This document shows positions 1 through 64,000 of a DNA stretch of 64,000 nt, piece by piece (the first letter of the stretch is position 1; each line of letters begins with the position of its first letter). This DNA is from Chloroflexota bacterium (lineage in GTDB: Bacteria > Chloroflexota > UBA11872): positions 186,001 through 250,000 of the forward strand of contig JAPOYR010000013.1 in NCBI GenBank assembly GCA_026706485.1. Reading direction: 5' to 3'. The translations under genes were made by a program, and so were the position numbers. The notes beneath the pieces are model-generated. The model did not search any database, was not told the DNA's origin, and saw only the letters and a list, made by a program, of their open reading frames with translations.

Positions 1-1965
1 GGCGACGACTTCGACCCATCCACGGGCGCCTTGCTGGCCAACCGCCGGGTTCGCCGGATTGACGAGGCCGACACGCGCCGCCTGGCGACGGCGCTTACCA
101 AAGCGGAGTTTCACGTCGTCAGCGTGGACAAGCGCCCGGTGACCCGCCGCCCGGCGCCGCCGTTCATCACGTCGACGCTGCAGCAGGCGGCCTCGCGCCG
201 TTTGCGTTTCAGCGCTCGCCAAACGATGCGGGTGGCCCAGCAGCTGTACGAGGCCGGTTACATCACCTACATGCGCACGGACTCGCCCACGCTGTCCCAA
301 CAGGCGATTGCCGCGGCGCGGGACGAGGTCGAGAGGCGCGCCGGCAAGGAGTACCTGCCCGAGAAGCCGCGGCGCTATCGCGCGCGAGCGGCTCGCGCGC
401 AGGAGGCCCACGAAGCCATCCGGCCCGCGGGCGAGCGCTTCCGGCACCCGGACGAGCTTGGCAACGACGTGGATGCCAATGGAAAGCGCCTCTACACCCT
501 GATCTGGCAACGCACGCTGGCCTCGCAGATGCGAGACGCCAACTTCGAGCGGACGCGCGTCCGGATCGAGGCAGCCGCCGGCGCCGACGGGACCGCGGTA
601 TTCCAGGCCAACGGACAGATTGTGGTGTTCGACGGCTTCCTGCAGATCTACGGCGGCGGTGACGGTGACGACGACCGCGTGCTTCCCGACATGTCGAGCG
701 GCGATGTCTTGGACGTCCAAGGCATCGAACCCACCGAGCACGCGACCCGACCGCCCGACCGCTGGACGGAGGCCAGCCTGATCCGCGAGTTGGAGCGGCT
801 GGATATCGGTCGCCCGTCCACCTACGCCACCATTCTGGAGACGATTCAAGACAAGTACGTGGTGCGCAAGGGCTCGGCGCTGGTTCCCCGCTGGCACGCG
901 TTCGCCGTGATCCAGCTGATGGCCGTGCACTTCCCCGAGTTGGCCGACGCCGACTTCACCGCCCGCATGGAAGACGGGTTGGACCGGGTCGCCGCAGGCG
1001 ATCTCGACCCGCTGCCCTGGCTGTCGGCGTTCTACTTCGGCGCCGACGGCGCGTCGGCCAACGGCAAGGAGGCCATGCTGCGCGACGGCCTGCACCACCG
1101 CATCGACGCCAGCTGGGACGCCATCGACGCGCGCGCCGTCTGCACCATCCCGCTGGCCGGAACGAACGGCTCACAGGTGGCGGTGCGCATCGGCCGCTAC
1201 GGTCCCTATATCGAATCGGCGGAGGGCGGACAACGCGCGCGGGTGCCGGAAGACCTGGAACCCGATCAGCTGACCGCCGCCGCCGCCGCCGAGCTGCTTG
1301 AGCAGGCGACGCGGGGGGATCAGCCGCTCGGCGCCGATCCCGAATCGGGACAGCCCATCTATCTCAAGCAAGGTCGCCGCGGCGCCTATCTTCAGCGTGG
1401 CGAAGGCCAGACCGGACGCGGAGCCGGCGGCCGGAAGCGCCCGCAGACCACCAGCGTGTGGCCCACCATCGATCCCGAATCGATCACCCTCGACCAGGCG
1501 CTGGAGCTGCTCGCGTATCCCAAGCGGCTCGGCACGCACCCCGAAACGGGCGAGGACGTGACAGTGCAGGACGGGCCGTACGGCCCCTACGTGAGATGCG
1601 GCGGCGAGTCTCGCAGCCTGCCCGGACGCGGCAATGCGCAGTACGAGAAACTGGCGTCCGTCGACCTGGCGGAAGCCCTCGAACTGCTGCGCACGCCGCG
1701 CCAGACACGCCGACGGGGCGAGGCGGCCCCGCCGCTGGCCGAACTCGGCGCCCACCCAAGCTCGCAGGCGCCCATCACGGTCCGCGACGGGCGCTACGGC
1801 CCCTATGTCACCGACGGCACGCTCAACGCCAGCCTGCCCAAGGACCGGGATCCGACCTCGGTCACCCTGGACGAGGCGGTGGCGCTGCTGGCGGCTCGCG
1901 CCGAGCGGGTCGCCGCCCAGGGCGGGCGCGGGCGCCGGCGGTCAGGCAGGCGGCGGCGCAGCTAA
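1..1965 (+). CDS. topA: DNA topoisomerase I, C-terminal part (5' end cut by window)
   Basis: Type IA topoisomerase that relaxes negatively supercoiled DNA through a transient phosphotyrosine. Only the last 654 residues are present; the Toprim domain lies upstream of the window. The active tyrosine is the second Y of YITYMRTDS (codon 268-270), and the core motif GRPSTYATI sits near residue 270. From about residue 390 there are four copies of the topoisomerase C-terminal repeat (RYGPYIES, RRGAYLQR, PYGPYVRC, RYGPYVTD) instead of Cys4 zinc fingers, followed by an Arg-rich tail. The reading frame is open from base 1, so the true start is outside the window. Confidence 0.96.
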   Translation, partial: GDDFDPSTGALLANRRVRRIDEADTRRLATALTKAEFHVVSVDKRPVTRRPAPPFITSTLQQAASRRLRFSARQTMRVAQQLYEAGYITYMRTDSPTLSQQAIAAARDEVERRAGKEYLPEKPRRYRARAARAQEAHEAIRPAGERFRHPDELGNDVDANGKRLYTLIWQRTLASQMRDANFERTRVRIEAAAGADGTAVFQANGQIVVFDGFLQIYGGGDGDDDRVLPDMSSGDVLDVQGIEPTEHATRPPDRWTEASLIRELERLDIGRPSTYATILETIQDKYVVRKGSALVPRWHAFAVIQLMAVHFPELADADFTARMEDGLDRVAAGDLDPLPWLSAFYFGADGASANGKEAMLRDGLHHRIDASWDAIDARAVCTIPLAGTNGSQVAVRIGRYGPYIESAEGGQRARVPEDLEPDQLTAAAAAELLEQATRGDQPLGADPESGQPIYLKQGRRGAYLQRGEGQTGRGAGGRKRPQTTSVWPTIDPESITLDQALELLAYPKRLGTHPETGEDVTVQDGPYGPYVRCGGESRSLPGRGNAQYEKLASVDLAEALELLRTPRQTRRRGEAAPPLAELGAHPSSQAPITVRDGRYGPYVTDGTLNASLPKDRDPTSVTLDEAVALLAARAERVAAQGGRGRRRSGRRRRS

Positions 1966-2141
1966 CCTCGCCGGTTCGTTGGCACCCGCCCGGCAAGCCG
2001 CCTGCGATATGCTTGGCGCACGTTCGTGTCTTGCGGGCGAATACACACGCCGTCTGATCTGCTGCGCCCTGCCGCGAAAGCGGTTGGCAGCCGAGTCGAC
2101 GACGGCGGATGAGCCAAGGGCAAACGAAAGGACGATGCGGC

Positions 2142-3188
2142 ATGGCGGTTGCGACCATGCGAGATCTGTTGGAAGCCGGGGTGCACTTCGGTCACCGCAC
2201 ACCACGGTGGAACCCGAAGATGCGCCCGTTTATTTTTGGGTCCCGGGGCGGCATTCATATCGTCGACCTGCAGCACACGGTGCGCGGGCTGATGGCCGCG
2301 CAGGCGTTTACGCGATCGGTGTCGGCCGACGGCGGCGACATCATCTTCGTCGGCACCAAGCAGCAAGCGCAGGAAGTGGTGCGCGAGGAGGCCGAGCGCT
2401 GCGGGGCGCACTTCGTGGTGCACCGCTGGCTCGGCGGCACGTTGACCAACTTCGACACCCTGCGGACGCGCGTGCAGCGCCTCCGCGAGCTGCAGGCGCG
2501 CCAGCAAGCCGGCGACTTCGAGCGCATGTCCAAGAAGGCCGCGCACGCGCACGCCATCGAGACGGCCCGGCTTGAGAAGCGGATGGGCGGCATTCGCAAC
2601 CTGTCGCGGCTGCCCGCCGCGCTCTTCATCATCGATCCCAAGCGCGAGGCGATCGCCGTCAAAGAGGCCCAGCGCCTGAAAATCCCCATCATCGCCCTCA
2701 CCGACACGAACTGCGATCCCGAAGTCGTCGACTACGTGATTCCGGGCAACGACGATTCGATTCGCGCCGTCCGGGCGATCACCGAGCAAATCGCCAACGC
2801 CATCCTGGCCGGCCGCGAAGAGCATGAGCGGCGCGAGGCCGAGCGCGCGGTGCGAGCCGCCCGCGAAGCCGAAGCCGCCATGGCCGCCGCGGCTCGCGCC
2901 GAGCAGCAGGGCGCATCCACGGCCGACATGGAGGCCACCATGCTTGAAGCGGCTGGGGAAGCGGCCGCGGCGCCATCAGCCGAGGCGCAGGAAACTGCCG
3001 AGCCCGCGGCTCCAGCTCCGGCCAAACCGGCAGCGGCGGAATCCGCCGCCGCGGCACCGCGTGCCGCCCGTGGTCGACGACGGCCGGCGGCGCAATCCGG
3101 AGCCGCCCCGCGAGGCCGGCGCAAGCCGCGCGCCGCCTCCTCACCGACGAACCCACCCACACCTCCGCAGGACGGCAGCGATGCCTAA
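2142..3188 (+). CDS. rpsB: 30S ribosomal protein S2 with long Ala/Pro-rich tail
   Basis: Structural protein of the small subunit, bound near S1 on the 30S body. Residues 1 to about 235 match the family (GVHFGHRTPRWNPKM, FVGTKQQAQEVV, IIALTDTNCDP). The remaining roughly 110 residues are an Ala/Pro/Glu tail ending in an Arg/Lys-rich segment, making 348 residues against the usual 230-260. The start is ATG 2142, behind an AAAGGA ribosome-binding site, giving MAVATMRDLLEAG. It leads the rpsB-tsf-pyrH-frr cluster, and its stop overlaps the tsf start by 8 nt. No convincing sigma-70 promoter was found in the 176 nt after topA. Confidence 0.96.
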   Translation: MAVATMRDLLEAGVHFGHRTPRWNPKMRPFIFGSRGGIHIVDLQHTVRGLMAAQAFTRSVSADGGDIIFVGTKQQAQEVVREEAERCGAHFVVHRWLGGTLTNFDTLRTRVQRLRELQARQQAGDFERMSKKAAHAHAIETARLEKRMGGIRNLSRLPAALFIIDPKREAIAVKEAQRLKIPIIALTDTNCDPEVVDYVIPGNDDSIRAVRAITEQIANAILAGREEHERREAERAVRAAREAEAAMAAAARAEQQGASTADMEATMLEAAGEAAAAPSAEAQETAEPAAPAPAKPAAAESAAAAPRAARGRRRPAAQSGAAPRGRRKPRAASSPTNPPTPPQDGSDA

Positions 3189-3660
3189 AGTCTCCATCGA
3201 GGATATTCGCGCACTACGAGCCGAGACCGGCGCCGGCGTCATGGACGTCAAGCGGGCGCTCGAGGACTCAGGCGGCTCCATCGAGAACGCGCGCGCCTTG
3301 CTTCGCGAGCGTGGCCTGGAGCTCTCGGCCAAGCGCGCCGACCGCGAAACGGGCGAGGGCATCATCGAGGCCTACGTGCATCCGGGCCGTCCGCTGGGCG
3401 CGATGCTCGAGCTTCGCTGCGAAACCGACTTCGTCGCCCGCACGCCCGAGTTCACGGCCCTGGCGCACGACCTGGTCATGCACATCGCGGCCATGGCGCC
3501 CGAGCGGGTCGCCGACGACGACACGGGCGACGGGCAGGCCTTGCTCGACCAGCCGTGGTTTCGCGACACGTCGCAAAAGGTGCACGAGGTCGTGCAGGAG
3601 GTCGAGGCGCGGGTTGGAGAGCGGATTCAGATCGCGCGGTTTAGCCGGTACGAGATTTAG
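3181..3660 (+). CDS. tsf: Elongation factor Ts (short form)
   Basis: Guanine nucleotide exchange factor that recharges EF-Tu-GDP. The N-terminal UBA-like domain (IRALRAETGAGVMDVKRAL) and the exchange motif CETDFVART are intact. At 159 residues it has only one small core subdomain, far shorter than the 283 residues of E. coli EF-Ts; short EF-Ts proteins are known in Chloroflexota, Thermus and cyanobacteria. ATG 3181 lies inside the last codons of rpsB, so translation is probably coupled. The C-terminus RIQIARFSRYEI is a normal family ending, so this is not a truncation. Confidence 0.95.
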   Translation: MPKVSIEDIRALRAETGAGVMDVKRALEDSGGSIENARALLRERGLELSAKRADRETGEGIIEAYVHPGRPLGAMLELRCETDFVARTPEFTALAHDLVMHIAAMAPERVADDDTGDGQALLDQPWFRDTSQKVHEVVQEVEARVGERIQIARFSRYEI

Positions 3661-4951
<1,291 letters not shown>

Positions 4952-4955
<4 letters not shown>

Positions 4956-5710
4956 ACGCCAGCGCACACGAAACGGGATCCGACACGGCGACGCCCGATC
5001 ATGTCGCCATCATCATGGACGGCAACGGGCGCTGGGCGCGCGGCCGCGCCCTGCCCCGGACCGAGGGCCACCGCGAGGGCGCGCTGCGGGTGCGCGGGAT
5101 CGCCGAGGCCTGCATCGATATCGGCATCTCGACCCTCACCGTGTTCGCCTTCTCCACCGAAAACTGGGACCGGCCGCACGACGAGGTGGACGTGCTGATG
5201 GCCCTGATTCCCGAGCGCCTCGCCGCCGAACGCGCCACGATTTTCAACAACGACGTGCGCATTCGCGTGCTCGGCGAAATCGAGTCGCTGCCCCTCGCAG
5301 ACCGCGTGGCCGTGCGGACTATCGTCCGCCAGACCGTGAAGCACCAGGCGCTGACGCTCAACATCGCGTTCAACTACGGCGGTCGCTCTGAGATCCTGCG
5401 CGCGGTGCGCAATCTCATGCGGGACGGCATTGCCCCGGAAGACGTGAGCGAGGACCTGTTCGCGTCCTACCTCTATACCAGCGAAATCCCCGACCCCGAC
5501 CTTGTGATTCGCACCGCAGGGGAGCAGCGCCTGAGCAATTTCCTCATCTGGCAGGCGGCCTACGCCGAGTTCTACTCCACGCCGACGCTGTGGCCCGATT
5601 TCACCCGTGACGAGTTCGACAAGGCCCTGGCCACCTACCGGCAACGCGAACGCAAGTTCGGGCGCGTGGCGGACCAGCCGCGCGTGGTCAGCGACCTGAT
5701 CTCCGGATAG
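4952..5710 (+). CDS. uppS: Undecaprenyl (polyprenyl) diphosphate synthase
   Basis: Cis-prenyltransferase that elongates farnesyl diphosphate with isopentenyl diphosphate to the C55 lipid carrier used in wall synthesis. Motifs: HVAIIMDGNGRWA (catalytic Asp), TVFAFSTENWDRP, NIAFNYGGRSEI, DLVIRTAGEQRLSNFL. The first canonical start codon, ATG 5015, lies inside the first catalytic motif and would remove the conserved HVAII strand. I place the start at CTG 4952, which has a near-perfect SD and overlaps the frr stop, giving 252 aa. Function is certain; the start codon is an inference. The gene ends in TAG, and cdsA follows in the same frame. Confidence 0.93.
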
Positions 5711-5716
5711 CGTTCG

Positions 5717-6502
5717 CTGCGCGCGCGCGTTCTCAGCGGGGCCGTCCTCATTCCGGCCGTGGTGGCGGTCGTCTGGTGGCACCCGTCGGCGCTGGCGGTG
5801 CTCGTCATCGTCGGGGCGGCCCTCACCGCGCGCGAGCTGTCGCACCTGCTGCTGCGCGGCCCACGCCCACACCTGCGGGCGCTCGCTCCGGCGTTGGCGG
5901 CGCTGGTCGTGGCGCTGGCCGCGGTGCCCGAAGGCGAGCGCGTGTGGCTGGGGTCGCTCACGGCCGCACTGCTTGCGGCGGGGCTGATGGCCCAACTCGC
6001 GACGACAGACCCGCACCGCTTTGCCAACTGGGCCCTCGCGGCGGCCGCCGGCGGCTACGCCGGCGCGTTGCTGGGGCTGGCCGTGGTGCTGCGCACGATG
6101 CCCGACGGGTTCGCCTGGACTCTGCTGGCGCTGGTGGTCACTTGGGCCTACGACTCACTGGCGTACGCCGCAGGTCGCACGGTCGGACGCCATGGATTCA
6201 TGACCCACATCTCGCCACGCAAGACCTGGGAGGGTGTGGCCGGCGGAACCGCCGGTAGCATCGCCGCTACCGCAGCGTTCCTGCCATTCCTGCCGATCGA
6301 GGGGTGGCTGGTCGTTCCCTTGGGCCTGGCCTGGGCCGCCGCCGCGCAGACCGGCGACCTCGTGGCCTCGATGGTCAAGCGGGACGCCGGCGCCAAGGAC
6401 AGCGGCCAGTTGATCCCGGGACACGGTGGTATGTTGGATCGCGTGGACGGCCTGCTGTTCGTGGTGCCGGCCGTGTTCGCCGCCGCCCACTTCATCGGCT
6501 AG
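5717..6502 (+). CDS. cdsA: Phosphatidate cytidylyltransferase (CDP-diglyceride synthase)
   Basis: Integral membrane enzyme making CDP-diacylglycerol from CTP and phosphatidate. The family signature is split here as VKRDAGAKDSG and PGHGGMLDRVDG near the C-terminus, with about eight hydrophobic segments before it. The first canonical start is GTG 5759. However, the residues encoded just upstream (LRARVLSGAVLIPAV) match the usual CdsA N-terminus, so I start at CTG 5717, seven nt after the uppS TAG and in the same frame. With GTG 5759 the protein would be 247 aa. Start uncertain, product firm. Confidence 0.92.
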   Translation: MRARVLSGAVLIPAVVAVVWWHPSALAVLVIVGAALTARELSHLLLRGPRPHLRALAPALAALVVALAAVPEGERVWLGSLTAALLAAGLMAQLATTDPHRFANWALAAAAGGYAGALLGLAVVLRTMPDGFAWTLLALVVTWAYDSLAYAAGRTVGRHGFMTHISPRKTWEGVAGGTAGSIAATAAFLPFLPIEGWLVVPLGLAWAAAAQTGDLVASMVKRDAGAKDSGQLIPGHGGMLDRVDGLLFVVPAVFAAAHFIG

Positions 6503-6548
6503 CGATTCCGAGGCGCGGGCACCCCGCCCCACCTTTCCGGAGCACGCG

Positions 6549-7709
6549 ATGACGACGGCACCCAAGCGAATTGTGGTCCTCGGCGCCACCGGATCCATTG
6601 GCACCCAGACCCTCGACGTGGTGCGAACGCACCCGGATCACTTCGAGGTCGTCGGGCTCACCTGCAACGCAAGCGCCGACTTGCTGATCGACCAGATCAA
6701 CGAATTCAACGTGCCGGCGGCCTGCCTGCGCGATGCCTCGGCGGCAACGGCGGAGTGGCCGGCAGCCTGCGAGCGCCTGCCCTACCCCGAGGGCTTGGAG
6801 CAGCTCGCGGCGCGCGACGACGTGGACATCGTGGTAGTGGCGACAATCGGCGGCGACGTCGGTTTCCGTCCCACCGAGGCCGCGCTCCGAGCCGGCAACA
6901 CCGTCGCCCTGGCGAGCAAGGAGCTGTTGGTGATGGGCGGCCGGTTGTTCCGCGACCTTGCGGACAGCACGGGAGCGCAAATTCTGCCGATCGACAGCGA
7001 GCACAGCGCCTTGTGGCAGTGCCTGGTCGGCGAAGACCCGAATTCGGTTCGGCGGCTCATTCTCACGGCCTCGGGCGGGCCGTTTCGCGAGACCGACGCC
7101 GCCGCCATACGCGACGCGACCGCCGAGGAAGCGCTCAAGCATCCGAACTGGGTCATGGGGCCGAAGATCACTACCGATTCGGCCAGCCTGATGAATAAGG
7201 GATTCGAGGTCATCGAGGCCCACTGGCTGTTCGATCTCGCCTACGACCGCATCGAGGTGATCATTCATCCTGAATCCATCGTGCACTCCATGGTTGAATT
7301 CCACGACGGCTCGCTGAAGGCCCAGCTTGGAACCCCCGATATGCGCCACCCCATCCAATACGCGTTGGCCTACCCCGAACGACTCAACGCCGCCCATTCC
7401 AGCCTGGCGTTGGACGAGCTCCACCAGTTGCGCTTCGAAACGCCGGACCTGGAGCGCTTTCCCCTGCTGCGCGCGGCCATGGACGCCGGGCGGGCGGGCG
7501 GCACGGCCCCGGCCACCCTGTGCGGGGCCGATGACGCCGCGGTCGAGATCTTCCTGCGCGGCGACCTGCGCTTCGGGGAAATGGTTGACGCCGTGCTCGA
7601 CGCCATGGCGGCAACGCCCGTGCGGCCCCTGGATTCGCTCGACACGGCCCTCGACGCCCATCGGAAGGGCGTCGAGCACGTTCGCCGGAGCCTCACAGCC
7701 GCGTCGTGA
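6549..7709 (+). CDS. dxr: 1-deoxy-D-xylulose 5-phosphate reductoisomerase
   Basis: Second step of the MEP isoprenoid pathway: rearranges and reduces DXP to MEP with NADPH. Motifs in order: GATGSIG (NADPH loop), ASKELLVMGG, SEHSALWQ (metal and substrate), NWVMGPKITTDSASLMNKG. Length 386 aa is normal. ATG 6549 has an upstream CCGGAG. It sits between the prenyl-carrier gene uppS/cdsA and another MEP gene (ispG) two genes on, and overlaps rseP by 4 nt. Confidence 0.96.
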   Translation: MTTAPKRIVVLGATGSIGTQTLDVVRTHPDHFEVVGLTCNASADLLIDQINEFNVPAACLRDASAATAEWPAACERLPYPEGLEQLAARDDVDIVVVATIGGDVGFRPTEAALRAGNTVALASKELLVMGGRLFRDLADSTGAQILPIDSEHSALWQCLVGEDPNSVRRLILTASGGPFRETDAAAIRDATAEEALKHPNWVMGPKITTDSASLMNKGFEVIEAHWLFDLAYDRIEVIIHPESIVHSMVEFHDGSLKAQLGTPDMRHPIQYALAYPERLNAAHSSLALDELHQLRFETPDLERFPLLRAAMDAGRAGGTAPATLCGADDAAVEIFLRGDLRFGEMVDAVLDAMAATPVRPLDSLDTALDAHRKGVEHVRRSLTAAS

Positions 7710-9139
7710 ATCCCATCCAGGCCTTGCTGGACTCCGGGGCGAGCATGCTGGTGGTGATCCCGATCTTCCTGGCGTTGCTGTCGCTGATCGTGTTCGTGCA
7801 CGAGCTGGGGCACTACGCTTTCGCGCGCCGCTTCGGCGTCGGGGTCCATACCTTTGCCATCGGGCTTCCGCCGCGTCTCTGGTCGCGGCTGCGCGGCGAC
7901 GACGCCATTCCGGCGGAGCCGCTGGCGCAAGACGCCGCGTCGCAAGTCGACGGCGCGGTGCGACTCGTGGGCGCGTCCGACCCGGACGACCCCGGGCTAC
8001 GCAACGCGATCCTGCTGTACAGCAACGTCGAGCCGCCGACGCGCGCCGAGCTGCGCGCCGCCCAGGCGGAAGGCGCAGTGGGCGCGATCCTGGCCGAGCC
8101 GTCGGAGCTGACCGTGCATCTCTCGGGCGCCGAGTCGCTGGCGCTGCCAGTGGTCCGCGTCGACCCCGAAACCGGAACGGCCATCGCCGCGCGGTTGCGC
8201 CAGGGCGAGCTCCAGGCCGAGCTGCGTCGGGGTCCCCAGGCGGCCTTCGATTCGGCTGAGGCGTCCATTCACCTCGGCGGAACCAGATTTGCGATCAATG
8301 CCCTGCCGCTGGGCGGCTACGTGCGCCTGGCCGGCGAGTCCAACGACTTCGACGCGCCGCAGGGATTCGCGCGGCGCAAGCCCTGGCAGCGCGCGCTGAT
8401 CCTTGTGGCCGGTCCGCTGATGAACTTTCTGCTGGCGCCGTTCCTCTTCATGCTGGGATCGCTGATCGCCGATGAGGTTGGGGCGCGCATTGTCGAGGTG
8501 GCCGAGGGTTCACCGGCGCAGAGCGCCGGTCTGCTGGCCGACGACCGCATCCTGGCGGTCGACGGCGCCGCCGTTGCCAGCGTCGGCGACCTGATCCGCG
8601 GCTTGGACGGTGTGGCCGGGCAACCGGTGGCATTCGAGGTCCGGCGCGGTTCGGACACCGTCATGTTGCGCGCCGTGCCGCGCGTCGAGCCGCCGCCGGG
8701 CGAGGGCCCCCTCGGCATTCGCATCGGTCCCGTGCGCGAGTCCGCCCCGCTGCACCTCGCGGCGGTGCGCGGGATCACACGCACCATCGACTCGCTCGCC
8801 CTAGTGCCGCTAGCCATTGGGGAGTGGATCGCCGGCGGCCCGGTCCAGGTCTCCGGTCCCGTGGGCATCGCCGCGGTCGTGGACCAGGCAGCGCGTCTCG
8901 GTCTGGAACGGGTGCTCTTCCTGGGCGCGATCCTGTCGGCCCAGATTGGGCTAATCAACCTCTTGCCCTGGCCCGGTCTCGACGGCGGACGGCTGGTATT
9001 CGTGGGCTTCGAGTGGCTCACCGGGCGGCGGCTGAATCCGCGCCGCGAGGCCGCCTTCCACTTCGTGGGCATCATGCTGCTCATGGCGTTGGCGGTGGTC
9101 ATCACCGTCAGCGACGTGCAGCGCTTGGCGGGCTTCTAG
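7706..9139 (+). CDS. rseP: RseP/S2P-type M50 zinc metalloprotease with PA-like insertion
   Basis: Membrane-embedded site-2 protease that cleaves transmembrane substrates such as anti-sigma factors. The zinc motif HELGH is at residues 32-36 in the first membrane helix, a PDZ domain lies around residues 255-345, and the second metal motif LPWPGLDGGR precedes the last helices. Between the HELGH helix and the conserved NALPLGGYV (about 198-206) there is an extra block of roughly 130 residues. Its residues 95-176 read like a protease-associated (PA) domain (AILLYSN, AAQAEGAVGAIL, LPVVRVDPETG). This makes the protein 477 aa instead of 350-450. GTG 7706 overlaps dxr by 4 nt. The dxr-rseP-ispG order is widespread in bacteria. 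Confidence 0.93.
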   Translation: MNPIQALLDSGASMLVVIPIFLALLSLIVFVHELGHYAFARRFGVGVHTFAIGLPPRLWSRLRGDDAIPAEPLAQDAASQVDGAVRLVGASDPDDPGLRNAILLYSNVEPPTRAELRAAQAEGAVGAILAEPSELTVHLSGAESLALPVVRVDPETGTAIAARLRQGELQAELRRGPQAAFDSAEASIHLGGTRFAINALPLGGYVRLAGESNDFDAPQGFARRKPWQRALILVAGPLMNFLLAPFLFMLGSLIADEVGARIVEVAEGSPAQSAGLLADDRILAVDGAAVASVGDLIRGLDGVAGQPVAFEVRRGSDTVMLRAVPRVEPPPGEGPLGIRIGPVRESAPLHLAAVRGITRTIDSLALVPLAIGEWIAGGPVQVSGPVGIAAVVDQAARLGLERVLFLGAILSAQIGLINLLPWPGLDGGRLVFVGFEWLTGRRLNPRREAAFHFVGIMLLMALAVVITVSDVQRLAGF

Positions 9140-9233
9140 CCCTTCGGTTTGCTGGAGTCTGACCCGTTAACCGGCTACGCTCGGAGCGACCCAGGTTCGT
9201 GTCCGTCTTTGTGCAACGTGAGGTGAAGTTGCG

Positions 9234-10337
9234 GTGATTCGACGCCGAGGGTCATTCCCCATCAAGGTCCGCGACGTGGAGATCGGCGGCGGGGCGCCGA
9301 TCAGCGTCCAGTCGATGACGATCACCGACACGAAGGACGTCGTCGCCACGCTCGCCCAGATCCACCAACTCGTCGAGGCCGGTTGCGACATCGTGCGCCT
9401 GGCCGTGCCCGACAAGTACGCCGCCGAGGCGCTGCCCGACATCCGCGCGGGCACCGACGCGCCCCTCGTGGCCGACATCCACTTTGACCACCGGCTGGCA
9501 CTCATGGCCGCCAAAGCCGGCATGGACTGCCTACGCATCAATCCCGGCAATATCGGTGGGCGCGAGAAGGTCGAAGCCGTAGTTCGCGCCTGCAAGGAGC
9601 GCGAGATCCCGATTCGAATCGGGGTCAACGCCGGCTCGATCCAGGAAGCGTGGTCGAAGAAGATCGACCGGCGTCCCGAAGGCCAGGAGCTCGTCGAAGC
9701 CATGGTCGAGGACGCCCTCGAACACGTGAAGATTCTTGAGGACCTCAACTTCGACCAGATCAAGATCTCGCTCAAGTCGTTCGAGGTCGAGGTGACCATT
9801 GAGGCCTACAAGGCCATCGCCCAGCAGACCATGTACCCGTTCCACATCGGAATCACCGAGTCGGGTCCGCCGCGCACCGGCATCATCCGCTCGGCCGTCG
9901 GGCTGGGAAGTCTCCTCTACGACGGCTACGGCGACACCATGCGCGTGTCGCTGACGACCGATCCCGTAGAGGAAGTCTTCGTCGCCAACGAAATCCTCAA
10001 GGTGCTGGGCCTCAAGGAAGCCGGTCCCACGATGGTTTCCTGCCCGTCCTGCGGGCGCTGCGAAATCGACCTCTTCGGCCTCTCCGACTCGGTTGAGGAG
10101 GTCATGGGAACCGTCAAGGAGCCGCTCAAGGTCGCGGTGATGGGCTGCGTGGTTAACGGCCCGGGAGAGGCGATGGACGCGGATATCGGCATCGCCGGCG
10201 GCAAGGGCCGCGGTGTGATCTTCCGCAAGGGCGAGATCCTGCGCACGGTGGACGAAACCGACATGCTGCCCGTGCTCACCGACGAGATCCGCAAGCTGGA
10301 GGCCGAGTTCGCGGCCAATGGCGATTCGTCCGACTAG
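9234..10337 (+). CDS. ispG: 4-hydroxy-3-methylbut-2-enyl diphosphate synthase (IspG/GcpE)
   Basis: Penultimate MEP step: a [4Fe-4S] enzyme that reductively opens methylerythritol cyclodiphosphate. Cluster ligands are in VSCPSCGRC and MGCVVNGPGEAMDADIG near the C-terminus; the TIM-barrel domain starts SVQSMTITDTKD. Length 367 aa. GTG 9234 is preceded by AGGTGA with a 7-nt spacer. It is separated from rseP by 94 nt in which I see no RNA gene. Confidence 0.96.
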   Translation: MIRRRGSFPIKVRDVEIGGGAPISVQSMTITDTKDVVATLAQIHQLVEAGCDIVRLAVPDKYAAEALPDIRAGTDAPLVADIHFDHRLALMAAKAGMDCLRINPGNIGGREKVEAVVRACKEREIPIRIGVNAGSIQEAWSKKIDRRPEGQELVEAMVEDALEHVKILEDLNFDQIKISLKSFEVEVTIEAYKAIAQQTMYPFHIGITESGPPRTGIIRSAVGLGSLLYDGYGDTMRVSLTTDPVEEVFVANEILKVLGLKEAGPTMVSCPSCGRCEIDLFGLSDSVEEVMGTVKEPLKVAVMGCVVNGPGEAMDADIGIAGGKGRGVIFRKGEILRTVDETDMLPVLTDEIRKLEAEFAANGDSSD

Positions 10338-10366
10338 CACCTCGGGCAATCGACAGTAGGACTTCC

Positions 10367-11407
10367 ATGACGACGATGCTTGCCGTTCGCAAGGCCTCGC
10401 CCACCCCCGGAGTCGAGCTGGCCGAGTTGCCGCGGCCGCAGCCCGCCGCGGATGAGCTCCTGATCAAAGTGCGGCGCAGCGGCATCTGCGGCTCGGACAA
10501 GCACCTCTACCTCTGGGACGAGTGGGCGGCCGGCAACTACCCGACGCCGTTCACGCTCGGGCATGAGCTGGTCGGCGAGGTGGCGGAGTTGGGAGCCAAC
10601 GTGCGGGGCTTCACGCCAGGCGACGTCGTGGCGATCGAGAGCCATATCTTCGACGGCATCTGCCGTCCCTGCCGCACCGGCAACGCGCACGTGTGCGAAA
10701 ACCTGCGCATTCTCGGCATCGACGTGTCCGGCGGCTTCGCCGAATACGCCGCCGTGCCGAGCCGGCTCGCCTGGCGCGTGCCGCCGACGATTCCGCTGGA
10801 GCGGGCCGTCCTCTTCGAGCCGCTTGGCAACGCCGTGCACGCCGCCATGCGCTACGACGTCTCCGGCCAACCGGTCGCCGTCTACGGCTGCGGGCCGATG
10901 GGCCTGATGGCGATTGCCGTGGCCTACACGGCGGGGGCATATCCCATCGTGGCCACGGACGTGTCGGGCTATCGCCGCACGTTGGCGGAACAGGTCGGGG
11001 CGCACGCGACGGTCGATGCCGCCAGCCCCACCGTCGAGCACGATATCGTCGACGCCCTTGGGGAGCGCCCCACCGTCAGCCTGGAAATGTCGGGGCACCC
11101 CACCGCGCTGCGGCAGGCCCTGCGAGTCTCGGCCAACGCCGGCAAGATCGTGTTCCTGGGCATTCCGCCCAAGCCCATCGTCATCGACCTGGCCGAGGAG
11201 TTTATGTTCAAGGGCCTGGAAGCCTACGGCGTCACCGGGCGGCTGATCTGGGATACCTGGTATCGCACCGAGGCCTTTCTGCAGATCCACGGCGACCTGC
11301 TCGAGCCGCTGGTCACCCACACGTTTCCGCTCCACGACTTCGAGGACGCCATGCAGCTGGTGCTCTCCGGCGACTGCGGCAAGGTGCTGCTCAACGTCGA
11401 CGGCTAG
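10367..11407 (+). CDS. tdh: Zinc-type medium-chain dehydrogenase, likely L-threonine 3-dehydrogenase
   Basis: NAD-dependent alcohol dehydrogenase fold. The catalytic zinc region GICGSDKHLYLWDEW, GHELVGEV, and the hallmark FEPLGNAVH resemble E. coli Tdh, which oxidises threonine to 2-amino-3-ketobutyrate. The Rossmann loop is YGCGPMG. The structural-zinc loop reads FDGICRPCRTGNAHVC: three Cys remain but the first is Asp. No kbl (ligase) gene is next to it. It could instead act on another polyol or amino alcohol. Its stop shares the palindrome CTAG with the convergent transporter gene. Confidence 0.8.
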   Translation: MTTMLAVRKASPTPGVELAELPRPQPAADELLIKVRRSGICGSDKHLYLWDEWAAGNYPTPFTLGHELVGEVAELGANVRGFTPGDVVAIESHIFDGICRPCRTGNAHVCENLRILGIDVSGGFAEYAAVPSRLAWRVPPTIPLERAVLFEPLGNAVHAAMRYDVSGQPVAVYGCGPMGLMAIAVAYTAGAYPIVATDVSGYRRTLAEQVGAHATVDAASPTVEHDIVDALGERPTVSLEMSGHPTALRQALRVSANAGKIVFLGIPPKPIVIDLAEEFMFKGLEAYGVTGRLIWDTWYRTEAFLQIHGDLLEPLVTHTFPLHDFEDAMQLVLSGDCGKVLLNVDG

Positions 11408-12294
11408 CCGATCGTCAGCAAGGCCACCCCGACGGCGCTGACCAGAACGCCGACGACGGCGTAGCGTCCGGGCCGCTCGCGCAGGGTCACGCTGCTCAGC
11501 AAGAGCACGAAAACGGGCGCAGTAGCGGTGAGCGCGCCGCCGCGCGCCGCTCCGACGACCTGGATGCCCGAGAGGAACATGTAGCCGCCTACCGTCAGCG
11601 CCACAAGTCCGCTGGCCAGCGCGATCAGGCTGTCGCGCCGGCCGAGGCTGGCGGGTGCCCAGCGGCCGGCGGACGCGAGCGCGGCCAAGTTCAACCCCAG
11701 CGCCGCCAGCGGCATCCGCACGGCATTGACGATCTCGGGCGGCAGACCCTCGAGGGCGAGCCTGAGGGCATTCAGGTCGAGCGCGAATAGCACCGACGCG
11801 AGCAATGCCAGCAGAGCGCCCACCGACGTGCGCAAACGCCACGGCCCCGGCGCCGCTGCCCCGGACCGTGCCGCCGGCTCGATGGCAAGCAGCAACCCGG
11901 CGCCGACGATGAGCACCCCACCCGCGCCGTCCATCACGGTGAGCGTCTCGCCGAGGACCGTGACCGCGATCAGGGCCGTGAAAAGCGGATAGGTCGACGC
12001 CAGGGCATAGGCGCGCGAGACCCCCACCCGAGGCACGGCGCGCACGAGGAGCACCTCGCCGCCGCCGATCCCAACCACCACCGCCGCCAGGATGGCCAGC
12101 AGATTCACCAGCGGCATGGACACGGCCTCGCCCCAGCGACCGCTCACGGTGACGATCAGCGCAAAGGCCACCGCCGGCGCGATGGCTCGCACGGCGGTGA
12201 TCGGCAGCGCGCCGTGCCGTGCGGTCAGCGGTCGCAAGGCCACGATGCTCACCGCCCACGAGAGGGCGGCGCCCAGCACCAACAGCTCCGCCAC
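11404..12294 (-). CDS. EamA/DMT-family transporter
   Basis: Inner-membrane drug/metabolite transporter of the ten-helix type: two repeats of the EamA domain (about residues 5-135 and 150-290) with Gly/Ala-rich hydrophobic helices and few charges. The substrate cannot be read from sequence; relatives export amino acids, nucleosides or other metabolites. It converges on the dehydrogenase gene, with overlapping stop codons, and is divergent from mutS with 174 nt between the two starts. Confidence 0.85.
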   Translation of the reverse strand: MAELLVLGAALSWAVSIVALRPLTARHGALPITAVRAIAPAVAFALIVTVSGRWGEAVSMPLVNLLAILAAVVVGIGGGEVLLVRAVPRVGVSRAYALASTYPLFTALIAVTVLGETLTVMDGAGGVLIVGAGLLLAIEPAARSGAAAPGPWRLRTSVGALLALLASVLFALDLNALRLALEGLPPEIVNAVRMPLAALGLNLAALASAGRWAPASLGRRDSLIALASGLVALTVGGYMFLSGIQVVGAARGGALTATAPVFVLLLSSVTLRERPGRYAVVGVLVSAVGVALLTIG

Positions 12295-12468
12295 AGACCT
12301 CCCCAGGCGGCATGCCGCATCGCAATGCCCATCGACGCCAAGCGCAGCCTACGCCGCCGCGGGATCGAAGACACGGCCCTCCAGACGCGGGTAGTACCAT
12401 CACGTAACAGTTCGGCTTTTGTACGGCCTGAACTAGCGCGGACGCAGGGGAGGCTGGGGCGTGGCGGC

Positions 12469-14979
12469 GTGAGCACGACGACGCTGACACCGCTACGGCG
12501 CCAATACCTTGACATAAAACGCCAGCACCCCGAAGCGCTCCTGTTCTTCCGCCTCGGCGACTTCTACGAGCTGTTCGACCATGACGCCGAGGTCGCGGCC
12601 GAAGAGCTGCAAATCGTGCTCACCTCGCGCGAGTTCGGTCGCAGCGGACGCTCGCCCATGTGCGGCGTGCCCCACCACGCCGTCGCGGGCTACATCGCCA
12701 GGCTGGTCGAGGCCGGGCATCGCGTGGCGGTGTGCGACCAGGTCACCGCCGCCGGCAACGGCCTGGTGGATCGCGCGGTCACCCGGGTGATCACGCCGGG
12801 CACGGTGGTCGACGAGGACATGCTGCGACCGCAGGCAAACAACTACCTCGCGGCCGTCGTGCGCGAGGGAGACCGCGCCGGATTCGCCTACACCGATGTC
12901 ACGACCGGGGAGTTCGCCGCCACCGAGATGCGAATCGATCAACTCGATCCGGAGCTGAGCCGGGTCTCGCCGCGCGAGACGCTGGCATTCGGCGACATCG
13001 ACCTGTCGGGCGCCGTGACGGGCGCCGAGTGGATGGCCGATCCCGCCACGGCGGAGGAGGCGTTGCGCCGACATTTCGCGGTCCAGGACCTTGACGGATT
13101 CGGTCTCACCGATCGTCCGCTGGCGTCGCGCGCCGCGGGGGCGCTGCTCGCCTACGTCATCGAGACGGACGCAAACGCGCTGCACGTGCTGACCGGCCTA
13201 CACGTCTACGGCGTCGCGACCTACATGGAGCTTGACCCCGCCACCCGGGCGAACCTGGAGCTCGAATCCGGAGGGCGAGCCGCGCGCCGCGACCACAGCC
13301 TGCTGGGTGTGCTCGATCACACCCGAACCCCGATGGGCGCCCGGCAATTGCGGCGACACGTCGCCCGGCCGTCGCTCGAACGCAACGTCATCGAGCGGCG
13401 CTTGGACCGCGTCGAGGCGCTCGTCGACGACGCCGACCGCCGAGCCGAGCTGCGCGACGCCCTGAAGTCCGTCGGCGACCTGGAGCGGCTGGCCAACCGC
13501 TTGCTGCGGCGCACGGCGAACGTCAACGACGTCCGCCGCGTCGCCACCGCGCTCGACGGCCTCGCGTCGGTTCGCCAGACCCTCGACGCAGCCGCCGGGG
13601 CGCTCGAGCACCTTCACGACCGCATCGACACCTGCGACGAGGCTCAAGGGTTGATTGCGCGAGCCATCGACGACGGCGAGCGCACCATCCGCGCCGGATA
13701 CAGCGACGAGCTGGACCGGCTGGCGGCCGGCGCCGGCTCAGCCAAAGCCTGGATCGCCGCGCTGGAGACGCAGGAGCGCGAGCGCCTGGGCATCAGGTCG
13801 CTCAAAGTCCGCTTCAACCGCGTGTTCGGCTACTACATCGAGCTCGGCCGCGCCTATGCGGACCGGGTGCCGGACCACTACGAGCGCCGCCAGACGCTCG
13901 CCAACGCCGAGCGCTACGTAATCCCGGAGCTCAAAGAACGCGAGGCGGAGGTCCTCAACGCCCAGGAGCAGATCGAAGCCCTCGAAGCCCTCCTGTTCGA
14001 GGAAGTGGTGGAACGTCTCGCCGGATGGGCGCCCGCCATGCTCGAGTCATCGGCGGCCATCGCCGCGCTCGACGTCGCCGCCTCGCTGGCTGAGGTGGCC
14101 GTGCTCCAGGGCTACGCGCGACCGACGCTCACCGACGAGGGCCGCATCGAGATCGAAGCCGGTCGCCACCCGGTCGTCGAGGCCAGCCAGACCGAGCCCT
14201 TCGTGCCCAACGACACGCGGCTCGATCCCGACGATCGGCAAGTCCTGGTGCTCACCGGTCCCAACATGGCCGGCAAGTCCACCTATCTGCGGCAGACGGC
14301 GCTGATCGTGCTGCTGGCCCAGATCGGAAGCTTCGTGCCGGCCGACCGCGCCGAGGTCAGCCTCGTGGACCGCATCTTCACGCGCGCCGGCGCCCGCGAC
14401 GACCTCGCGGCCGGCGCCAGCACCTTCATGGTGGAGATGCTGGAGCTGGCCGCCATCCTGGCCCAGGCCACGCCCCGCAGCCTGTTGATTCTGGATGAAA
14501 TCGGCCGCGGCACGAGCACCTACGACGGAATCTCCGTCGCGCAGGCGGTCGTCGAACACTTGCACCATCACCCGCGCCTGCGCGCCAAGACGATCTTCGC
14601 CACGCACTACCACGAGTTGACGGCGGTGGCCGACCTGTTGCCGCGCGTGCACAACGCCAACGTTGCCGTCGCCGAGCAGGGCGAGCGGGTCGTGTTTCTC
14701 CGCCGCATCGTGGACGGCCCGGCGGACCGCAGCTACGGCGTGCAGGTGGCCCAGCTTGCCGGACTGCCGCCGGCCGTAATCCGGCGCGCGCGCGAGATTC
14801 TGGTCGAGCTCGAACGGCTGGCGGCAGGAAGCAAGTTCGTCCCGAACGTCCAGCTCACGCTGCTGACGCCGGAGGAGCATCCCGTCGTCAAGCGCTTGCG
14901 CGATCTGGATCCCGAGCAGTTGAGCCCGTTGGACGCGCTGAGCCTGATCTACGAGCTGCGCAACGACGCCGACGCATGA
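12469..14979 (+). CDS. mutS: DNA mismatch repair protein MutS
   Basis: Recognises mismatches and small loops and clamps on DNA as an ATPase dimer. The mismatch wedge motif is in FFRLGDFYELFDHD (residues near 30), the Walker A is GPNMAGKSTYLRQ, and Walker B/signature LLILDEIGRGTSTYDGIS; there is a C-terminal helix-turn-helix region. The start is GTG 12469 (836 aa, family length); longer upstream readings lack homology. It overlaps mutL by 4 nt. The sequence at 12509-12517 (TTGACATAA, encoding LDI) uses an ATA codon unlike its neighbours; see the dispersed-motif finding. Confidence 0.96.
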   Translation: MSTTTLTPLRRQYLDIKRQHPEALLFFRLGDFYELFDHDAEVAAEELQIVLTSREFGRSGRSPMCGVPHHAVAGYIARLVEAGHRVAVCDQVTAAGNGLVDRAVTRVITPGTVVDEDMLRPQANNYLAAVVREGDRAGFAYTDVTTGEFAATEMRIDQLDPELSRVSPRETLAFGDIDLSGAVTGAEWMADPATAEEALRRHFAVQDLDGFGLTDRPLASRAAGALLAYVIETDANALHVLTGLHVYGVATYMELDPATRANLELESGGRAARRDHSLLGVLDHTRTPMGARQLRRHVARPSLERNVIERRLDRVEALVDDADRRAELRDALKSVGDLERLANRLLRRTANVNDVRRVATALDGLASVRQTLDAAAGALEHLHDRIDTCDEAQGLIARAIDDGERTIRAGYSDELDRLAAGAGSAKAWIAALETQERERLGIRSLKVRFNRVFGYYIELGRAYADRVPDHYERRQTLANAERYVIPELKEREAEVLNAQEQIEALEALLFEEVVERLAGWAPAMLESSAAIAALDVAASLAEVAVLQGYARPTLTDEGRIEIEAGRHPVVEASQTEPFVPNDTRLDPDDRQVLVLTGPNMAGKSTYLRQTALIVLLAQIGSFVPADRAEVSLVDRIFTRAGARDDLAAGASTFMVEMLELAAILAQATPRSLLILDEIGRGTSTYDGISVAQAVVEHLHHHPRLRAKTIFATHYHELTAVADLLPRVHNANVAVAEQGERVVFLRRIVDGPADRSYGVQVAQLAGLPPAVIRRAREILVELERLAAGSKFVPNVQLTLLTPEEHPVVKRLRDLDPEQLSPLDALSLIYELRNDADA
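12509..12517 (+). repeat. TTKACATAA motif, copy 1 (plus orientation)
   Basis: TTGACATAA inside the start of mutS, encoding Leu-Asp-Ile with the rare codon ATA. First of nine dispersed copies. Confidence 0.5.
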
Positions 14980-16688
14980 GCATCCGCCGCCTCCCGCCCG
15001 ACATCGCCAGCAAAATCGCTGCCGGCGAGGTGATCGAACGTCCCGCCTCGGTGGTGAAGGAGCTGATCGAGAACTGCATCGACGCCGGTGCCCGGCGGGT
15101 GACCGTGGAAGTGCACGAGGGCGGTCTGGGATTCATTCAGGTCACCGACGACGGCCATGGCATCGCGTCGGACCAGCTGGAGCTCGCGGTGCAGCGCCAC
15201 AGCACCAGCAAGCTGCGCACCGTGGACGACCTGGCGCGCATCCGCACGCTGGGATTCCGCGGCGAAGCGCTCGCCAGCATCGCCGCCGTTGCCGAGTTGA
15301 CCGTCGCGTCGGTGACCGACGCCGGGACTCCGGGGCATCGGGTGACGGCGCGCGACGACGCCATCGTCGAGTCGACGCCCCACGGCGGACCGGTCGGGAC
15401 GCAAGTCACCGTGCGGGCGCTGTTCCGGTCGATTCCGGCGCGACGCCAGTTCCTGAGGGCCGAGCGCACGGAGCTGGGCCACGTCATGGACGCTGTGACG
15501 CACGCTGCGATCGGGCACCCGTCGGTCGCCTTTCGATTGCTCGACGGCGAACGTGAGCGGCTACGCACGCCCGGAACCGGCGATCTGCGGGCGACGCTCG
15601 TCGCCATCCACGGCCAATCCGTGGTCAAGGACCTCATCGAGCTCCCGCCCGGTGAAACACTCGGCATCGACGGATTTGTCTCGCAGCCGCACGTCCAGCG
15701 CAGCACGCGCCGCGACATCTCGCTCTTCGTCAACGGTCGCTGGGTCGGCGACCGGCTGCTGGCGGGCGCCATCAGCGACGCCTACCAAGGACTGCTGCCG
15801 AGCCGGCGCTACCCGGTCGTGGTTCTCCGGCTGGAGATTCCACCCGAGGACGTCGATGTCAACGTGCACCCGACCAAGGCCGAGGTGCGCTTCCGCCGCG
15901 GCGGCGAAGTCTTCAGCCGCGTGTCCGCCACCGTGCGCCGCGCCCTGACCGCCGGCGGCGCGGTGACGCCTGCGCGGGTGGACGAGCCGATCCTGGACCA
16001 GTTCTATCTACCGACCAGCGCCATGCCCTGGGACGGGCAACCGCCGCCCGCCCCGCGCAACCTGCCCGGCGAGCCGCCGGCGGAGCCGGAGGCGCAAACG
16101 GACGCCGGCGGCGGACAGCTTCGCTCGCCCGTGCCGCGCGCACTGGGACAGATCGATCACACTTACATCGTGGCCGTCGGCCCCGCCGGCGTGTACCTGA
16201 TCGACCAGCACGCCGCCCACGAGCGCATCCTCTATCACCAGTTGGGCCAATCCGGCAACGGCGCCAGCCAGGCCTTGCTCGACCCGGTGCCGGTCACGCT
16301 CTCGGCCCCGGCCTCCGAGTGGGTCGGCGATCACCTGGAAGACCTCGCGGCGTTGGGCGTCGACGTGGAGCCGTTCGGCGCGAACGCCTGGCTGGTGCGC
16401 CGCGTGCCCGCAACCGGTCGGGCCATCGACGCGGCGGCCTACCTTTCGGCGGTGGTCGACGAGGCGCGCGAGGCGCCCACCGGACGGCGCGTTGTCACCG
16501 AGCAGCTGCGCTGGACCGCCGCCTGCCACGCGGCGGTGAAGGCCGGCGATCAGCTCGCCATCGATGAAATGCAGGCCGTCGTCGAGGGATTGGAACGCTG
16601 CGATTTGGGTCTCACCTGTCCGCACGGCCGCCCCACCATGATCCTGCTCACGCGCGACCTGCTCGATCGCCAGTTCGGCCGCGGCTAG
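14976..16688 (+). CDS. mutL: DNA mismatch repair protein MutL
   Basis: ATP-dependent matchmaker after MutS; in bacteria without MutH it carries the nicking activity. N-terminal GHKL motifs: VKELIENCIDAG, DDGHGI, FRGEALASI. C-terminal domain motifs: IDQHAAHERILYHQ, ACHAAVKAGD (ACR-like) and CPHGRP. The distal Glu of the usual DQHAxxExxxxE motif is His here, but the D, H and first E are kept, so endonuclease activity remains plausible. 570 aa, ATG 14976 overlapping mutS. Confidence 0.95.
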   Translation: MSIRRLPPDIASKIAAGEVIERPASVVKELIENCIDAGARRVTVEVHEGGLGFIQVTDDGHGIASDQLELAVQRHSTSKLRTVDDLARIRTLGFRGEALASIAAVAELTVASVTDAGTPGHRVTARDDAIVESTPHGGPVGTQVTVRALFRSIPARRQFLRAERTELGHVMDAVTHAAIGHPSVAFRLLDGERERLRTPGTGDLRATLVAIHGQSVVKDLIELPPGETLGIDGFVSQPHVQRSTRRDISLFVNGRWVGDRLLAGAISDAYQGLLPSRRYPVVVLRLEIPPEDVDVNVHPTKAEVRFRRGGEVFSRVSATVRRALTAGGAVTPARVDEPILDQFYLPTSAMPWDGQPPPAPRNLPGEPPAEPEAQTDAGGGQLRSPVPRALGQIDHTYIVAVGPAGVYLIDQHAAHERILYHQLGQSGNGASQALLDPVPVTLSAPASEWVGDHLEDLAALGVDVEPFGANAWLVRRVPATGRAIDAAAYLSAVVDEAREAPTGRRVVTEQLRWTAACHAAVKAGDQLAIDEMQAVVEGLERCDLGLTCPHGRPTMILLTRDLLDRQFGRG

Positions 16689-16694
16689 CACGGG

Positions 16695-16780
16695 CTGCGG
16701 GCCGGTCTGAGACCCGCCCCTACTGAGCAAAAGTGCAGACGTGAAAGTCCGGTAGGGGCGGGTTTGAAACCCGCCCGCTG
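16695..16780. repeat. Imperfect inverted repeat (REP/MITE-like) downstream of mutL
   Basis: Arms 16695-16723 and 16752-16780 match at 24 of 29 positions (core ACCCGCCCCTAC / GTAGGGGCGGGT), with a 28-nt loop. It lies between mutL and the SDR gene, outside coding sequence. It could act as a bidirectional terminator or be a small non-autonomous repeat; the arms contain GGGTTTGAAACCCGCCC, a word I associate with dispersed repeats in similar genomes. Confidence 0.7.
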
Positions 16781-16881
16781 GTACCGCCAGTCAGCCTGTC
16801 TGGGAATCGCACAAGCCGAGATGCCCCAACGTCGCGTAGCATCACCGACAGATTCGAGAACATTCACGGTGGGGGACCGAC

Positions 16882-17667
16882 ATGCGGCTAGCCGACAAAG
16901 TGGCAATCGTGACCGGCGGCGCCAAGGGCATCGGTCGCGGCATCGCGACGGCCTTTGCCGCCGAGGGCTGCCGCGTGGTCATCGCCGACATTGACGCGGA
17001 GTGTGCCGCTGAAACCGTGGCCGAAATCCAGGCCGCCGGCGGGCTGGCGGAGTTCCAGGCCACCGACGTGTGCGTGCCCGCGGACATCGAGCAGACCATC
17101 GAGCGCACCGTCGCGGCCCACGGCCGGTTGGACGTGATGGTCAACAACGCCGGCTGGCACCCGCCGGCCACGACCATCGACGACACCTCCCTCGAGCTGT
17201 TCGAGTCGCAGCTGACCCTCAACCTCACCAGTACCTATCTCGGCAGCAAGTTCGCCGTGCCGCATCTGCGCCGGACCAAGGGCAACATCATCAACACGGC
17301 ATCCCTGGTGGGCGTCGTGGGACAGACGCTGGCCGCGGCCTACGCAGCCTCCAAGGGCGGCCAGGTGGGATTCACCAAGGCCCTGGCGGTCGAGCTGGCG
17401 CCGCAGGGCGTGCGGGTGAACTGCATCTGCCCCGCCGGCGTCGACACGCCGCTGCTGTGGGAATGGGCCAACACGCTCGACGACCCGGCGGCGGCCGCGC
17501 GGTCGGTGGACGCCCTGCATCCGCTGGGCCGCATGGCGCGGGCCGAGGAGATCGGGCGCGCGGCGCTCTTTCTCGCCAGCGACGACGCGTCGTTCGTCAC
17601 CGGCCACGCGCTGGTTGTCGACGGCGGCGCCACGCTCGACTATTCGCCGGCCCAATACTCGGAGTGA
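16882..17667 (+). CDS. Short-chain dehydrogenase/reductase (SDR)
   Basis: Classical SDR of 261 aa: TGGAKGIGRGIA (nucleotide loop), NNAGW, and the catalytic YAASK, with a serine in NTASLVG. Such enzymes reduce or oxidise a carbonyl/hydroxyl with NAD(P); the substrate is not predictable. It stands alone on the plus strand between the mutL-downstream repeat and a convergent sulfatase-like gene. Closest familiar relatives are 3-oxoacyl-ACP-reductase-like and polyol dehydrogenases. Confidence 0.88.
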   Translation: MRLADKVAIVTGGAKGIGRGIATAFAAEGCRVVIADIDAECAAETVAEIQAAGGLAEFQATDVCVPADIEQTIERTVAAHGRLDVMVNNAGWHPPATTIDDTSLELFESQLTLNLTSTYLGSKFAVPHLRRTKGNIINTASLVGVVGQTLAAAYAASKGGQVGFTKALAVELAPQGVRVNCICPAGVDTPLLWEWANTLDDPAAAARSVDALHPLGRMARAEEIGRAALFLASDDASFVTGHALVVDGGATLDYSPAQYSE

Positions 17668-17698
17668 CGCCCTCAGACAGTCAGCGACCGCAAGCCGC

Positions 17699-19126
17699 CT
17701 AAAACCGCTCTGTCCGAATGCCAAGCTGCGTGCGCGAGAGATAGGGCGTGCAACCCGGCTGCCCTTGAAACTCGGCGAAGTGCGCCGGGATCTCGCCGCC
17801 CGCGTCCTCGATCGCCAAGCCCAGAAGTCGCTCCACGACGTCCGGATGCTGATCCGCCAGATTCTTCGTGAGCTCGGGATCATCCTGCACCCGATACAGC
17901 AGCGGCTCCTCGCCCCAAATCGTGGCGTTGCACCACCAGGTGTCGTCGATCACGGTCACCAGCGGACCCCAGGCAACCGTCGCGTGGCTGCGGACGGACG
18001 ATCCGTCCCTTGCCAGCAGCGGCCCCAAGTCCGACCCTTCGACGTCGGGTTCCAGGCCGCCGGCAGCCAGGATCGTCGCCGCCACGTCGGTGTTCATCAC
18101 CAGGTCGTCGCAGGTCGTCCCGCGCCCCGCGCCCTCCGGCGACCGGACCAGCAGCGCCAGGTCGGCCACGGCGCGAGTCAATGGATGCCCCTGCTTGCTG
18201 ACCAGACCCTTGTCGCCCGGATCGAATCCCAGGTTGTGTCCGTGATCGGAAACCACGATCACCAGCGTGTCGTCCAGTCGGCCGCTCAGCTTCAGCGCCT
18301 CGTAGAAATGACCGAACCAGCGATCGCACAGCGTCACCTCGCCGGCGTAGTTCGCCTGGCAGCGCTCCAACTCACGCGCCGTGTACATCCCCTCGTGCGG
18401 CGCGTAGAGCGACTGGATGATGTCCGCCGTGTCGTCGTCGACCGGGTCGTACATGCGCCGGTAGTTCTCCGGCGGCTCCCACGGCTCGTGCGGGTCGAAT
18501 GAGTCCACCACCAGGAAGAATCGCTCCGCGTCCTGGTTTTCGTAGATCCAGCGGCTCGCGCTGTGGAAGAGTCGCGCCGGGTAGTAGTCGGCCTCGTCCC
18601 GGCGGAACTGGTTGTTCAGCAGGTATTGCCGGAAGAACTCCGTGCGCTGGTGCACCGGCGGGAACCGCTCGGGCACGTGATGCCGGATGGCGCCCGGCGG
18701 CAGCGCCGGTCCCGAGCGAAAGCGGTCGGTCTCCTGTCCGCGAATCCAGTCCCACTCGTCGAAGCCGCGGTGGAAATTCTTTGACGGCTTGAATTGGTGG
18801 TAGCAATCGGTCAGCAGCGCCGTGCGGTATCCCGCCTCTCGCAGCCGCTCCGCCACCGTGTCCTGCTCCTCGGGGATCGGTCCCCATCCAGGCGCGCCGA
18901 TAAAGTCACCCTTCAAGGTGCGGTGACCGTGGAATGGATAGGTCCGCAGTCCCGTGTGAATGGCGCGGCGAAACGGCAGCGTCGGCAGCGACTCGGGATA
19001 GGCCCGTGTGAACCGCACCGACTCGCGCGCGAATGCGTCGAGATGCGGGGTTGAGATCCACTCGTTGCCGTAGGCCCCGAGATGGTCCTTCCGCAGCGTG
19101 TCGAAGATCACCAGCACGATGTTCAT
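17699..19126 (-). CDS. Sulfatase-like hydrolase with Thr at the formylglycine position
   Basis: Alkaline-phosphatase-superfamily hydrolase of the sulfatase fold, 475 aa. Metal-binding Asp is in VIFDTLRKDHLGAYG (residues 6-20), and DH in VVSDHGHNLGF. The position that should be Cys or Ser of C-x-P-x-R is Thr49 (TLPFRRAIHTG, codon 18980-18982). It therefore cannot be matured to formylglycine by the known Cys or Ser routes and may use Thr directly, as phosphodiesterase- or phosphonate-hydrolase-type relatives do. No signal peptide is evident. The start is the internal ATG 19126 (MNIVLVIFDTL); longer starts add unrelated residues. It lies 96 nt downstream of folD on the same strand. Confidence 0.82.
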   Translation of the reverse strand: MNIVLVIFDTLRKDHLGAYGNEWISTPHLDAFARESVRFTRAYPESLPTLPFRRAIHTGLRTYPFHGHRTLKGDFIGAPGWGPIPEEQDTVAERLREAGYRTALLTDCYHQFKPSKNFHRGFDEWDWIRGQETDRFRSGPALPPGAIRHHVPERFPPVHQRTEFFRQYLLNNQFRRDEADYYPARLFHSASRWIYENQDAERFFLVVDSFDPHEPWEPPENYRRMYDPVDDDTADIIQSLYAPHEGMYTARELERCQANYAGEVTLCDRWFGHFYEALKLSGRLDDTLVIVVSDHGHNLGFDPGDKGLVSKQGHPLTRAVADLALLVRSPEGAGRGTTCDDLVMNTDVAATILAAGGLEPDVEGSDLGPLLARDGSSVRSHATVAWGPLVTVIDDTWWCNATIWGEEPLLYRVQDDPELTKNLADQHPDVVERLLGLAIEDAGGEIPAHFAEFQGQPGCTPYLSRTQLGIRTERF

Positions 19127-19222
19127 AAGTGACGAGGCCCTTGCCGCCATGAGCTGGGCGGGCGGAAAGCTGACCGGCGGATCGTAGCCCAGCGGCACAC
19201 GAGGTTGCCGGCCGAAGTTTGG

Positions 19223-20059
19223 CTAGCCGCCCTGCGTCTCCCGCGCCAGGGCGAGCAGGTTGTCCAGCAGGCAATAGACCGTCAACGGCCCGACGCCACC
19301 GGGCACCGGCGAGTAGGCCGACGCCACCTGGGCCACGGCGTCCGCGTCCACGTCGCCCTTCAGACCGTCGGCCGTGTATGTGGCGCCGACGTCGACGACC
19401 GCGGCGCCCGGCTTCACGTGCTCGCGCGTAATCAGCCCAGGCCGCCCCACGCACGTCACCAGCACGTCCGCTTGCGCGGTCACGTCGGCAAGATCGCGCG
19501 TCCGCGAGTGGCACATGGTCACGGTGGCGTCGCGTGCCAGCATCAGCAACGCCACCGGTTTCCCCACGCTGCGACTGCGGCCCACCACCGCCACCCGGCG
19601 CCCGGCCAGCTCGATGTCGTAGTGGTCCAGGAGGCGCAAAACGGCCGTCGCCACGCCCGGCGCCAACTCGGATGCGCCCGCCAGCACCCTGCCGATGGCT
19701 GCGCGCGTAATTCGGTCGACATCCTTTTCCGGCGGAACAGCCGCAACGACCGTTGCGGTGTCCACCGACGACGGCAGCGGCAGCGCCACGATGATTCCCT
19801 GGACCTCGTCGTCGACCGCCAACCGCTCAACGAGCCCGACGGCCTCGGCCGTCGAGGAAGCCTCGTCGAGCAGAGCCTCGGCGACCGGCACGCCGACCCG
19901 TCGCGCGCCCCGCGACACCTGCCTGGCATAGGCGGCCCCGGCGGGGTGCGTCGCGCAGCGAACGAAGGTGAGAGCGGGGGGTCTGGCGAACTCCGCAAGC
20001 TCCGTCGCGATCGACGCCCGCAGCACCCTGGCCGGCTCGCGGCCGGTCATCACGGTCAC
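19223..20059 (-). CDS. folD: FolD-type methylene-THF dehydrogenase lacking cyclohydrolase residues
   Basis: Normally a bifunctional 5,10-methylene-THF dehydrogenase and methenyl-THF cyclohydrolase. The fold is intact: GIIVALPLP, EKDVDRI, VVGRSRSVGKPVALL, SPVPGGVGPLTV. Aligned without gaps to E. coli FolD, the catalytic Lys56 is Val48 here (Tyr at Y44 is kept), and the conserved Gln of VQLPLP is Ala92. These residues are needed for the cyclohydrolase step. It overlaps fchA by 4 nt, which encodes a separate cyclohydrolase-type protein. I infer a dehydrogenase-only FolD. GTG 20059 start, 278 aa. Confidence 0.85.
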   Translation of the reverse strand: MTVMTGREPARVLRASIATELAEFARPPALTFVRCATHPAGAAYARQVSRGARRVGVPVAEALLDEASSTAEAVGLVERLAVDDEVQGIIVALPLPSSVDTATVVAAVPPEKDVDRITRAAIGRVLAGASELAPGVATAVLRLLDHYDIELAGRRVAVVGRSRSVGKPVALLMLARDATVTMCHSRTRDLADVTAQADVLVTCVGRPGLITREHVKPGAAVVDVGATYTADGLKGDVDADAVAQVASAYSPVPGGVGPLTVYCLLDNLLALARETQGG

Positions 20060-20682
20060 GCGTGCAACACCGACAGCACCTGGTCCGCCGCCGCGTCGGC
20101 GCGAGCCAGCCCGGACCGAAAACGCTCGCAGCTTCGTTCCAGTTCATCACGCGCCGACTTGTCGGCGACCGAGCCGATGTTCGCCGCGATGTTCATCTCG
20201 CAGATGCGCCCGGCGCCGCGTGCCAGCGCCGCGCCGGCGGCGGCGTCGCTCCGCACGTGCGGATTGGCTTTGCCCACGGCAATCGAGGCCAGATCAATCA
20301 CCTCGAGCGCCAGATCGCCCACCGCCTCGGGAACACGGCTTGCCGCCAACGCCGCCGCGGCGACTGCATCGGCTCGCGCGGCCTTGGAGGCGCGTGGCAG
20401 CCGGTAGGCCGCCAGCAACCCGGTGTAGGCGTCCGCATCCGCCTCGATGAGCGTCAGCGCCTCACCGCGAATCTCGTCCGTCCGAGCCACGATGCGCTCC
20501 ATCTCGGCATGCACGGGTTTGAAGCGCTTCCGGACCAGCGTGAGTTGTGCGCTCATGCCCACGAGCGCCGCTCCGAGCGCCAGGGCCGCCGCCGCCGCGC
20601 TGCCGCCGCCGGGCGTGGGTGAATCGGACGCCAGCGCCGCGGCGAAGCCTTCAATCGTTGCGCAAGCGGCGCCTTCCGCCAC
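20056..20682 (-). CDS. fchA: Cyclodeaminase/methenyl-THF cyclohydrolase (FchA, FTCD C-terminal family)
   Basis: Small all-helical protein of the formiminotransferase-cyclodeaminase C-terminal family; stand-alone members hydrolyse methenyl-THF to 10-formyl-THF. Signature SDSPTPGGGSAAAAALALGAAL near the N-terminus and GKANPHVRSDAAAGAALARG, which bind the folate. GTG 20682 begins one nt after the metF stop and gives a family-like N-terminus; an ATG at 20715 would overlap metF by 32 nt with an Arg/Pro-rich leader. It sits between metF and folD and probably supplies the step that FolD has lost. Confidence 0.85.
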   Translation of the reverse strand: MAEGAACATIEGFAAALASDSPTPGGGSAAAAALALGAALVGMSAQLTLVRKRFKPVHAEMERIVARTDEIRGEALTLIEADADAYTGLLAAYRLPRASKAARADAVAAAALAASRVPEAVGDLALEVIDLASIAVGKANPHVRSDAAAGAALARGAGRICEMNIAANIGSVADKSARDELERSCERFRSGLARADAAADQVLSVLHA

Positions 20683-20683
20683 G

Positions 20684-21730
20684 CTATGCCGCGGTGGCGG
20701 CCGCGCCCACGGCAACAGCGGGCGCCAGTGCGGGAACCGGAATCGGCCGCGGCAGCTCCAGTCCGGAGCCCTCCACGATGCGCGGCACGGCCTTCTCCCA
20801 GTCGATCGCCATCACGTGCACGCCGTGCACGCCCTCGATCTCGCGCACCTGCTCGATGATCTCCAGGCAGATGCGGATGCCCTCGGCGCGCGGCTTGCGG
20901 GCGCCGCGCATGCGCTGCATCACGTCGTCCGGCACTTCCATGCCCGCGACCTTGAACTTCATGAATTCGGCCATCCGAGCCGACTTTAGCGGCCCCACCC
21001 CCGCCAGAATGTGAACTTTTTCGTCAATACCCTCATCGCGAATACGCGACATCCACTCGGCAAACCGTTCCACGTTGAAAATCATCTGCGTCAGCGCGAA
21101 TTCCTGCCCTGCGGCGGCCTTCTTGACCATGCGCAGCGGACGGAAGCCATAGGGCGGAGCAAAGGGGTTGGCCGCGCCGCCGATGAACAGGCGGAAGTCG
21201 CCCTTGATCGGGTCGCCCGCGGCAGTGCGATTCTCATCCCGGAGCTGCTGCAACAAGCGCACGAGTTGCACACCTTGCAGGTCGAAGACCGGCTTGGCCA
21301 TGGGGTGGTCGCCCAGGACCAGCGAGTCCCCGCTGATTGACATAAAATTGCGAATGCCAAACGCCTGCGCCGCAATCACATCTGATTGGATGCCCAGCCG
21401 ATTCCGGTCGCGGCAGGAGAGCTGCATGATCGGCTCGACGCCGCCCTGCAGGCAGAGCAGCGCCGCGCCCCAATGCGACATCTTGAGCGCCGCCCCCTGG
21501 TTGTCGGTGCAACTGGCGGCGTCCACGAAGCCGCGCAGGATCTCGGCCTTCGCCCGGACGTCCGCCGCATCCGGTCCCTTGGGCGGCCCGAGCTCACAGG
21601 TGACCGCAAAATGGCCGGCGTCGAGCACGGCCTGCAAATGGCTGTATGGCGGCCCCGGTGCGGGGCCGTCGACGGGTGGTGAATCAGACACCGAAAGCGG
21701 TTGTCCCAGCAGCCGGAAAATGTTCGTCAT
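20684..21730 (-). CDS. metF: Methylenetetrahydrofolate reductase
   Basis: FAD-dependent TIM-barrel reductase interconverting methylene- and methyl-THF. The catalytic Glu is in VTCELGPPKG; SISGDS and QMIFN are family motifs. 348 aa, with an Ala/Pro-rich C-terminal end. It resembles the C1-pathway type (as in acetogens) more than E. coli MetF. It is first in a three-gene minus-strand operon, metF-fchA-folD, and divergent from miaA with about 50 nt between starts. ATG 21730 chosen; a later GTG is possible. Confidence 0.9.
   Translation of the reverse strand: MTNIFRLLGQPLSVSDSPPVDGPAPGPPYSHLQAVLDAGHFAVTCELGPPKGPDAADVRAKAEILRGFVDAASCTDNQGAALKMSHWGAALLCLQGGVEPIMQLSCRDRNRLGIQSDVIAAQAFGIRNFMSISGDSLVLGDHPMAKPVFDLQGVQLVRLLQQLRDENRTAAGDPIKGDFRLFIGGAANPFAPPYGFRPLRMVKKAAAGQEFALTQMIFNVERFAEWMSRIRDEGIDEKVHILAGVGPLKSARMAEFMKFKVAGMEVPDDVMQRMRGARKPRAEGIRICLEIIEQVREIEGVHGVHVMAIDWEKAVPRIVEGSGLELPRPIPVPALAPAVAVGAAATAA
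21337..21345 (+). repeat. TTKACATAA motif, copy 2 (plus orientation)
   Basis: TTGACATAA on the plus strand within metF (which is encoded on the minus strand), in a local run of AT-rich codons (AAT TTT ATG TCA ATC). Confidence 0.5.
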
Positions 21731-21781
21731 GCATGGTAACGCGGGCTCCCGCGCGCCCAGGCCGGCCGCGAGGTGAACGCC

Positions 21782-22681
21782 ATGCTCGTAGTGCTGACAG
21801 GGCCGACGGCGTCGGGCAAGACGGCCGCGGCGCTCGCGCTGGCCGACGACTTCCCGGTGGAGGTCATATCCGCCGATTCGCGCCAGGTCTATCGCGGCAT
21901 GGACGTCGGCACGGCCAAGCCCACGGCCCCTGAGCGAGCCCGAGTCCCGCACCATTTGATTGACATAATCGATCCACCCGAAGCCTACAGCGCCCACCGC
22001 TTCGTCCGAGACGCGCACCGCGCACTCGACGACATTCGCGGCCGCGGGCGAGTGCCGGTAGTCGTCGGCGGCACCGGCTTCTACATCAAGGCGCTCGTCG
22101 AGGCGTCGCTGCTGGCCGACGTTCCGCCCGACGCCGAGCTTCGACACGACCTCGACGCGCTGCAGGCTCGCGAAGGCGTGGACGGCCTGGCGGCGCGACT
22201 GGAGCGTTTGGACCCCGCACGGGCCGCCACCATCGACCGTGCGAACCCGCGCCGCCTCGTTCGCGCCATCGAGGTCGCCGAACGCGGCGGGTCGGCGGAT
22301 GACTCTCGGCCAGCGCCATCCAGCGCGATCTTCGGCATCGATGTCCCGGTGGACGTCCTCGCAACCCGCATCGAGCGACGCGTGCACGCCATGTACGCCG
22401 GCGGACTGATCGAGGAGACGCGCGCCCTGCTGGAGCGCGGCGTTCCGCCAGACGCCCCCGCGCTCACCGGCGTGGGCTATCGCGAAGCCGCAACTGTACT
22501 TGACGGGAGTCTCACGCTCGACGACGCCCGACAGCGAACGGCCAGCCGCACGCGCCAATACGCGCGCCGCCAACGCACCTGGTTTCGCCACCAGCTTCCC
22601 GTACACTGGCGTACTCCAGAGACAATCGTGGAGGCGCTCGCCGCGCAGTTGCGCGGCATGAATCAAGCGGGGCAGTCCTGA
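21782..22681 (+). CDS. miaA: tRNA dimethylallyltransferase
   Basis: Adds a dimethylallyl group to A37 of tRNAs reading U-starting codons, using DMAPP from the MEP pathway. P-loop TGPTASGKT, then SADSRQVYRGMDVGTAKPT and VVGGTGFYIKAL. ATG 21782 follows GAGGTGA with a 5-nt spacer; GTG 21773 is within that SD and is less likely. 299 aa. It precedes dapF by one nt. Confidence 0.95.
   Translation: MLVVLTGPTASGKTAAALALADDFPVEVISADSRQVYRGMDVGTAKPTAPERARVPHHLIDIIDPPEAYSAHRFVRDAHRALDDIRGRGRVPVVVGGTGFYIKALVEASLLADVPPDAELRHDLDALQAREGVDGLAARLERLDPARAATIDRANPRRLVRAIEVAERGGSADDSRPAPSSAIFGIDVPVDVLATRIERRVHAMYAGGLIEETRALLERGVPPDAPALTGVGYREAATVLDGSLTLDDARQRTASRTRQYARRQRTWFRHQLPVHWRTPETIVEALAAQLRGMNQAGQS
21960..21968 (+). 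repeat. TTKACATAA motif, copy 3 (plus orientation)
   Basis: TTGACATAA inside miaA in the codons TTG ATT GAC ATA ATC, again with rare ATA. Confidence 0.5.
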
Positions 22682-22682
22682 C

Positions 22683-23522
22683 GTGAGCCTGGCATTCACC
22701 AAGATGCACGGAGCCGGCAACGATTTCGTGCTGCTCGATGGGCGCGAGGCGTTGCCCGACGACCTCGGTCCGCTGGCCGCCGAGCTTGCCGACCGGCGCT
22801 TCGGCGTGGGCTGCGACCAGGTGCTCGTCGTGCGCCACGGCCGGGCGGCCCGCTTCGCCATGGAGATCTGGAACGCCGACGGCTCGCGCGCCGAAATGTG
22901 CGGCAACGGCATCCGCTGCTTCGCCAAGTGGTTGTACGAGCGCGGCGAGCTCGGCAACCAGCGCGAGGTCATCGAAACGCTCGGCGGCCCCCGATGGGTC
23001 GAGGCCGCGGAAGCGAATGGCGGGCTTCGCGTCACCACGGGCATGGGCGTGCCGTCATTCGACCCGACGTCGCTGCCAATGCTTCCCGACGACTCGGCAT
23101 CCAACGTCACGACGCTTCACGTCAACGGCCACGCCATCGAAATCACGGGCGTCTCGGTGGGCAACCCGCACGCCGTGGCCTTCATCGACGACGTGGAGGG
23201 GTTTCCGCTGGGCACGATCGGCCCGCTGGTCGAGCATCATCCGACGTTTCCCGAGCGCACCAACTTCGAGATCGTCGACGTGGCTGCTCCGCGTGAGCTG
23301 CGGGTCCGGGTGTGGGAACGCGGCGCGGGCCTTACGCTCGCCTGCGGCACCGGCGCCGCCGCCACGGCGGCCGCGGCCATCGCCGCCGGGCGCGTGGCGC
23401 CCGGCAACGTTGCCCTCGACATGCCCGGCGGTCGGCTGCACGTGACCTGGGACGGTGACGGGAACGAAGTCACCATGCAGGGGCCGGCCGCGACGGTCTT
23501 CACCGGCCACTGGCCCGCATAA
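22683..23522 (+). CDS. dapF: Diaminopimelate epimerase
   Basis: Converts LL- to meso-diaminopimelate for lysine and peptidoglycan. The two catalytic Cys are in EMCGNGIRCFAKW and LACGTGAAATAAAA, in the two symmetric domains. GTG 22683, 279 aa, no obvious SD but one nt after miaA, so translation is probably coupled. Together with dapL next door it completes the aminotransferase route to meso-DAP, implying a DAP-type wall or at least lysine synthesis. Confidence 0.96.
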   Translation: MSLAFTKMHGAGNDFVLLDGREALPDDLGPLAAELADRRFGVGCDQVLVVRHGRAARFAMEIWNADGSRAEMCGNGIRCFAKWLYERGELGNQREVIETLGGPRWVEAAEANGGLRVTTGMGVPSFDPTSLPMLPDDSASNVTTLHVNGHAIEITGVSVGNPHAVAFIDDVEGFPLGTIGPLVEHHPTFPERTNFEIVDVAAPRELRVRVWERGAGLTLACGTGAAATAAAAIAAGRVAPGNVALDMPGGRLHVTWDGDGNEVTMQGPAATVFTGHWPA

Positions 23523-23556
23523 TGACGCCGCATCCCACGCCGTTGGTTGACGCCTA

Positions 23557-24732
23557 GTGTCCGCATCGCCAATCCAATTCGCCGACCGCATCTCCGCCCT
23601 GCCGCCGTATCTCTTCGCGGAGCTCGACAAGTTGCGCGACGCCAAACGCGCCGAGGGCGTGGACGTCATCAGCCTCGGCATCGGCGACCCCGACCTGCCG
23701 ACGCCGTCGCCGATCGTGGCCGAGCTCGAGCGGGCGGTGCGCGACCCGGCCAATCACCGCTATCCCGAGTACTACGGCCTGGACGAGCTGCGCGCGGCCA
23801 TCGCGAATTGGTACGGCCGACGCTTCGACGTCACCCTCGATCCGGGAACCGAGGTGGTGCCGCTGATCGGATCCAAGGAAGGCATCGCGCACCTGCCGCT
23901 GGCGCTCATCAACCCCGGCGACACCGTGCTCATGACCGATCCCGGCTATCCGGTCTACGCCATCGGCACCATGTTGGCCGGCGGACGCTCGCACATGGTC
24001 CCACTCACCGCCGAAAACGCCTGGCTGCCCGACCTGGACGCCATCCCGGCCGAGGCGCTGGAGGCGGCCAAGCTCATGTGGCTGTGCTATCCCAGCAATC
24101 CCACGGCGGCCATCGCGCCCTTCGAGTTCTTCGAGCAGGCCGTGGCCTTCGCCCGGCGCCATGACCTGGTGCTCGCCCAGGATGCGGCGTACTCCGAGGT
24201 GACCTACGACGGCACGCGCTGCCGCAGCATCCTCGAAGTACCCGGCGCATCCGACGTGGCCGTCGAGTTCCACTCGCTCTCCAAGACCTACAACATGACC
24301 GGCTGGCGCATCGGTTGGATGGTCGGCAACGCCGAGGTGGTCGAGGCGCTGGGACGGGTCAAGACCAATGTGGATTCGGGCATCTTCCAGGCCGTGCAGC
24401 TTGCGGGGATCGCCGCGTTGGACGTCTCGCAGCGCTGGATCGACAGTCGCAACGCCCACTTGGAACGGCGGCGGGACCTCGTGCTCGACGCCCTGCGCGC
24501 GTCGGGGCTCCGACCGGAGACGCCCAAGGCCAGCCTCTATCTCTGGTCGCCGGTGCCCGAGGGCATGACGTCGGTCGACTTCGCGCACCGGCTCATCGAA
24601 TCGGCCGGGGTCATCGTCACGCCGGGCGTCGGCTTCGGCGCCGGCGGCGAGGGCTATTTCCGCATCTCCCTCACTACGCCCGACGACCGCCTTCAGGAGG
24701 CCCTGGATCGCATCGCCGCGCTCACCTTCTGA
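23557..24732 (+). CDS. dapL: LL-diaminopimelate aminotransferase (class I/II, PLP)
   Basis: PLP aminotransferase of fold type I, 391 aa. PLP-binding Lys in HSLSKTYNMTGWRIGW; SLGIGDPDLPTP and CYPSNPTAA are family motifs. DapL converts tetrahydrodipicolinate directly to LL-DAP; adjacency to dapF makes this the best call over generic aspartate or alanine aminotransferase. GTG 23557. Ends 37 nt before the first canonical hflX start. Confidence 0.88.
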   Translation: MSASPIQFADRISALPPYLFAELDKLRDAKRAEGVDVISLGIGDPDLPTPSPIVAELERAVRDPANHRYPEYYGLDELRAAIANWYGRRFDVTLDPGTEVVPLIGSKEGIAHLPLALINPGDTVLMTDPGYPVYAIGTMLAGGRSHMVPLTAENAWLPDLDAIPAEALEAAKLMWLCYPSNPTAAIAPFEFFEQAVAFARRHDLVLAQDAAYSEVTYDGTRCRSILEVPGASDVAVEFHSLSKTYNMTGWRIGWMVGNAEVVEALGRVKTNVDSGIFQAVQLAGIAALDVSQRWIDSRNAHLERRRDLVLDALRASGLRPETPKASLYLWSPVPEGMTSVDFAHRLIESAGVIVTPGVGFGAGGEGYFRISLTTPDDRLQEALDRIAALTF

Positions 24733-24769
24733 GAGCGGCCCGCTCGGGGCTCGCGAGCGGGCCTTCCTC

Positions 24770-25999
24770 GTGGGCATCGACGGGCTCGCGTCGCTGGGCG
24801 ATTGGCCGGCCGAAACCTCGCTGGATGAGCTGGCCCGATTGGTCGACACGGCCGGAGCATCGGTGGCCGGACGCCGCTGCGTCAGAATTCGCGAGCCCAA
24901 TCCCGCCACGCTGATCGGTCAAGGCCAGCTGCGAGACTCCATCGAGGCTAGCCGCGCCGCCGATGCCAACGTCCTGGTGCTCGACGCCGAGCTGCTCCCG
25001 CGCCAGCAGCGAAACATCGAGCGTGCCTTCGAGGGCAAGGTGCTCGACCGCACCGGCGTGATCCTGGACATCTTCGCCGCCCGCGCGCAGACCGCCGAAG
25101 GCCGCCTGCAAGTCGAGCGCGCCCAGCTCGAATACCTGCTGCCGCGCCTATCCGAGCTGTGGGTCCAATTCTCCCGCCAGCGGGGCGGCATCGGGCCCTT
25201 CCGAGGTCCGGGCGAGACCCAAATCGAGACCGACCGGCGGCTCTATCGCGACCACATTCGCGACATCGACACCCGGTTGAAGCGCGTGCGCGAGCAGCGC
25301 GGCAGCCGCCGGCGCCGCCGGCGCGACGCCGGCCTCAACGTCGCCGCGCTTGTGGGCTACACCAACGCCGGCAAGAGCTCGCTGCTCAACGCGCTCACCG
25401 ACGCCGCGGTGCTCACTGAAAACCGGCTGTTTGCCACCCTCGATCCGACCACGCGGCGCCTGCAGCTGCCGCAGGGCGGGGAACTTTTGCTCACGGATAC
25501 GGTTGGGTTCATTCAACGGCTGCCGCCGCGGCTCGTGGACGCCTTTCGCGCCACGCTCGAAGAGGTGCTCGAAGCGCAGTTTCTGGTCCACGTCGTGGAC
25601 GCGGCGTCGCCCGACATGCTGCGGCAGGTTGGGGAAGTGGAACGCACGCTGAGCGAGATTGGCGTGAGCGCGCGGCCGGTGATCACCGCCCTCAACAAGA
25701 GCGACCTGGCCCCGGACGTGGACATCGCCGACTTTCCCAACGCGGTGCGCGTCTCCGCGCTGACCGGGCAGGGATTGGACGAGCTGCGCGACCGGCTCGG
25801 CGAGGCGGCGCGCGCGTCGAGCGTGAACCTGACCGTGCGCATCCCCTACGCCGACAGCGAGCTGGTGAGCCTGTTTCATCGCCGCGGCGCGGTTGTGCGC
25901 GAGGCGCATGAACCGGACGGGACCCGGATCGAAGGCACGTTGCCCGCGGCCTTGGCCGGTCGCTATGACCACTACCGCGTCGAGGCCGAGCGCCCATGA
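24770..25999 (+). CDS. hflX: Ribosome-associated GTPase HflX
   Basis: Splits stalled or hibernating ribosomes. N-terminal domain with NPATLIGQGQ and LDRTGVILDIFA, middle GGIGPFRGPGETQIETDRR, G1 GYTNAGKSSL, G3 DTVGF, G4 NKSD, 409 aa. The residues encoded directly upstream of GTG 24770 (ERAFL) continue the normal HflX N-terminal strand, but there is no ATG, GTG, TTG or CTG in frame for more than 100 nt. The true start may be non-canonical, or GTG 24770 may give a slightly shortened protein. Confidence 0.93.
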   Translation: MGIDGLASLGDWPAETSLDELARLVDTAGASVAGRRCVRIREPNPATLIGQGQLRDSIEASRAADANVLVLDAELLPRQQRNIERAFEGKVLDRTGVILDIFAARAQTAEGRLQVERAQLEYLLPRLSELWVQFSRQRGGIGPFRGPGETQIETDRRLYRDHIRDIDTRLKRVREQRGSRRRRRRDAGLNVAALVGYTNAGKSSLLNALTDAAVLTENRLFATLDPTTRRLQLPQGGELLLTDTVGFIQRLPPRLVDAFRATLEEVLEAQFLVHVVDAASPDMLRQVGEVERTLSEIGVSARPVITALNKSDLAPDVDIADFPNAVRVSALTGQGLDELRDRLGEAARASSVNLTVRIPYADSELVSLFHRRGAVVREAHEPDGTRIEGTLPAALAGRYDHYRVEAERP

Positions 26000-27330
26000 C
26001 CACGCCCGGCCGAATCCGGATCGGCGTCGCGAGTGGAGACATCACCCCCAGCGTGGGCGTTGACCTGTCGGGCTTCAGCCCGCGCATGGGATCTGCTCTC
26101 GGCGTGCGGAACCCGCTCGAGTTGCACGTCCTGGCGGCCTCCAGCGGCGGCTCGACCGTCATGCTCGCGGCGTTCGACCTGGTCGGGCTCACGCCGGCGT
26201 GGATCGAGCGGACTCGCGAGCGCGTCGGCGCGGCGACGGGGATACCGGGCGTTAGTCAGATGTATGCCTGCACCCACGGGCACGGGGGACCGGAAACCGG
26301 CGTGCTGCCCACCATGGGCGATCCGGACGACGACTATCTCGACGAGCTGGCGGCGACAACCGTAGCCGTGGCCCAAGCAGCCCTGGAGCGGCAAATCCGC
26401 GCGGAGCTCGTCATCGGATTCGGAACCTCGTTCGCCGGCGTCAACCGCCGCTCGCGGGAGGTGGCCCCGGACGGCCCCGGTGACGGAGGGCCCGACGACA
26501 TCGACCCAACACTCATTGCGGCGCAGGCGCGCGATGGCGACGGCCGGCCCGTCGCCACGCTGGTGAACTACGGCTGCCACCCCACCAGCAGCCGCGAGCG
26601 AATCTTCTCCGCCGACTATCCGGGCCACCTGCGCCGTCGCGTGCAGCTGATCACCGGCGCGCCGTGCATCTTCGTCAATGGCGCCGGCGCAAATGCGAAT
26701 CTGCGCTTCGCGGACCCCCGAGCGCGCGGCTATGGCGAGGCACGCGGCCATGGCCATGCACTCGCCCTGACGGCGGTCCGGTCCCTCCAGGCCGCGCGGC
26801 CATCAGCCTCGGCCACGGTCGCCGCATCAACTCATCCGGCGACGCTGGAACACACCGACTTGCCAAGCCCGACCGAGGCCCGTGCGATGCGGACGGCGGG
26901 CGTGGCGCACGTCGAAGCCGCGACCAGCGACGTGATGCGTCGTCACTACCGGGCCTACGAGGTCGAGCATGCCGACCGCGTGCTCGCCGCCCAGGACGAT
27001 CCGGCGTGGACCGGCCAGCAGGAGATCGAGCTCCAGACGCTGCGAATCGGCGATCTGGCCGCGGTTGCCACGCCGGTGGAGCTGTTCGCCGCGGACGGGC
27101 AGGCCATTCGGGCCGGCTCACCGGCGCCGGCAACCATCGTGGCCGGCTGGAGCAACGGCAATTGGGGGTACCTGCCCACGCGCCGCGTGGCCGCGCACGG
27201 CGGCTACGAAGCCGAAACGGCCCATCCCTGGTACCAGCAGCCGGCGGCCTGGACACCGGAAAGCGGCGACGCGCTGCGCACGGCGGCGCAGGCGTCGCTC
27301 GCGGAGCTCTTCGGGGAAGCGTTGCCCTAG
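25996..27330 (+). CDS. Neutral/alkaline ceramidase N-terminal domain-like protein
   Basis: 444 aa, resembling the neutral/alkaline non-lysosomal ceramidase family: ASGDITPSVGVDLSGF at the start, CTHGHGGPETG (zinc-binding His pair), NYGCHPT and FSADYPGHLRR. Family members hydrolyse N-acyl bonds of ceramide, but many bacterial ones are of unknown substrate. No signal peptide is seen, unlike secreted ceramidases, and the C-terminal Ig-like domain is absent. It overlaps hflX by 4 nt, a context that suggests co-translation but no shared function. Ends just before the tandem repeat element. Confidence 0.7.
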   Translation: MTTPGRIRIGVASGDITPSVGVDLSGFSPRMGSALGVRNPLELHVLAASSGGSTVMLAAFDLVGLTPAWIERTRERVGAATGIPGVSQMYACTHGHGGPETGVLPTMGDPDDDYLDELAATTVAVAQAALERQIRAELVIGFGTSFAGVNRRSREVAPDGPGDGGPDDIDPTLIAAQARDGDGRPVATLVNYGCHPTSSRERIFSADYPGHLRRRVQLITGAPCIFVNGAGANANLRFADPRARGYGEARGHGHALALTAVRSLQAARPSASATVAASTHPATLEHTDLPSPTEARAMRTAGVAHVEAATSDVMRRHYRAYEVEHADRVLAAQDDPAWTGQQEIELQTLRIGDLAAVATPVELFAADGQAIRAGSPAPATIVAGWSNGNWGYLPTRRVAAHGGYEAETAHPWYQQPAAWTPESGDALRTAAQASLAELFGEALP

Positions 27331-27341
27331 TCCTTGAGCCA

Positions 27342-27441
27342 CGCCCCAATCCGTTCGCCCTGAGCTTGTCGAAGGGTCGCCCTGAGCTTGTCGAAGGGTC
27401 GCCCTGAGCTTGTCGAAGGGGCTGCAGAACGGATTGGGGCG
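27342..27441. repeat. Three tandem 22-bp repeats inside a 15-bp inverted repeat
   Basis: The arms CGCCCCAATCCGTTC (27342-27356) and its exact complement (27427-27441) bracket three identical 22-bp units (27355-27376, 27377-27398, 27399-27420; core CCCTGAGCTTGTCGAAGGG). The unit is a widespread REP-like word. It lies between the ceramidase-like gene and the convergent recombinase gene, and the outer stem could act as a bidirectional terminator. Confidence 0.8.
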
Positions 27442-27478
27442 CATGCAGGCCGTCTGCCCGTCATCGCTTAGGGGATTC

Positions 27479-28507
27479 CTAGCGCCTCAACTCCTCGGGC
27501 GACCGACGTCGGCGCCGCGCGCGCGCGGAGGCCTCGTCCGCCGGCACGCTGAACCGATCGAAGACCTCGCGCAGATGCGCCGTTTCGTAGTGGGCGTAAA
27601 TCCGCTTGGTCGTATCCGGCGAGGCGTGACCCAGGATGTCCTGCACGTGCGACAGATTCGCGCCGCGATTGAGCAGCGAAGTGGCCTTCAGGTGACGGAA
27701 GCCGTGGGTCGTGGCCGTCACTCCGACCGCCGCCCCGTAGCGCTTGACGATCTTCCAGACCGACTGCGGCGATAGGCGGAGGCGTTCGCCGCCGCGGCCG
27801 GGATCGCGCGGCGCGCCGCGGTGGCGGATGAAGAGCGGCACATACGCGTCGCGTCGCAGCCCCAGGTAAGCGCGCATGGCCTCTCGTGCGTCGTCATCAA
27901 AGAAGACCACCCGCTCGCGCCGGCCCTTACCGGTGATCAGGGCCTGCTGGGCGTGCCCGTCGTCAACGTCCCGGCGATCGAGTCGCGCCACCTCCGCGCG
28001 CCGCATGCCGGTGCCATAGAGCACCTGCAGCAGGGCGCGGTCGCGGGCGAAGCGGAGGCGCGTCTCCTCGCCGGCGTCGGCTGGAATCAGCGCGGGCAGC
28101 TCGTTCTTGACATAATCAACAATGATTGCCAGCGCGTCGTCCACCCGCGGCGTGCGATAGCGCGGAGCCGACCGCACGCCGTGGAGGCGCTCCACGGCGC
28201 GCTCGATGGACAGCGTCGTCAGCGATCCTTCGCGCAGGCAATGCCTCAGGAACGCGCGGGTGGCGGCCACATAGGTCTGGATGGTCGCCTCGCGCTCGGG
28301 CCCAAGCTCGTCGGCCAGCGCCAGATAGAACCCCTCGAGCGCGCCGTCGTCCAGGCGGTCCAGCGTGATCTCCTCGGCTCCGGACGCCTGGCGCGCCCAC
28401 GCCATAAAGCGACGCAGCCCGGTGGCATAGGTGCTCCGCGTGCGCGGAGATTTCGCCCGCAGGCTGTCGAAGAAGCGCTCGGAGGCGGCGTGCAGCGTTC
28501 GATCCAT
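27479..28507 (-). CDS. Xer-like tyrosine recombinase
   Basis: Site-specific recombinase of 342 aa with a SAM-like N-terminal DNA-binding domain (about 5-115) and catalytic domain. Catalytic set visible: R169 in GTGMRRAEVARLD, K194 in GKGRRERVV, H268/R271 in THGFRH, H294 in LGHASPDTT, Tyr304 in RIYAHY. No phage or plasmid genes flank it. The start ATG 28507 is 7 nt after a good -10 box, so the mRNA would be leaderless. Its promoter overlaps an inverted pair of XerD-arm-like sequences (28517-28543). It could be a chromosomal XerC/XerD/XerS equivalent or a dedicated invertase. The Arg-rich tail (329-342) is unusual. Confidence 0.88.
   Translation of the reverse strand: MDRTLHAASERFFDSLRAKSPRTRSTYATGLRRFMAWARQASGAEEITLDRLDDGALEGFYLALADELGPEREATIQTYVAATRAFLRHCLREGSLTTLSIERAVERLHGVRSAPRYRTPRVDDALAIIVDYVKNELPALIPADAGEETRLRFARDRALLQVLYGTGMRRAEVARLDRRDVDDGHAQQALITGKGRRERVVFFDDDAREAMRAYLGLRRDAYVPLFIRHRGAPRDPGRGGERLRLSPQSVWKIVKRYGAAVGVTATTHGFRHLKATSLLNRGANLSHVQDILGHASPDTTKRIYAHYETAHLREVFDRFSVPADEASARARRRRRSPEELRR
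28107..28115 (+). repeat. TTKACATAA motif, copy 4 (plus orientation)
   Basis: TTGACATAA on the plus strand inside the recombinase gene, which reads Asp-Tyr-Val-Lys there with AT-rich codons (GAT TAT GTC AAG). Confidence 0.5.
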
Positions 28508-28514
28508 GGCATTG

Positions 28515-28543
28515 ACTTTACATAACACTGCCGCTGATGTCAA
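28515..28543 (-). promoter_or_regulatory. Putative sigma-70 promoter of the recombinase gene (leaderless)
   Basis: On the minus strand TTGACA (28543-28538), a 17-nt spacer and TAAAGT (28520-28515), then 7 nt to ATG 28507. Transcription would start at or next to the start codon. The same bases form the inverted half-sites TTTACATAA and TGATGTCAA, so a protein bound there would block the promoter. Confidence 0.5.
28516..28543 (+). repeat. dif-like site A (inverted XerD-type half-sites), motif copy 5
   Basis: TTTACATAA (28517-28525) and TGATGTCAA (28535-28543) are inverted halves separated by 9 nt. TTTACATAA is identical to the XerD arm of Bacillus-type dif. The outer 12 bp, CTTTACATAACA (28516-28527), recurs in inverse orientation at 29777-29788. 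Located directly upstream of the recombinase start codon. Confidence 0.5.
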
Positions 28544-28585
28544 ACCGCGGCAGAGAATTCCGGACGGGCAGGCCAACCGGGTTCC

Positions 28586-28675
28586 GTCATTCCGGCGGAA
28601 GCCGGAATCCAGTCCGGTTGCTGCGGGGCGTCCGAGGAATGCCGGATCCTGGACCCCGGCCTTCGCCGGGGTGAC
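28586..28675. repeat. REP-like composite palindromic repeat
   Basis: Two hairpins, 28586-28612 (CATTCCGGCGGAAGCCGGAA) and 28649-28675 (CCCCGGCCTTCGCCGGGG), bracket about 36 nt. The outer ends GTCAT/GTGAC and CCAG/CTGG mirror each other. This layout matches a repeat class seen in many GC-rich bacterial genomes. Nothing else is seen in the 285-nt gap between the recombinase and HD genes apart from the promoter. Confidence 0.7.
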
Positions 28676-28792
28676 GAGCTAGAGCTCGAGCGAGGGGGAC
28701 GACGCCGCTCACTCATTCCGGTGGAGGTCGAAGTGTCGACCAGACCAATCTGATGCGTGGCAAGGTCCCAATTCGACCCGGGCCCCGCGCGA

Positions 28793-29377
28793 TCAGGCGT
28801 CCTCGAGCAATCCTCCGGCCTCCGCCGCCCGCCAAAACGCGTAGTCGGCGTGATGGACGATGGTGTTCTCCAGGCTGCGCTCGACGAGCTCGCCCTCGCC
28901 GGAGTGGGCGCCCGCCATGTGCGCCACCTCTTCCGGCAGCCCCACCGTCAGGCAGATGTGTACGCCGTAAGCCGGGTGGCGAATCGACGGACGGCCGGCC
29001 TTCCGGGGCGACGCTTGCCAGCGCGCCTGGTTCTCGGGGTCGAATTCCCACGGCTTGCCCACGTCATGACACAGCGCGCCGGCAATCAGCAAGTCGCGAT
29101 CTACGTGAAGCTCGGGAAACTGCCGCTGCAGCTCGTCCCCAATCACGATGGCCAGTTGGGTCACGCCGCGAATGTGGTCGGCCTGGGTGCCGTCGATGAG
29201 CGTCGGCATTCCCGGGTTCCCGGACGCCGGGATGTCGGCGATGGCGTCGAAGCTGCTCCGGTCCAGCGCTGCGGCCCACGCCTCGACGACCTTCTCACGC
29301 AATTCCGTGTCGACGATCTCGGCGACTTGCGGCAGCTCGTGCCTCACGCGCTCGCGCTGCTGATCGGTATTCGACAT
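28793..29377 (-). CDS. HD-domain phosphohydrolase-like protein
   Basis: 194 aa with the HD metal motif CHDVGKPWEF (residues near 105), a preceding His in DHIRGV, and later HPAYGVH and IVHHADYA. HD proteins hydrolyse phosphoester bonds of nucleotides or similar; the substrate is unknown. ATG 29377 is preceded by GGGGAGGA. It lies alone between the recombinase and the enolase-superfamily gene, and inside the segment bracketed by the two dif-like sites. The 30-bp palindrome is about 95 nt upstream of its start. Confidence 0.75.
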   Translation of the reverse strand: MSNTDQQRERVRHELPQVAEIVDTELREKVVEAWAAALDRSSFDAIADIPASGNPGMPTLIDGTQADHIRGVTQLAIVIGDELQRQFPELHVDRDLLIAGALCHDVGKPWEFDPENQARWQASPRKAGRPSIRHPAYGVHICLTVGLPEEVAHMAGAHSGEGELVERSLENTIVHHADYAFWRAAEAGGLLEDA

Positions 29378-29470
29378 GGCGTCCTCCCCAGGCGTCGGCG
29401 ACCGATTCAGTGTGCCCCAGTCCGAAAGCACCCTGCGAGCGCCCGACGCACTCTCGTGCGCGCCGATAGA

Positions 29471-29500
29471 TAGTAGAACTAATACGCATTAGTTCTACTA
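29471..29500. promoter_or_regulatory. Perfect 13-bp-arm palindrome, candidate operator
   Basis: Arms TAGTAGAACTAAT (29471-29483) and ATTAGTTCTACTA (29488-29500) with a 4-nt spacer ACGC. In the minus direction it lies upstream of the HD gene and contains TAGAAC and TACTAT spaced like promoter boxes, so a dimeric repressor could bind there. It also contains the TAG stop of the upstream remnant. No regulator gene is adjacent. The cognate protein is unknown. Confidence 0.6.
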
Positions 29501-29698
29501 ATGCCGATCAAGAGCGAGCGGCTCCGCGAGCTGCCGCCCGGTCACGGGCACACAGCAGGCGTTGCACGGACCATCGACATCAGACGGGCGAAAAAGCCCC
29601 GCAAGTCCACCACGGCGGCGCGTCACGACCTCAGCGCCACTTCTCGCGATCGACCGCATTTTCCGCGAAAGGCTCGCACAGCCGCCCGCGTCGGCCAT
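29498..29698 (-). pseudogene. Possible remnant of a CxxCC zinc/iron-chelating (YkgJ-like) protein
   Basis: A 66-residue minus-strand frame ending at the TAG inside the palindrome. Residues 44-66 contain PCNACCVPVTGRQLAEP, whose Cys spacing and R-x-L-x-x-P pattern resemble the N-terminus of the YkgJ-like zinc/iron-chelating family (CxxCC followed by RELxKP). The remaining Cys ligands are missing. The upstream part is Arg-rich and not recognised. It may be a chance match or a gene cut by insertion of the palindrome. Confidence 0.25.
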
Positions 29699-29763
29699 GC
29701 GCCGCAGGCCGCCATCCCTTCGAGCGCCGCTTCAGTCCACCCCAGCTGGCACCGCGACACGTC

Positions 29764-29788
29764 ACGACATCATAATTGTTATGTAAAG
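29764..29788 (-). repeat. dif-like site B, motif copy 6 (minus orientation)
   Basis: On the minus strand TTTACATAA (29787-29779), a 6-nt spacer CAATTA, then TGATGTCGT (29772-29764). The 6-nt centre equals that of canonical dif sites. The 12 bp TGTTATGTAAAG (29777-29788) is the exact inverse of site A. Compared with E. coli dif, the XerD arm is well kept and the XerC arm poorly. Confidence 0.45.
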
Positions 29789-29802
29789 CGGTTGACCCGT
29801 CC

Positions 29803-31053
29803 CTACGACGCACTCACCAGGCAGCCCGCGGCCTCGATCGACCGAAACCGCTGATCGAAGGCCACGCTGCCGTCGTCTTCGGTCGTGGACAGCGTCACGC
29901 CCCGCTCGAACACCGGCTGGTTGCCGGCCATGAAGTCGGGCTCGTAGACGTCCCGGTCCACGTATTCGGCGGTGCGCCCGTCGGCCCAGCGAACCGTATA
30001 GATCGTGCGCGGGAGGTCGAGTGAGCTGGCGTCCGGTCGCCTGAGGCGGTGGATGAGATCCTCATCGACCGTTACGCCAAGGCCCGGCGCCTGGGGCACG
30101 GGCACATAGCCATGCTCCACTGGCAGCGGCTCAGTGAGCAGGTCGTAGGCGTAGGTGTTGAGGCAGCTGATGGCCGGCCAGCGCGCCGCCGGAAGCACCG
30201 CGCCCAGGTGCATCGCAAAGGCCGTCGTGATGCCGGTGCCCACCAACTGGAGCCACAGCGGCATGTTCGCGGCGTGGGCTTGCGCCCCCTGGTGCAGGCA
30301 GCTCGCGGCGCCGCCGCTAACGACAAATCCGTCGCACACGCCCTCTTTCACGGTCGTCAAGAACGGCGGCGAGTCAAAGTGCATCGCAATCGGGCGCGGC
30401 ACGGCCGCCCGCAGGGCGCGGTTGCCACCGATGTCCGTCTGGGGAATCGGCGTTTCGAATATCGCGACCTTGGGGTAGCCCGCCAGCGTCGTGAGCAGCG
30501 GTTTGGCGTGCCCGGCGTCGACCAGCAGCGCGTTGAAGTCCAGGTCCAGCTTCGCGTGCGCGGGCGTCGCGGCACTCACCGCTTCCACCTGCTCGACGAT
30601 GTCGAACCACGGGCGCGCCTTCAGCTTGAACGCGGTGTAGCCCGCCTCGATGCCGGCGCGCGCCTCGGACGCCCAGTCGTGCGGCGGCATGTCGTAACAC
30701 CACCAGGCCAGGGGGCAGCGCGTGCGCACGGCGGATCCCATGAGCCGGTGCACCGGCACGCCCAGCGCCTGCCCGACCACGTCGAACAGCGCCTGCTGCA
30801 GACCGGCGCCGAGCGAGTCGTCCCAGAGCAGGTCGGCCGGATTCGCACCCATGGCGCGGTCCACACCGGCGTCGGTGACGACGCCCCAGGTGTAGTGCGG
30901 CAGGGTCTCGCCCCATCCCACGAGCCCCGTGTCGGTGGTAACTTTGCATACTTCGGCAAGGGCCCAATCGGCCAGCCCGCGCCGCATATGGCGTCCCGCC
31001 GTGGGCGTGTGACCAGCGTCGACGACGATTCGCTCGATGTGTGTGATTTGCAT
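29803..31053 (-). CDS. Enolase-superfamily (mandelate racemase/muconate lactonizing) enzyme
   Basis: TIM-barrel enzyme that abstracts a proton alpha to a carboxylate. The catalytic K-x-K is in FKLKARPW, metal ligands in LDLDFN, IFETPIP and MHFDSPP, and the capping domain is at the N-terminus (MQITHIERIVVD). 416 aa from ATG 31053. Substrate unknown; sugar-acid dehydratases are common relatives. Such genes are expanded in SAR202-type Chloroflexota. Divergent from the M23 peptidase gene with a 101-nt gap. Confidence 0.85.
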   Translation of the reverse strand: MQITHIERIVVDAGHTPTAGRHMRRGLADWALAEVCKVTTDTGLVGWGETLPHYTWGVVTDAGVDRAMGANPADLLWDDSLGAGLQQALFDVVGQALGVPVHRLMGSAVRTRCPLAWWCYDMPPHDWASEARAGIEAGYTAFKLKARPWFDIVEQVEAVSAATPAHAKLDLDFNALLVDAGHAKPLLTTLAGYPKVAIFETPIPQTDIGGNRALRAAVPRPIAMHFDSPPFLTTVKEGVCDGFVVSGGAASCLHQGAQAHAANMPLWLQLVGTGITTAFAMHLGAVLPAARWPAISCLNTYAYDLLTEPLPVEHGYVPVPQAPGLGVTVDEDLIHRLRRPDASSLDLPRTIYTVRWADGRTAEYVDRDVYEPDFMAGNQPVFERGVTLSTTEDDGSVAFDQRFRSIEAAGCLVSAS

Positions 31054-31154
31054 CCCGGCACTCGACGGCAGGTAAGCCTCGAAGTCTCGCACGCGCACCC
31101 GGAGCGCCGCTGACGGTGGAGAAGCTGGCCCCAGCGGGGAGGATTCACTCGCCT

Positions 31155-31865
31155 ATGCCTCACTCCTCGTCGCTTCTTGGACGCCGACGGGTTCTGGCCT
31201 ACGTCGCCGGCCTGGGGCTGGCAACCGTCTGTCCGGTCGCGGCCCGTCCGGCGCCCGCCGTCGAGGCCCTATCGCTCCCAATCGCCGGTGAATCGTCACC
31301 CCGGACCTGGTGGCTCGACCAGTGGTATGGCAACACCACGTTTGCCTACCGCATGCGCCAGAGTATCTACAACGAAGGTCAGGGGCTGCATTTCGGGGTC
31401 GACTTCGGCATGGCCTGCGGCACGGAAATCATCGCCGCGGCGGATGGCATCGTGCGCGAGATCGGCGGCGTTCGCCGCGCGTGGCCGCTGCACGTATCCA
31501 TCGATCATCCCGGGCTCGGCATCACGACAATCTACGGCCATCTGTCGCGGAGCCTCGTGTCGCACATTGGTCAGCGGGTTCACCGCGGGCAGGTGATCGG
31601 CGAGAGCGGCGATTCGGTGACGTATGCCTGCAGCGGTTCGCCGCACCTGCATTTCGAGGTGCGGTACGACGCCATGCGCGTCAGCACCAACCCGTTGCTG
31701 TGGGTTTCCGCCGATTGGCCCGCGATCTACGCGCCTCGCGGCAGGCTCCCTTTCCAGATCGATCTCAGCAATCCTTCGCGCTGGCAGTCGATCTACGACC
31801 AACCGGACGTGCGCTTTGGCGGGCCTAATCTCAACGACTTCGAAAAGCCGTGGCCACCGGCATAG
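31155..31865 (+). CDS. Secreted M23 (LytM-type) peptidase
   Basis: Zinc endopeptidase acting on peptidoglycan cross-bridges or a structural LytM factor. The N-terminus has a twin-Arg-like signal (GRRRVLAYVAGLGLATV, cleavage probably after ARPAPA). Metal motifs LHFGVDFG and HLHFEV are complete, with IYGHLS between. 236 aa. ATG 31155 follows GGGGAGGA by 11 nt. It overlaps the next gene by 16 nt, so the two are probably co-expressed. Confidence 0.85.
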   Translation: MPHSSSLLGRRRVLAYVAGLGLATVCPVAARPAPAVEALSLPIAGESSPRTWWLDQWYGNTTFAYRMRQSIYNEGQGLHFGVDFGMACGTEIIAAADGIVREIGGVRRAWPLHVSIDHPGLGITTIYGHLSRSLVSHIGQRVHRGQVIGESGDSVTYACSGSPHLHFEVRYDAMRVSTNPLLWVSADWPAIYAPRGRLPFQIDLSNPSRWQSIYDQPDVRFGGPNLNDFEKPWPPA

Positions 31866-32815
31866 ACCCCGCCACCGTGCGGCTGCAAGCGGCGGTTTCG
31901 CGCACGGTGCATCCCGGTTGGATCTGGTCGCCTGATGGGGACGAGATCTGGATGCTCGACGTCGACGACGCCGGGCTGCCCTATACGCGGGCCGTGCACG
32001 TCCAAACCGGCGATGAGGGGGTCGTCTCGCACCTGTGGGGACGGTTTTCACGGACGGGACGCTACATCCTGACCGCCGGCCAGCAGCGCGAAACCGTCCG
32101 CGTACATGACCGCAACACGTTGGCCACGTGGGAAGTGTCGCGGATCGGCGGTCGCCCGCTCCCGAATCCGGCAGAGACGCACCTAGCCGGCAGCCTATGG
32201 AACTCAGGCGCCCAAGCGCCCTTTACCCATCCGGCGGACGTGGTTCGCATGCGGATGGATGGCGGGGATCGCCGCGTCGTCGCGCGGGTATTGGGCGGCG
32301 TTGCCGGATGGCGCGCCGACGGCATGCTGCTGGTGATCGGCAGCGACAGCTTGGAGGCGATAACAGCCCTCCGTGTGATAGGTCCAGAGGGCCAGCTGCA
32401 CGAGCAATGGCCGCTTGGACGGCAGGTGCTCGCCGTGAATGTCTCTCCCTCCGGCCGGCACATGACCTTTGCGGTGGTTCTCGACGAGCGCGGCCGCAAT
32501 GGGCAGTTCGCCATCGACCTGTTCAGCGGACAACGGTGGACCCTGCCGTCCCGCATGAGTCTGCGCTGGATGCCGGATGAGAGCGGCCTGTTGGCCGTTT
32601 CGCTCCGACGATCGCCCGGCCGCCCGTTTCGCCTTTGGCGTCTGGCGGCTCCCAACTTCTATCTGGAAGGCGCGCTGACGGATCCGACCCGTCACGAGGT
32701 CGATATGGAGGTGCTGGACTGGCGGATCAGCCCCAACGGCGCCGCCCTGGCATTCCGCACAGCGCGCGAGGCCCACTTGCACGTCCTCACCTGGGAGCGC
32801 ACCCGGGCCGACTGA
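31850..32815 (+). CDS. Uncharacterised beta-propeller-like protein
   Basis: 321 aa, not recognised as a named family. Repeated blocks of about 45-50 residues with WSPDGDEIWMLD, FSRTGRYILTA, VSPSGRHMTFAV, RWMPDESGLLAVS and ISPNGAALAFRT have the pattern of TolB/WD-type propeller blades (x-S-P-D-G-x). No signal peptide is visible at GTG 31850, although an internal start is possible. The overlap with the M23 peptidase suggests a joint role at the cell envelope; this is an inference from context only. It converges on gcvPB with 10 nt between stops. Confidence 0.6.
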   Translation: MATGIDPATVRLQAAVSRTVHPGWIWSPDGDEIWMLDVDDAGLPYTRAVHVQTGDEGVVSHLWGRFSRTGRYILTAGQQRETVRVHDRNTLATWEVSRIGGRPLPNPAETHLAGSLWNSGAQAPFTHPADVVRMRMDGGDRRVVARVLGGVAGWRADGMLLVIGSDSLEAITALRVIGPEGQLHEQWPLGRQVLAVNVSPSGRHMTFAVVLDERGRNGQFAIDLFSGQRWTLPSRMSLRWMPDESGLLAVSLRRSPGRPFRLWRLAAPNFYLEGALTDPTRHEVDMEVLDWRISPNGAALAFRTAREAHLHVLTWERTRAD

Positions 32816-32825
32816 GCCTTGCGTT

Positions 32826-34277
32826 CTAGCCGGCGGGAGTCCAGTTCACGTCCGGCGAGCGGTTGGCCGTCACTTCGTCCAGCCGGCGAGTGGGCGCGGT
32901 CATCGGCGCGGCGTGCAGCATCTCCGGATTCGACTCGGCCTCCTGGGCCACGTTGATCAGGGCCTCCGCGAATTGGTCCAGCGACTCGATCGACTCGGTC
33001 TCCGTCGGCTCGATCATCAGCGCCTCGTCGACGATCAGCGGGAAATACACCGTGGGCGGATGCACGCCGTAGTCGATGAGCCGCTTGGCGATGTCGGTGG
33101 TGCGTACGCCCAGCGCCCGCTGCCGCGTACCCGCCAGCACCACCTCGTGCATGCAAATGCGGTCATAGGGGATGTCGAAGTGCGGCGCCAGTCGCGCGCG
33201 CAGATAGTTCGCGTGAAGCACCGCGTCATCGGCCACCTCGCGCATGCCGTCCCGCCCCAGGCTGCGAATGTAGGTATAGCCTCGAATCAGGTTGCCGACG
33301 TTGCCGACGTGCGAGTGCACCCGGCCGATGCTGTCGGGACCCGCCGGCTCGAGCGCATAGCCCGCATCGCGTTGGACGATCTGCGGACCCGGCAGAAACG
33401 GCGCCAGATGCGCCTGAACACCCAGCGCTCCGGCCCCGGGCCCACCGCCGCCGTGGGGCGTGGTGAATGTTTTATGTAAATTCAAATGCATCACGTCGAT
33501 GCCCAGATCGCCCGGACGCACCCGGCCCAGCATCGCGTTCATGTTGGCGCCGTCGCCGTACACCTGCCCGCCGGCCGCATGCACGCGCCGCGTGACCTCC
33601 AGAATTCGCTGTTCGAACAGGCCAAGCGTGGTCGGCAGGGTGAGCATCAGGGCCGCCACGTCGTCGTTGAGCTTGGCGTCCAGCTCGTCCAGGTCGATGT
33701 TTCCGTCCGGCGCCGTGCCCAGGGGCCTGACCCGCATCCCGGTCATTGTGGCCGTGGCGGGATTCGTGCCATGCGCCGAGTCGGGCACCAGCACGGTCGT
33801 CCGCCGCTCGCCGCGACTGCGCATCCAGGCCTGGATGCAGAGCAGTCCCACCATCTCGCCCTGCGATCCCGCCGCGGGCTGCGTGGTGACCGTGGCGAAG
33901 CCCGCAATCTCAGCCAGCAGGGCCTCCAAATGGTGAATGAGCGCCAGCAGCCCTTGCACCGATCCCTCGGGCTGGTAGGGGTGCGGCTCGACCAGTCCCG
34001 GAAGACGGGCTGTCACCTCGTTGATCTTGGGGTTGTATTTCATCGTGCAGGAGCCCAGCGGATATATCGCCGTGTCGATGCTGTGATTGCGCTGCGAGAG
34101 GCGCACGAAGTGGCGCATCACGTCGATTTCCGAGACCTCCGGCAAATCGAGCGCCTCGCGAACCTGGCCCTCGGGCAGCACCGCTGTCGGATCGACGGCG
34201 TCGAACTGTGGCAGGGGCGGTCGCACGCCGGGCCGGCCGGGACTGGCCAGCTCGAAGATCAGCGGCTCGCTAGCCAC
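32826..34277 (-). CDS. gcvPB: Glycine dehydrogenase (decarboxylating) subunit 2
   Basis: PLP-binding half of the two-subunit P-protein of the glycine cleavage system. PLP Lys is in NLHKTFTTPHGGGGPG; also PLGSCTMKYNPKIN and DSAHGTNPATA. GTG 34277 gives VASEPLIFELASPGR, like family N-termini, and overlaps gcvPA by 8 nt; ATG 34298 would add seven residues. The NLHK codons are AAT TTA CAT AAA, including the very rare TTA, creating motif copy 7. Last gene of gcvH-gcvPA-gcvPB. Confidence 0.94.
   Translation of the reverse strand: MASEPLIFELASPGRPGVRPPLPQFDAVDPTAVLPEGQVREALDLPEVSEIDVMRHFVRLSQRNHSIDTAIYPLGSCTMKYNPKINEVTARLPGLVEPHPYQPEGSVQGLLALIHHLEALLAEIAGFATVTTQPAAGSQGEMVGLLCIQAWMRSRGERRTTVLVPDSAHGTNPATATMTGMRVRPLGTAPDGNIDLDELDAKLNDDVAALMLTLPTTLGLFEQRILEVTRRVHAAGGQVYGDGANMNAMLGRVRPGDLGIDVMHLNLHKTFTTPHGGGGPGAGALGVQAHLAPFLPGPQIVQRDAGYALEPAGPDSIGRVHSHVGNVGNLIRGYTYIRSLGRDGMREVADDAVLHANYLRARLAPHFDIPYDRICMHEVVLAGTRQRALGVRTTDIAKRLIDYGVHPPTVYFPLIVDEALMIEPTETESIESLDQFAEALINVAQEAESNPEMLHAAPMTAPTRRLDEVTANRSPDVNWTPAG
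33472..33480 (-). repeat. TTKACATAA motif, copy 7 (minus orientation)
   Basis: TTTACATAA on the minus strand at the PLP-lysine codons of gcvPB, with rare TTA (Leu), AAA and ACA codons next to it. Confidence 0.5.
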
Positions 34278-35628
34278 GATGCACGGCCCGCCAGGCATTT
34301 GAAAGCGCCTCCAGGTCGGCGCGTGTGGTGAGGTCCGTCGCGCACACCAGCAAGGCATCGTCGAGCGAGGGATCGACGCGGCCCAGCGGAAAGCCGCCAA
34401 ACACGCCTTCGTCGGCCAGCGCCTGGACGGTCTCCTCGCCGCCGCGCGGCGCATGCACGATGAACTCGTGAAAGTACGGCGCGGCGTCCCAGACGGTGGC
34501 CCCAATGTTGCTGAGCGCCTCGGCGCACCGATGCGCCGCGCTCAGGCTTTGCGTCGCCAGTCCGCGCAGGCCTCCGGGTCCGAGCGCGCTGATCGAAATC
34601 GCCGCGCCAAGCGCCACCAAGGCCTGGTTAGTCGTGATGTTCGAGGTCGCGCGCTCGCGCCGGATGTGCTGCTCGCGCGTCTGCAGGGTCAGCACGAATC
34701 CCTGCTGTCCATCGATGTCGGTCGTGCGCCCGGCAATGCGTCCGGGAAGGCGGCGAATGAACGCCTGCCGCGTCGCTAGCATCCCCGCGCCGGGACCCCC
34801 GTATATCGGCGGGCCGACCAACGACCGCAGCTCGCCGGCCACGATATCGGCCCCCAGCTCGCCCGGCGGCGTCAGCAGGCCGAGCGAAATCGGGTCGGTG
34901 ACCACGTAGACAATCTTGGCCCCGTGACGCTCAGCGGCCTCCACCACCGGCGCCGGGTCCACCACCCAGCCGAAAAAGTCCGGGCGCTGCAGCACCACGC
35001 AGGCCGTCGTGTCGTCGATGGCCGCCGCCACCGCCTCGATGTCCGGCGCCACGTTCTCGCCGGTCCGAATCCAGGCGTCGATGGTGCGAATCTCCACGTC
35101 GACCGCTTGGGTGTAGGTAGCCGCGACCTCCCGATAGGCCGGATGCACCGTCCCAGCCATGACGACGCCGGAGCGGCGCGTGATGGCCCGGCACATCAGC
35201 ACGGCCTCGGCCAACGCGGTCGCACCGTCGTAGAGCGAGGCGTTCGCCACCTCCATGCCCGTGAGCCGACAGACGAGACTCTGAAACTCGTACATGGATT
35301 GCAGCGTGCCCTGCGTCATCTCGGCTTGATAGGGCGTATAGCCCGTGTACCACTCCGAGCGCAGCAGCTGCTGATCCACGAGCGCCGGCACGAAATGGCG
35401 GTAGAACCCGGCCCCCAGGAAGCTGGGAGCGCCCTCGGGGACCCGGTTCCGCTCAGCCAGGGCGCGCACCTCGCGCAGCACGTCGACCTCAGGCAGGGCC
35501 TCCGGCAAATCGAGCGTGGGATCGCGATGGGCGGCGGGGATGTCGACGAACAGGTCGTCGATCGAATCGACGCCGATGGTCCGCAGCATGCGCGTGCGGT
35601 CGGCGTTGGTGCTAGGCGAGTAGCTCAT
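34270..35628 (-). CDS. gcvPA: Glycine dehydrogenase (decarboxylating) subunit 1
   Basis: Non-PLP-lysine half of the two-subunit P-protein; with subunit 2 it decarboxylates glycine and loads aminomethyl onto GcvH. Motifs FLGAGFYRHFVP, YTPYQAEMTQGTLQ, NASLYDGATA and NITTNQAL. 452 aa from ATG 35628, which overlaps the gcvH end by 17 nt. Family length is about 450. Confidence 0.95.
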   Translation of the reverse strand: MSYSPSTNADRTRMLRTIGVDSIDDLFVDIPAAHRDPTLDLPEALPEVDVLREVRALAERNRVPEGAPSFLGAGFYRHFVPALVDQQLLRSEWYTGYTPYQAEMTQGTLQSMYEFQSLVCRLTGMEVANASLYDGATALAEAVLMCRAITRRSGVVMAGTVHPAYREVAATYTQAVDVEIRTIDAWIRTGENVAPDIEAVAAAIDDTTACVVLQRPDFFGWVVDPAPVVEAAERHGAKIVYVVTDPISLGLLTPPGELGADIVAGELRSLVGPPIYGGPGAGMLATRQAFIRRLPGRIAGRTTDIDGQQGFVLTLQTREQHIRRERATSNITTNQALVALGAAISISALGPGGLRGLATQSLSAAHRCAEALSNIGATVWDAAPYFHEFIVHAPRGGEETVQALADEGVFGGFPLGRVDPSLDDALLVCATDLTTRADLEALSNAWRAVHRG

Positions 35629-36004
35629 CCACGAATGCGTCGTAGGCTTCGGCGTCCAGCAAGTCCTCGATGGCCGTGGCGGCGTCATCCGGGCGCACGC
35701 GAATCAGCCAGCCGTCGTGAAACGGCGAGTTGTTGACCAGCTCGGGCGCGCCGTCGAGCTCCGTATTGACCGCGATGACCTCTCCGGCCACCGGCGCGTA
35801 GAGCGGCGACACGGCCTTCACGGACTCCACGGTGCCGAATTCGTCCATCACGTCGACGTGGAGGCCTTCATCGGGTAGCTCCACAAACACCACGTCGCCC
35901 AGTTGCTCGGCGGCATAGGGCGTGATGCCCACGACTACGTCATCGCCGTCAAATCGGGCCCATTCGTGCTCGCGCGAATAGCGCGCGTCGGTTGGGACTG
36001 TCAT
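35612..36004 (-). CDS. gcvH: Glycine cleavage system H protein
   Basis: Lipoyl carrier shuttling the aminomethyl group between P, T and L proteins. The lipoylated Lys is in VESVKAVSPLYAP. 130 aa, normal. First gene of the minus-strand gcvH-gcvPA-gcvPB operon; gcvT and lpd are not in the window. The 120-nt gap to the divergent mazG gene shows no glycine riboswitch features that I could recognise. Confidence 0.96.
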   Translation of the reverse strand: MTVPTDARYSREHEWARFDGDDVVVGITPYAAEQLGDVVFVELPDEGLHVDVMDEFGTVESVKAVSPLYAPVAGEVIAVNTELDGAPELVNNSPFHDGWLIRVRPDDAATAIEDLLDAEAYDAFVDELLA

Positions 36005-36124
36005 GAGATCCCGTCTACCTGGTGTGGCGCGCGCGGGGCCGCTTCATCGACGGAACGCGCCACAATGCGCGGCAAGACCGACGCCTAGAATAGCCCAGCC
36101 GCCCCGCTTGCGTGTGTAAAGCCC

Positions 36125-37399
36125 ATGACAGTGCCCCGGTCGTGCACGGTCGTCTTTGTCGGCGCCGGCAACCCCGCTGCCATGTCGCAAAAGGCCCGTC
36201 GGGCAATCCGCGAGGCCGACGCGCTGGTCGCCTGGATCGAGCCATGTGCTGGGCTGGTGGATCGTCCACTGGTGCGGCTCGAGACGCCGTCGCACCAATC
36301 GTGGGAATCACTGCTGCTTGGTCTGGGAGCGGGCGACGTGACCTACCTGGCCCCTGGCTATGGACCCGACGACGATCCCGGAGCGGCCATCGTTTCGGAA
36401 GTCCTGGCGGATGCCGGCTTCGAGGTCGAAGTGTTGAGTCTGGACGGACCTCAGGCGGCTGGACCGGCGACGATCGGACCGGCGGCCCAAGCGTGGCTAC
36501 CCGACCCGGCGCTGGCGGCATTAGTGCGGGGCATTCGCGATGCGGCCGAGCTCGAACGCTGGCGTCAGACGATTGCACAGGAGTTCGGCCAGGACACCCA
36601 ACTCCGCGTGCGTCCGTGGAATTCAACCGCCTGGCAGGACCTCGACGATCAACCGGCAGACTTCCCCTTGACGCTGCACGCGGAGCCTTCCGAGGCGTCG
36701 CGTGAGCGTTCGGTCGCTCGTCTCCGCAGGGTCTTCGAAACGCTGCGGGGACCCGAGGGCTGTCCGTGGGACCGCGCCCAAACCCACGCCTCGCTGCGCA
36801 AGTATGTCCTGGAGGAGGCCGCGGAAGTCGTCGACGCCATTGACGACGGCGAGCCGGCTGACCTCGCGGGCGAGCTTGGCGACCTCCTGGCCAACATCGT
36901 GTTGCACGCGGAAATCGCGCGCCAGGAGGAAAACTTCACCTGGCCGGATGTCGTCCAGGGCATCACCGCCAAGATGGTGCGCCGCCATCCACACGTCTTC
37001 GGCGAGCAGACCGCGCACCAGATATCCGAGGTTGCCGCCATCTGGCAAGACGCCAAGCGCGCCGAATCCGGGCGAGACGGCAGGGCGACCGGTGACGGAG
37101 CGCTGCCCGCGCTGGCGCAGGCGGCCAAGCTTGCCGCCAGCCTGGATGGCAGCCCGTCACCGGACGGTTTGCCACCGGGCGCCGCGGCTGCGCTTCGCTG
37201 GTATCGAGATTCGGAACCTGCCCCCGACGATGCCCGCGCCGGCGACGCGCTGCTCGGCCTGGCGCTTGCCGCCAGGCGCGTGGGGATCGACCCCGAGCTG
37301 GCACTCCGCGACGCGCTGCGGCGGCTTCACTCGCGGCTCGCGGCCGCCGAGTCGACGCAGGCCGACGGTTCGTCGACTGAGAATACTTATGTCAAATAG
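36125..37399 (+). CDS. mazG: MazG-type NTP pyrophosphohydrolase with reduced N-terminal methylase-like domain
   Basis: Hydrolyses NTPs/dNTPs to monophosphates for house-cleaning or alarmone control. The MazG core has CPWDRAQTHASLRKY, the metal helix LEEAAEVVDAI and LGDLLANIVLHAEIA (about residues 215-300), followed by a helical extension. Residues 1-120 (VVFVGAGNPAAMS, YLAPGYGPDD) look like a shortened tetrapyrrole-methylase domain as in YabN-type fusions, but lack its full length. 424 aa. The last codons contain motif copy 8. Confidence 0.88.
   Translation: MTVPRSCTVVFVGAGNPAAMSQKARRAIREADALVAWIEPCAGLVDRPLVRLETPSHQSWESLLLGLGAGDVTYLAPGYGPDDDPGAAIVSEVLADAGFEVEVLSLDGPQAAGPATIGPAAQAWLPDPALAALVRGIRDAAELERWRQTIAQEFGQDTQLRVRPWNSTAWQDLDDQPADFPLTLHAEPSEASRERSVARLRRVFETLRGPEGCPWDRAQTHASLRKYVLEEAAEVVDAIDDGEPADLAGELGDLLANIVLHAEIARQEENFTWPDVVQGITAKMVRRHPHVFGEQTAHQISEVAAIWQDAKRAESGRDGRATGDGALPALAQAAKLAASLDGSPSPDGLPPGAAAALRWYRDSEPAPDDARAGDALLGLALAARRVGIDPELALRDALRRLHSRLAAAESTQADGSSTENTYVK
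37387..37395 (-). repeat. TTKACATAA motif, copy 8 (minus orientation)
   Basis: TTGACATAA on the minus strand across the final Thr-Tyr-Val-Lys codons of mazG. Confidence 0.5.
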
Positions 37400-37492
37400 A
37401 CCTCCGCGCATGCGACTGTCGGCGTCACCACGGCCAGCGAGCGCCATCCCTGCCACCATTGACGGCATGCATGCCGCGGCACTTGGGGCCTG

Positions 37493-38257
37493 ATGCAGCG
37501 CCTCGTCGCCCTGATCAGTGACTTTGGGACCACCGATCCCTACGCCGGCCAGATGGAGGCCGCCGTGCTGGCCCAAGCCCCGGACGCTCAGGTGGTATCG
37601 ATCACGCACGGAATTCCCCCACAAGACATCGCGCTTGGCGCGGTTGTCGTGGCGGCCTCGCTGGAGCGCCTGTCCCCGGGCGCGATCCTCGTGGCGGTCG
37701 TCGACCCCGGCGTGGGCGGCCGGCGCCGCGGCCTGATCGTGCGCGCGGCGTCGCGCTGGCTGGTGGGGCCCGACAACGGGCTCCTGATGGGAGCAGCGGC
37801 CGTCGAGGGCACATGGCATCTCGATCGGCCCGAATACTGGCGCGCCGATCCCCACCCCACGTTTCACGGCCGGGATGTGTTCGCCCCCGTCGCAGGTCAC
37901 CTGGCCCGCTACGTGCGTCCGGACGCGATGGCGTCGCCCATTGACGACGCTATACCCGCACCCGAGACCATGGCGAAAACGCGGGACGGCACGGTGGAGG
38001 GGCGGGTCGTCCACGTCGATCACTTTGGCAATTTGATCACCAACATTCCGAGCGCCGCCGTTCGCGCCATCGCGCACGGCATGGTTGAGCTCGGCGGCGT
38101 GCGCATCGACAGCGTGCAGCCGACCTACGGCTCGGGATCGGATCCGGTCGCCGTGGTGAGCAGCCTCGGGCTGTTGGAAATCGCGATTCCCGGCGGCAGC
38201 GCCGAAGCAACCCTGGCCGCAAAGCGCGGCGACCCCGTTCGGCTGCGGCCGGCATGA
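37493..38257 (+). CDS. S-adenosylmethionine hydrolase family (DUF62, SAM hydroxide adenosyltransferase)
   Basis: Member of the chlorinase/fluorinase fold; most bacterial members hydrolyse SAM to adenosine and methionine. Motifs: LISDFGTTDPYAGQM, VDPGVGG, GPDNGLLMG, FHGRDVFAPVAGHLA, DHFGNLITNI. The Asp/Arg/His set typical of hydroxide (not halide) users appears present in FHGRD. 254 aa, ATG 37493. Cellular role unclear; it sits between mazG and an M50 protease gene. Confidence 0.88.
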   Translation: MQRLVALISDFGTTDPYAGQMEAAVLAQAPDAQVVSITHGIPPQDIALGAVVVAASLERLSPGAILVAVVDPGVGGRRRGLIVRAASRWLVGPDNGLLMGAAAVEGTWHLDRPEYWRADPHPTFHGRDVFAPVAGHLARYVRPDAMASPIDDAIPAPETMAKTRDGTVEGRVVHVDHFGNLITNIPSAAVRAIAHGMVELGGVRIDSVQPTYGSGSDPVAVVSSLGLLEIAIPGGSAEATLAAKRGDPVRLRPA

Positions 38258-38284
38258 CGTCGCGATCGGCGCATGCGCAGTGCA

Positions 38285-38293
38285 TTATGTCAA
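38285..38293 (-). repeat. TTKACATAA motif, copy 9 (minus orientation)
   Basis: TTGACATAA on the minus strand in the 58-nt gap before the M50 protease gene; the only copy besides sites A and B that is outside coding sequence. Confidence 0.5.
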
Positions 38294-38315
38294 CTCCCTG
38301 CTCTAGGACCACGCC

Positions 38316-38945
38316 ATGTTGCTGAGACTGGCCGACCAACCGGAGCTGCTGATCACCGTGATCGTGGCATTCGTGGTGGCCATCACCATCCACGAAGCCT
38401 CCCATGCCTTGGCCGCCACTTGGCTTGGCGACGACCTGCCTCGGCACCAGGGACGCTTGACGTTGAATCCCATGCGCCATCTCGATCCGCTCGGCACGCT
38501 CATGATCGCCATCGCCTCGTTCGGTTGGGGCCGTCCGGTGCTGGTCAACCCATATCGCCTCCGCTTCGGCGTCAATCGCGGCATGGCATTGGTGGCGCTC
38601 GCGGGACCGGTGTCGAACGTCGCGCTCGCGGCGGCGATCACGCCGGTGACGCGACAGTTCATCGACTCATCGCCCAACGACACCGTCACGCTGGCGCTCG
38701 TCGTGATCGTGCAGCTCAATATCCTTCTTGCGGCCTTCAACCTGCTGCCGGTCCCGCCGTTGGACGGGTTCAGCGTGCTGGTCGGCGTCGCTCCGCAGCC
38801 GCTCGCCGACCGGCTCAACGAGTTGCGCCGGTATGGCCCCTACCTGCTTATCGGGATCTTTCTGCTCATTTGGCTGATTCCGCAGGGAACGATCATCATC
38901 ACTGGCCCGGCGCAATGGGTCTCGGGACTCCTCCTTGGCGCTTAG
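38316..38945 (+). CDS. M50-family site-2 protease-like membrane protein
   Basis: 209 aa, about five hydrophobic helices. Zinc motif HEASH (in ITIHEASHALAA) and second metal motif NLLPVPPLDGF. This is the short PDZ-less type (YwhC-like) found in many Gram-positive and Chloroflexota genomes; substrates unknown. ATG 38316. The next gene starts within its last codons. Confidence 0.87.
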   Translation: MLLRLADQPELLITVIVAFVVAITIHEASHALAATWLGDDLPRHQGRLTLNPMRHLDPLGTLMIAIASFGWGRPVLVNPYRLRFGVNRGMALVALAGPVSNVALAAAITPVTRQFIDSSPNDTVTLALVVIVQLNILLAAFNLLPVPPLDGFSVLVGVAPQPLADRLNELRRYGPYLLIGIFLLIWLIPQGTIIITGPAQWVSGLLLGA

Positions 38946-39423
38946 CTATCGCGTGAAGCAATTCGCCCGGACCTTCGTCGCCACGGTACCGCGTCAGCAG
39001 TTGCACCGAGCCCAGAAACTCCTAACGCCCAACGAGCGCCAACTCCTGGCTCGACTCCAGCCCGCCGATCAGCGGCACTCGTTGGCCGTCTACGCGGCGG
39101 CGCGGGAAGCCGCACCGGAGGATCGTGTGCTCTGGGTGGCGGCGCTGCTGCATGATGTGGGCAAAGGCCGGCCGGGGCGCCTCGATCGCGTGATGCTGAC
39201 GCTGCTGGAAACGTCCGCCCCGTGGCTGCTCATCCGTTGGCGACGGTATCCGCCGCAGAGCCGTCGCGGCCGGGTGGCGCGCCTGGTGGCGCATACCGAG
39301 GCCAGCGCGCAACTGGCGACGCTTGCGGGATCGGCGCCCGAGGTGGTCGAGACCCTGCGGGCCTACGGCCACCGCGACCACGCCCGCGGGCGGCTGCTGG
39401 CGGAGTTGGACGCGACGCGATGA
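38935..39423 (+). CDS. Small HD-domain protein
   Basis: 162 aa with LLHDVGKG (HD) and an upstream His in QRHSLAVY, then HTEAS and GHRDHARG. Probably a metal-dependent phosphohydrolase of unknown substrate. Start uncertain: TTG 38935 overlaps the M50 gene by 11 nt, GTG 38953 would trim six residues. It overlaps scpA by 4 nt, giving an M50-HD-scpA-scpB run. Confidence 0.75.
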   Translation: MALSYRVKQFARTFVATVPRQQLHRAQKLLTPNERQLLARLQPADQRHSLAVYAAAREAAPEDRVLWVAALLHDVGKGRPGRLDRVMLTLLETSAPWLLIRWRRYPPQSRRGRVARLVAHTEASAQLATLAGSAPEVVETLRAYGHRDHARGRLLAELDATR

Positions 39424-40190
39424 AGATCCCGTGGCGCGCGGTCGGCCAGCATTCGGCGCTCACCGGATTCGAGGTCCGCGTCGACGGATTCGACGGACCG
39501 CTCGACCTGTTGCTCGATCTCATCGAGCGCCAGGGATTGGACATCACGGGCGTCTCCGTGCTCGCGGTCACCGACCAGTTCCTCGCCTACGCGCAGGACA
39601 TCGAAGCGCAGTATGCGGACGCCGCCTCGGAGTTTCTGCTGGTCGGCTCTCAGTTGCTGTTGCTCAAGTCGCGCGCGCTGCTGCCGGCCCAGCCCGACGA
39701 TCCGGAGGAAGAAACGGCCGAGGATCTGGCCGCCCGGTTGCGGGTGTACGCCGCGTTCAGAGCCGTCGCCGCCGAACTGGGCGAACGCTGGGAGTCGGGC
39801 GCCACCTCGTTCATTCGGGTCGCCACGCCGCTGGTTGCCCAGCCGCCGCTGGAGTCCGGAGGCGGCGACTTGGACGTGCTCATGGCCGCCATGCGGTCGT
39901 TCGTGGCCCGTGCCGAGGAGGCAGACGCCGGGCCGCCCGTGCCGCACCGGCGCGTCAGCGTGGATGAACGCGTGCGCGCCGTTCGCGAGCGTATGGCGTG
40001 CGAGGGTGAGCTGGCGTTCTCGTCGCTGGCCGCCGAGTGCAGCGGACGTGACGAGCTTGTCGCGACGTTCATGGCGTTGCTCCACCTGGTGATCGAGCGC
40101 AGCGTGCAGGTCGTCCAGGCGCGGCCGTTTGGCGAAATCATGTTGCGTTGGTCGGCCGCGACGGCCAACGGCGATGGGCAGGCAACCTGA
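39420..40190 (+). CDS. scpA: Segregation and condensation protein A
   Basis: Kleisin subunit bridging the SMC heads in the bacterial condensin. N-terminal GFEVRVDGFDGPLDLLLDLI and ITGVSVLAVTDQF, with a C-terminal winged helix ending SVQVVQARPFGEIML. 256 aa; ATG 39420 overlaps the HD gene by 4 nt. Followed directly by scpB. Confidence 0.94.
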   Translation: MKIPWRAVGQHSALTGFEVRVDGFDGPLDLLLDLIERQGLDITGVSVLAVTDQFLAYAQDIEAQYADAASEFLLVGSQLLLLKSRALLPAQPDDPEEETAEDLAARLRVYAAFRAVAAELGERWESGATSFIRVATPLVAQPPLESGGGDLDVLMAAMRSFVARAEEADAGPPVPHRRVSVDERVRAVRERMACEGELAFSSLAAECSGRDELVATFMALLHLVIERSVQVVQARPFGEIMLRWSAATANGDGQAT

Positions 40191-40801
40191 TGGCCACACC
40201 CGACCGCGGGTCACCTGCCACCGACGGCCCGGATTTCACCGGCGAGTTGGCCGACGATCTGGGCTTGAGCGTCGTGATCGAGGCGCTGCTGTTCGTCGCC
40301 GATCGACCATTGACCGTTGACGAGATCGCCGAGATCACCGGCGCCCCGTCCGCCGACGTGTCCGACTCGATATCGCGGCTGCAAGACGTCTACGCCGACC
40401 GCGGCATCGTGCTGCTGCAGCATGCCGACGGTTATCGGCTGGTCTCGTCGCCGCGGGCGGCGACGTTTTGTCGGCGCCTGCTCGGTCTCGAGACGCGCGC
40501 GCGCCTGTCGCGGGCCGCGCTCGAAACCCTGGGCATCATCGCCTATCGACAGCCGGTGACTCGGTCGGAGATCGAAAGCATCCGTGGCGTCGACGCCGAC
40601 AGCGCCCTGGCCACGTTGCTCGCCCGCGGCCTGGTGGAAGAAGTCGGCCGGCTCGATACGCCCGGACGCCCGGTCCAATTCGGAACGTCCGATCTGTTCC
40701 TGGCCTACTTCGGCATTCCGTCGCTCAGCGCGCTGCCGGAACTCGATCTTCCCGATCCTGAGCACGGCGACGCGGCGTCACGCGCGCCAACGGACGACTG
40801 A
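40190..40801 (+). CDS. scpB: Segregation and condensation protein B
   Basis: Winged-helix partner of ScpA in the SMC complex. VIEALLFVADRPLTVDEIAEI and ALETLGIIAYRQPVTRSEIESIRGVD are the family blocks. 203 aa. ATG 40190 shares a base with the scpA stop. Its end converges on rpsI with only six nt between stop codons, leaving no room for a terminator hairpin. Confidence 0.94.
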   Translation: MATPDRGSPATDGPDFTGELADDLGLSVVIEALLFVADRPLTVDEIAEITGAPSADVSDSISRLQDVYADRGIVLLQHADGYRLVSSPRAATFCRRLLGLETRARLSRAALETLGIIAYRQPVTRSEIESIRGVDADSALATLLARGLVEEVGRLDTPGRPVQFGTSDLFLAYFGIPSLSALPELDLPDPEHGDAASRAPTDD

Positions 40802-40807
40802 CGAAAC

Positions 40808-41200
40808 CTAGCGCTTCGTAAACTGCTTGGCCTTGCGCGCGCCCACCAGGCCGGGCTTCTTGCGCTCCTTCACGCGAGCGTCGCGCGTGAGCATGCCGGC
40901 CCGCTTCAACGGCGGCCGAAACTCCCGGTCCATTTCGCAGAGCGCTCGCGCCAAGCCCAGGCGGATCGCGCCGGCTTGCCCGCGCTGTCCGCCGCCCTTC
41001 ACCAGCGCCGAGATGCCGACGTTGGCCTCTTCGAGCACGCGCAGGGGTTCCAGGGCGTGGTATCGGTCAAACGCCAGCGGCAGGAACTGCTCGATGGGTT
41101 TGCCGTTCACGATGAACGGACCGCCGCCCGGAAAGACCCGAACCTGGGCAATGGCTGACTTTCGCCGGCCCAGACCGTAGTAGTAGTTTCCTTCGAGCAT
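40808..41200 (-). CDS. rpsI: 30S ribosomal protein S9
   Basis: Contacts P-site tRNA with its basic C-terminal tail (RKAKQFTKR). YGLGRRKSAIAQVRVFPG and KGGGQRGQAGAIRLGLARAL are diagnostic. 130 aa. Last gene of the long minus-strand ribosomal-protein operon, 4 nt after rplM. Confidence 0.97.
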   Translation of the reverse strand: MLEGNYYYGLGRRKSAIAQVRVFPGGGPFIVNGKPIEQFLPLAFDRYHALEPLRVLEEANVGISALVKGGGQRGQAGAIRLGLARALCEMDREFRPPLKRAGMLTRDARVKERKKPGLVGARKAKQFTKR

Positions 41201-41204
41201 GGTG

Positions 41205-41618
41205 TCAGGTTACCGCCTTCGGCCGTTGGCCGGTATGGGGATGCTCCGCGCCGGCATACACCCGCAGGCGGCGAAAGCACGCCCGTCCGAGCGCGTTCTT
41301 CGGCAGCATGCCGCGGACCGCAAGCTCGATCACGCGCTCCGGTCGCTGCTCCAGCATGCGGTCCAGGCGCGTCTGCCGCAGCCCACCCGGGTAGCCCGAG
41401 TGTCGGTAGTAGTACTTCTGCGTGGGCTTGTTGCCCGTCACGCGCACCTGCGACGCATTGATGACGATCACGCCATCGCCGCAATCGAGATTCGGAGCGA
41501 ACTCCGGCTTGTGCTTGCCCCGCAGCAACTGGGCGACCTCGGTCGCCAGCCGGCCAAGGACACGTTCGTTCGCGTCGATCACCCGCCAGTCGCGGGTTCC
41601 GGCCGCCTTGGCGCTCAT
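41205..41618 (-). CDS. rplM: 50S ribosomal protein L13
   Basis: Early assembly protein of the large subunit. [37 protein letters not shown] and [14 protein letters not shown]-like text ([15 protein letters not shown]) identify it. ATG 41618 overlaps the truA stop by 4 nt; 137 aa. Confidence 0.97.
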
Positions 41619-42406
41619 GCCGGCGCCTCCAGGGCCACCGCCGACTGTTCGGCGCGGTTCGCTGTCGACGGATACTTCACGTCCACGAGCGTCAAGCCGT
41701 GCGCGGGCGCCGTCGCGCCCACGGATGCGCGGTCGCCCGATTGGAGCAGGCGTCGCACGTCGCCGGCCGTCAAGTCTCCGCGGCCAACGCGCACCAGGGC
41801 GGCCACCATCCGCCGCACCATGCGGTGGAGAAAGGCGTTGCCCGATACGCGCACGGCGACCATGGATCCCTCGCGCCACACGGCAATGTTGGTGATGTCC
41901 CGCCACGTGCGCGTCTCAGGCCCAATGGTGAAGGCGCGAAAGTCATGGGTGCCGACGAACTCGCCCGCGGCGTCCTGCATGAGCGCCACGTTCAGCGGTT
42001 CGCGAACGTGCCACGCGCGGTCCCGGTCCAAGACCGGACGCTGCGGCGTCTGGACGATGCGGTACTCGTAGGTCCGCTCGACCGCGTCCCGTCGCGCGTG
42101 GAAACCGTCGGCCACCGTCGAGAGGTCATGGGCGACCAGATCCTCGGGCAGCCGGGCATTCCAGGCGCGCCACAGCGTCGCGTCATCCAATCGCGTCTCC
42201 ACGCGCGTGCTCACCACCTGACCCGTCGCATGCGTGCCGGCATCCGTCCGGCCCGCGCCCGTGACGTGAACCGCGTGGCCCACGACCGATGCCAGCGCGG
42301 CTTCCAGCTCCTGCTGCACGGTGCGCGCGGCGGCCTGGCGCTGAAATCCGGCAAAGCCGGCGCCGTCGTATTCGAACGTGGCGCGGACGGTGCGGGATTG
42401 GGTCAC
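41615..42406 (-). CDS. truA: tRNA pseudouridine synthase A
   Basis: Makes pseudouridine 38-40 in tRNA anticodon stems. Catalytic Asp is in [29 protein letters not shown] begins the domain and [14 protein letters not shown] the later motif. 263 aa. GTG 42406 overlaps rplQ by 4 nt, so it is translationally coupled in the order rplQ-truA-rplM-rpsI, common in Gram-positive-like gene orders. Confidence 0.95.
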
Positions 42407-42753
42407 AGCAGCTCCAAGCGCGCCAAGGGAGCGCCGTCGCCCAGCCGGCGACCCAGGCGGTACATCTTGGTGAACCCGCTGTCGCGGTCGGGAAACCGCT
42501 CCGGCACGGTGTCGAACAGATCCTTCACGACCTCGCGGTCGGGGAGCCACGCCAGCGCCTGGCGTCGGGCGTGCAGATCGCCGCGCTTCGCCAGCGTCAC
42601 CAGGTGGTCCACTTCGGGTCGGATGGCCTTGGCCCGCGCCTCCGTGGTCTGGACGTGGCCGTGCAAAAGCAACGAGCGCACCAGGCCGCGCACCAGCGAC
42701 TTGCGGCGCGCCGGATTGCAGCCCAGGTGCCGTCCCTTGCGGCGATGACGCAT
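42403..42753 (-). CDS. rplQ: 50S ribosomal protein L17
   Basis: Lines the peptide exit side of the large subunit. MRHRRKGRHLGCNPARRKSLVRGL and the ending [12 protein letters not shown] are typical in content; 116 aa. Two nt after rpoA. Confidence 0.96.
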   Translation of the reverse strand: MRHRRKGRHLGCNPARRKSLVRGLVRSLLLHGHVQTTEARAKAIRPEVDHLVTLAKRGDLHARRQALAWLPDREVVKDLFDTVPERFPDRDSGFTKMYRLGRRLGDGAPLARLELL

Positions 42754-42755
42754 GG

Positions 42756-43724
42756 CTAGCTCGTCTCCTCCGCCCCATCGCCGTCGGCAAGCGTGAGCCC
42801 GCGTTGGGACAGCCCGGCCCGAATCTCGTCAATGAGGCGAACGCCCATGCCGCGCAGCGCGAAGAGGTCGTCCTCGGTCATCGCCGCGACCTCCTCGATC
42901 GTCTCCACGCCATGCCGCTTCAGGCAGTTGACCGCCCGGTTTGAGAGCTTGAGATCTTCGAGCGGCTCACCGGGCGCCACGCCCTGGTCGGCCAGCAAGT
43001 CGATCGCCGGCCCGGCCGCCACTTCGTCGTCGCCAATCATGCCGAACGACTTGACGAGCTGCTGGGCGGCGGCGCGAAGCGCGTCGTGCGGCCCCGTCGT
43101 GCCGTCGGTCCACACCTGCAGCACCAGCCGGTCGTGCTCCGTGTCCTGCCCAACCTGGGCATGCTCCACGTGATATTCGACCTTGGTTACCGGCGTAAAC
43201 ACGCGATCGAGCGGAATGACGCCGATCGGCAGCGACTTGGCGCCTTCCGATGGCACGTATCCCACGCCCTGCTCGACGGTGAACTCGCAGCGCAGCAAAC
43301 CCTCGCTGGGCAGCTCGCACAGATAGTGGTCGGGATTCACGATCTCAACCCCGCTCGGCACCTCGATGTGACCGGCGGTGATGACGCCGGGTCCGGTGTG
43401 CTCCAGCATGCACAGCGAAGGCTCGCGGTTGAACGACCGCAGCCGCACGCGCTTGACGTTGAGCAGAAACTCGACGATGTCCTCGCGCATGAAGTCGAGC
43501 GTGCTGAACTCGTGTAAGGCGCCATCGATACGCGCCGTGGCGATTGCCGCGCCGGGCAGCGACGACAGCAACGCGCGTCGCAGCGGCGTGCCGAGAGTGT
43601 GGGCAAACCCAGGCCGCAACGGCTCAATGTGAAACAAGCCGTAGTCGTCGCCGAGCTCCTTCGGCTCGACGGCGATCGGATCGGGCTCAACCGGACTCGC
43701 GGCTTCCAACGATTCTAGTAACAC
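42756..43724 (-). CDS. rpoA: RNA polymerase alpha subunit
   Basis: Dimer scaffold for RNA polymerase assembly plus a C-terminal promoter/activator-binding domain. N-terminal domain: YGLFHIEPLRPGFAHTLG, LRRALLSSLPGAAI. C-terminal domain: LKLSNRAVNCLKRHGVETIEEV and GMGVRLIDEI. 322 aa with an acidic N-terminal extension of about 25 residues. The motif usually written TLGNxLRR reads TLGTPLRR here. 57 nt separate it from rpsD. Confidence 0.97.
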   Translation of the reverse strand: MLLESLEAASPVEPDPIAVEPKELGDDYGLFHIEPLRPGFAHTLGTPLRRALLSSLPGAAIATARIDGALHEFSTLDFMREDIVEFLLNVKRVRLRSFNREPSLCMLEHTGPGVITAGHIEVPSGVEIVNPDHYLCELPSEGLLRCEFTVEQGVGYVPSEGAKSLPIGVIPLDRVFTPVTKVEYHVEHAQVGQDTEHDRLVLQVWTDGTTGPHDALRAAAQQLVKSFGMIGDDEVAAGPAIDLLADQGVAPGEPLEDLKLSNRAVNCLKRHGVETIEEVAAMTEDDLFALRGMGVRLIDEIRAGLSQRGLTLADGDGAEETS

Positions 43725-43781
43725 AGGCGTCCTCTCGGATGCGGCTGGCGCACGTCATGCTTGCGCCTCCGCACGAAGTCC

Positions 43782-44414
43782 CTACCGGGAATAGAACTCA
43801 ACGATGAGCTGCTCGTTCACAGTGGCGTCAATGTGGTCGCGTTCAGGCAGCGCCGTCACCACGCCGCTGAATTCGTCAGGCGTCACGTGCACCCATTCCG
43901 GACGCCCCATGGCGTCGGCCCGGGTCAGCGCGCCGGCGATCGCCTCGATCCGGCGACTCTTCTCTCGCACCTGCAGGTTGTCACCGACCTTCAAGGTGGC
44001 CGACGGAATGGTGTGCTTGCGACCGTTCAGCACGATATGGCCGTGGTTGATCAGCTGGCGCGCCTGCGCCCGGCTGAGCGCGAATCCCATCCGGTACACC
44101 ACGTTGTCGACGCGCAGCTCCAACTCCTGCAGCAGGCGCTCGCCGCGCGATCCGGCCCCGCGGCCCGCGCGCTTGAAGTATCGGCGGAACTGTCGCTCCA
44201 GCACCCCGTAGAGGCGGCGGGCCTTCTGCTTCTCGCGCAGCTGCACCGCGAACTCGGTGGCCCGACGGCGCGAGAGCCCGCGCGCGCCGGGGCCGCCCCG
44301 ATCGCCGCGTCGCTCGATCGCACACTTCGGCGTGTGGCAGCGATCGCCTTTCAAGAAGAGCTTTTCGCCCTCGCGACGGCAGAGCCGACAGACGGGACCG
44401 GTGTAGCGTGCCAT
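43782..44414 (-). CDS. rpsD: 30S ribosomal protein S4 (zinc-binding form)
   Basis: Primary 16S-binding protein and autogenous regulator in some bacteria. The N-terminus retains four Cys (VCRLCRREG ... CHTPKC), the zinc-containing type. The S4 RNA-binding domain is RVDNVVYRMGFALSRAQARQ. 210 aa. Confidence 0.97.
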   Translation of the reverse strand: MARYTGPVCRLCRREGEKLFLKGDRCHTPKCAIERRGDRGGPGARGLSRRRATEFAVQLREKQKARRLYGVLERQFRRYFKRAGRGAGSRGERLLQELELRVDNVVYRMGFALSRAQARQLINHGHIVLNGRKHTIPSATLKVGDNLQVREKSRRIEAIAGALTRADAMGRPEWVHVTPDEFSGVVTALPERDHIDATVNEQLIVEFYSR

Positions 44415-44438
44415 GGGCGATAGTTCCTCGAATACGTC

Positions 44439-44828
44439 CTAGACGCGTCGGCGCTTCGGTGGGCGCGGACCGTTGTGGGGGATCGGCGTCACGTCGGAAA
44501 TGCTCGTGATGTTGAGGCCGGACCCTTGCAGCGCGCGGATCGCGGCATCACGCCCGGACCCCGGACCGCGAACGTAGACGTCGAGGTCGCGCATGCCCAT
44601 GTCCATGGCCTGCCGCGCCGCTTGATCGGCCGCCTGCTGCGCCGCGAAGGGCGTGCTCTTGCGAGACCCGCGGATGCCAACCGTACCCCCGCTCACGCTG
44701 GTCAGCGTCTCGCCCTGAAGATCGGTGATCGTGATGATCGTGTTGTTGAAGGTCGCGTGCACGTGCGCGGCGCCCTTGGGCACCGGCGTGCGGTCTCGGC
44801 GACGGGCGCGACTGGATCGTTCGGCCAT
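44439..44828 (-). CDS. rpsK: 30S ribosomal protein S11
   Basis: Platform protein of the 30S subunit. [30 protein letters not shown] and the ending [18 protein letters not shown] are diagnostic. 129 aa; 1 nt after rpsM. Confidence 0.97.
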
Positions 44829-44829
44829 G

Positions 44830-45213
44830 CTAGCCCCGCTTGATCACGCGCTTGCGGATACCCACCGCCCGGCGTGGCCCTTTGCGCGACCGGGCATTGG
44901 TCCGCGTGCGTTGGCCCCGCGCCGGTAGTCCGACGCGATGGCGAATGCCGCGATAGCACCCAATCTCGCGCAGGCGCGCGAGATTGGTTTGCACCTCGCG
45001 ACGCTTCTCGCCCTCCACGCGCAGGTGACGGTCGATCTGGTCGCGAATTCGGCCCAGGTCGTCGTTCGTCAGATCGATGACCCGCTTAGACCCGGTTACG
45101 CCCGCGTCCGCCAGAATTCGACGGCTGGACGTGCGCCCGATTCCGTAGATGTAGGTCAGCGCGATCTCAACGGGCTTCTCCCGTGGAATATCGACCCCGG
45201 CGATGCGTGCCAT
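44830..45213 (-). CDS. rpsM: 30S ribosomal protein S13
   Basis: Head protein touching P-site tRNA and forming a subunit bridge. [33 protein letters not shown] and [16 protein letters not shown]. 127 aa, 12 nt after rpmJ. Confidence 0.97.
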
Positions 45214-45225
45214 GGCGCTACCCGC

Positions 45226-45339
45226 CTACCCTTGCCGCTGCTTGTGCTTGGGGTTCTCGCAGATCACGAGGACCCGGCCGCGCCGACGAATGATGCGGCA
45301 CTTGTCGCAACGCGGTTTCACGGATGCGCTGACTTTCAT
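45226..45339 (-). CDS. rpmJ: 50S ribosomal protein L36 (zinc-binding)
   Basis: 37-residue protein found by reading the gap between infA and rps[15 protein letters not shown], then [13 protein letters not shown]. The zinc ligands C11, C14, C27 and H32 are intact (C+ type). ATG 45339, stop 45228-45226. Position infA-rpmJ-rpsM is the classical alpha-operon order. Confidence 0.95.
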
Positions 45340-45348
45340 GCGACGCCC

Positions 45349-45678
45349 CTACTCGACCCGCTCGTTGCGCAGACGCCAGGTAATGCGTCCACGCGTCAGG
45401 TCATAGGGCGAAAGCTCCAGCTTCACACGGTCACCCACGCCCACGCGAATGAATCGCAGCCGCATGCGGCCGGACAGGTGGGCCAGGATCGCCGGCGGCT
45501 CGTCTTCATCCGAACCCGTGACCAGGCGCAGCGGCTTGCCGTTCGGCCCGATGGGTCGCACCAGGAACATCGTGTTGGGCAGCGTGTCGACCACCTCGCC
45601 CTCCACCTCGATCATGGGCGACTTGCTCTTGCCGTTGGAATCGGCCGTGCGGGCCTCGCGTGCCGATCGCTGGGCCAT
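45349..45678 (-). CDS. infA: Translation initiation factor IF-1 with insertion
   Basis: Binds the A site during initiation. Core matches: [49 protein letters not shown]. It is 109 aa instead of about 72: a basic N-terminal leader of about 20 residues, and roughly 16 extra residues ([19 protein letters not shown]) in the loop between strands 2 and 3. An internal ATG would remove the leader but not the loop. It overlaps map by one nt. Confidence 0.93.
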
Positions 45679-46466
45679 CAGGCGCCCGCCCGCTGCGTGA
45701 GCACGATCGGTCCCGTCGCCCCGACGACCATCGTGTGCTCGAAGTGCGCCGAGAGGCTGCCGTCGGCGCTGCGGGCGGTCCAGCCGTCGGCGTCAAAGCG
45801 CACGTCGGGACTGCCCACGTTCACCATGGGCTCGATGGCAAGCGCGGTGCCCGCCTCGAGCACGGCACCGGTGCCCGCGGTGCCGAAATTCGGCACTTGC
45901 GGCGGCTCGTGCATGGTCCTTCCGATTCCGTGTCCCACAAATCTCCTGACGACCGCGAACCCGGCGCTCTCAACGAGGCCCTGCACGGCCGCGCCGACAT
46001 CTCCGAGCCGATTTCCCGGTAGGGCGACGGCGACTGCCGCATATAGCGCGTTGCGCGTCACGGCGATCAGACGCTCCGCCTCGTCGTCGACTTCGCCGAC
46101 GGCAACGGTTACCGCCGAGTCGGAGTGCCATCCGTCGAGGATCACTCCACAATCGATGCCAATGATATCGCCTTCCTGCAGCGCATTTCCACTTGGGATT
46201 CCATGCACGATGACATCATTGGTGGAGGCGCAGATGCTGCCGGGAAAAGGCGCAATCCCGGGGGACCCGGCCGGCACGCCCAGGAACGACGGTGTGCCCC
46301 CGTTGTCGCGAATAAACTCGTCCGCCACCGTGTTCAGGTCATTCGTCGTGACGCCGGGCTCCACCGCCGCCTCGACCAAGGCCAACGCGCGCGCCAGTAA
46401 ACGGCCCGATGCCCGCATTCCCTCGATTTGCTCGGGCGTCTTCACCACCACTTTGCCCGCGTTCAT
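45678..46466 (-). CDS. map: Methionine aminopeptidase, type I
   Basis: Removes the initiator Met from nascent proteins. Metal ligands: two Asp in [15 protein letters not shown], His in [14 protein letters not shown], Glu in AIEPMVNVG and FEHTMVV. 262 aa. Overlaps adk by 4 nt and infA by 1 nt; the secY-adk-map-infA order is the usual spc-alpha junction. Confidence 0.96.
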
Positions 46467-47014
46467 GCGACAAGCGCCCCCAGCGCGTCGCCGATCCGCT
46501 GTGCCACGGTGTCGATGTCGGCGTCCCCATCCACGCGAGCCACGAGTCCGCGCTCCGTGTAGTACTGGATCAGCGGCGCCGTGGTGGTCTGGTAGACCTC
46601 CAGCCGATAGCGCGCCGTCGCGTAGTCGTCGTCGTCTCGGCCGCGACTCATCAGCCGACCGAGCGCGACCTCGTCGGGAAGATCCAGGACCAGCACCACG
46701 TGCAGGCCCGCCGAGTAGCTGGCGAGCACGCCGTCCAGCGCCTCCGCCTGCGCCAGCGTTCGGGGAAATCCATCGAAGCAGATTCCGGAATTTCTCTGTC
46801 CGGCCACCAGGTCCTCGACCAGCTGCATCACCAGATGGTCGGGCACGAGGCGGCCCGACTCGACGTAGTCCCGCACCTCCATCCCGACAGGCGCGCCCTC
46901 CGCGATCGCCTGGCGAAAGAGCCCGCCCGTCGACACGTGGGTGATCTGCAGCCGCTCAACCAGCATTTCGGCCTGGGTGCCCTTGCCGGCGCCCGGCGGC
47001 CCAAGGAAAACCAT
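46463..47014 (-). CDS. adk: Adenylate kinase (short-LID form)
   Basis: Interconverts ATP + AMP and 2 ADP. P-loop GPPGAGKGTQ at the extreme N-terminus, FDGFPRTLAQAEAL, RGRDDDDYATARYRL. The zinc/long LID insert is absent. ATG 47014 gives the standard MVFLGPPGAGKGT start (183 aa); TTG 47038, just after the secY stop, would add eight residues. Confidence 0.95.
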   Translation of the reverse strand: MVFLGPPGAGKGTQAEMLVERLQITHVSTGGLFRQAIAEGAPVGMEVRDYVESGRLVPDHLVMQLVEDLVAGQRNSGICFDGFPRTLAQAEALDGVLASYSAGLHVVLVLDLPDEVALGRLMSRGRDDDDYATARYRLEVYQTTTAPLIQYYTERGLVARVDGDADIDTVAQRIGDALGALVA

Positions 47015-47039
47015 GATCAATGGTGCGTGACTCGCCAAC

Positions 47040-48320
47040 CTACCGAATGAATCCTTCGTAGTTGCGCATCAAGAGTTGGGCCTCGAGCTGCCGCATGGTA
47101 TCGAGCACGACGCCGACCACGATCAGCAGGCCCGTGCTGCTGAGCGCCACGGCGTTGACGTTGGTCACCAGCTGCGCCAGAAAGGGCAGCACGGCGACGA
47201 ACCCAAGAAACAGCGACCCCGCCAGCGTCAGGCGATTCACGACGCGCATCAGGTACTGCTGCGTGGGACGGCCCGGGCGTATTCCCGGAATAAAGCCGCC
47301 ATTCTTCTGCAGGTTCTCCGCCAGGTTCTGCTGCTGAAAGATGACCAGCGTATAGAAGTAGGTGAAGGCGATCACCAGGAAGAACGTCGCCACCCAATAG
47401 ATGAAATTGCTGGGACTCATGGCATTCGCAATGCCGCTGGCCAGGCCCGCCAACCAGGTGATGTCGGTGCCCTCGAAGTAGCTGGCGATGGTGCCCGGCA
47501 GCAGCATGAAGGAGAACGCGAAGATCAGCGGGATCATGCCCGCCGAGTTCACCTTGAGGGGGATATGCGTGCTCTGGCCGCCGTACATGCGGTTGCCGCG
47601 CACGCGCTTCGCGTAGTGGACGGGGATTCGCCGCTGCGCCTCTTGCACAAACACGATCGCGCTGATCATCGCCAGGCCGATCACCACCACCGCCAGGAAT
47701 CCGCCGATGTTCTCGCCGGCGAACAGGGCCTGTCCCACGGCCTGCGGCGCCCCCGCCACGATGCCGGCGAAGATGATGATGGAGACGCCGTTGCCCACGC
47801 CGTTCTCCGTGATCAGCTCGCCGAGCCACAACAGGAACATCGACCCGGCGGCCATCACGATCAGCATGGCCACGATCTCGGGGGCTCCGAGGGACGGCGA
47901 GATCAAGTCGGCCTGCGAGCTGCGCAGCAGCGTGATCTGGCCAAAGCCCTGCAGCATGGCGAACGGAACCGTGGCGATTCGGGTGTACTGCGCGATTTTC
48001 TTGCGCCCGCTCTCGCCTTCCTTGGAAAGCTCCTGCAACCGCGGAATCAGCGGCGTGAGGACCTGGAACGCAATCATCGCGGTGACGTAGGGATAAACGC
48101 CCAGGGCCACGATGGAGAAGTTCTCGAGCGCGCCGCCCGAAAGCAGGTTCAGGAATCCGAGGAGCTGATTGCCTTCGAAGAACTCCTGCAGCCGATCCGT
48201 CGCCACCCCCGGCATGGGGATATGCGCCACGAGGCGAAATAGCACCAGGAGGCCAATCGTGAACAGGATCTTCCGGCGCACATCCGGCAATCGGAACGCG
48301 GTGATGGCGGTCTGGATCAC
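47040..48320 (-). CDS. secY: Protein translocase subunit SecY
   Basis: Central channel of the Sec translocon, ten transmembrane segments. HIPMPGV (plug region), ALGVYPYVTAMIA, GVGNGVSIIIFAGI, and the ribosome-binding loops around GGQSTHIPLKVNSAGMIP and IPGIRPGRPT. 426 aa. Overlaps rplO by 4 nt. Confidence 0.97.
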   Translation of the reverse strand: MIQTAITAFRLPDVRRKILFTIGLLVLFRLVAHIPMPGVATDRLQEFFEGNQLLGFLNLLSGGALENFSIVALGVYPYVTAMIAFQVLTPLIPRLQELSKEGESGRKKIAQYTRIATVPFAMLQGFGQITLLRSSQADLISPSLGAPEIVAMLIVMAAGSMFLLWLGELITENGVGNGVSIIIFAGIVAGAPQAVGQALFAGENIGGFLAVVVIGLAMISAIVFVQEAQRRIPVHYAKRVRGNRMYGGQSTHIPLKVNSAGMIPLIFAFSFMLLPGTIASYFEGTDITWLAGLASGIANAMSPSNFIYWVATFFLVIAFTYFYTLVIFQQQNLAENLQKNGGFIPGIRPGRPTQQYLMRVVNRLTLAGSLFLGFVAVLPFLAQLVTNVNAVALSSTGLLIVVGVVLDTMRQLEAQLLMRNYEGFIR

Positions 48321-48763
48321 GCAGGAATTTCCTCGGCGGTGCCGCCGGCCTCCTCGATCTTCTTCTTGGCCGCAGCCGAAAACTTGGGTGCGCGAATCGT
48401 CAGCGCGTGCGGCAAGTCGCCGCCCGCCAGGATCTTGAACAGGCCATCGTCGATGATGCCGCGGGCGCGCAGCTCATCCGCCCCCACCACGGCCCCCTCA
48501 TCGAACTGAGCCAGGCGGCCCAGATTCACCGGCTGGTAGTCGGTTCGAAATCGGTCGTTGGTGAAGCCACGGCGAGCGGGAAAGCGCCGGAGGAGCGGCG
48601 TTTGGCCGCCCTCGAATCCCGGCGTCGGCCCCGGCCCGCTTCGCGCGCCCTGGCCGAGCATGCCTCGACCGGACGTCTTGCCGCGGCCGCTGCCTTCGCC
48701 GCGACCGACGCGACGGCGGCGCCGTCGCCGGCGTGGCGTTCGAACGAGCTCATGCGGTTTCAC
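48317..48763 (-). CDS. rplO: 50S ribosomal protein L15
   Basis: Late assembly protein of the large subunit. GRGEGSGRGKTSGRGMLGQG, FEGGQTPLLRRFPARRGF and NLGRLAQFDEG are the family blocks. GTG 48763 lies seven nt after the rpmD stop; 148 aa. Confidence 0.95.
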   Translation of the reverse strand: MKPHELVRTPRRRRRRRRVGRGEGSGRGKTSGRGMLGQGARSGPGPTPGFEGGQTPLLRRFPARRGFTNDRFRTDYQPVNLGRLAQFDEGAVVGADELRARGIIDDGLFKILAGGDLPHALTIRAPKFSAAAKKKIEEAGGTAEEIPA

Positions 48764-48770
48764 GATGTGC

Positions 48771-48965
48771 TTACTCCGCGGCCTCGCGGCGGCATTCGAC
48801 GAGGTGCCCCACCACCACGAGCATGCCGTCGATCGCCGCCGACTGCTCGTGCTCGGCGGTCTTGCCAATCCGTCCCAAGCCCAGCGCGCGCAACGTCTCC
48901 TGCTGACGGCGCGTGGTGCCGATCGAACTCCGCACCTGACGCAAATGCAGCTTCGCGCTAGCCAT
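48771..48965 (-). CDS. rpmD: 50S ribosomal protein L30
   Basis: 64-residue protein: [21 protein letters not shown] and [22 protein letters not shown] match L30. ATG 48965 overlaps the rpsE stop by 8 nt. Present in its usual place between rpsE and rplO; the C-terminus is slightly longer than normal. Confidence 0.92.
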
Positions 48966-49500
48966 CGTCGCCCGAGTCAACCGCGGCCAGCCGCAACGCC
49001 CGCTGCTCGCTCGGGTCGCTCAGCGCCTGCAGGGCTTCAACGGTGGCCTGTACGACGTTGATGGCGTTTGACGAGCCGATGATCTTCGTGAGCACGTTTC
49101 GCACGCCGGCCAGCTCCAGCACGGCGCGCACGGCGCCACCGGCGATCACGCCCGTCCCCGAGCCCGCGGGACGCAGGATGACCTTGGACGCGCGAAAGCT
49201 TGCTTCCACGTAGTGCGGGATGGAGCCATCCTCGGTGAGCGGCACGTCGAACATGGCGCGGCGCGCTCGTTCCTGGCCCTTCTGAATGGCGTCCGCCACC
49301 TCGCGGGCGCGGCCGACGCTGACGCCGACGCGACCGTTGCGATCGCCCACCACCACGATGGCGTTGAAGCCGAATCGCCGCCCGCCGCGAACGACCTTCG
49401 ATACGCGCTTGATCCGCACCACGCGATCTTCGAATCGCTGGCGCTCGCCGTCGGCGTCCAGAAAGCCGGCCTGTCGTCGTCCCCGACCATCGAATTGCAC
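48958..49500 (-). CDS. rpsE: 30S ribosomal protein S5
   Basis: Decoding-fidelity protein near the mRNA entry. [52 protein letters not shown] and [16 protein letters not shown]. 180 aa. Two nt after rplR. Confidence 0.97.
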
Positions 49501-49502
49501 GA

Positions 49503-49856
49503 TTAGAACTCCAACCCATCGGCGCGCGCCGCGTCCGCCACGGCCTTCACGCGGCCGGCGTAGGCAAACCCGCCGCGATCGAATACCACCCGCGACACCT
49601 TCAGCGCCTTGGCGCGCTCGGCGATGGCGCGACCCACGCCGCTCGCCTGCTCCCGCCGCGATCCGTCAGCCGCGTCGGACTCAAGCGTCGAGGCGGCGGC
49701 AAGCGTGACACCGCGGGCGTCGTCGATCACCTGGGCGTAGGTGTGCTTCAAGCTGCGAAATACGGCCAGGCGCGGACGCTCCGCCGTGCCGCGAACCCGG
49801 GCCCGCAGGCGTTGATGGCGCCGCAACCGGCTGGCGCGCCGTGAGTGCGTCGCCAT
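49503..49856 (-). CDS. rplR: 50S ribosomal protein L18
   Basis: 5S rRNA-binding protein. [40 protein letters not shown] and [19 protein letters not shown]. 117 aa. Shares a base with the rplF stop. Confidence 0.97.
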
Positions 49857-50410
49857 CAGGCCGTCGCCAATCCGGCAGCGGTCTTGCCGGGCTTCTGCCT
49901 GACGTACTCGCCGGCATAGCGGACGCCTTTGCCTTTGTAGGGATCGGCCGGGCGCATCGCCCGAATCTCCGCGGCAATCTGGCCCACGGCCTCCTTGTCG
50001 ATCCCCTCGACCACGATGCGCGTCGGATCCGGCACCTGAATGTCCACGCCCTCCGGGGGCTTGATCACTTGCGGATGCGAGAACCCCAACTGCAAATCGA
50101 GTGCGCGGCCTTGAAGCGAGGCGCGATATCCAGTGCCTTGAATCTCGAGGCGCTTCTGAAAGCCTTCGGTGACGCCGGTCACCATGTTGGCGAGCAGCTG
50201 GCGCGTCAAGCCGTGCAGCGCCCGCTGCTTGCGCTCGTCGTTCGGTCGCGTCACCTGCACCAGGCCGTCGGCCGCGGTGATGGTCATGGACGCCGGCAGC
50301 GCACGCGCCAGCGAGCCCTTCGGCCCCTTGACTTCAACCGCATTGCCGTCGCCGACGTTGACCGTGACCCCGGCGGGGATTGGGACGGGAAGCTGGCCGA
50401 TGCGTGACAT
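49856..50410 (-). CDS. rplF: 50S ribosomal protein L6
   Basis: Two-domain protein near the factor-binding site. [26 protein letters not shown], and [17 protein letters not shown] near the C-terminus. 184 aa. Confidence 0.97.
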
Positions 50411-50418
50411 GACGTTGG

Positions 50419-50811
50419 CTACCAGACGAAGGCGAGCACTTCGCCGCCGAGTCGGCGCCGTCGCGCCTCGCTGCCGGTCATCAATCCGCTGGACGTCGAA
50501 ACCAAGGCCACGCCGATGCCGCCCATCACGCGCGGGATTTCGCGGGCGCGGGTGTAGACGCGCAGGCCCGGGCGGCTCACGCGCTTCGAGCCTCGCAGCA
50601 GCGGCTCGTCGTTTGCGTCGTACCGCAGGTCGATTTCAATTGACGCCCGCGGCGATTCCTCGACCACGGAAAACCCGGCGATAAAGCCCTCATCGCGCAG
50701 CAATTTCGCGATGCCTTCCTTGAGCCCCGAATGCGGCACCCGCACTTTGCGGTGGCGCGCCGTCACGGCGTTGCGCATCCGCGTCAGCATGTCGGCAATG
50801 GGATCAGTCAT
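50419..50811 (-). CDS. rpsH: 30S ribosomal protein S8
   Basis: Central-domain 16S-binding protein; in E. coli it regulates the spc operon. MTDPIADMLTRMRNAV, PRVMGGIGVALVSTSSGLMT and the family ending LGGEVLAFVW. 130 aa. Confidence 0.97.
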   Translation of the reverse strand: MTDPIADMLTRMRNAVTARHRKVRVPHSGLKEGIAKLLRDEGFIAGFSVVEESPRASIEIDLRYDANDEPLLRGSKRVSRPGLRVYTRAREIPRVMGGIGVALVSTSSGLMTGSEARRRRLGGEVLAFVW

Positions 50812-50817
50812 CGCGTC

Positions 50818-51057
50818 CTACCAGCTCGACTTCGTCACGCCGGGAATCTCGCCCTGCGCCGCCAGGGTGCGAAAACAGATTCGACAGAGGTCGAACCGCC
50901 GCATGTAGGCCCGCGGTCGGCCGCACAGGACGCAACGATTGCGGTAGCGCACCTTGTAGCGAAGCTTGCGGCCGCGCAGCGAACGCTCGTCGAAGTTCGG
51001 CGAATTGAACGCGTTGCGCTCCCGCTCCCATTTCACGATTTTGCACTTCTTGGCCAT
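50818..51057 (-). CDS. rpsN: 30S ribosomal protein S14 (zinc motif, long form)
   Basis: Head protein of the 30S. Zinc-type Cys pairs in [11 protein letters not shown] and DLCRICF, ending [14 protein letters not shown]. At 79 aa it is longer than the 61-residue zinc form but shorter than the 101-residue Cys-less form, an intermediate architecture. Six nt before rpsH. Confidence 0.94.
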
Positions 51058-51065
51058 GCAGACTC

Positions 51066-51617
51066 CTAGATGGCTTCTTCGCGTTCGAACGGCAAACCGA
51101 TGGCCTCCAGCAACCGCCGCGCGTGCGCATCGGTTTGCGCGCTGGTGACCAGGGTGACCTCCAGACCGCGAATCTGGTCGATCGAGTCGTAGTCGATCTC
51201 GGGGAAGACCAGCTGCTCGGGCAGGCCGATCGAGTAGTTGCCGCGCCCATCGAAAGCGCGCAGCGACAGGCCGCGAAAGTCGCGCAGCCGCGGCAGCGCC
51301 AGGTTGATCAACCGGTCCAGGAACTCATACATCCGCCGGCCGCGCAGCGTGGTTTTCACGCCCACGCGCTGGCCCGCGCGCAGCCGAAAGGCCGCCACGC
51401 TCCGCCGCGCCCGCGTCACGATGGGTCGCTGGCCCGTGGCCGCGGCGATATCGCGCACCGTGTGGTCCACGATCGCGTCGTTGCTCAGCGCCGCGCCGAT
51501 GCCGACATTCACCACGACCTTCTCCAGCCGCGGCACCTCGTGGAGGTTGCCGAGCCCAAGGTCCCGTTGCAATTCGGGGCGAATCGACTCTCGATATCGG
51601 TCAAGCAAGCGTGCCAT
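51066..51617 (-). CDS. rplE: 50S ribosomal protein L5
   Basis: 5S rRNA-binding protein contacting P-site t[55 protein letters not shown] 51617 shares a base with the rplX stop; 183 aa. Confidence 0.97.
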
Positions 51618-51949
51618 CACTCGTCCAGTGGTTCGTTGCAGCTCTTGCAGTGGCGGATTCGCGCCCCGCGACGGCCCACACGAATTCCAATCCGGGAACG
51701 CGTGTCGCAATGCTGGCACACCAGCATGACGTTCGAGGCGTCGAGCGGGGCGTTGAACTCAATGATACCGGCCCGCTGCCCAATGGCACGCGGCTTGGTG
51801 TGCCGCTTCCGCACATTAATGGCTTCGACCACGAGCTGACCCGTCTCCGGCACGACGCGTTCGACGACGCCCTGGCGGCCCTTGTCACGCCCGGAGAGCA
51901 CCTCGACGGTGTCACCCTTGCGGAGCCGAAATCGGTGCGTGCCGGCCAT
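51617..51949 (-). CDS. rplX: 50S ribosomal protein L24 with Cys4 tail
   Basis: Assembly initiator at the exit tunnel. KGDTVEVLSGRDKGRQG (KOW) and NVRKRHTKP are typical. The C-terminal part carries VCQHCDTR and HCKSC, a possible zinc ribbon seen in some bacterial L24. 110 aa. Confidence 0.96.
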   Translation of the reverse strand: MAGTHRFRLRKGDTVEVLSGRDKGRQGVVERVVPETGQLVVEAINVRKRHTKPRAIGQRAGIIEFNAPLDASNVMLVCQHCDTRSRIGIRVGRRGARIRHCKSCNEPLDE

Positions 51950-51951
51950 GC

Positions 51952-52317
51952 TCAGAGCACCTCGGGCGCCAGCGACACGATGCGCATGAAGCGCCGTTCG
52001 CGCAGCTCGCGCGCCACCGGGCCGAAAATGCGTGTGCCGCGCGGCGCCGTACCGTCCAGGACGACGGCCGCGTTATCGTCGAATCGAATTCGCGATCCGT
52101 CGACGCGTCGGTATTCCTTCGCCACGCGCACGACCACCGCCTGCACCACGCTGCCCTTCGGCACGGGGCTGTTGGGCGCGGCCTGCTTGACGCTGGCCAC
52201 CACGATGTCGCCCACGCCGGCGTACTTGCGGCCGGAACCGCCGAGCACGCGGATGCACATGATCTCGCGCGCACCGCTGTTGTCGGCGACCTTGAGTCGG
52301 CTCTGTTGCTGAACCAT
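51952..52317 (-). CDS. rplN: 50S ribosomal protein L14
   Basis: Subunit-interface protein. [35 protein letters not shown], and [24 protein letters not shown]-type ending. 121 aa from ATG 52317; four nt after rpsQ. Confidence 0.97.
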
Positions 52318-52321
52318 GGCG

Positions 52322-52783
52322 TTAGCGAGCTTCACTTTCCGGTGCGTCGGCCGCGACATCCGCCTCGGCTTCAGCCGATGCGTCCGTAGCCGCCTCGACC
52401 TCAGTCTCGATATTGGTATCGGCTGGCGCCTCAGCGGCCGCCTCAACGTCGTCTTCGGGCTCTGCATCAACCACCTGCGCGGCCTCGCTGGCGGCCTCCA
52501 CGGCGGCCTGCTCTTCCTCGGTCAGCGTGGCGCGATTCACGATGCGCGTGAGCCGCCAGCGTTTGCGGCGGCTATAGGGCCGCGACGAAACGATCTCCAC
52601 CACGTCGCCGACGTCGCACGCGTTTTCGGCGTCGTGCGCCAGCAGCTTTCGCCGCACGCGGACCGGCTTGCGGTACAGCGGGTGCCGGCGCACGGCCTCC
52701 ACCTGGACCGAGATGGTCTTGTCAGTTCGGTTGCTCACCACGGTCCCGACGCGCCGCTGGCGCCGCTGGTCGTCCGGGTCCAT
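52322..52783 (-). CDS. rpsQ: 30S ribosomal protein S17 with acidic Ala/Glu tail
   Basis: 16S 5'-domain binding protein. Residues 1-85 are a normal S17 ([32 protein letters not shown]). They are followed by about 65 residues rich in Ala, Glu and Asp, giving 153 aa in total. ATG 52783 overlaps the rpmC stop (TGATG); GTG 52786 would add one residue. Confidence 0.94.
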
Positions 52784-53004
52784 CACGCGTCCTCTTCCAC
52801 GGCGACGGCGCCAACAAGCTCGCGCTCGCGCTGCACGGTCATGATCTGCGCAATGTCGCGCCGCAGCTCGCGCAGCCGCGAGGTCGCGGTGAGCTGCAGC
52901 GTCGCATGCTGCAGGCGCAGCCTGAACAGCTCTTCCTTCGCCTCTCGGCGTCGGGTTTCCAGGGCATCGGGATCGAGCGCCCGGATCTCTGCCAAATCAG
53001 CCAA
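52783..53004 (-). CDS. rpmC: 50S ribosomal protein L29
   Basis: Two-helix protein by the exit tunnel; docking site for SRP and trigger factor. [23 protein letters not shown]-type first helix and [20 protein letters not shown]. The start is TTG 53004, overlapping the rplP stop by 8 nt; 73 aa. No ATG or GTG gives a better N-terminus. Confidence 0.92.
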
Positions 53005-53422
53005 CGACGACCTCGCGATTTCGGGTGATGACGCGAGTCGCCACGGAAATCTTGTGCGACGCGAGTCGCATGGCCTCGCGGCCGAGCTCTTCATCAATGC
53101 CCGCGATTTCAAACAGCACACGACCGGGCTTCACCACGGCCACCCAGTGGTCCACGTTGCCCTTGCCGCTCCCCATGCGCGTCTCGGCCGGCTTGGAGCT
53201 CACCGGCTTGTCCGGAAAGAGCCGAATCCACACCTGGCCGCCGCGGTGGATGGCGTGGGTGATGGCGCGTCGGCCCGCCTCGATCTCGCGGCTGTCGACC
53301 CAGCCGGCGCTGAGCGCCTGCAGCCCGACTTCGCCGAATTGCAGGTCGTTGCCGCGCGCGGCGCGGCCGCGCCGCCGGCCGCGGTGCGCCTTGCGAAACT
53401 TGGTGCGCTTGGGCATCAACAT
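52997..53422 (-). CDS. rplP: 50S ribosomal protein L16
   Basis: Positions A-site t[42 protein letters not shown] and [19 protein letters not shown]. 141 aa, four nt after rpsC. Confidence 0.97.
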
Positions 53423-53426
53423 GGTG

Positions 53427-54176
53427 CTAGTTGCCTCTCGGGGCGCGTCGACCGCCCATCCCTGTCCGGCCCACGCGGCCGGCCAGCATGTCGGCGGTGT
53501 CGCTCAGCGCGTCGCGGCGATGGATCCACGCCTTGACGCCGATGCGCCCTTGCGCCGTGCGAGCTTCCGTGAAGCCGTAGTCGATGTCGGCGTCGAGCGT
53601 CTGCAGCGGCACCGTGCCGCTGAGCTCGAACTCGGTCCGCGCCATCTCGCGCCCGCCCAGGCGGCCGCTCACCATGACCTTCACGCCCAGAGCGCCGGCG
53701 CGCATGCTGCGCTCGGCGGTGACCTTCATGGCCCGTCGGAAAGACACCCGGCGTTCCAACTGCTCGGCCACGTTGCGCGCCACCAGGAATGCGTCCAGCT
53801 CGGGCTGGCCGATTTCCTGGACGTCGACGACGGTGCGCTTCTTCGTGTGCAGCTCCAGCAGGCGCTGGATCTCCTCGCGGTTGCTTCCCCCACGACCGAT
53901 CACGATGCCCGGTCGCGCCGTGTGAATGATCACGCGCAGCTGGCTGACCTGGCGCTCGATCTCAATGCGCGACACGCCGGCGCCGAATCCGCGCCGCCGA
54001 CCGCCGCGGCGCTGATCGCGCCGACCGGGCGGATTGTCCAGAAACTGCCGCACAATCTTGCGGATCTGGAAGTCCTCGGCCAGCAGCGCGGTGTAGTCAC
54101 GGTCGGCGTACCACGTGCTGAGCCAGCGCTTCGTGTATCCGAGGCGATAGGCGATTGGGTGAACTTTCCGTCCCAT
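53427..54176 (-). CDS. rpsC: 30S ribosomal protein S3 with Arg/Gly insertion
   Basis: Forms the mRNA entry helicase with S4/S5. [18 protein letters not shown], then KH-domain text [18 protein letters not shown] and [17 protein letters not shown]. Between FLDN (about 48) and GVSRIEIER (about 68) there is an extra stretch of about 15 residues rich in Arg/Gly ([15 protein letters not shown]). 249 aa, ATG 54176. Confidence 0.96.
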
Positions 54177-54178
54177 GC

Positions 54179-54517
54179 TTATTCGCTTTCGTCGTCCACG
54201 ACGACGGTGATGTGGGCGGACCGCTTCCGATAGAACCCCGGGCGCCCGCGAGCTTTCGCGCGATAGCGTTTCAGCGAGGGCCCTTGATCGATGCGCACGT
54301 CCCGCACGACCAGGCTTTCGCGCTCCAGGCCGTAATTGTGCTCGGCATTGGCCAAGGCCGACTTCAGCACCTTGGCAATTTCGAACGCCGCGCGTTGCGG
54401 CAGGTGCGCCAGCGTCGCCAGGGCGACCTCCGGGCGCAATCCCCGAACCTCGTTGGCCACGAGACGCCCGCGTCGCGGAGCCATGCGAACGTACTTGGCC
54501 GTTGCCCACACTTGCAT
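54179..54517 (-). CDS. rplV: 50S ribosomal protein L22
   Basis: Its hairpin lines the exit tunnel (macrolide site). KYVRMAPRRGRLVANEVRG, AFEIAKVLKSALANAEHNYG, and the ending RKRSAHITVVVDD. 112 aa, ATG 54517. Confidence 0.96.
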   Translation of the reverse strand: MQVWATAKYVRMAPRRGRLVANEVRGLRPEVALATLAHLPQRAAFEIAKVLKSALANAEHNYGLERESLVVRDVRIDQGPSLKRYRAKARGRPGFYRKRSAHITVVVDDESE

Positions 54518-54521
54518 GCGC

Positions 54522-54827
54522 CTAGCGTGCTCCCTGCTGCTGCGCCGCCGCCGCCGCCGCGCGCGACCCGGCCTGGCTGTGGCTGCGATAGGTGCGAGTG
54601 GGCGCGAATTCACCGAGGCGATGGCCCACCATGTTCTCCGTGACGTACACGGGCACGTGGCGTCGACCGTCATGCACGGCGATGGTGAGCCCAACCATTT
54701 CCGGATGGATCACGCTTGCCCGGCTCCAGGTGCGAATGACCTGCTTCTGCCGACTGCGGCTGGCCTCGGCCACGCGCTTCTCCAGCTTGGGGTCGATGTA
54801 CCAGCCTTTTTTGGAACTTCGTGACAT
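54522..54827 (-). CDS. rpsS: 30S ribosomal protein S19
   Basis: Head protein forming a subunit bridge. [51 protein letters not shown]. 101 aa; the last 12 residues are an Ala/Gln run not found in most S19. Confidence 0.97.
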
Positions 54828-54833
54828 GCTGCG

Positions 54834-55664
54834 CTATCTCCTGCGGCGTCGAATGATATAGCGATCGCTGCGGCGCCGCCCGAGGCGGGTCCGTCGCCCT
54901 TGGGCCGGCTTGCCCCACGGCGTCTTCGGACCGGGGAGTCCCACCGGGGCCTTCCCCTCGCCGCCGCCGTGGGGATGGTCGCGCGGCGTCATGGCCGAGC
55001 CGCGCACCTGCGGCCGGCGGCGGCGCCAGCGAATGCGCCCGGCCTTTCCGGCCGATTGATTGCTGTGATCTTGGTTCCCAACGCGGCCCACGGTGGCCAT
55101 TCCGGCCAGCGGGACCTGCCGCATTTCGCCCGACGGTAGCCGCAGCGTGGCCAGACCGCGATCCTTGGCCATCAGCTGTCCGCCCATGCCGGCGCTGCGA
55201 ATCAGCTTGGCGCCGCCACCGGGCACCAGCTCGACGGCGTGCACCTCGGTTCCCGCGGGCATATCCGCCAAGCGCATTGCGTTGCCCACGCGAGGCTCGG
55301 CCTTTGGTCCCGAGACGACCTCGGAGCCAACCCGCAGGCCCTGCGGCGCCAGGATGTAGCGTTTCTCGCCGTCGGCATACACCAGCAACGCGAGGTGGGC
55401 CGAGCGATTGGGGTCGTATTCGATGCTCGTGACGGTTGCGGGCACACCCGGCTTGTTGCGGCGCCAGTCAATCACGCGGTAGCGCCGCTTGGCGCCGCCG
55501 CCGCGGTGACGCACCGTAATGCGCCCCTGGTTGTTGCGTCCGGCTCTCTCGGTCAGCGGTCGCAGCAGCGGCTTGTGCGGCTTGGACTCGGTCACTTCCT
55601 CGTGATCGACCGACACGTAGCCCCGGCGCCCCGGAGAAGTCGGATTGTAGGTGCGAAGTCCCAT
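54834..55664 (-). CDS. rplB: 50S ribosomal protein L2
   Basis: Needed for subunit joining and peptidyl transfer. [36 protein letters not shown], and [14 protein letters not shown] with the conserved His. 276 aa, normal. Between rplW and rpsS as expected. Confidence 0.97.
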
Positions 55665-55666
55665 GC

Positions 55667-55954
55667 CTAGGTTCCCGGATAGATGTCGATGGCGTGCCCC
55701 TCGGCGAGGGTCACGATGGCCTTGCGCTTGGAGGATCGGTGGCCGGTGAACCGCCCAAACCGCCGCGGCTTGCCGCGGAGATTCATCACGTTCACGTTGG
55801 TAACGTCCACGCGGAACAGGGCCTCAACGGCTTCCCGAATCATGTGCTTGGACGCCGTGGGATGCACCTCGAACACGTACTTGCGATCCTCCACGAGCGT
55901 GGTCGACTTTTCCGTCACCACCGGTCGAATCACGACGTCCCCGGGATCAGCCAC
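55667..55954 (-). CDS. rplW: 50S ribosomal protein L23
   Basis: Exit-tunnel docking site for trigger factor and [24 protein letters not shown] and [18 protein letters not shown] 55954 overlaps the rplD stop by 8 nt; 95 aa. Confidence 0.95.
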
Positions 55955-56552
55955 TGTGGACTCCCCGCAGGATGTCGAGCGCGGCGTCGGTCGCCACGAC
56001 GTGGTCGGCCGCGGCGATATCCATGAACCCCACGGCATCGGCGCGCTCCACCGTCACGCCCGGAATGTTGCGTGAGGATCGCCGGAGCGCGTCGGGCGGT
56101 TCGGTATCGAGCAGCAGCAAACGTCCGGCCAGCCCAGCGTCCGCCAGCCAGGCCGCGCGTTCCTTGGTCTTGGGCGAATCTCCCCAGGCCTCGACGCGAT
56201 GCACGCGGTCGGCCTGTGCCTTTTGCGCCAGCAAGCTGCGCAGCGCCTCGCGCCGCTCGCGACGACTGAGCCGGCGCCGAACGGTGCGTGGACGGGGGCC
56301 AAACGTGACGGCGCCGCCCCGCCGTTGTCCGGCGGACGCGCTGCCGGCGCGCGCGCGTCCCACGCCCTTCTGGCGGTAGAGCTTTTGCGCGCTCGCCGTG
56401 ACCTCACCACGCGTCTGCGTGCTGCTCGTGCTTTGCCGACGGCGCTGCGCGCCGACCACGGCCGCCCGGCGCAGCAACTCGTCCCGCGCTCCGGGCTCGC
56501 CGAATAGATCCGTTTCGACCGGCGCGATCGGCGCCACGTCCTTGGCAGCCAT
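55947..56552 (-). CDS. rplD: 50S ribosomal protein L4
   Basis: Exit-tunnel constriction protein. TRGEVTASAQKLYRQKGVGRAR and FGPRPRTVRRRL are diagnostic, followed by the Rossmann-like C-domain. ATG 56552 overlaps the rplC stop; 201 aa. In E. coli L4 autoregulates the S10 operon, but no leader attenuator is recognisable here. Confidence 0.95.
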   Translation of the reverse strand: MAAKDVAPIAPVETDLFGEPGARDELLRRAAVVGAQRRRQSTSSTQTRGEVTASAQKLYRQKGVGRARAGSASAGQRRGGAVTFGPRPRTVRRRLSRRERREALRSLLAQKAQADRVHRVEAWGDSPKTKERAAWLADAGLAGRLLLLDTEPPDALRRSSRNIPGVTVERADAVGFMDIAAADHVVATDAALDILRGVHSG

Positions 56553-57190
56553 CAATCCCGGCTCCCATGTCGCGACGTCGGTCGGACCGCGAGAATCCCC
56601 TGGCGCGGGCCGGGCACGGCGCCGCGCAAAACGATGTAGTTCTTTTCCGCGTCCACGTGCTCCACGCGCAGGCGCTTGGCCGTCACGCGCTTGCCGCCCA
56701 TCCGGCCGGCCATGCGCATGCCTTTGAACACGCGGCTCGGCGTGGTGCCCGCGCCCACGGATCCAGGGGCGCGCTCCCGGTCGGACTGGCCATGCGTGCG
56801 CGGCCCGCCGCGAAAGTTGTGACGCCGCACGACCCCCGCAAAGCCTTTGCCTTTCGAGATGCCCGTCACGTCAACCAGGTCGCCGGGCGCGAACACGTCG
56901 GCCCGCACTTCGGCGCCTACGTCGAGGTCGGGCGCGCGGTCGAGGCGAAACTCGCGCAGCACGCGGTAGGCCGGCGCGTCCTGCAGGTGTCCCCGCTCCG
57001 CGCGTGACAGCCGTGAATCGCGGGTCTCGTCGAAACCCAGTTGCAGCGCGATATAGCCATCGCGCTCCACCGTCCGCACGTCGGTCACCGTGCACGGTCC
57101 GGCTTCAATCAGCGTCACGCCGAATGCGCGGCCAGCGTCGTCGAAGCGCTGGGTCATGCCGAGCTTGCGCCCAAGGATTCCGGTGACCAT
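56552..57190 (-). CDS. rplC: 50S ribosomal protein L3
   Basis: Assembly initiator whose tip reaches the peptidyl transferase centre. GILGRKLGMTQRFDDAGR, GISKGKGFAGVVRRHNF, THGQSDRERAPGSVG. 212 aa. Confidence 0.97.
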   Translation of the reverse strand: MVTGILGRKLGMTQRFDDAGRAFGVTLIEAGPCTVTDVRTVERDGYIALQLGFDETRDSRLSRAERGHLQDAPAYRVLREFRLDRAPDLDVGAEVRADVFAPGDLVDVTGISKGKGFAGVVRRHNFRGGPRTHGQSDRERAPGSVGAGTTPSRVFKGMRMAGRMGGKRVTAKRLRVEHVDAEKNYIVLRGAVPGPRQGILAVRPTSRHGSRD

Positions 57191-57194
57191 GCCG

Positions 57195-57584
57195 CTAGGA
57201 CTTCAGCTCGATGTCGACGCCGGCCGCAAGCTGCAGGCGCAGCAGCTCGTCCATCGTCTGCTGCGTCGGGTCGATCACGTCGATAAGCCGCTTATGGGTG
57301 CGCATCTCGAACTGCTCACGCGAATCCTTGTCGATGAACGGCGATCGGATCACCGTCCACTTCTTCTTCTGCGTGGGAAGCGGAATCGGGCCCCGCACGT
57401 CCGCCCCGGTGCGATCCGCCGCCTCGATAATGCGTCGGGCGGCGTCGTCCAGCACCTTGTGATCGTAGGCCTTGAGGCGAATGCGAATCCGCTGTCGCGG
57501 GGCCTGGCGCCGGGCGCGCCCACTGGCGGGCCGCCCGGCCGACGGTTCGGCCGGAGTGTCGGCGGGTGCGCGTGCCTCGGCCAT
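57195..57584 (-). CDS. rpsJ: 30S ribosomal protein S10 with N-terminal extension
   Basis: Head protein, also NusE in transcription antitermination. The core starts [20 protein letters not shown], with [23 protein letters not shown] following. A 30-residue Ala/Pro/Arg leader precedes it (129 aa against about 102). Five nt after tuf; no clear SD. Confidence 0.95.
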
Positions 57585-57589
57585 TGCAG

Positions 57590-58792
57590 CTAGTTGACGA
57601 TCTTGGTCACGACGCCGGCGCCAACCGTCACGCCGCCTTCGCGAATGGCAAAGTGAACGCCGTCTTCGAGGGCCACCGGGGCGCCGAGCTTCACCGTCAT
57701 CTCAATGTTGTCGCCGGGCACGCACATCTCCGTGCCTTCCGGCAGGTTGACCTCACCGGTCACGTCGGTGGTGTGGATGTAGAACTGCGGGCGATAGCCG
57801 TTGAAGAAGGGGGTGTGACGGCCGCCCTCGTCCTTGGTCAAGACGTAGACGTTCGCCATGAACTCCGTGTGCGGCGTGATGGAGCCGGGAGCGGCCAGCA
57901 CCATGCCGCGCTCGACCTCGTGCCGCTCGATCCCTCGGAGCAGGCAGCCGACGTTGTCGCCCGCCACGCCCGAGTCGAGGGTCTTGCGAAACATCTCGAC
58001 GCCCGTGCACACCCGGCGGTCCACCAGGTCGCGCATTCCGACGATGTCCACTTCCTCGCCCGGCGTGATCACGCCACGCTCGACGCGTCCCGTCACCACC
58101 GTTCCACGCCCCTTGATGCCGAAGACATCCTCGATGGGCATCAGGAACGGCTCGTCGACCGGACGCTGCGGCTCCTCGAAGTAGGTGTCGATCGTGTCGA
58201 CCAACTCGAGAATCGGCGCGAACTCCGGCGAGTCCGCATCTGTGCTCTCCGACTCCAGCGCATGCAGAGCGCTACCGCGGACGATCGGCACGTCGTCGCC
58301 CGGAAACTCATACTTGTTCAGGAGGTCTCGCAGCTCAAGCTCCACCAGCTCCAGCAGCTCCTCGTCGTCCACCATGTCGACCTTGTTGAGGTAGACGACG
58401 ATCGCGCCCACTTCGACCTGTCGTGCCAGCAGCACGTGTTCGAAGGTCTGCGGCATGGGGCCGTCGGGTGCGCTCACGACCAGGATGGCGCCGTCCATCT
58501 GCGCTGCGCCGGTGATCATGTTCTTGATGTAGTCGCGGTGGCCCGGCGCGTCGATGTGCGCGTAGTGCCGGCTATCGCTTTCGTACTCCACGTGAGCGAT
58601 CGAAATCGTGATGCCTCGCTCGCGTTCCTCAGGGGCCTTGTCGATGGCGTCGAACGCCTCAAACTGCGCCAGGCCCTTCAGCGACAGCACTTTCGTGATG
58701 GCTGCCGTGAGCGTGGTCTTGCCATGGTCGACATGGCCGATGGTGCCGACATTGACGTGCGGCTTCGTGCGTTCGAACTTGACTCGTCCCAT
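57590..58792 (-). CDS. tuf: Elongation factor Tu
   Basis: Delivers aminoacyl-tRNA to the ribosome as a GTPase. G1 [10 protein letters not shown]4 [17 protein letters not shown] in domain 2, [17 protein letters not shown] in domain 3. 400 aa. The G3 region reads [13 protein letters not shown] (residues 80-92) instead of the bacterial DCPGHADY, i.e. Ala82 and Arg86 as in archaeal/eukaryotic EF-1A. The catalytic His85 is kept. ATG 58792, 41 nt after fusA. Confidence 0.96.
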
Positions 58793-58833
58793 TCGCTCCG
58801 TGCTCCTGATGCGCCGGCCATGCGGCCCCGCGC

Positions 58834-60903
58834 CTAGACTCCCGTGAGAACTTCCTGTCCCGTCCCGGCCCCCGGCCGGACGGCGTAGTGTGAAAACTCC
58901 ATCGAAAACGTACCCCGGCCCTGAGTGGCCGAGCGTAACGCACTAGCGTACCCAAACATTGTGGCCAGCGGTACTTCCGCGCGAATCACGCTCGACCCGC
59001 CCCTCGGCTCGGTCCCCTGGACGTCGCCCCGCTTGGACAGCAGGCCCGCCAGCACGTCACCCACGTATTCGTCGGGAATCACGACATCGACGGCCATCAC
59101 GGGCTCGAGGACTGCGGTTCCCGATCGTCGCAGGGCCTCTTCCACCGCCCACGCTCCGGCGATTTCAAAGGCGAGCTCGGATGAGTCCACCTCGTGGAAC
59201 GAGCCGTCGACGATGCGGATGCGCACGTCGATGACCGGGAATCCCTGCAGTCCCCCACTCAGCGCGCGACGCGCCCCGCGCTCCGCGGCCGGCAGGAAGC
59301 TGACCGGAATTGCGCCGCCCACGATTCGCGTCTCGATCTCGACGCCCGCGCCCGGCTCCAGCGGCTCGAGCTCGACGACCACGTGGCCGTACTGCCCGCG
59401 CCCGCCGGTCTGGCGGATGAATCGGCCCGGCGCCTGCACGGCCCGCAAGGGGCGTTCGCGATAGGCCACCTGTGGGCGGCCCACGTTGGCGCCGACGCGA
59501 AACTCGCGCAACAGGCGGTCCACGATCACTTCGAGGTGCAGCTCGCCCATGCCGGCGATCAGCGTCTGGCCCGTTTCCTCGTCGCTTCGCACCTGGAAGG
59601 TCGGGTCCTCGTCGCCGAGCTTGCCCAGCGCCGTGATGATGCGGTCTTGATCCGCGCGGCTCTTGGGCTCGATGGCGATCGTCACGACCGGGTCGGGGAA
59701 CGTAATCGATTCCAGCAGCACGGGATGCGCCGGGTCGGCCAGCGTGTCGCCGGTGCTCACGTCGCGCATGCCAACGGCGGCGACGATATCGCCGGGCACG
59801 ATGGGATCCTTGATCTCCTCGCGCTTGTCGGCATGCATGCGGAGCACCCGGCTCAGGCGTTGCCGCTTGCCCGTCCCAACGTTCAGAACGGTCGTGCCGG
59901 GCTCGATCCGCCCCGAGTAGACCCGAAAGTACGCCAGCTTGCCCGAATGCGGGTCCGCCACCATCTTGAATGCCAGCGCCGCGAACGGCGCGTCTTCCGA
60001 TGCCCCCCGCTCGAGTGTTTCGTCGGTCTTGGGATCCATGCCGCGAACCGGCGGCACGTCCAGCGGCGAGGGCAGGTAGCGCACCACGGCGTCGAGCACC
60101 GGCTCAATGCCCCGGTTGCGCAACGCGCTGCCAAACAGCACCGGCACCAGCAGCGACTCAATGGTTCCGCGCCGCAGCGCGGCGACCATCGCCCCGGCGT
60201 CGACGTCTTCGTCGTTCAGGTAGAGCTCGGCGATGTGATCGTCGAACTCGCTCAGAGCTTCGAGCAGTTGCATCCGCGCCACGACCGCCACTTCGGCCAA
60301 ATCGTCCGGAATGTCCTCGACCGAGGGCTGGGCCACAGCATCGCTGGGCCACACGATGGCCTGCATCTCGATGAGATCGACCACGCCCTGAAACTCCTGC
60401 TCGCGGCCGATGGGAAGTTGCACCGGAACCGGATTCGCCCCCAGCCGCTCGCGGATCGAGCGGACCGCCGCGTCGGGGTCGGCCCCCACGCGATCCATCT
60501 TGTTGATGAAGGCCACGCGCGGCACGTCGTACTTGTCGGCCTGGCGCCAGACGGTCTCGGACTGCGGCTCCACGCCGTGCACGGCGTCGAAAACCACCAG
60601 CCCGCCATCGAGGACGCGCAGCGAACGCTCGACCTCGGCCGTGAAATCCACGTGTCCGGGCGTGTCGATGATGTTGATGCGCCGGTCCTGCCAATAGCAG
60701 GTCGTGGCCGCCGCGACGATGGTGATGCCGCGCTCGCGCTCCTGGGCCATCCAGTCCATTTGGGTCGTGCCGTCGTCGATGACGCCGATGCGATGGATGC
60801 GCCCCGTGTAGAAGAGGATGCGCTCGGTGGTGGTGGTCTTGCCGGCATCGATGTGGGCGATGATGCCGATGTTGCGAGTTTGCGCGATGTCAGATTCGGA
60901 CAT
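58834..60903 (-). CDS. fusA: Elongation factor G
   Basis: Translocase GTPase, also recycles ribosomes with RRF. G1 [15 protein letters not shown], switch [15 protein letters not shown]3 [10 protein letters not shown]4 NKMD. 689 aa with all five domains. Between rpsG and tuf as in the str operon. Confidence 0.96.
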
Positions 60904-60920
60904 GGTGCTTCGGGCTCGGG

Positions 60921-61391
60921 CTAAAACGCGTAGATGGCGAATGCGCGATTCGCCTCGGCCATGCGATGCATCTCTTCACGGCGGCGCACCGCTCCGCCCT
61001 GCCCGGAAGCCGCATCGAGAAGCTCAAAGGCCAGGCGCTCGCGCATCGAGCGGCCGCCTCGCGCCCGAGCCGAGCTGATGAGCCAGCGCACGGCCAGGGA
61101 GTATCGCCGGTCGCCGCGGATCTCGACCGGCACCTGATACGTCGCGCCGCCAACCCGGCGCGGCTTGACCTCGATCTGTGGCATGACGTTGCGAATAGCC
61201 TCTTCGAAGGCGTCGAGCGCCGGCGTCCCGCTCCGCTCCTCGACGAGGTCGAAGGCGCCGTAGACGATTGCCTGCGCCTTGGCCTTGTAGCCATGGCGCA
61301 TCAGCTTGTTGATAAAGCGCTCCACCGTCCGGTTGTTGTATTTCGGATCGGGTGCGGTGATTCGCCGCTCGGGGCGCTTCCGGCGAGGCAT
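60921..61391 (-). CDS. rpsG: 30S ribosomal protein S7
   Basis: Head-assembly protein. [40 protein letters not shown] and an ending with [19 protein letters not shown]-type text. 156 aa. 93 nt downstream of rpsL, a gap without recognisable gene. Confidence 0.97.
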
Positions 61392-61484
61392 GCTGTTGAA
61401 TCTCCTGGTTAGTGGGGGTGGCCGCGGGTTCCAGTCAGCCGTAGGCGATGCCGTGCCAACGATTGCTCCACGGGAGCGCTGACC

Positions 61485-61898
61485 CTAGGCGCCGCGCCTG
61501 GTGCCGTACTTCGACCGCCCTTGCTTGCGATTCTCGACGCCCGTGGCATCCAGAGGTCCTCGTACGACGTGATAGCGCACGCCGGGCAGATCCTTGACGC
61601 GTCCGCCGCGAATCAGGACGACCGAGTGCTCCTGGAGTTGGTGGCCTTCGCCCGGAATGTAGGCCGTGACCTCCATCCCGTTCGACAACCGGACCCGCGC
61701 CACCTTCCGCAGCGCCGAGTTCGGCTTGCGCGGCGTGACGGTGCGCACCAGCGTGCACACGCCGCGCTTTTGGGGCGCCCCGCGCGTGCGCACCATGCGC
61801 CGCCGCAGCCCGTTATAGGCGAAGTGCAGCGCAGGCGCCGTCACTTTGCGACGTGACTTGCGCCGACCCTTGCGAACAAGCTGGTTTATCGTTGGCAC
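61485..61898 (-). CDS. rpsL: 30S ribosomal protein S12
   Basis: Decoding-centre protein. [51 protein letters not shown]; the streptomycin-sensitive Lys residues are kept. There is an insertion of about 14 residues before APQKRGVC, as in Bacillus S12. 137 aa. Confidence 0.97.
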
Positions 61899-61970
61899 GC
61901 GACCACCAAGGTCTGTCGAATTAGGGGCACAACAAAACAGGACGCACTTCGGCGCCCGCCCCGCACGCTA

Positions 61971-64000
61971 TCACTGCGACTCGTCCGCGTCAACGTCCGC
62001 GTCGCCGTTTTCGGCCTCCGACAAGGGCACGTCCTGAACGTTGGCCTCCTCGATCGGCTCGTCGGAGCCCGAGCTGAGGAACGCCGAGAACTGATCGGCC
62101 GCGGCGCTGGGCCGCTCAGGAATTCCGGCAAGAAGCGTCCGGTCGTCGTCGCTTTCACCGGCCAGGGCCTGCATCAGGCTGTCGATCGCCCGGCCCTCGC
62201 CGTCGTCAGCCGCCTCGGCGCCGGATCCGACCGCCGCCAGCACGCCCTCGCCCTCACCATCATCGGTCAGCAGTGATTCGGCCTCGCCTTCGCTGGCCGT
62301 GATCAACGTGCCTTCGTGATACCGCTTCCAGCCGGTGCCGGCCGGAATCAGCTTGCCGATGATCACGTTTTCCTTCAGGCCGTGGAGATGATCGGTCTTG
62401 CCCTCCACGACAGCCTCGGTCAGCACCCGCGTCGTGTCCTGGAACGATGCCGCGGCCAGGAAACTCTCATTGTTGAGCGACGCCTTGGTGACGCCGAGCA
62501 GCACCGGGCGAGCGGTCGCCGGTCGACGGTCCTCGGCGATGGCGTGCTCGTTGGCCTCATCGAACACGTGCCGATCGATCAGGGTGCCGGGCAGCATGTC
62601 GGTGTCGCCGGGCATCTCGATGTGCACGCGCCGCAGCATCTGCCGCACGATCACCTCGATGTGCTTGTCGTTCACGGCCACGCCTACGATGCGATAGACC
62701 GACTGGACCTGCTGCACCACGTAGCGCTGCAACGCCTCGCGGCCGCGCAGGCGCAAGATGTCCTGGGGGTTCAGGGGACCCGCGGTGAGCTGCTGTCCCT
62801 TGGACACGAGCTGTCCGCTGCGAACTTGCAGCTCTGCCGCCGGCGATACCGGATATTCATCGGTATCCTCGGTCTGCGACCGCAGGACGATTTCTCCGTC
62901 CCGCACGCTGACGACGCCGTCGTTCGTGGCCCGAGGGCCCGCGCCCGCGACGCTGGCCAGCGCCCGCTTGCTGATCGTCTTCGACTTGCTCTTGGCCTTG
63001 CGGGCCAGCAAGTCCTCCGCCTGCTCGCGCGGCAGGGCGAGGGTCGCGTCCTTGGCAACCTCGTCGCCGTCCTCCACGATGGGCACGAAGTCGTCGGCGA
63101 GCTCATACACCTGCTCGTGGATATGCGCCGAGACGACGCGAATCACCTTGCGATCCTCTTCTTCGATGATCTCGGCCGTGCCGTCGAGCGCGCTCATCTG
63201 GGCCACGCCCTTCGGGACACGGGCCTCGAAGAGTTCCTCGACCCGCGGCAGCCCCTGCACGCGGTCCGTGATGTCCGTGCCCATGACCACCCCGCCCAGG
63301 TGGAAAGTGCGCATGGTGAGCTGCGTCGCCGGCTCGCCCATGGATTGGGCGGCGATGATGCCGACGGCGGCGCCCTCCTCCACCAACTCGTGGCGGGCTA
63401 AGTCCATGCCGTAGCACCGCTGGCAGACGCCGCGCGCGTTGCGGCAGTGCATCACCGAGCGGGCGAAGACTTCGCCCACGTCCGCATCGTCGATCGCTCG
63501 GCTGAGATGTCGGTCGACCATCACGTCGGCCGGCACGATGATCTCCCCGGTTTCGGGATGGACCACCGGCGCCAGGGTGAAGCGACCAAAGGCGCGATCG
63601 CCCACCGAGCCTTCAACCTGCTCGGGGTCGGCCGTGACGATGTGGTCGCCTTCCGTTGCCCCGCAGTCCTCGCCCATCACGATCACGTCCTGCGCCACGT
63701 CGACGAGGCGCCGGGTGAGATAGCCGCTGTCGGCGGTTCGCAGGGCCGTGTCGGCCAAGCCCTTGCGCGCGCCGTGAGTTGAAATGAAGTACTCCAGCAC
63801 GGTCAGGCCCTCGCGGAAATTCCCGCGCACGGGCACCTCGTAAATCTTGCCGGTCGGGTCGGACATGAGGCCGCGCATGCCGGAAACTTGGCGGATCTGA
63901 TCGAAGTTCCCCTTGGCGGCGCCGGAGTTGCCCATCATGTAGACGGGTCCGTGCGGGTCGAGGTCCAGGGGCACCGCGGCCGTCACCTTCTCGGTGGCCT
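61971..64000 (-). CDS. rpoC: RNA polymerase beta' subunit, C-terminal part (5' end cut by window)
   Basis: About 676 C-terminal residues of the catalytic subunit. Visible are the bridge/trigger region text [21 protein letters not shown] and [22 protein letters not shown], the zinc Cys in EDCGATEGD and [15 protein letters not shown], and [21 protein letters not shown]. The C-terminus is extended by an acidic tail of about 75 residues. Its frame runs off the window at 64000. 72 nt upstream of rpsL on the same strand. Confidence 0.96.

Follow-up and report, generated by a model that had tools for sequence, protein, structure and literature searches.

In an uncultivated member of the Chloroflexota, two exact 12-bp inverted repeats bracket a 1.25-kb segment next to a gene for a tyrosine recombinase. 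What is this arrangement for? The locus lies in a stretch of 64,000 nucleotides (hereafter the window; positions 186,001 to 250,000 of contig JAPOYR010000013.1, assembly GCA_026706485.1), and the first-pass annotation offered two readings of it: an inversion switch, or a pair of Xer-type sites of which one is dif.

The inverted repeats and the segment between them

The repeats are present as claimed. Read directly in the window, CTTTACATAACA stands at 28516-28527 on the forward strand and its exact inverse at 29777-29788; these are the only exact copies of the 12-mer in the 3.37-Mb genome, and the window holds 4 copies with up to two mismatches (0.25 expected). The partner half-sites that were described with them also exist, at gaps of 9 and 6 nt from a 10-bp core, CTTTACATAA, or 7 and 4 nt when counted from the 12-mer, and they are only loosely kept in relatives. 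The segment contains the REP-like element, the HD gene (with a Pfam HD match) and the perfect palindrome reported for it, and there is no evidence at 29.5-29.77 kb of the gene remnant that was also reported. A REP-like unit, TTCGCCCTGAGCTTGTCGAAGGG, occurs in tandem at 27358-27420, after the gene at 25996-27330.

The part of the repeats that is conserved in relatives is the 9-10-bp core rather than the 12-mer, and the final CA common to both repeats looks like chance. The left-hand motif copy (TTTACATAA, 28517-28525, plus strand) is kept in all 6 genomes of the genus. The left repeat is overlapped by a conserved, sigma-70-like promoter of the recombinase gene (TTGACA-N17-TAAAGT, 28515-28543, minus strand), which ends 7 nt before the ATG at 28507, itself 8 nt off the repeat. 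The right-hand copy (TTTACATAA, 29779-29787, minus strand) directly follows the stop codon of a neighbouring gene of the enolase superfamily; G003, G004 and G005 keep the core of this copy, with diverged flanks. That the repeats are merely the promoter was considered and dropped, as in other lineages the motif is found near the recombinase gene at different positions and also on the opposite strand.

Exact inverted repeats around 1.25 kb beside a tyrosine recombinase speak for an invertible, phase-variable segment that controls the HD gene. However, the comparison of orientation among relatives that the annotation proposed as a check found the HD-gene segment in one and the same orientation, in a collinear region, in the five same-genus relatives compared. 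A single orientation in deep read data and in all relatives had been named as an outcome that would speak against the switch, and its second half is what these relatives show. Further, the right-hand copy is absent near the recombinase gene in G002, and both repeats belong to a motif of fixed polarity that is found across the chromosome. An inversion switch is therefore very improbable.

A candidate dif beside a divergent Xer

The recombinase gene, xer (27479-28507, minus strand), encodes a divergent Xer-type tyrosine recombinase of 342 aa (Pfam Phage_integrase, 5.5e-31). The XerC, XerD and XerA models match its product far below their cut-offs, the XerS model gives 80 bits against a cut-off of 267, and the match to the XerH structure reaches only 33 bits. 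Orthologs are present in all same-genus genomes searched and in nearly all family genomes, with more distant orthologs in most of the order and class. Three of the orthologs (L067, L068 and L072, from G037, G034 and G038, respectively) have one in-frame TAG in each open frame. Elsewhere the genome encodes a second Xer, canonical and XerD-like, which scores 295.8 bits with the XerD model (cut-off 329.6) and lies above the cut-off for the general subfamily.

Between the repeats, at 29471-29500, stands the perfect palindrome TAGTAGAACTAA-TACGCA-TTAGTTCTACTA (12-6-12), which first surfaced through the same unbiased count of words shared near xer that is reported below for the motif. In the form TAGTAGAACTAA-N6-TTAGTTCTACTA it occurs exactly once in each of 17 among the 19 family genomes, the exceptions being G016, which is incomplete, and G010, which has a diverged symmetric copy. 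Counting the latter, 17 genomes have the palindrome upstream of xer at a distance of 0.43-1.13 kb, and it adjoins the same xer gene wherever both share one contig (in G001 they are on different contigs). Its arms vary in pairs: 96% of cells are paired, four pairs are changed on both sides, and none of 500 shuffles and no slid version attains the covariation score. L062, a relative in the same order but a different family, carries TACTAGATATAA-N6-TTATATCTAGTA upstream of its xer.

In size (30 bp, where Xer sites span about 28-31 bp), symmetry, length of the centre, copy number and gene linkage this palindrome agrees with a dif and, judged by its sequence, is likely to be that of this Chloroflexota lineage; the paired arm changes and the flip of motif polarity described below also mark it as the candidate. 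In a large published dif survey, three Dehalococcoides genomes were the only Chloroflexota named (PMC3025954). Linkage of dif to the recombinase gene is a possible hallmark of single-recombinase systems (PMC5357621), and the symmetric arms suggest that one recombinase acts here, though the genome also encodes the XerD-like protein; a 'single recombinase' system is therefore unproven. The asymmetric centre of the palindrome (29483-29488 in the window) is flipped relative to xer between G000, G005, G017 and G018 on the one hand and G003, G004, G002 and G007 on the other (TGCGTA vs TACGCA, TGTGTA vs TACACA), with the sequence outside the palindrome unflipped.

The suggestion that one of the 12-bp sites is dif thus had the place right and the sequence wrong: the palindrome between the repeats, single-copy and linked to xer, fits instead, and once it appeared either repeat was dropped as dif. 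The broader expectation of an Xer-like recombinase with a dif-like site alongside, as in streptococcal XerS, was borne out. Like XerS/difSL of streptococci and lactococci and XerH/difH of epsilonproteobacteria, the locus combines a recombinase gene with a single adjacent inverted-repeat dif-like site and a protein of about 340-360 aa. In contrast to these systems, its dif is a near-perfect 12-6-12 palindrome, whereas difSL has an 11-bp centre and unequal arms; in addition, the xer product is not close by sequence and a second Xer is present. By analogy, the dif-linked Xer may work like XerS and XerH, and we do not class it as a member of either group.

A polar motif that flips at the palindrome

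Copies of a polar motif point to dif from either side, and the two 12-bp repeats stand innermost among them. A motif scan of the window located nine copies, all directed toward dif. On the plus strand, the left repeat is preceded by TTGACATAA at 12509-12517, 21337-21345, 21960-21968 and, inside xer, 28107-28115; on the minus strand, the right repeat is followed by TTTACATAA at 33472-33480 and by TTGACATAA at 37387-37395 and 38285-38293. All 21 copies on the 344-kb contig to which the window belongs point the same way. Five genomes were scanned around dif for CTTTACATAA with up to one mismatch, and 43 of the 44 copies are directed toward the site; for the sharpened motif, TTNACATAA, 65 copies point toward dif and none away in 1.8 Mb from three genomes. 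TTNACATAA ranks first among polar 9-mers in an unbiased ranking, and single substitutions at positions other than its free one leave at most a handful of copies. Near dif, G000 and G018 carry about one motif copy per 15 kb.

The closed relative G006 (OY282448.1) extends this pattern to a whole chromosome, over which 35 of 35 copies of CTTNACATAA point to dif. The motif flips between 2,440,745 and 2,442,916, with dif at 2,442,546, and a second time at some point within 0.117-0.865 Mb, where dnaA and three DnaA boxes lie at 0.80 Mb. In G006 the GC skew also reaches its minimum within 1.5 kb of dif (region 2.36-2.52 Mb). However, in G018 (C1) and G000 (C13) the skew passes through dif with no switch while the motif flips, and therefore base composition does not explain the polarity of the motif. 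GC skew does not mark the terminus reliably in this family and was given no weight, and gene-strand bias was set aside as too weak.

The motif is shared beyond the genus. In G020, from another family, all five exact copies on the xer contig are directed toward dif; G019 is a counter-example, with two distant copies of TTATGTAAAG on the xer contig pointing the wrong way. Family genomes carry 3-10 copies of TTATGTAAAG (0-1 for the backwards control), and nearly all have one or two of these within 4 kb of xer. In the unbiased count of 10-mers within 1.5 kb of xer, TTATGTAAAG is shared by the most lineages, 9 of 13, whereas AT-rich 10-mers other than its shifted versions reach 3 lineages and shuffles 2-3. 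In G046 its single copy in the whole genome lies 0.7 kb from xer.

In family f4, several genomes without a close ortholog of the window's xer (G025, G027 and G031) have two TTATGTAAAG copies that face the same way at a spacing of about 3.8 kb. In genus g2, an insert of 1.9-2.8 kb lies between a racemase-like gene and dif at L108, L110, L111 and L115 and is absent in G012 and G015; its open reading frames presumably resemble a DUF2089-type regulator and a repetitive partner. Cassette capture between direct motif copies, with G012 and G015 as empty sites, was dropped as an explanation, because copies of a polar motif that lie on the same side of dif should be direct repeats in any case.

What reads the motif

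Read backwards, TTNACATAA becomes TTATGTNAA and then equals, even at its free position, the XerD arm found in classical dif sites. Arms equal to it are found in E. coli (TTATGTTAA), B. subtilis (TTATGTAAA), Frankia (TTATGTCAA) and Bordetella (TTATGTAAAG). According to the account of Karaboja 2021 given in PMC10945525, SMC is unloaded at the terminus in Bacillus by XerD bound to its sites. Because of this function in Bacillus, the identity with the XerD arm and the presence of a XerD-like Xer in the genome, the likeliest reader of the motif would be the second, XerD-like recombinase, which we place ahead of FtsK. The B. subtilis XerD SMC-unloading sites (XDS), as that account describes them, likewise carry a XerD-type word at places dispersed through the terminus half, apart from dif; compared with them, the motif here is strictly polar and is spread far along both arms.

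The same dif module could be combined with a different reader, if TTNACATAA were the KOPS of this lineage, bound by FtsK-gamma and steering FtsK toward dif. FtsK-gamma was found in 14 of 14 genomes, and the motif shares with KOPS/AIMS, which FtsK-gamma reads, its short length, its direction toward dif, its flip at dif and its greater density nearby. Its polarity, gradient and density are KOPS-like (cf. PMC5357621), the density resembling that of E. coli KOPS. The gamma helix reads IGRSKAQKLAMQLE in G000 and IGYNRAARIIEQME in E. coli, with the altered positions aligned to R1300 and E1303, both of which are needed for KOPS reading (PMC2680272), and an altered helix would fit an altered motif. 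However, the same word stands near xer where the gamma helix is canonical, e.g. in G046, G040 and G058, and, unlike KOPS/AIMS, the motif is an AT-rich 9-mer that matches the XerD arm TTATGTNAA exactly, down to the free position, with no wrongly oriented copy seen. To our knowledge, the KOPS so far described are G-rich or A-rich 7-8-mers that are >90% polar near dif and not exceptionless. FtsK as the reader is thus unlikely, but it is the main rival of the XerD-like Xer.

Alternatively, TTNACATAA may be the Ter site of a replication fork trap, at which a bound protein halts forks from one side only. The lack of any wrongly oriented copy in 1.8 Mb is as expected if a reversed site blocked replication, and the innermost motif pair does bracket dif. 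Against this stand the motif copies that reach far along both arms, and Tus and RTP are, as far as we know, confined to relatives of E. coli and Bacillus. A fork trap is the third option, weaker than both the XerD-like Xer and FtsK, and we consider it improbable.

Proposed role of the locus

Taken as a whole, the locus is probably one of dimer resolution, in which the dif-linked Xer acts at the palindrome and polar half-sites of the XerD type guide the handling of the chromosome at the terminus. The Xer encoded at 27479-28507 would recombine the adjacent palindromic dif (29471-29500) and convert dimeric chromosomes to monomers at the terminus, as with XerS/difSL and XerH/difH. From both chromosome arms TTNACATAA points at this site; the second, XerD-like Xer would bind it as a directional half-site marker and, once bound, may unload SMC close to the terminus, like XerD in Bacillus. 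Tentatively, we suggest a division of labour between the two Xers: the divergent, dif-linked one might resolve dimers at a new palindromic dif, and the ancestral XerD might read the polar half-sites along both arms as a new one-way signpost (e.g. for SMC unloading) that is intolerant of reversed copies. The kind of system is already known; what is new is the combination of a symmetric dif with an array of XerD-arm half-sites that has no reversed copy in the sequence examined.

The probable terminus and dimer-resolution site of an uncultivated member of the Chloroflexota are hereby located, with a motif that is identical to the XerD arm and whose polarity is exceptionless over a whole closed chromosome. 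Which of the three orders the terminus in this lineage, XerD half-sites, FtsK or a fork trap, can now be put to a concrete test. The motif also provides a simple marker of origin-terminus axes and an assembly check in metagenome-assembled genomes with a misleading GC skew.
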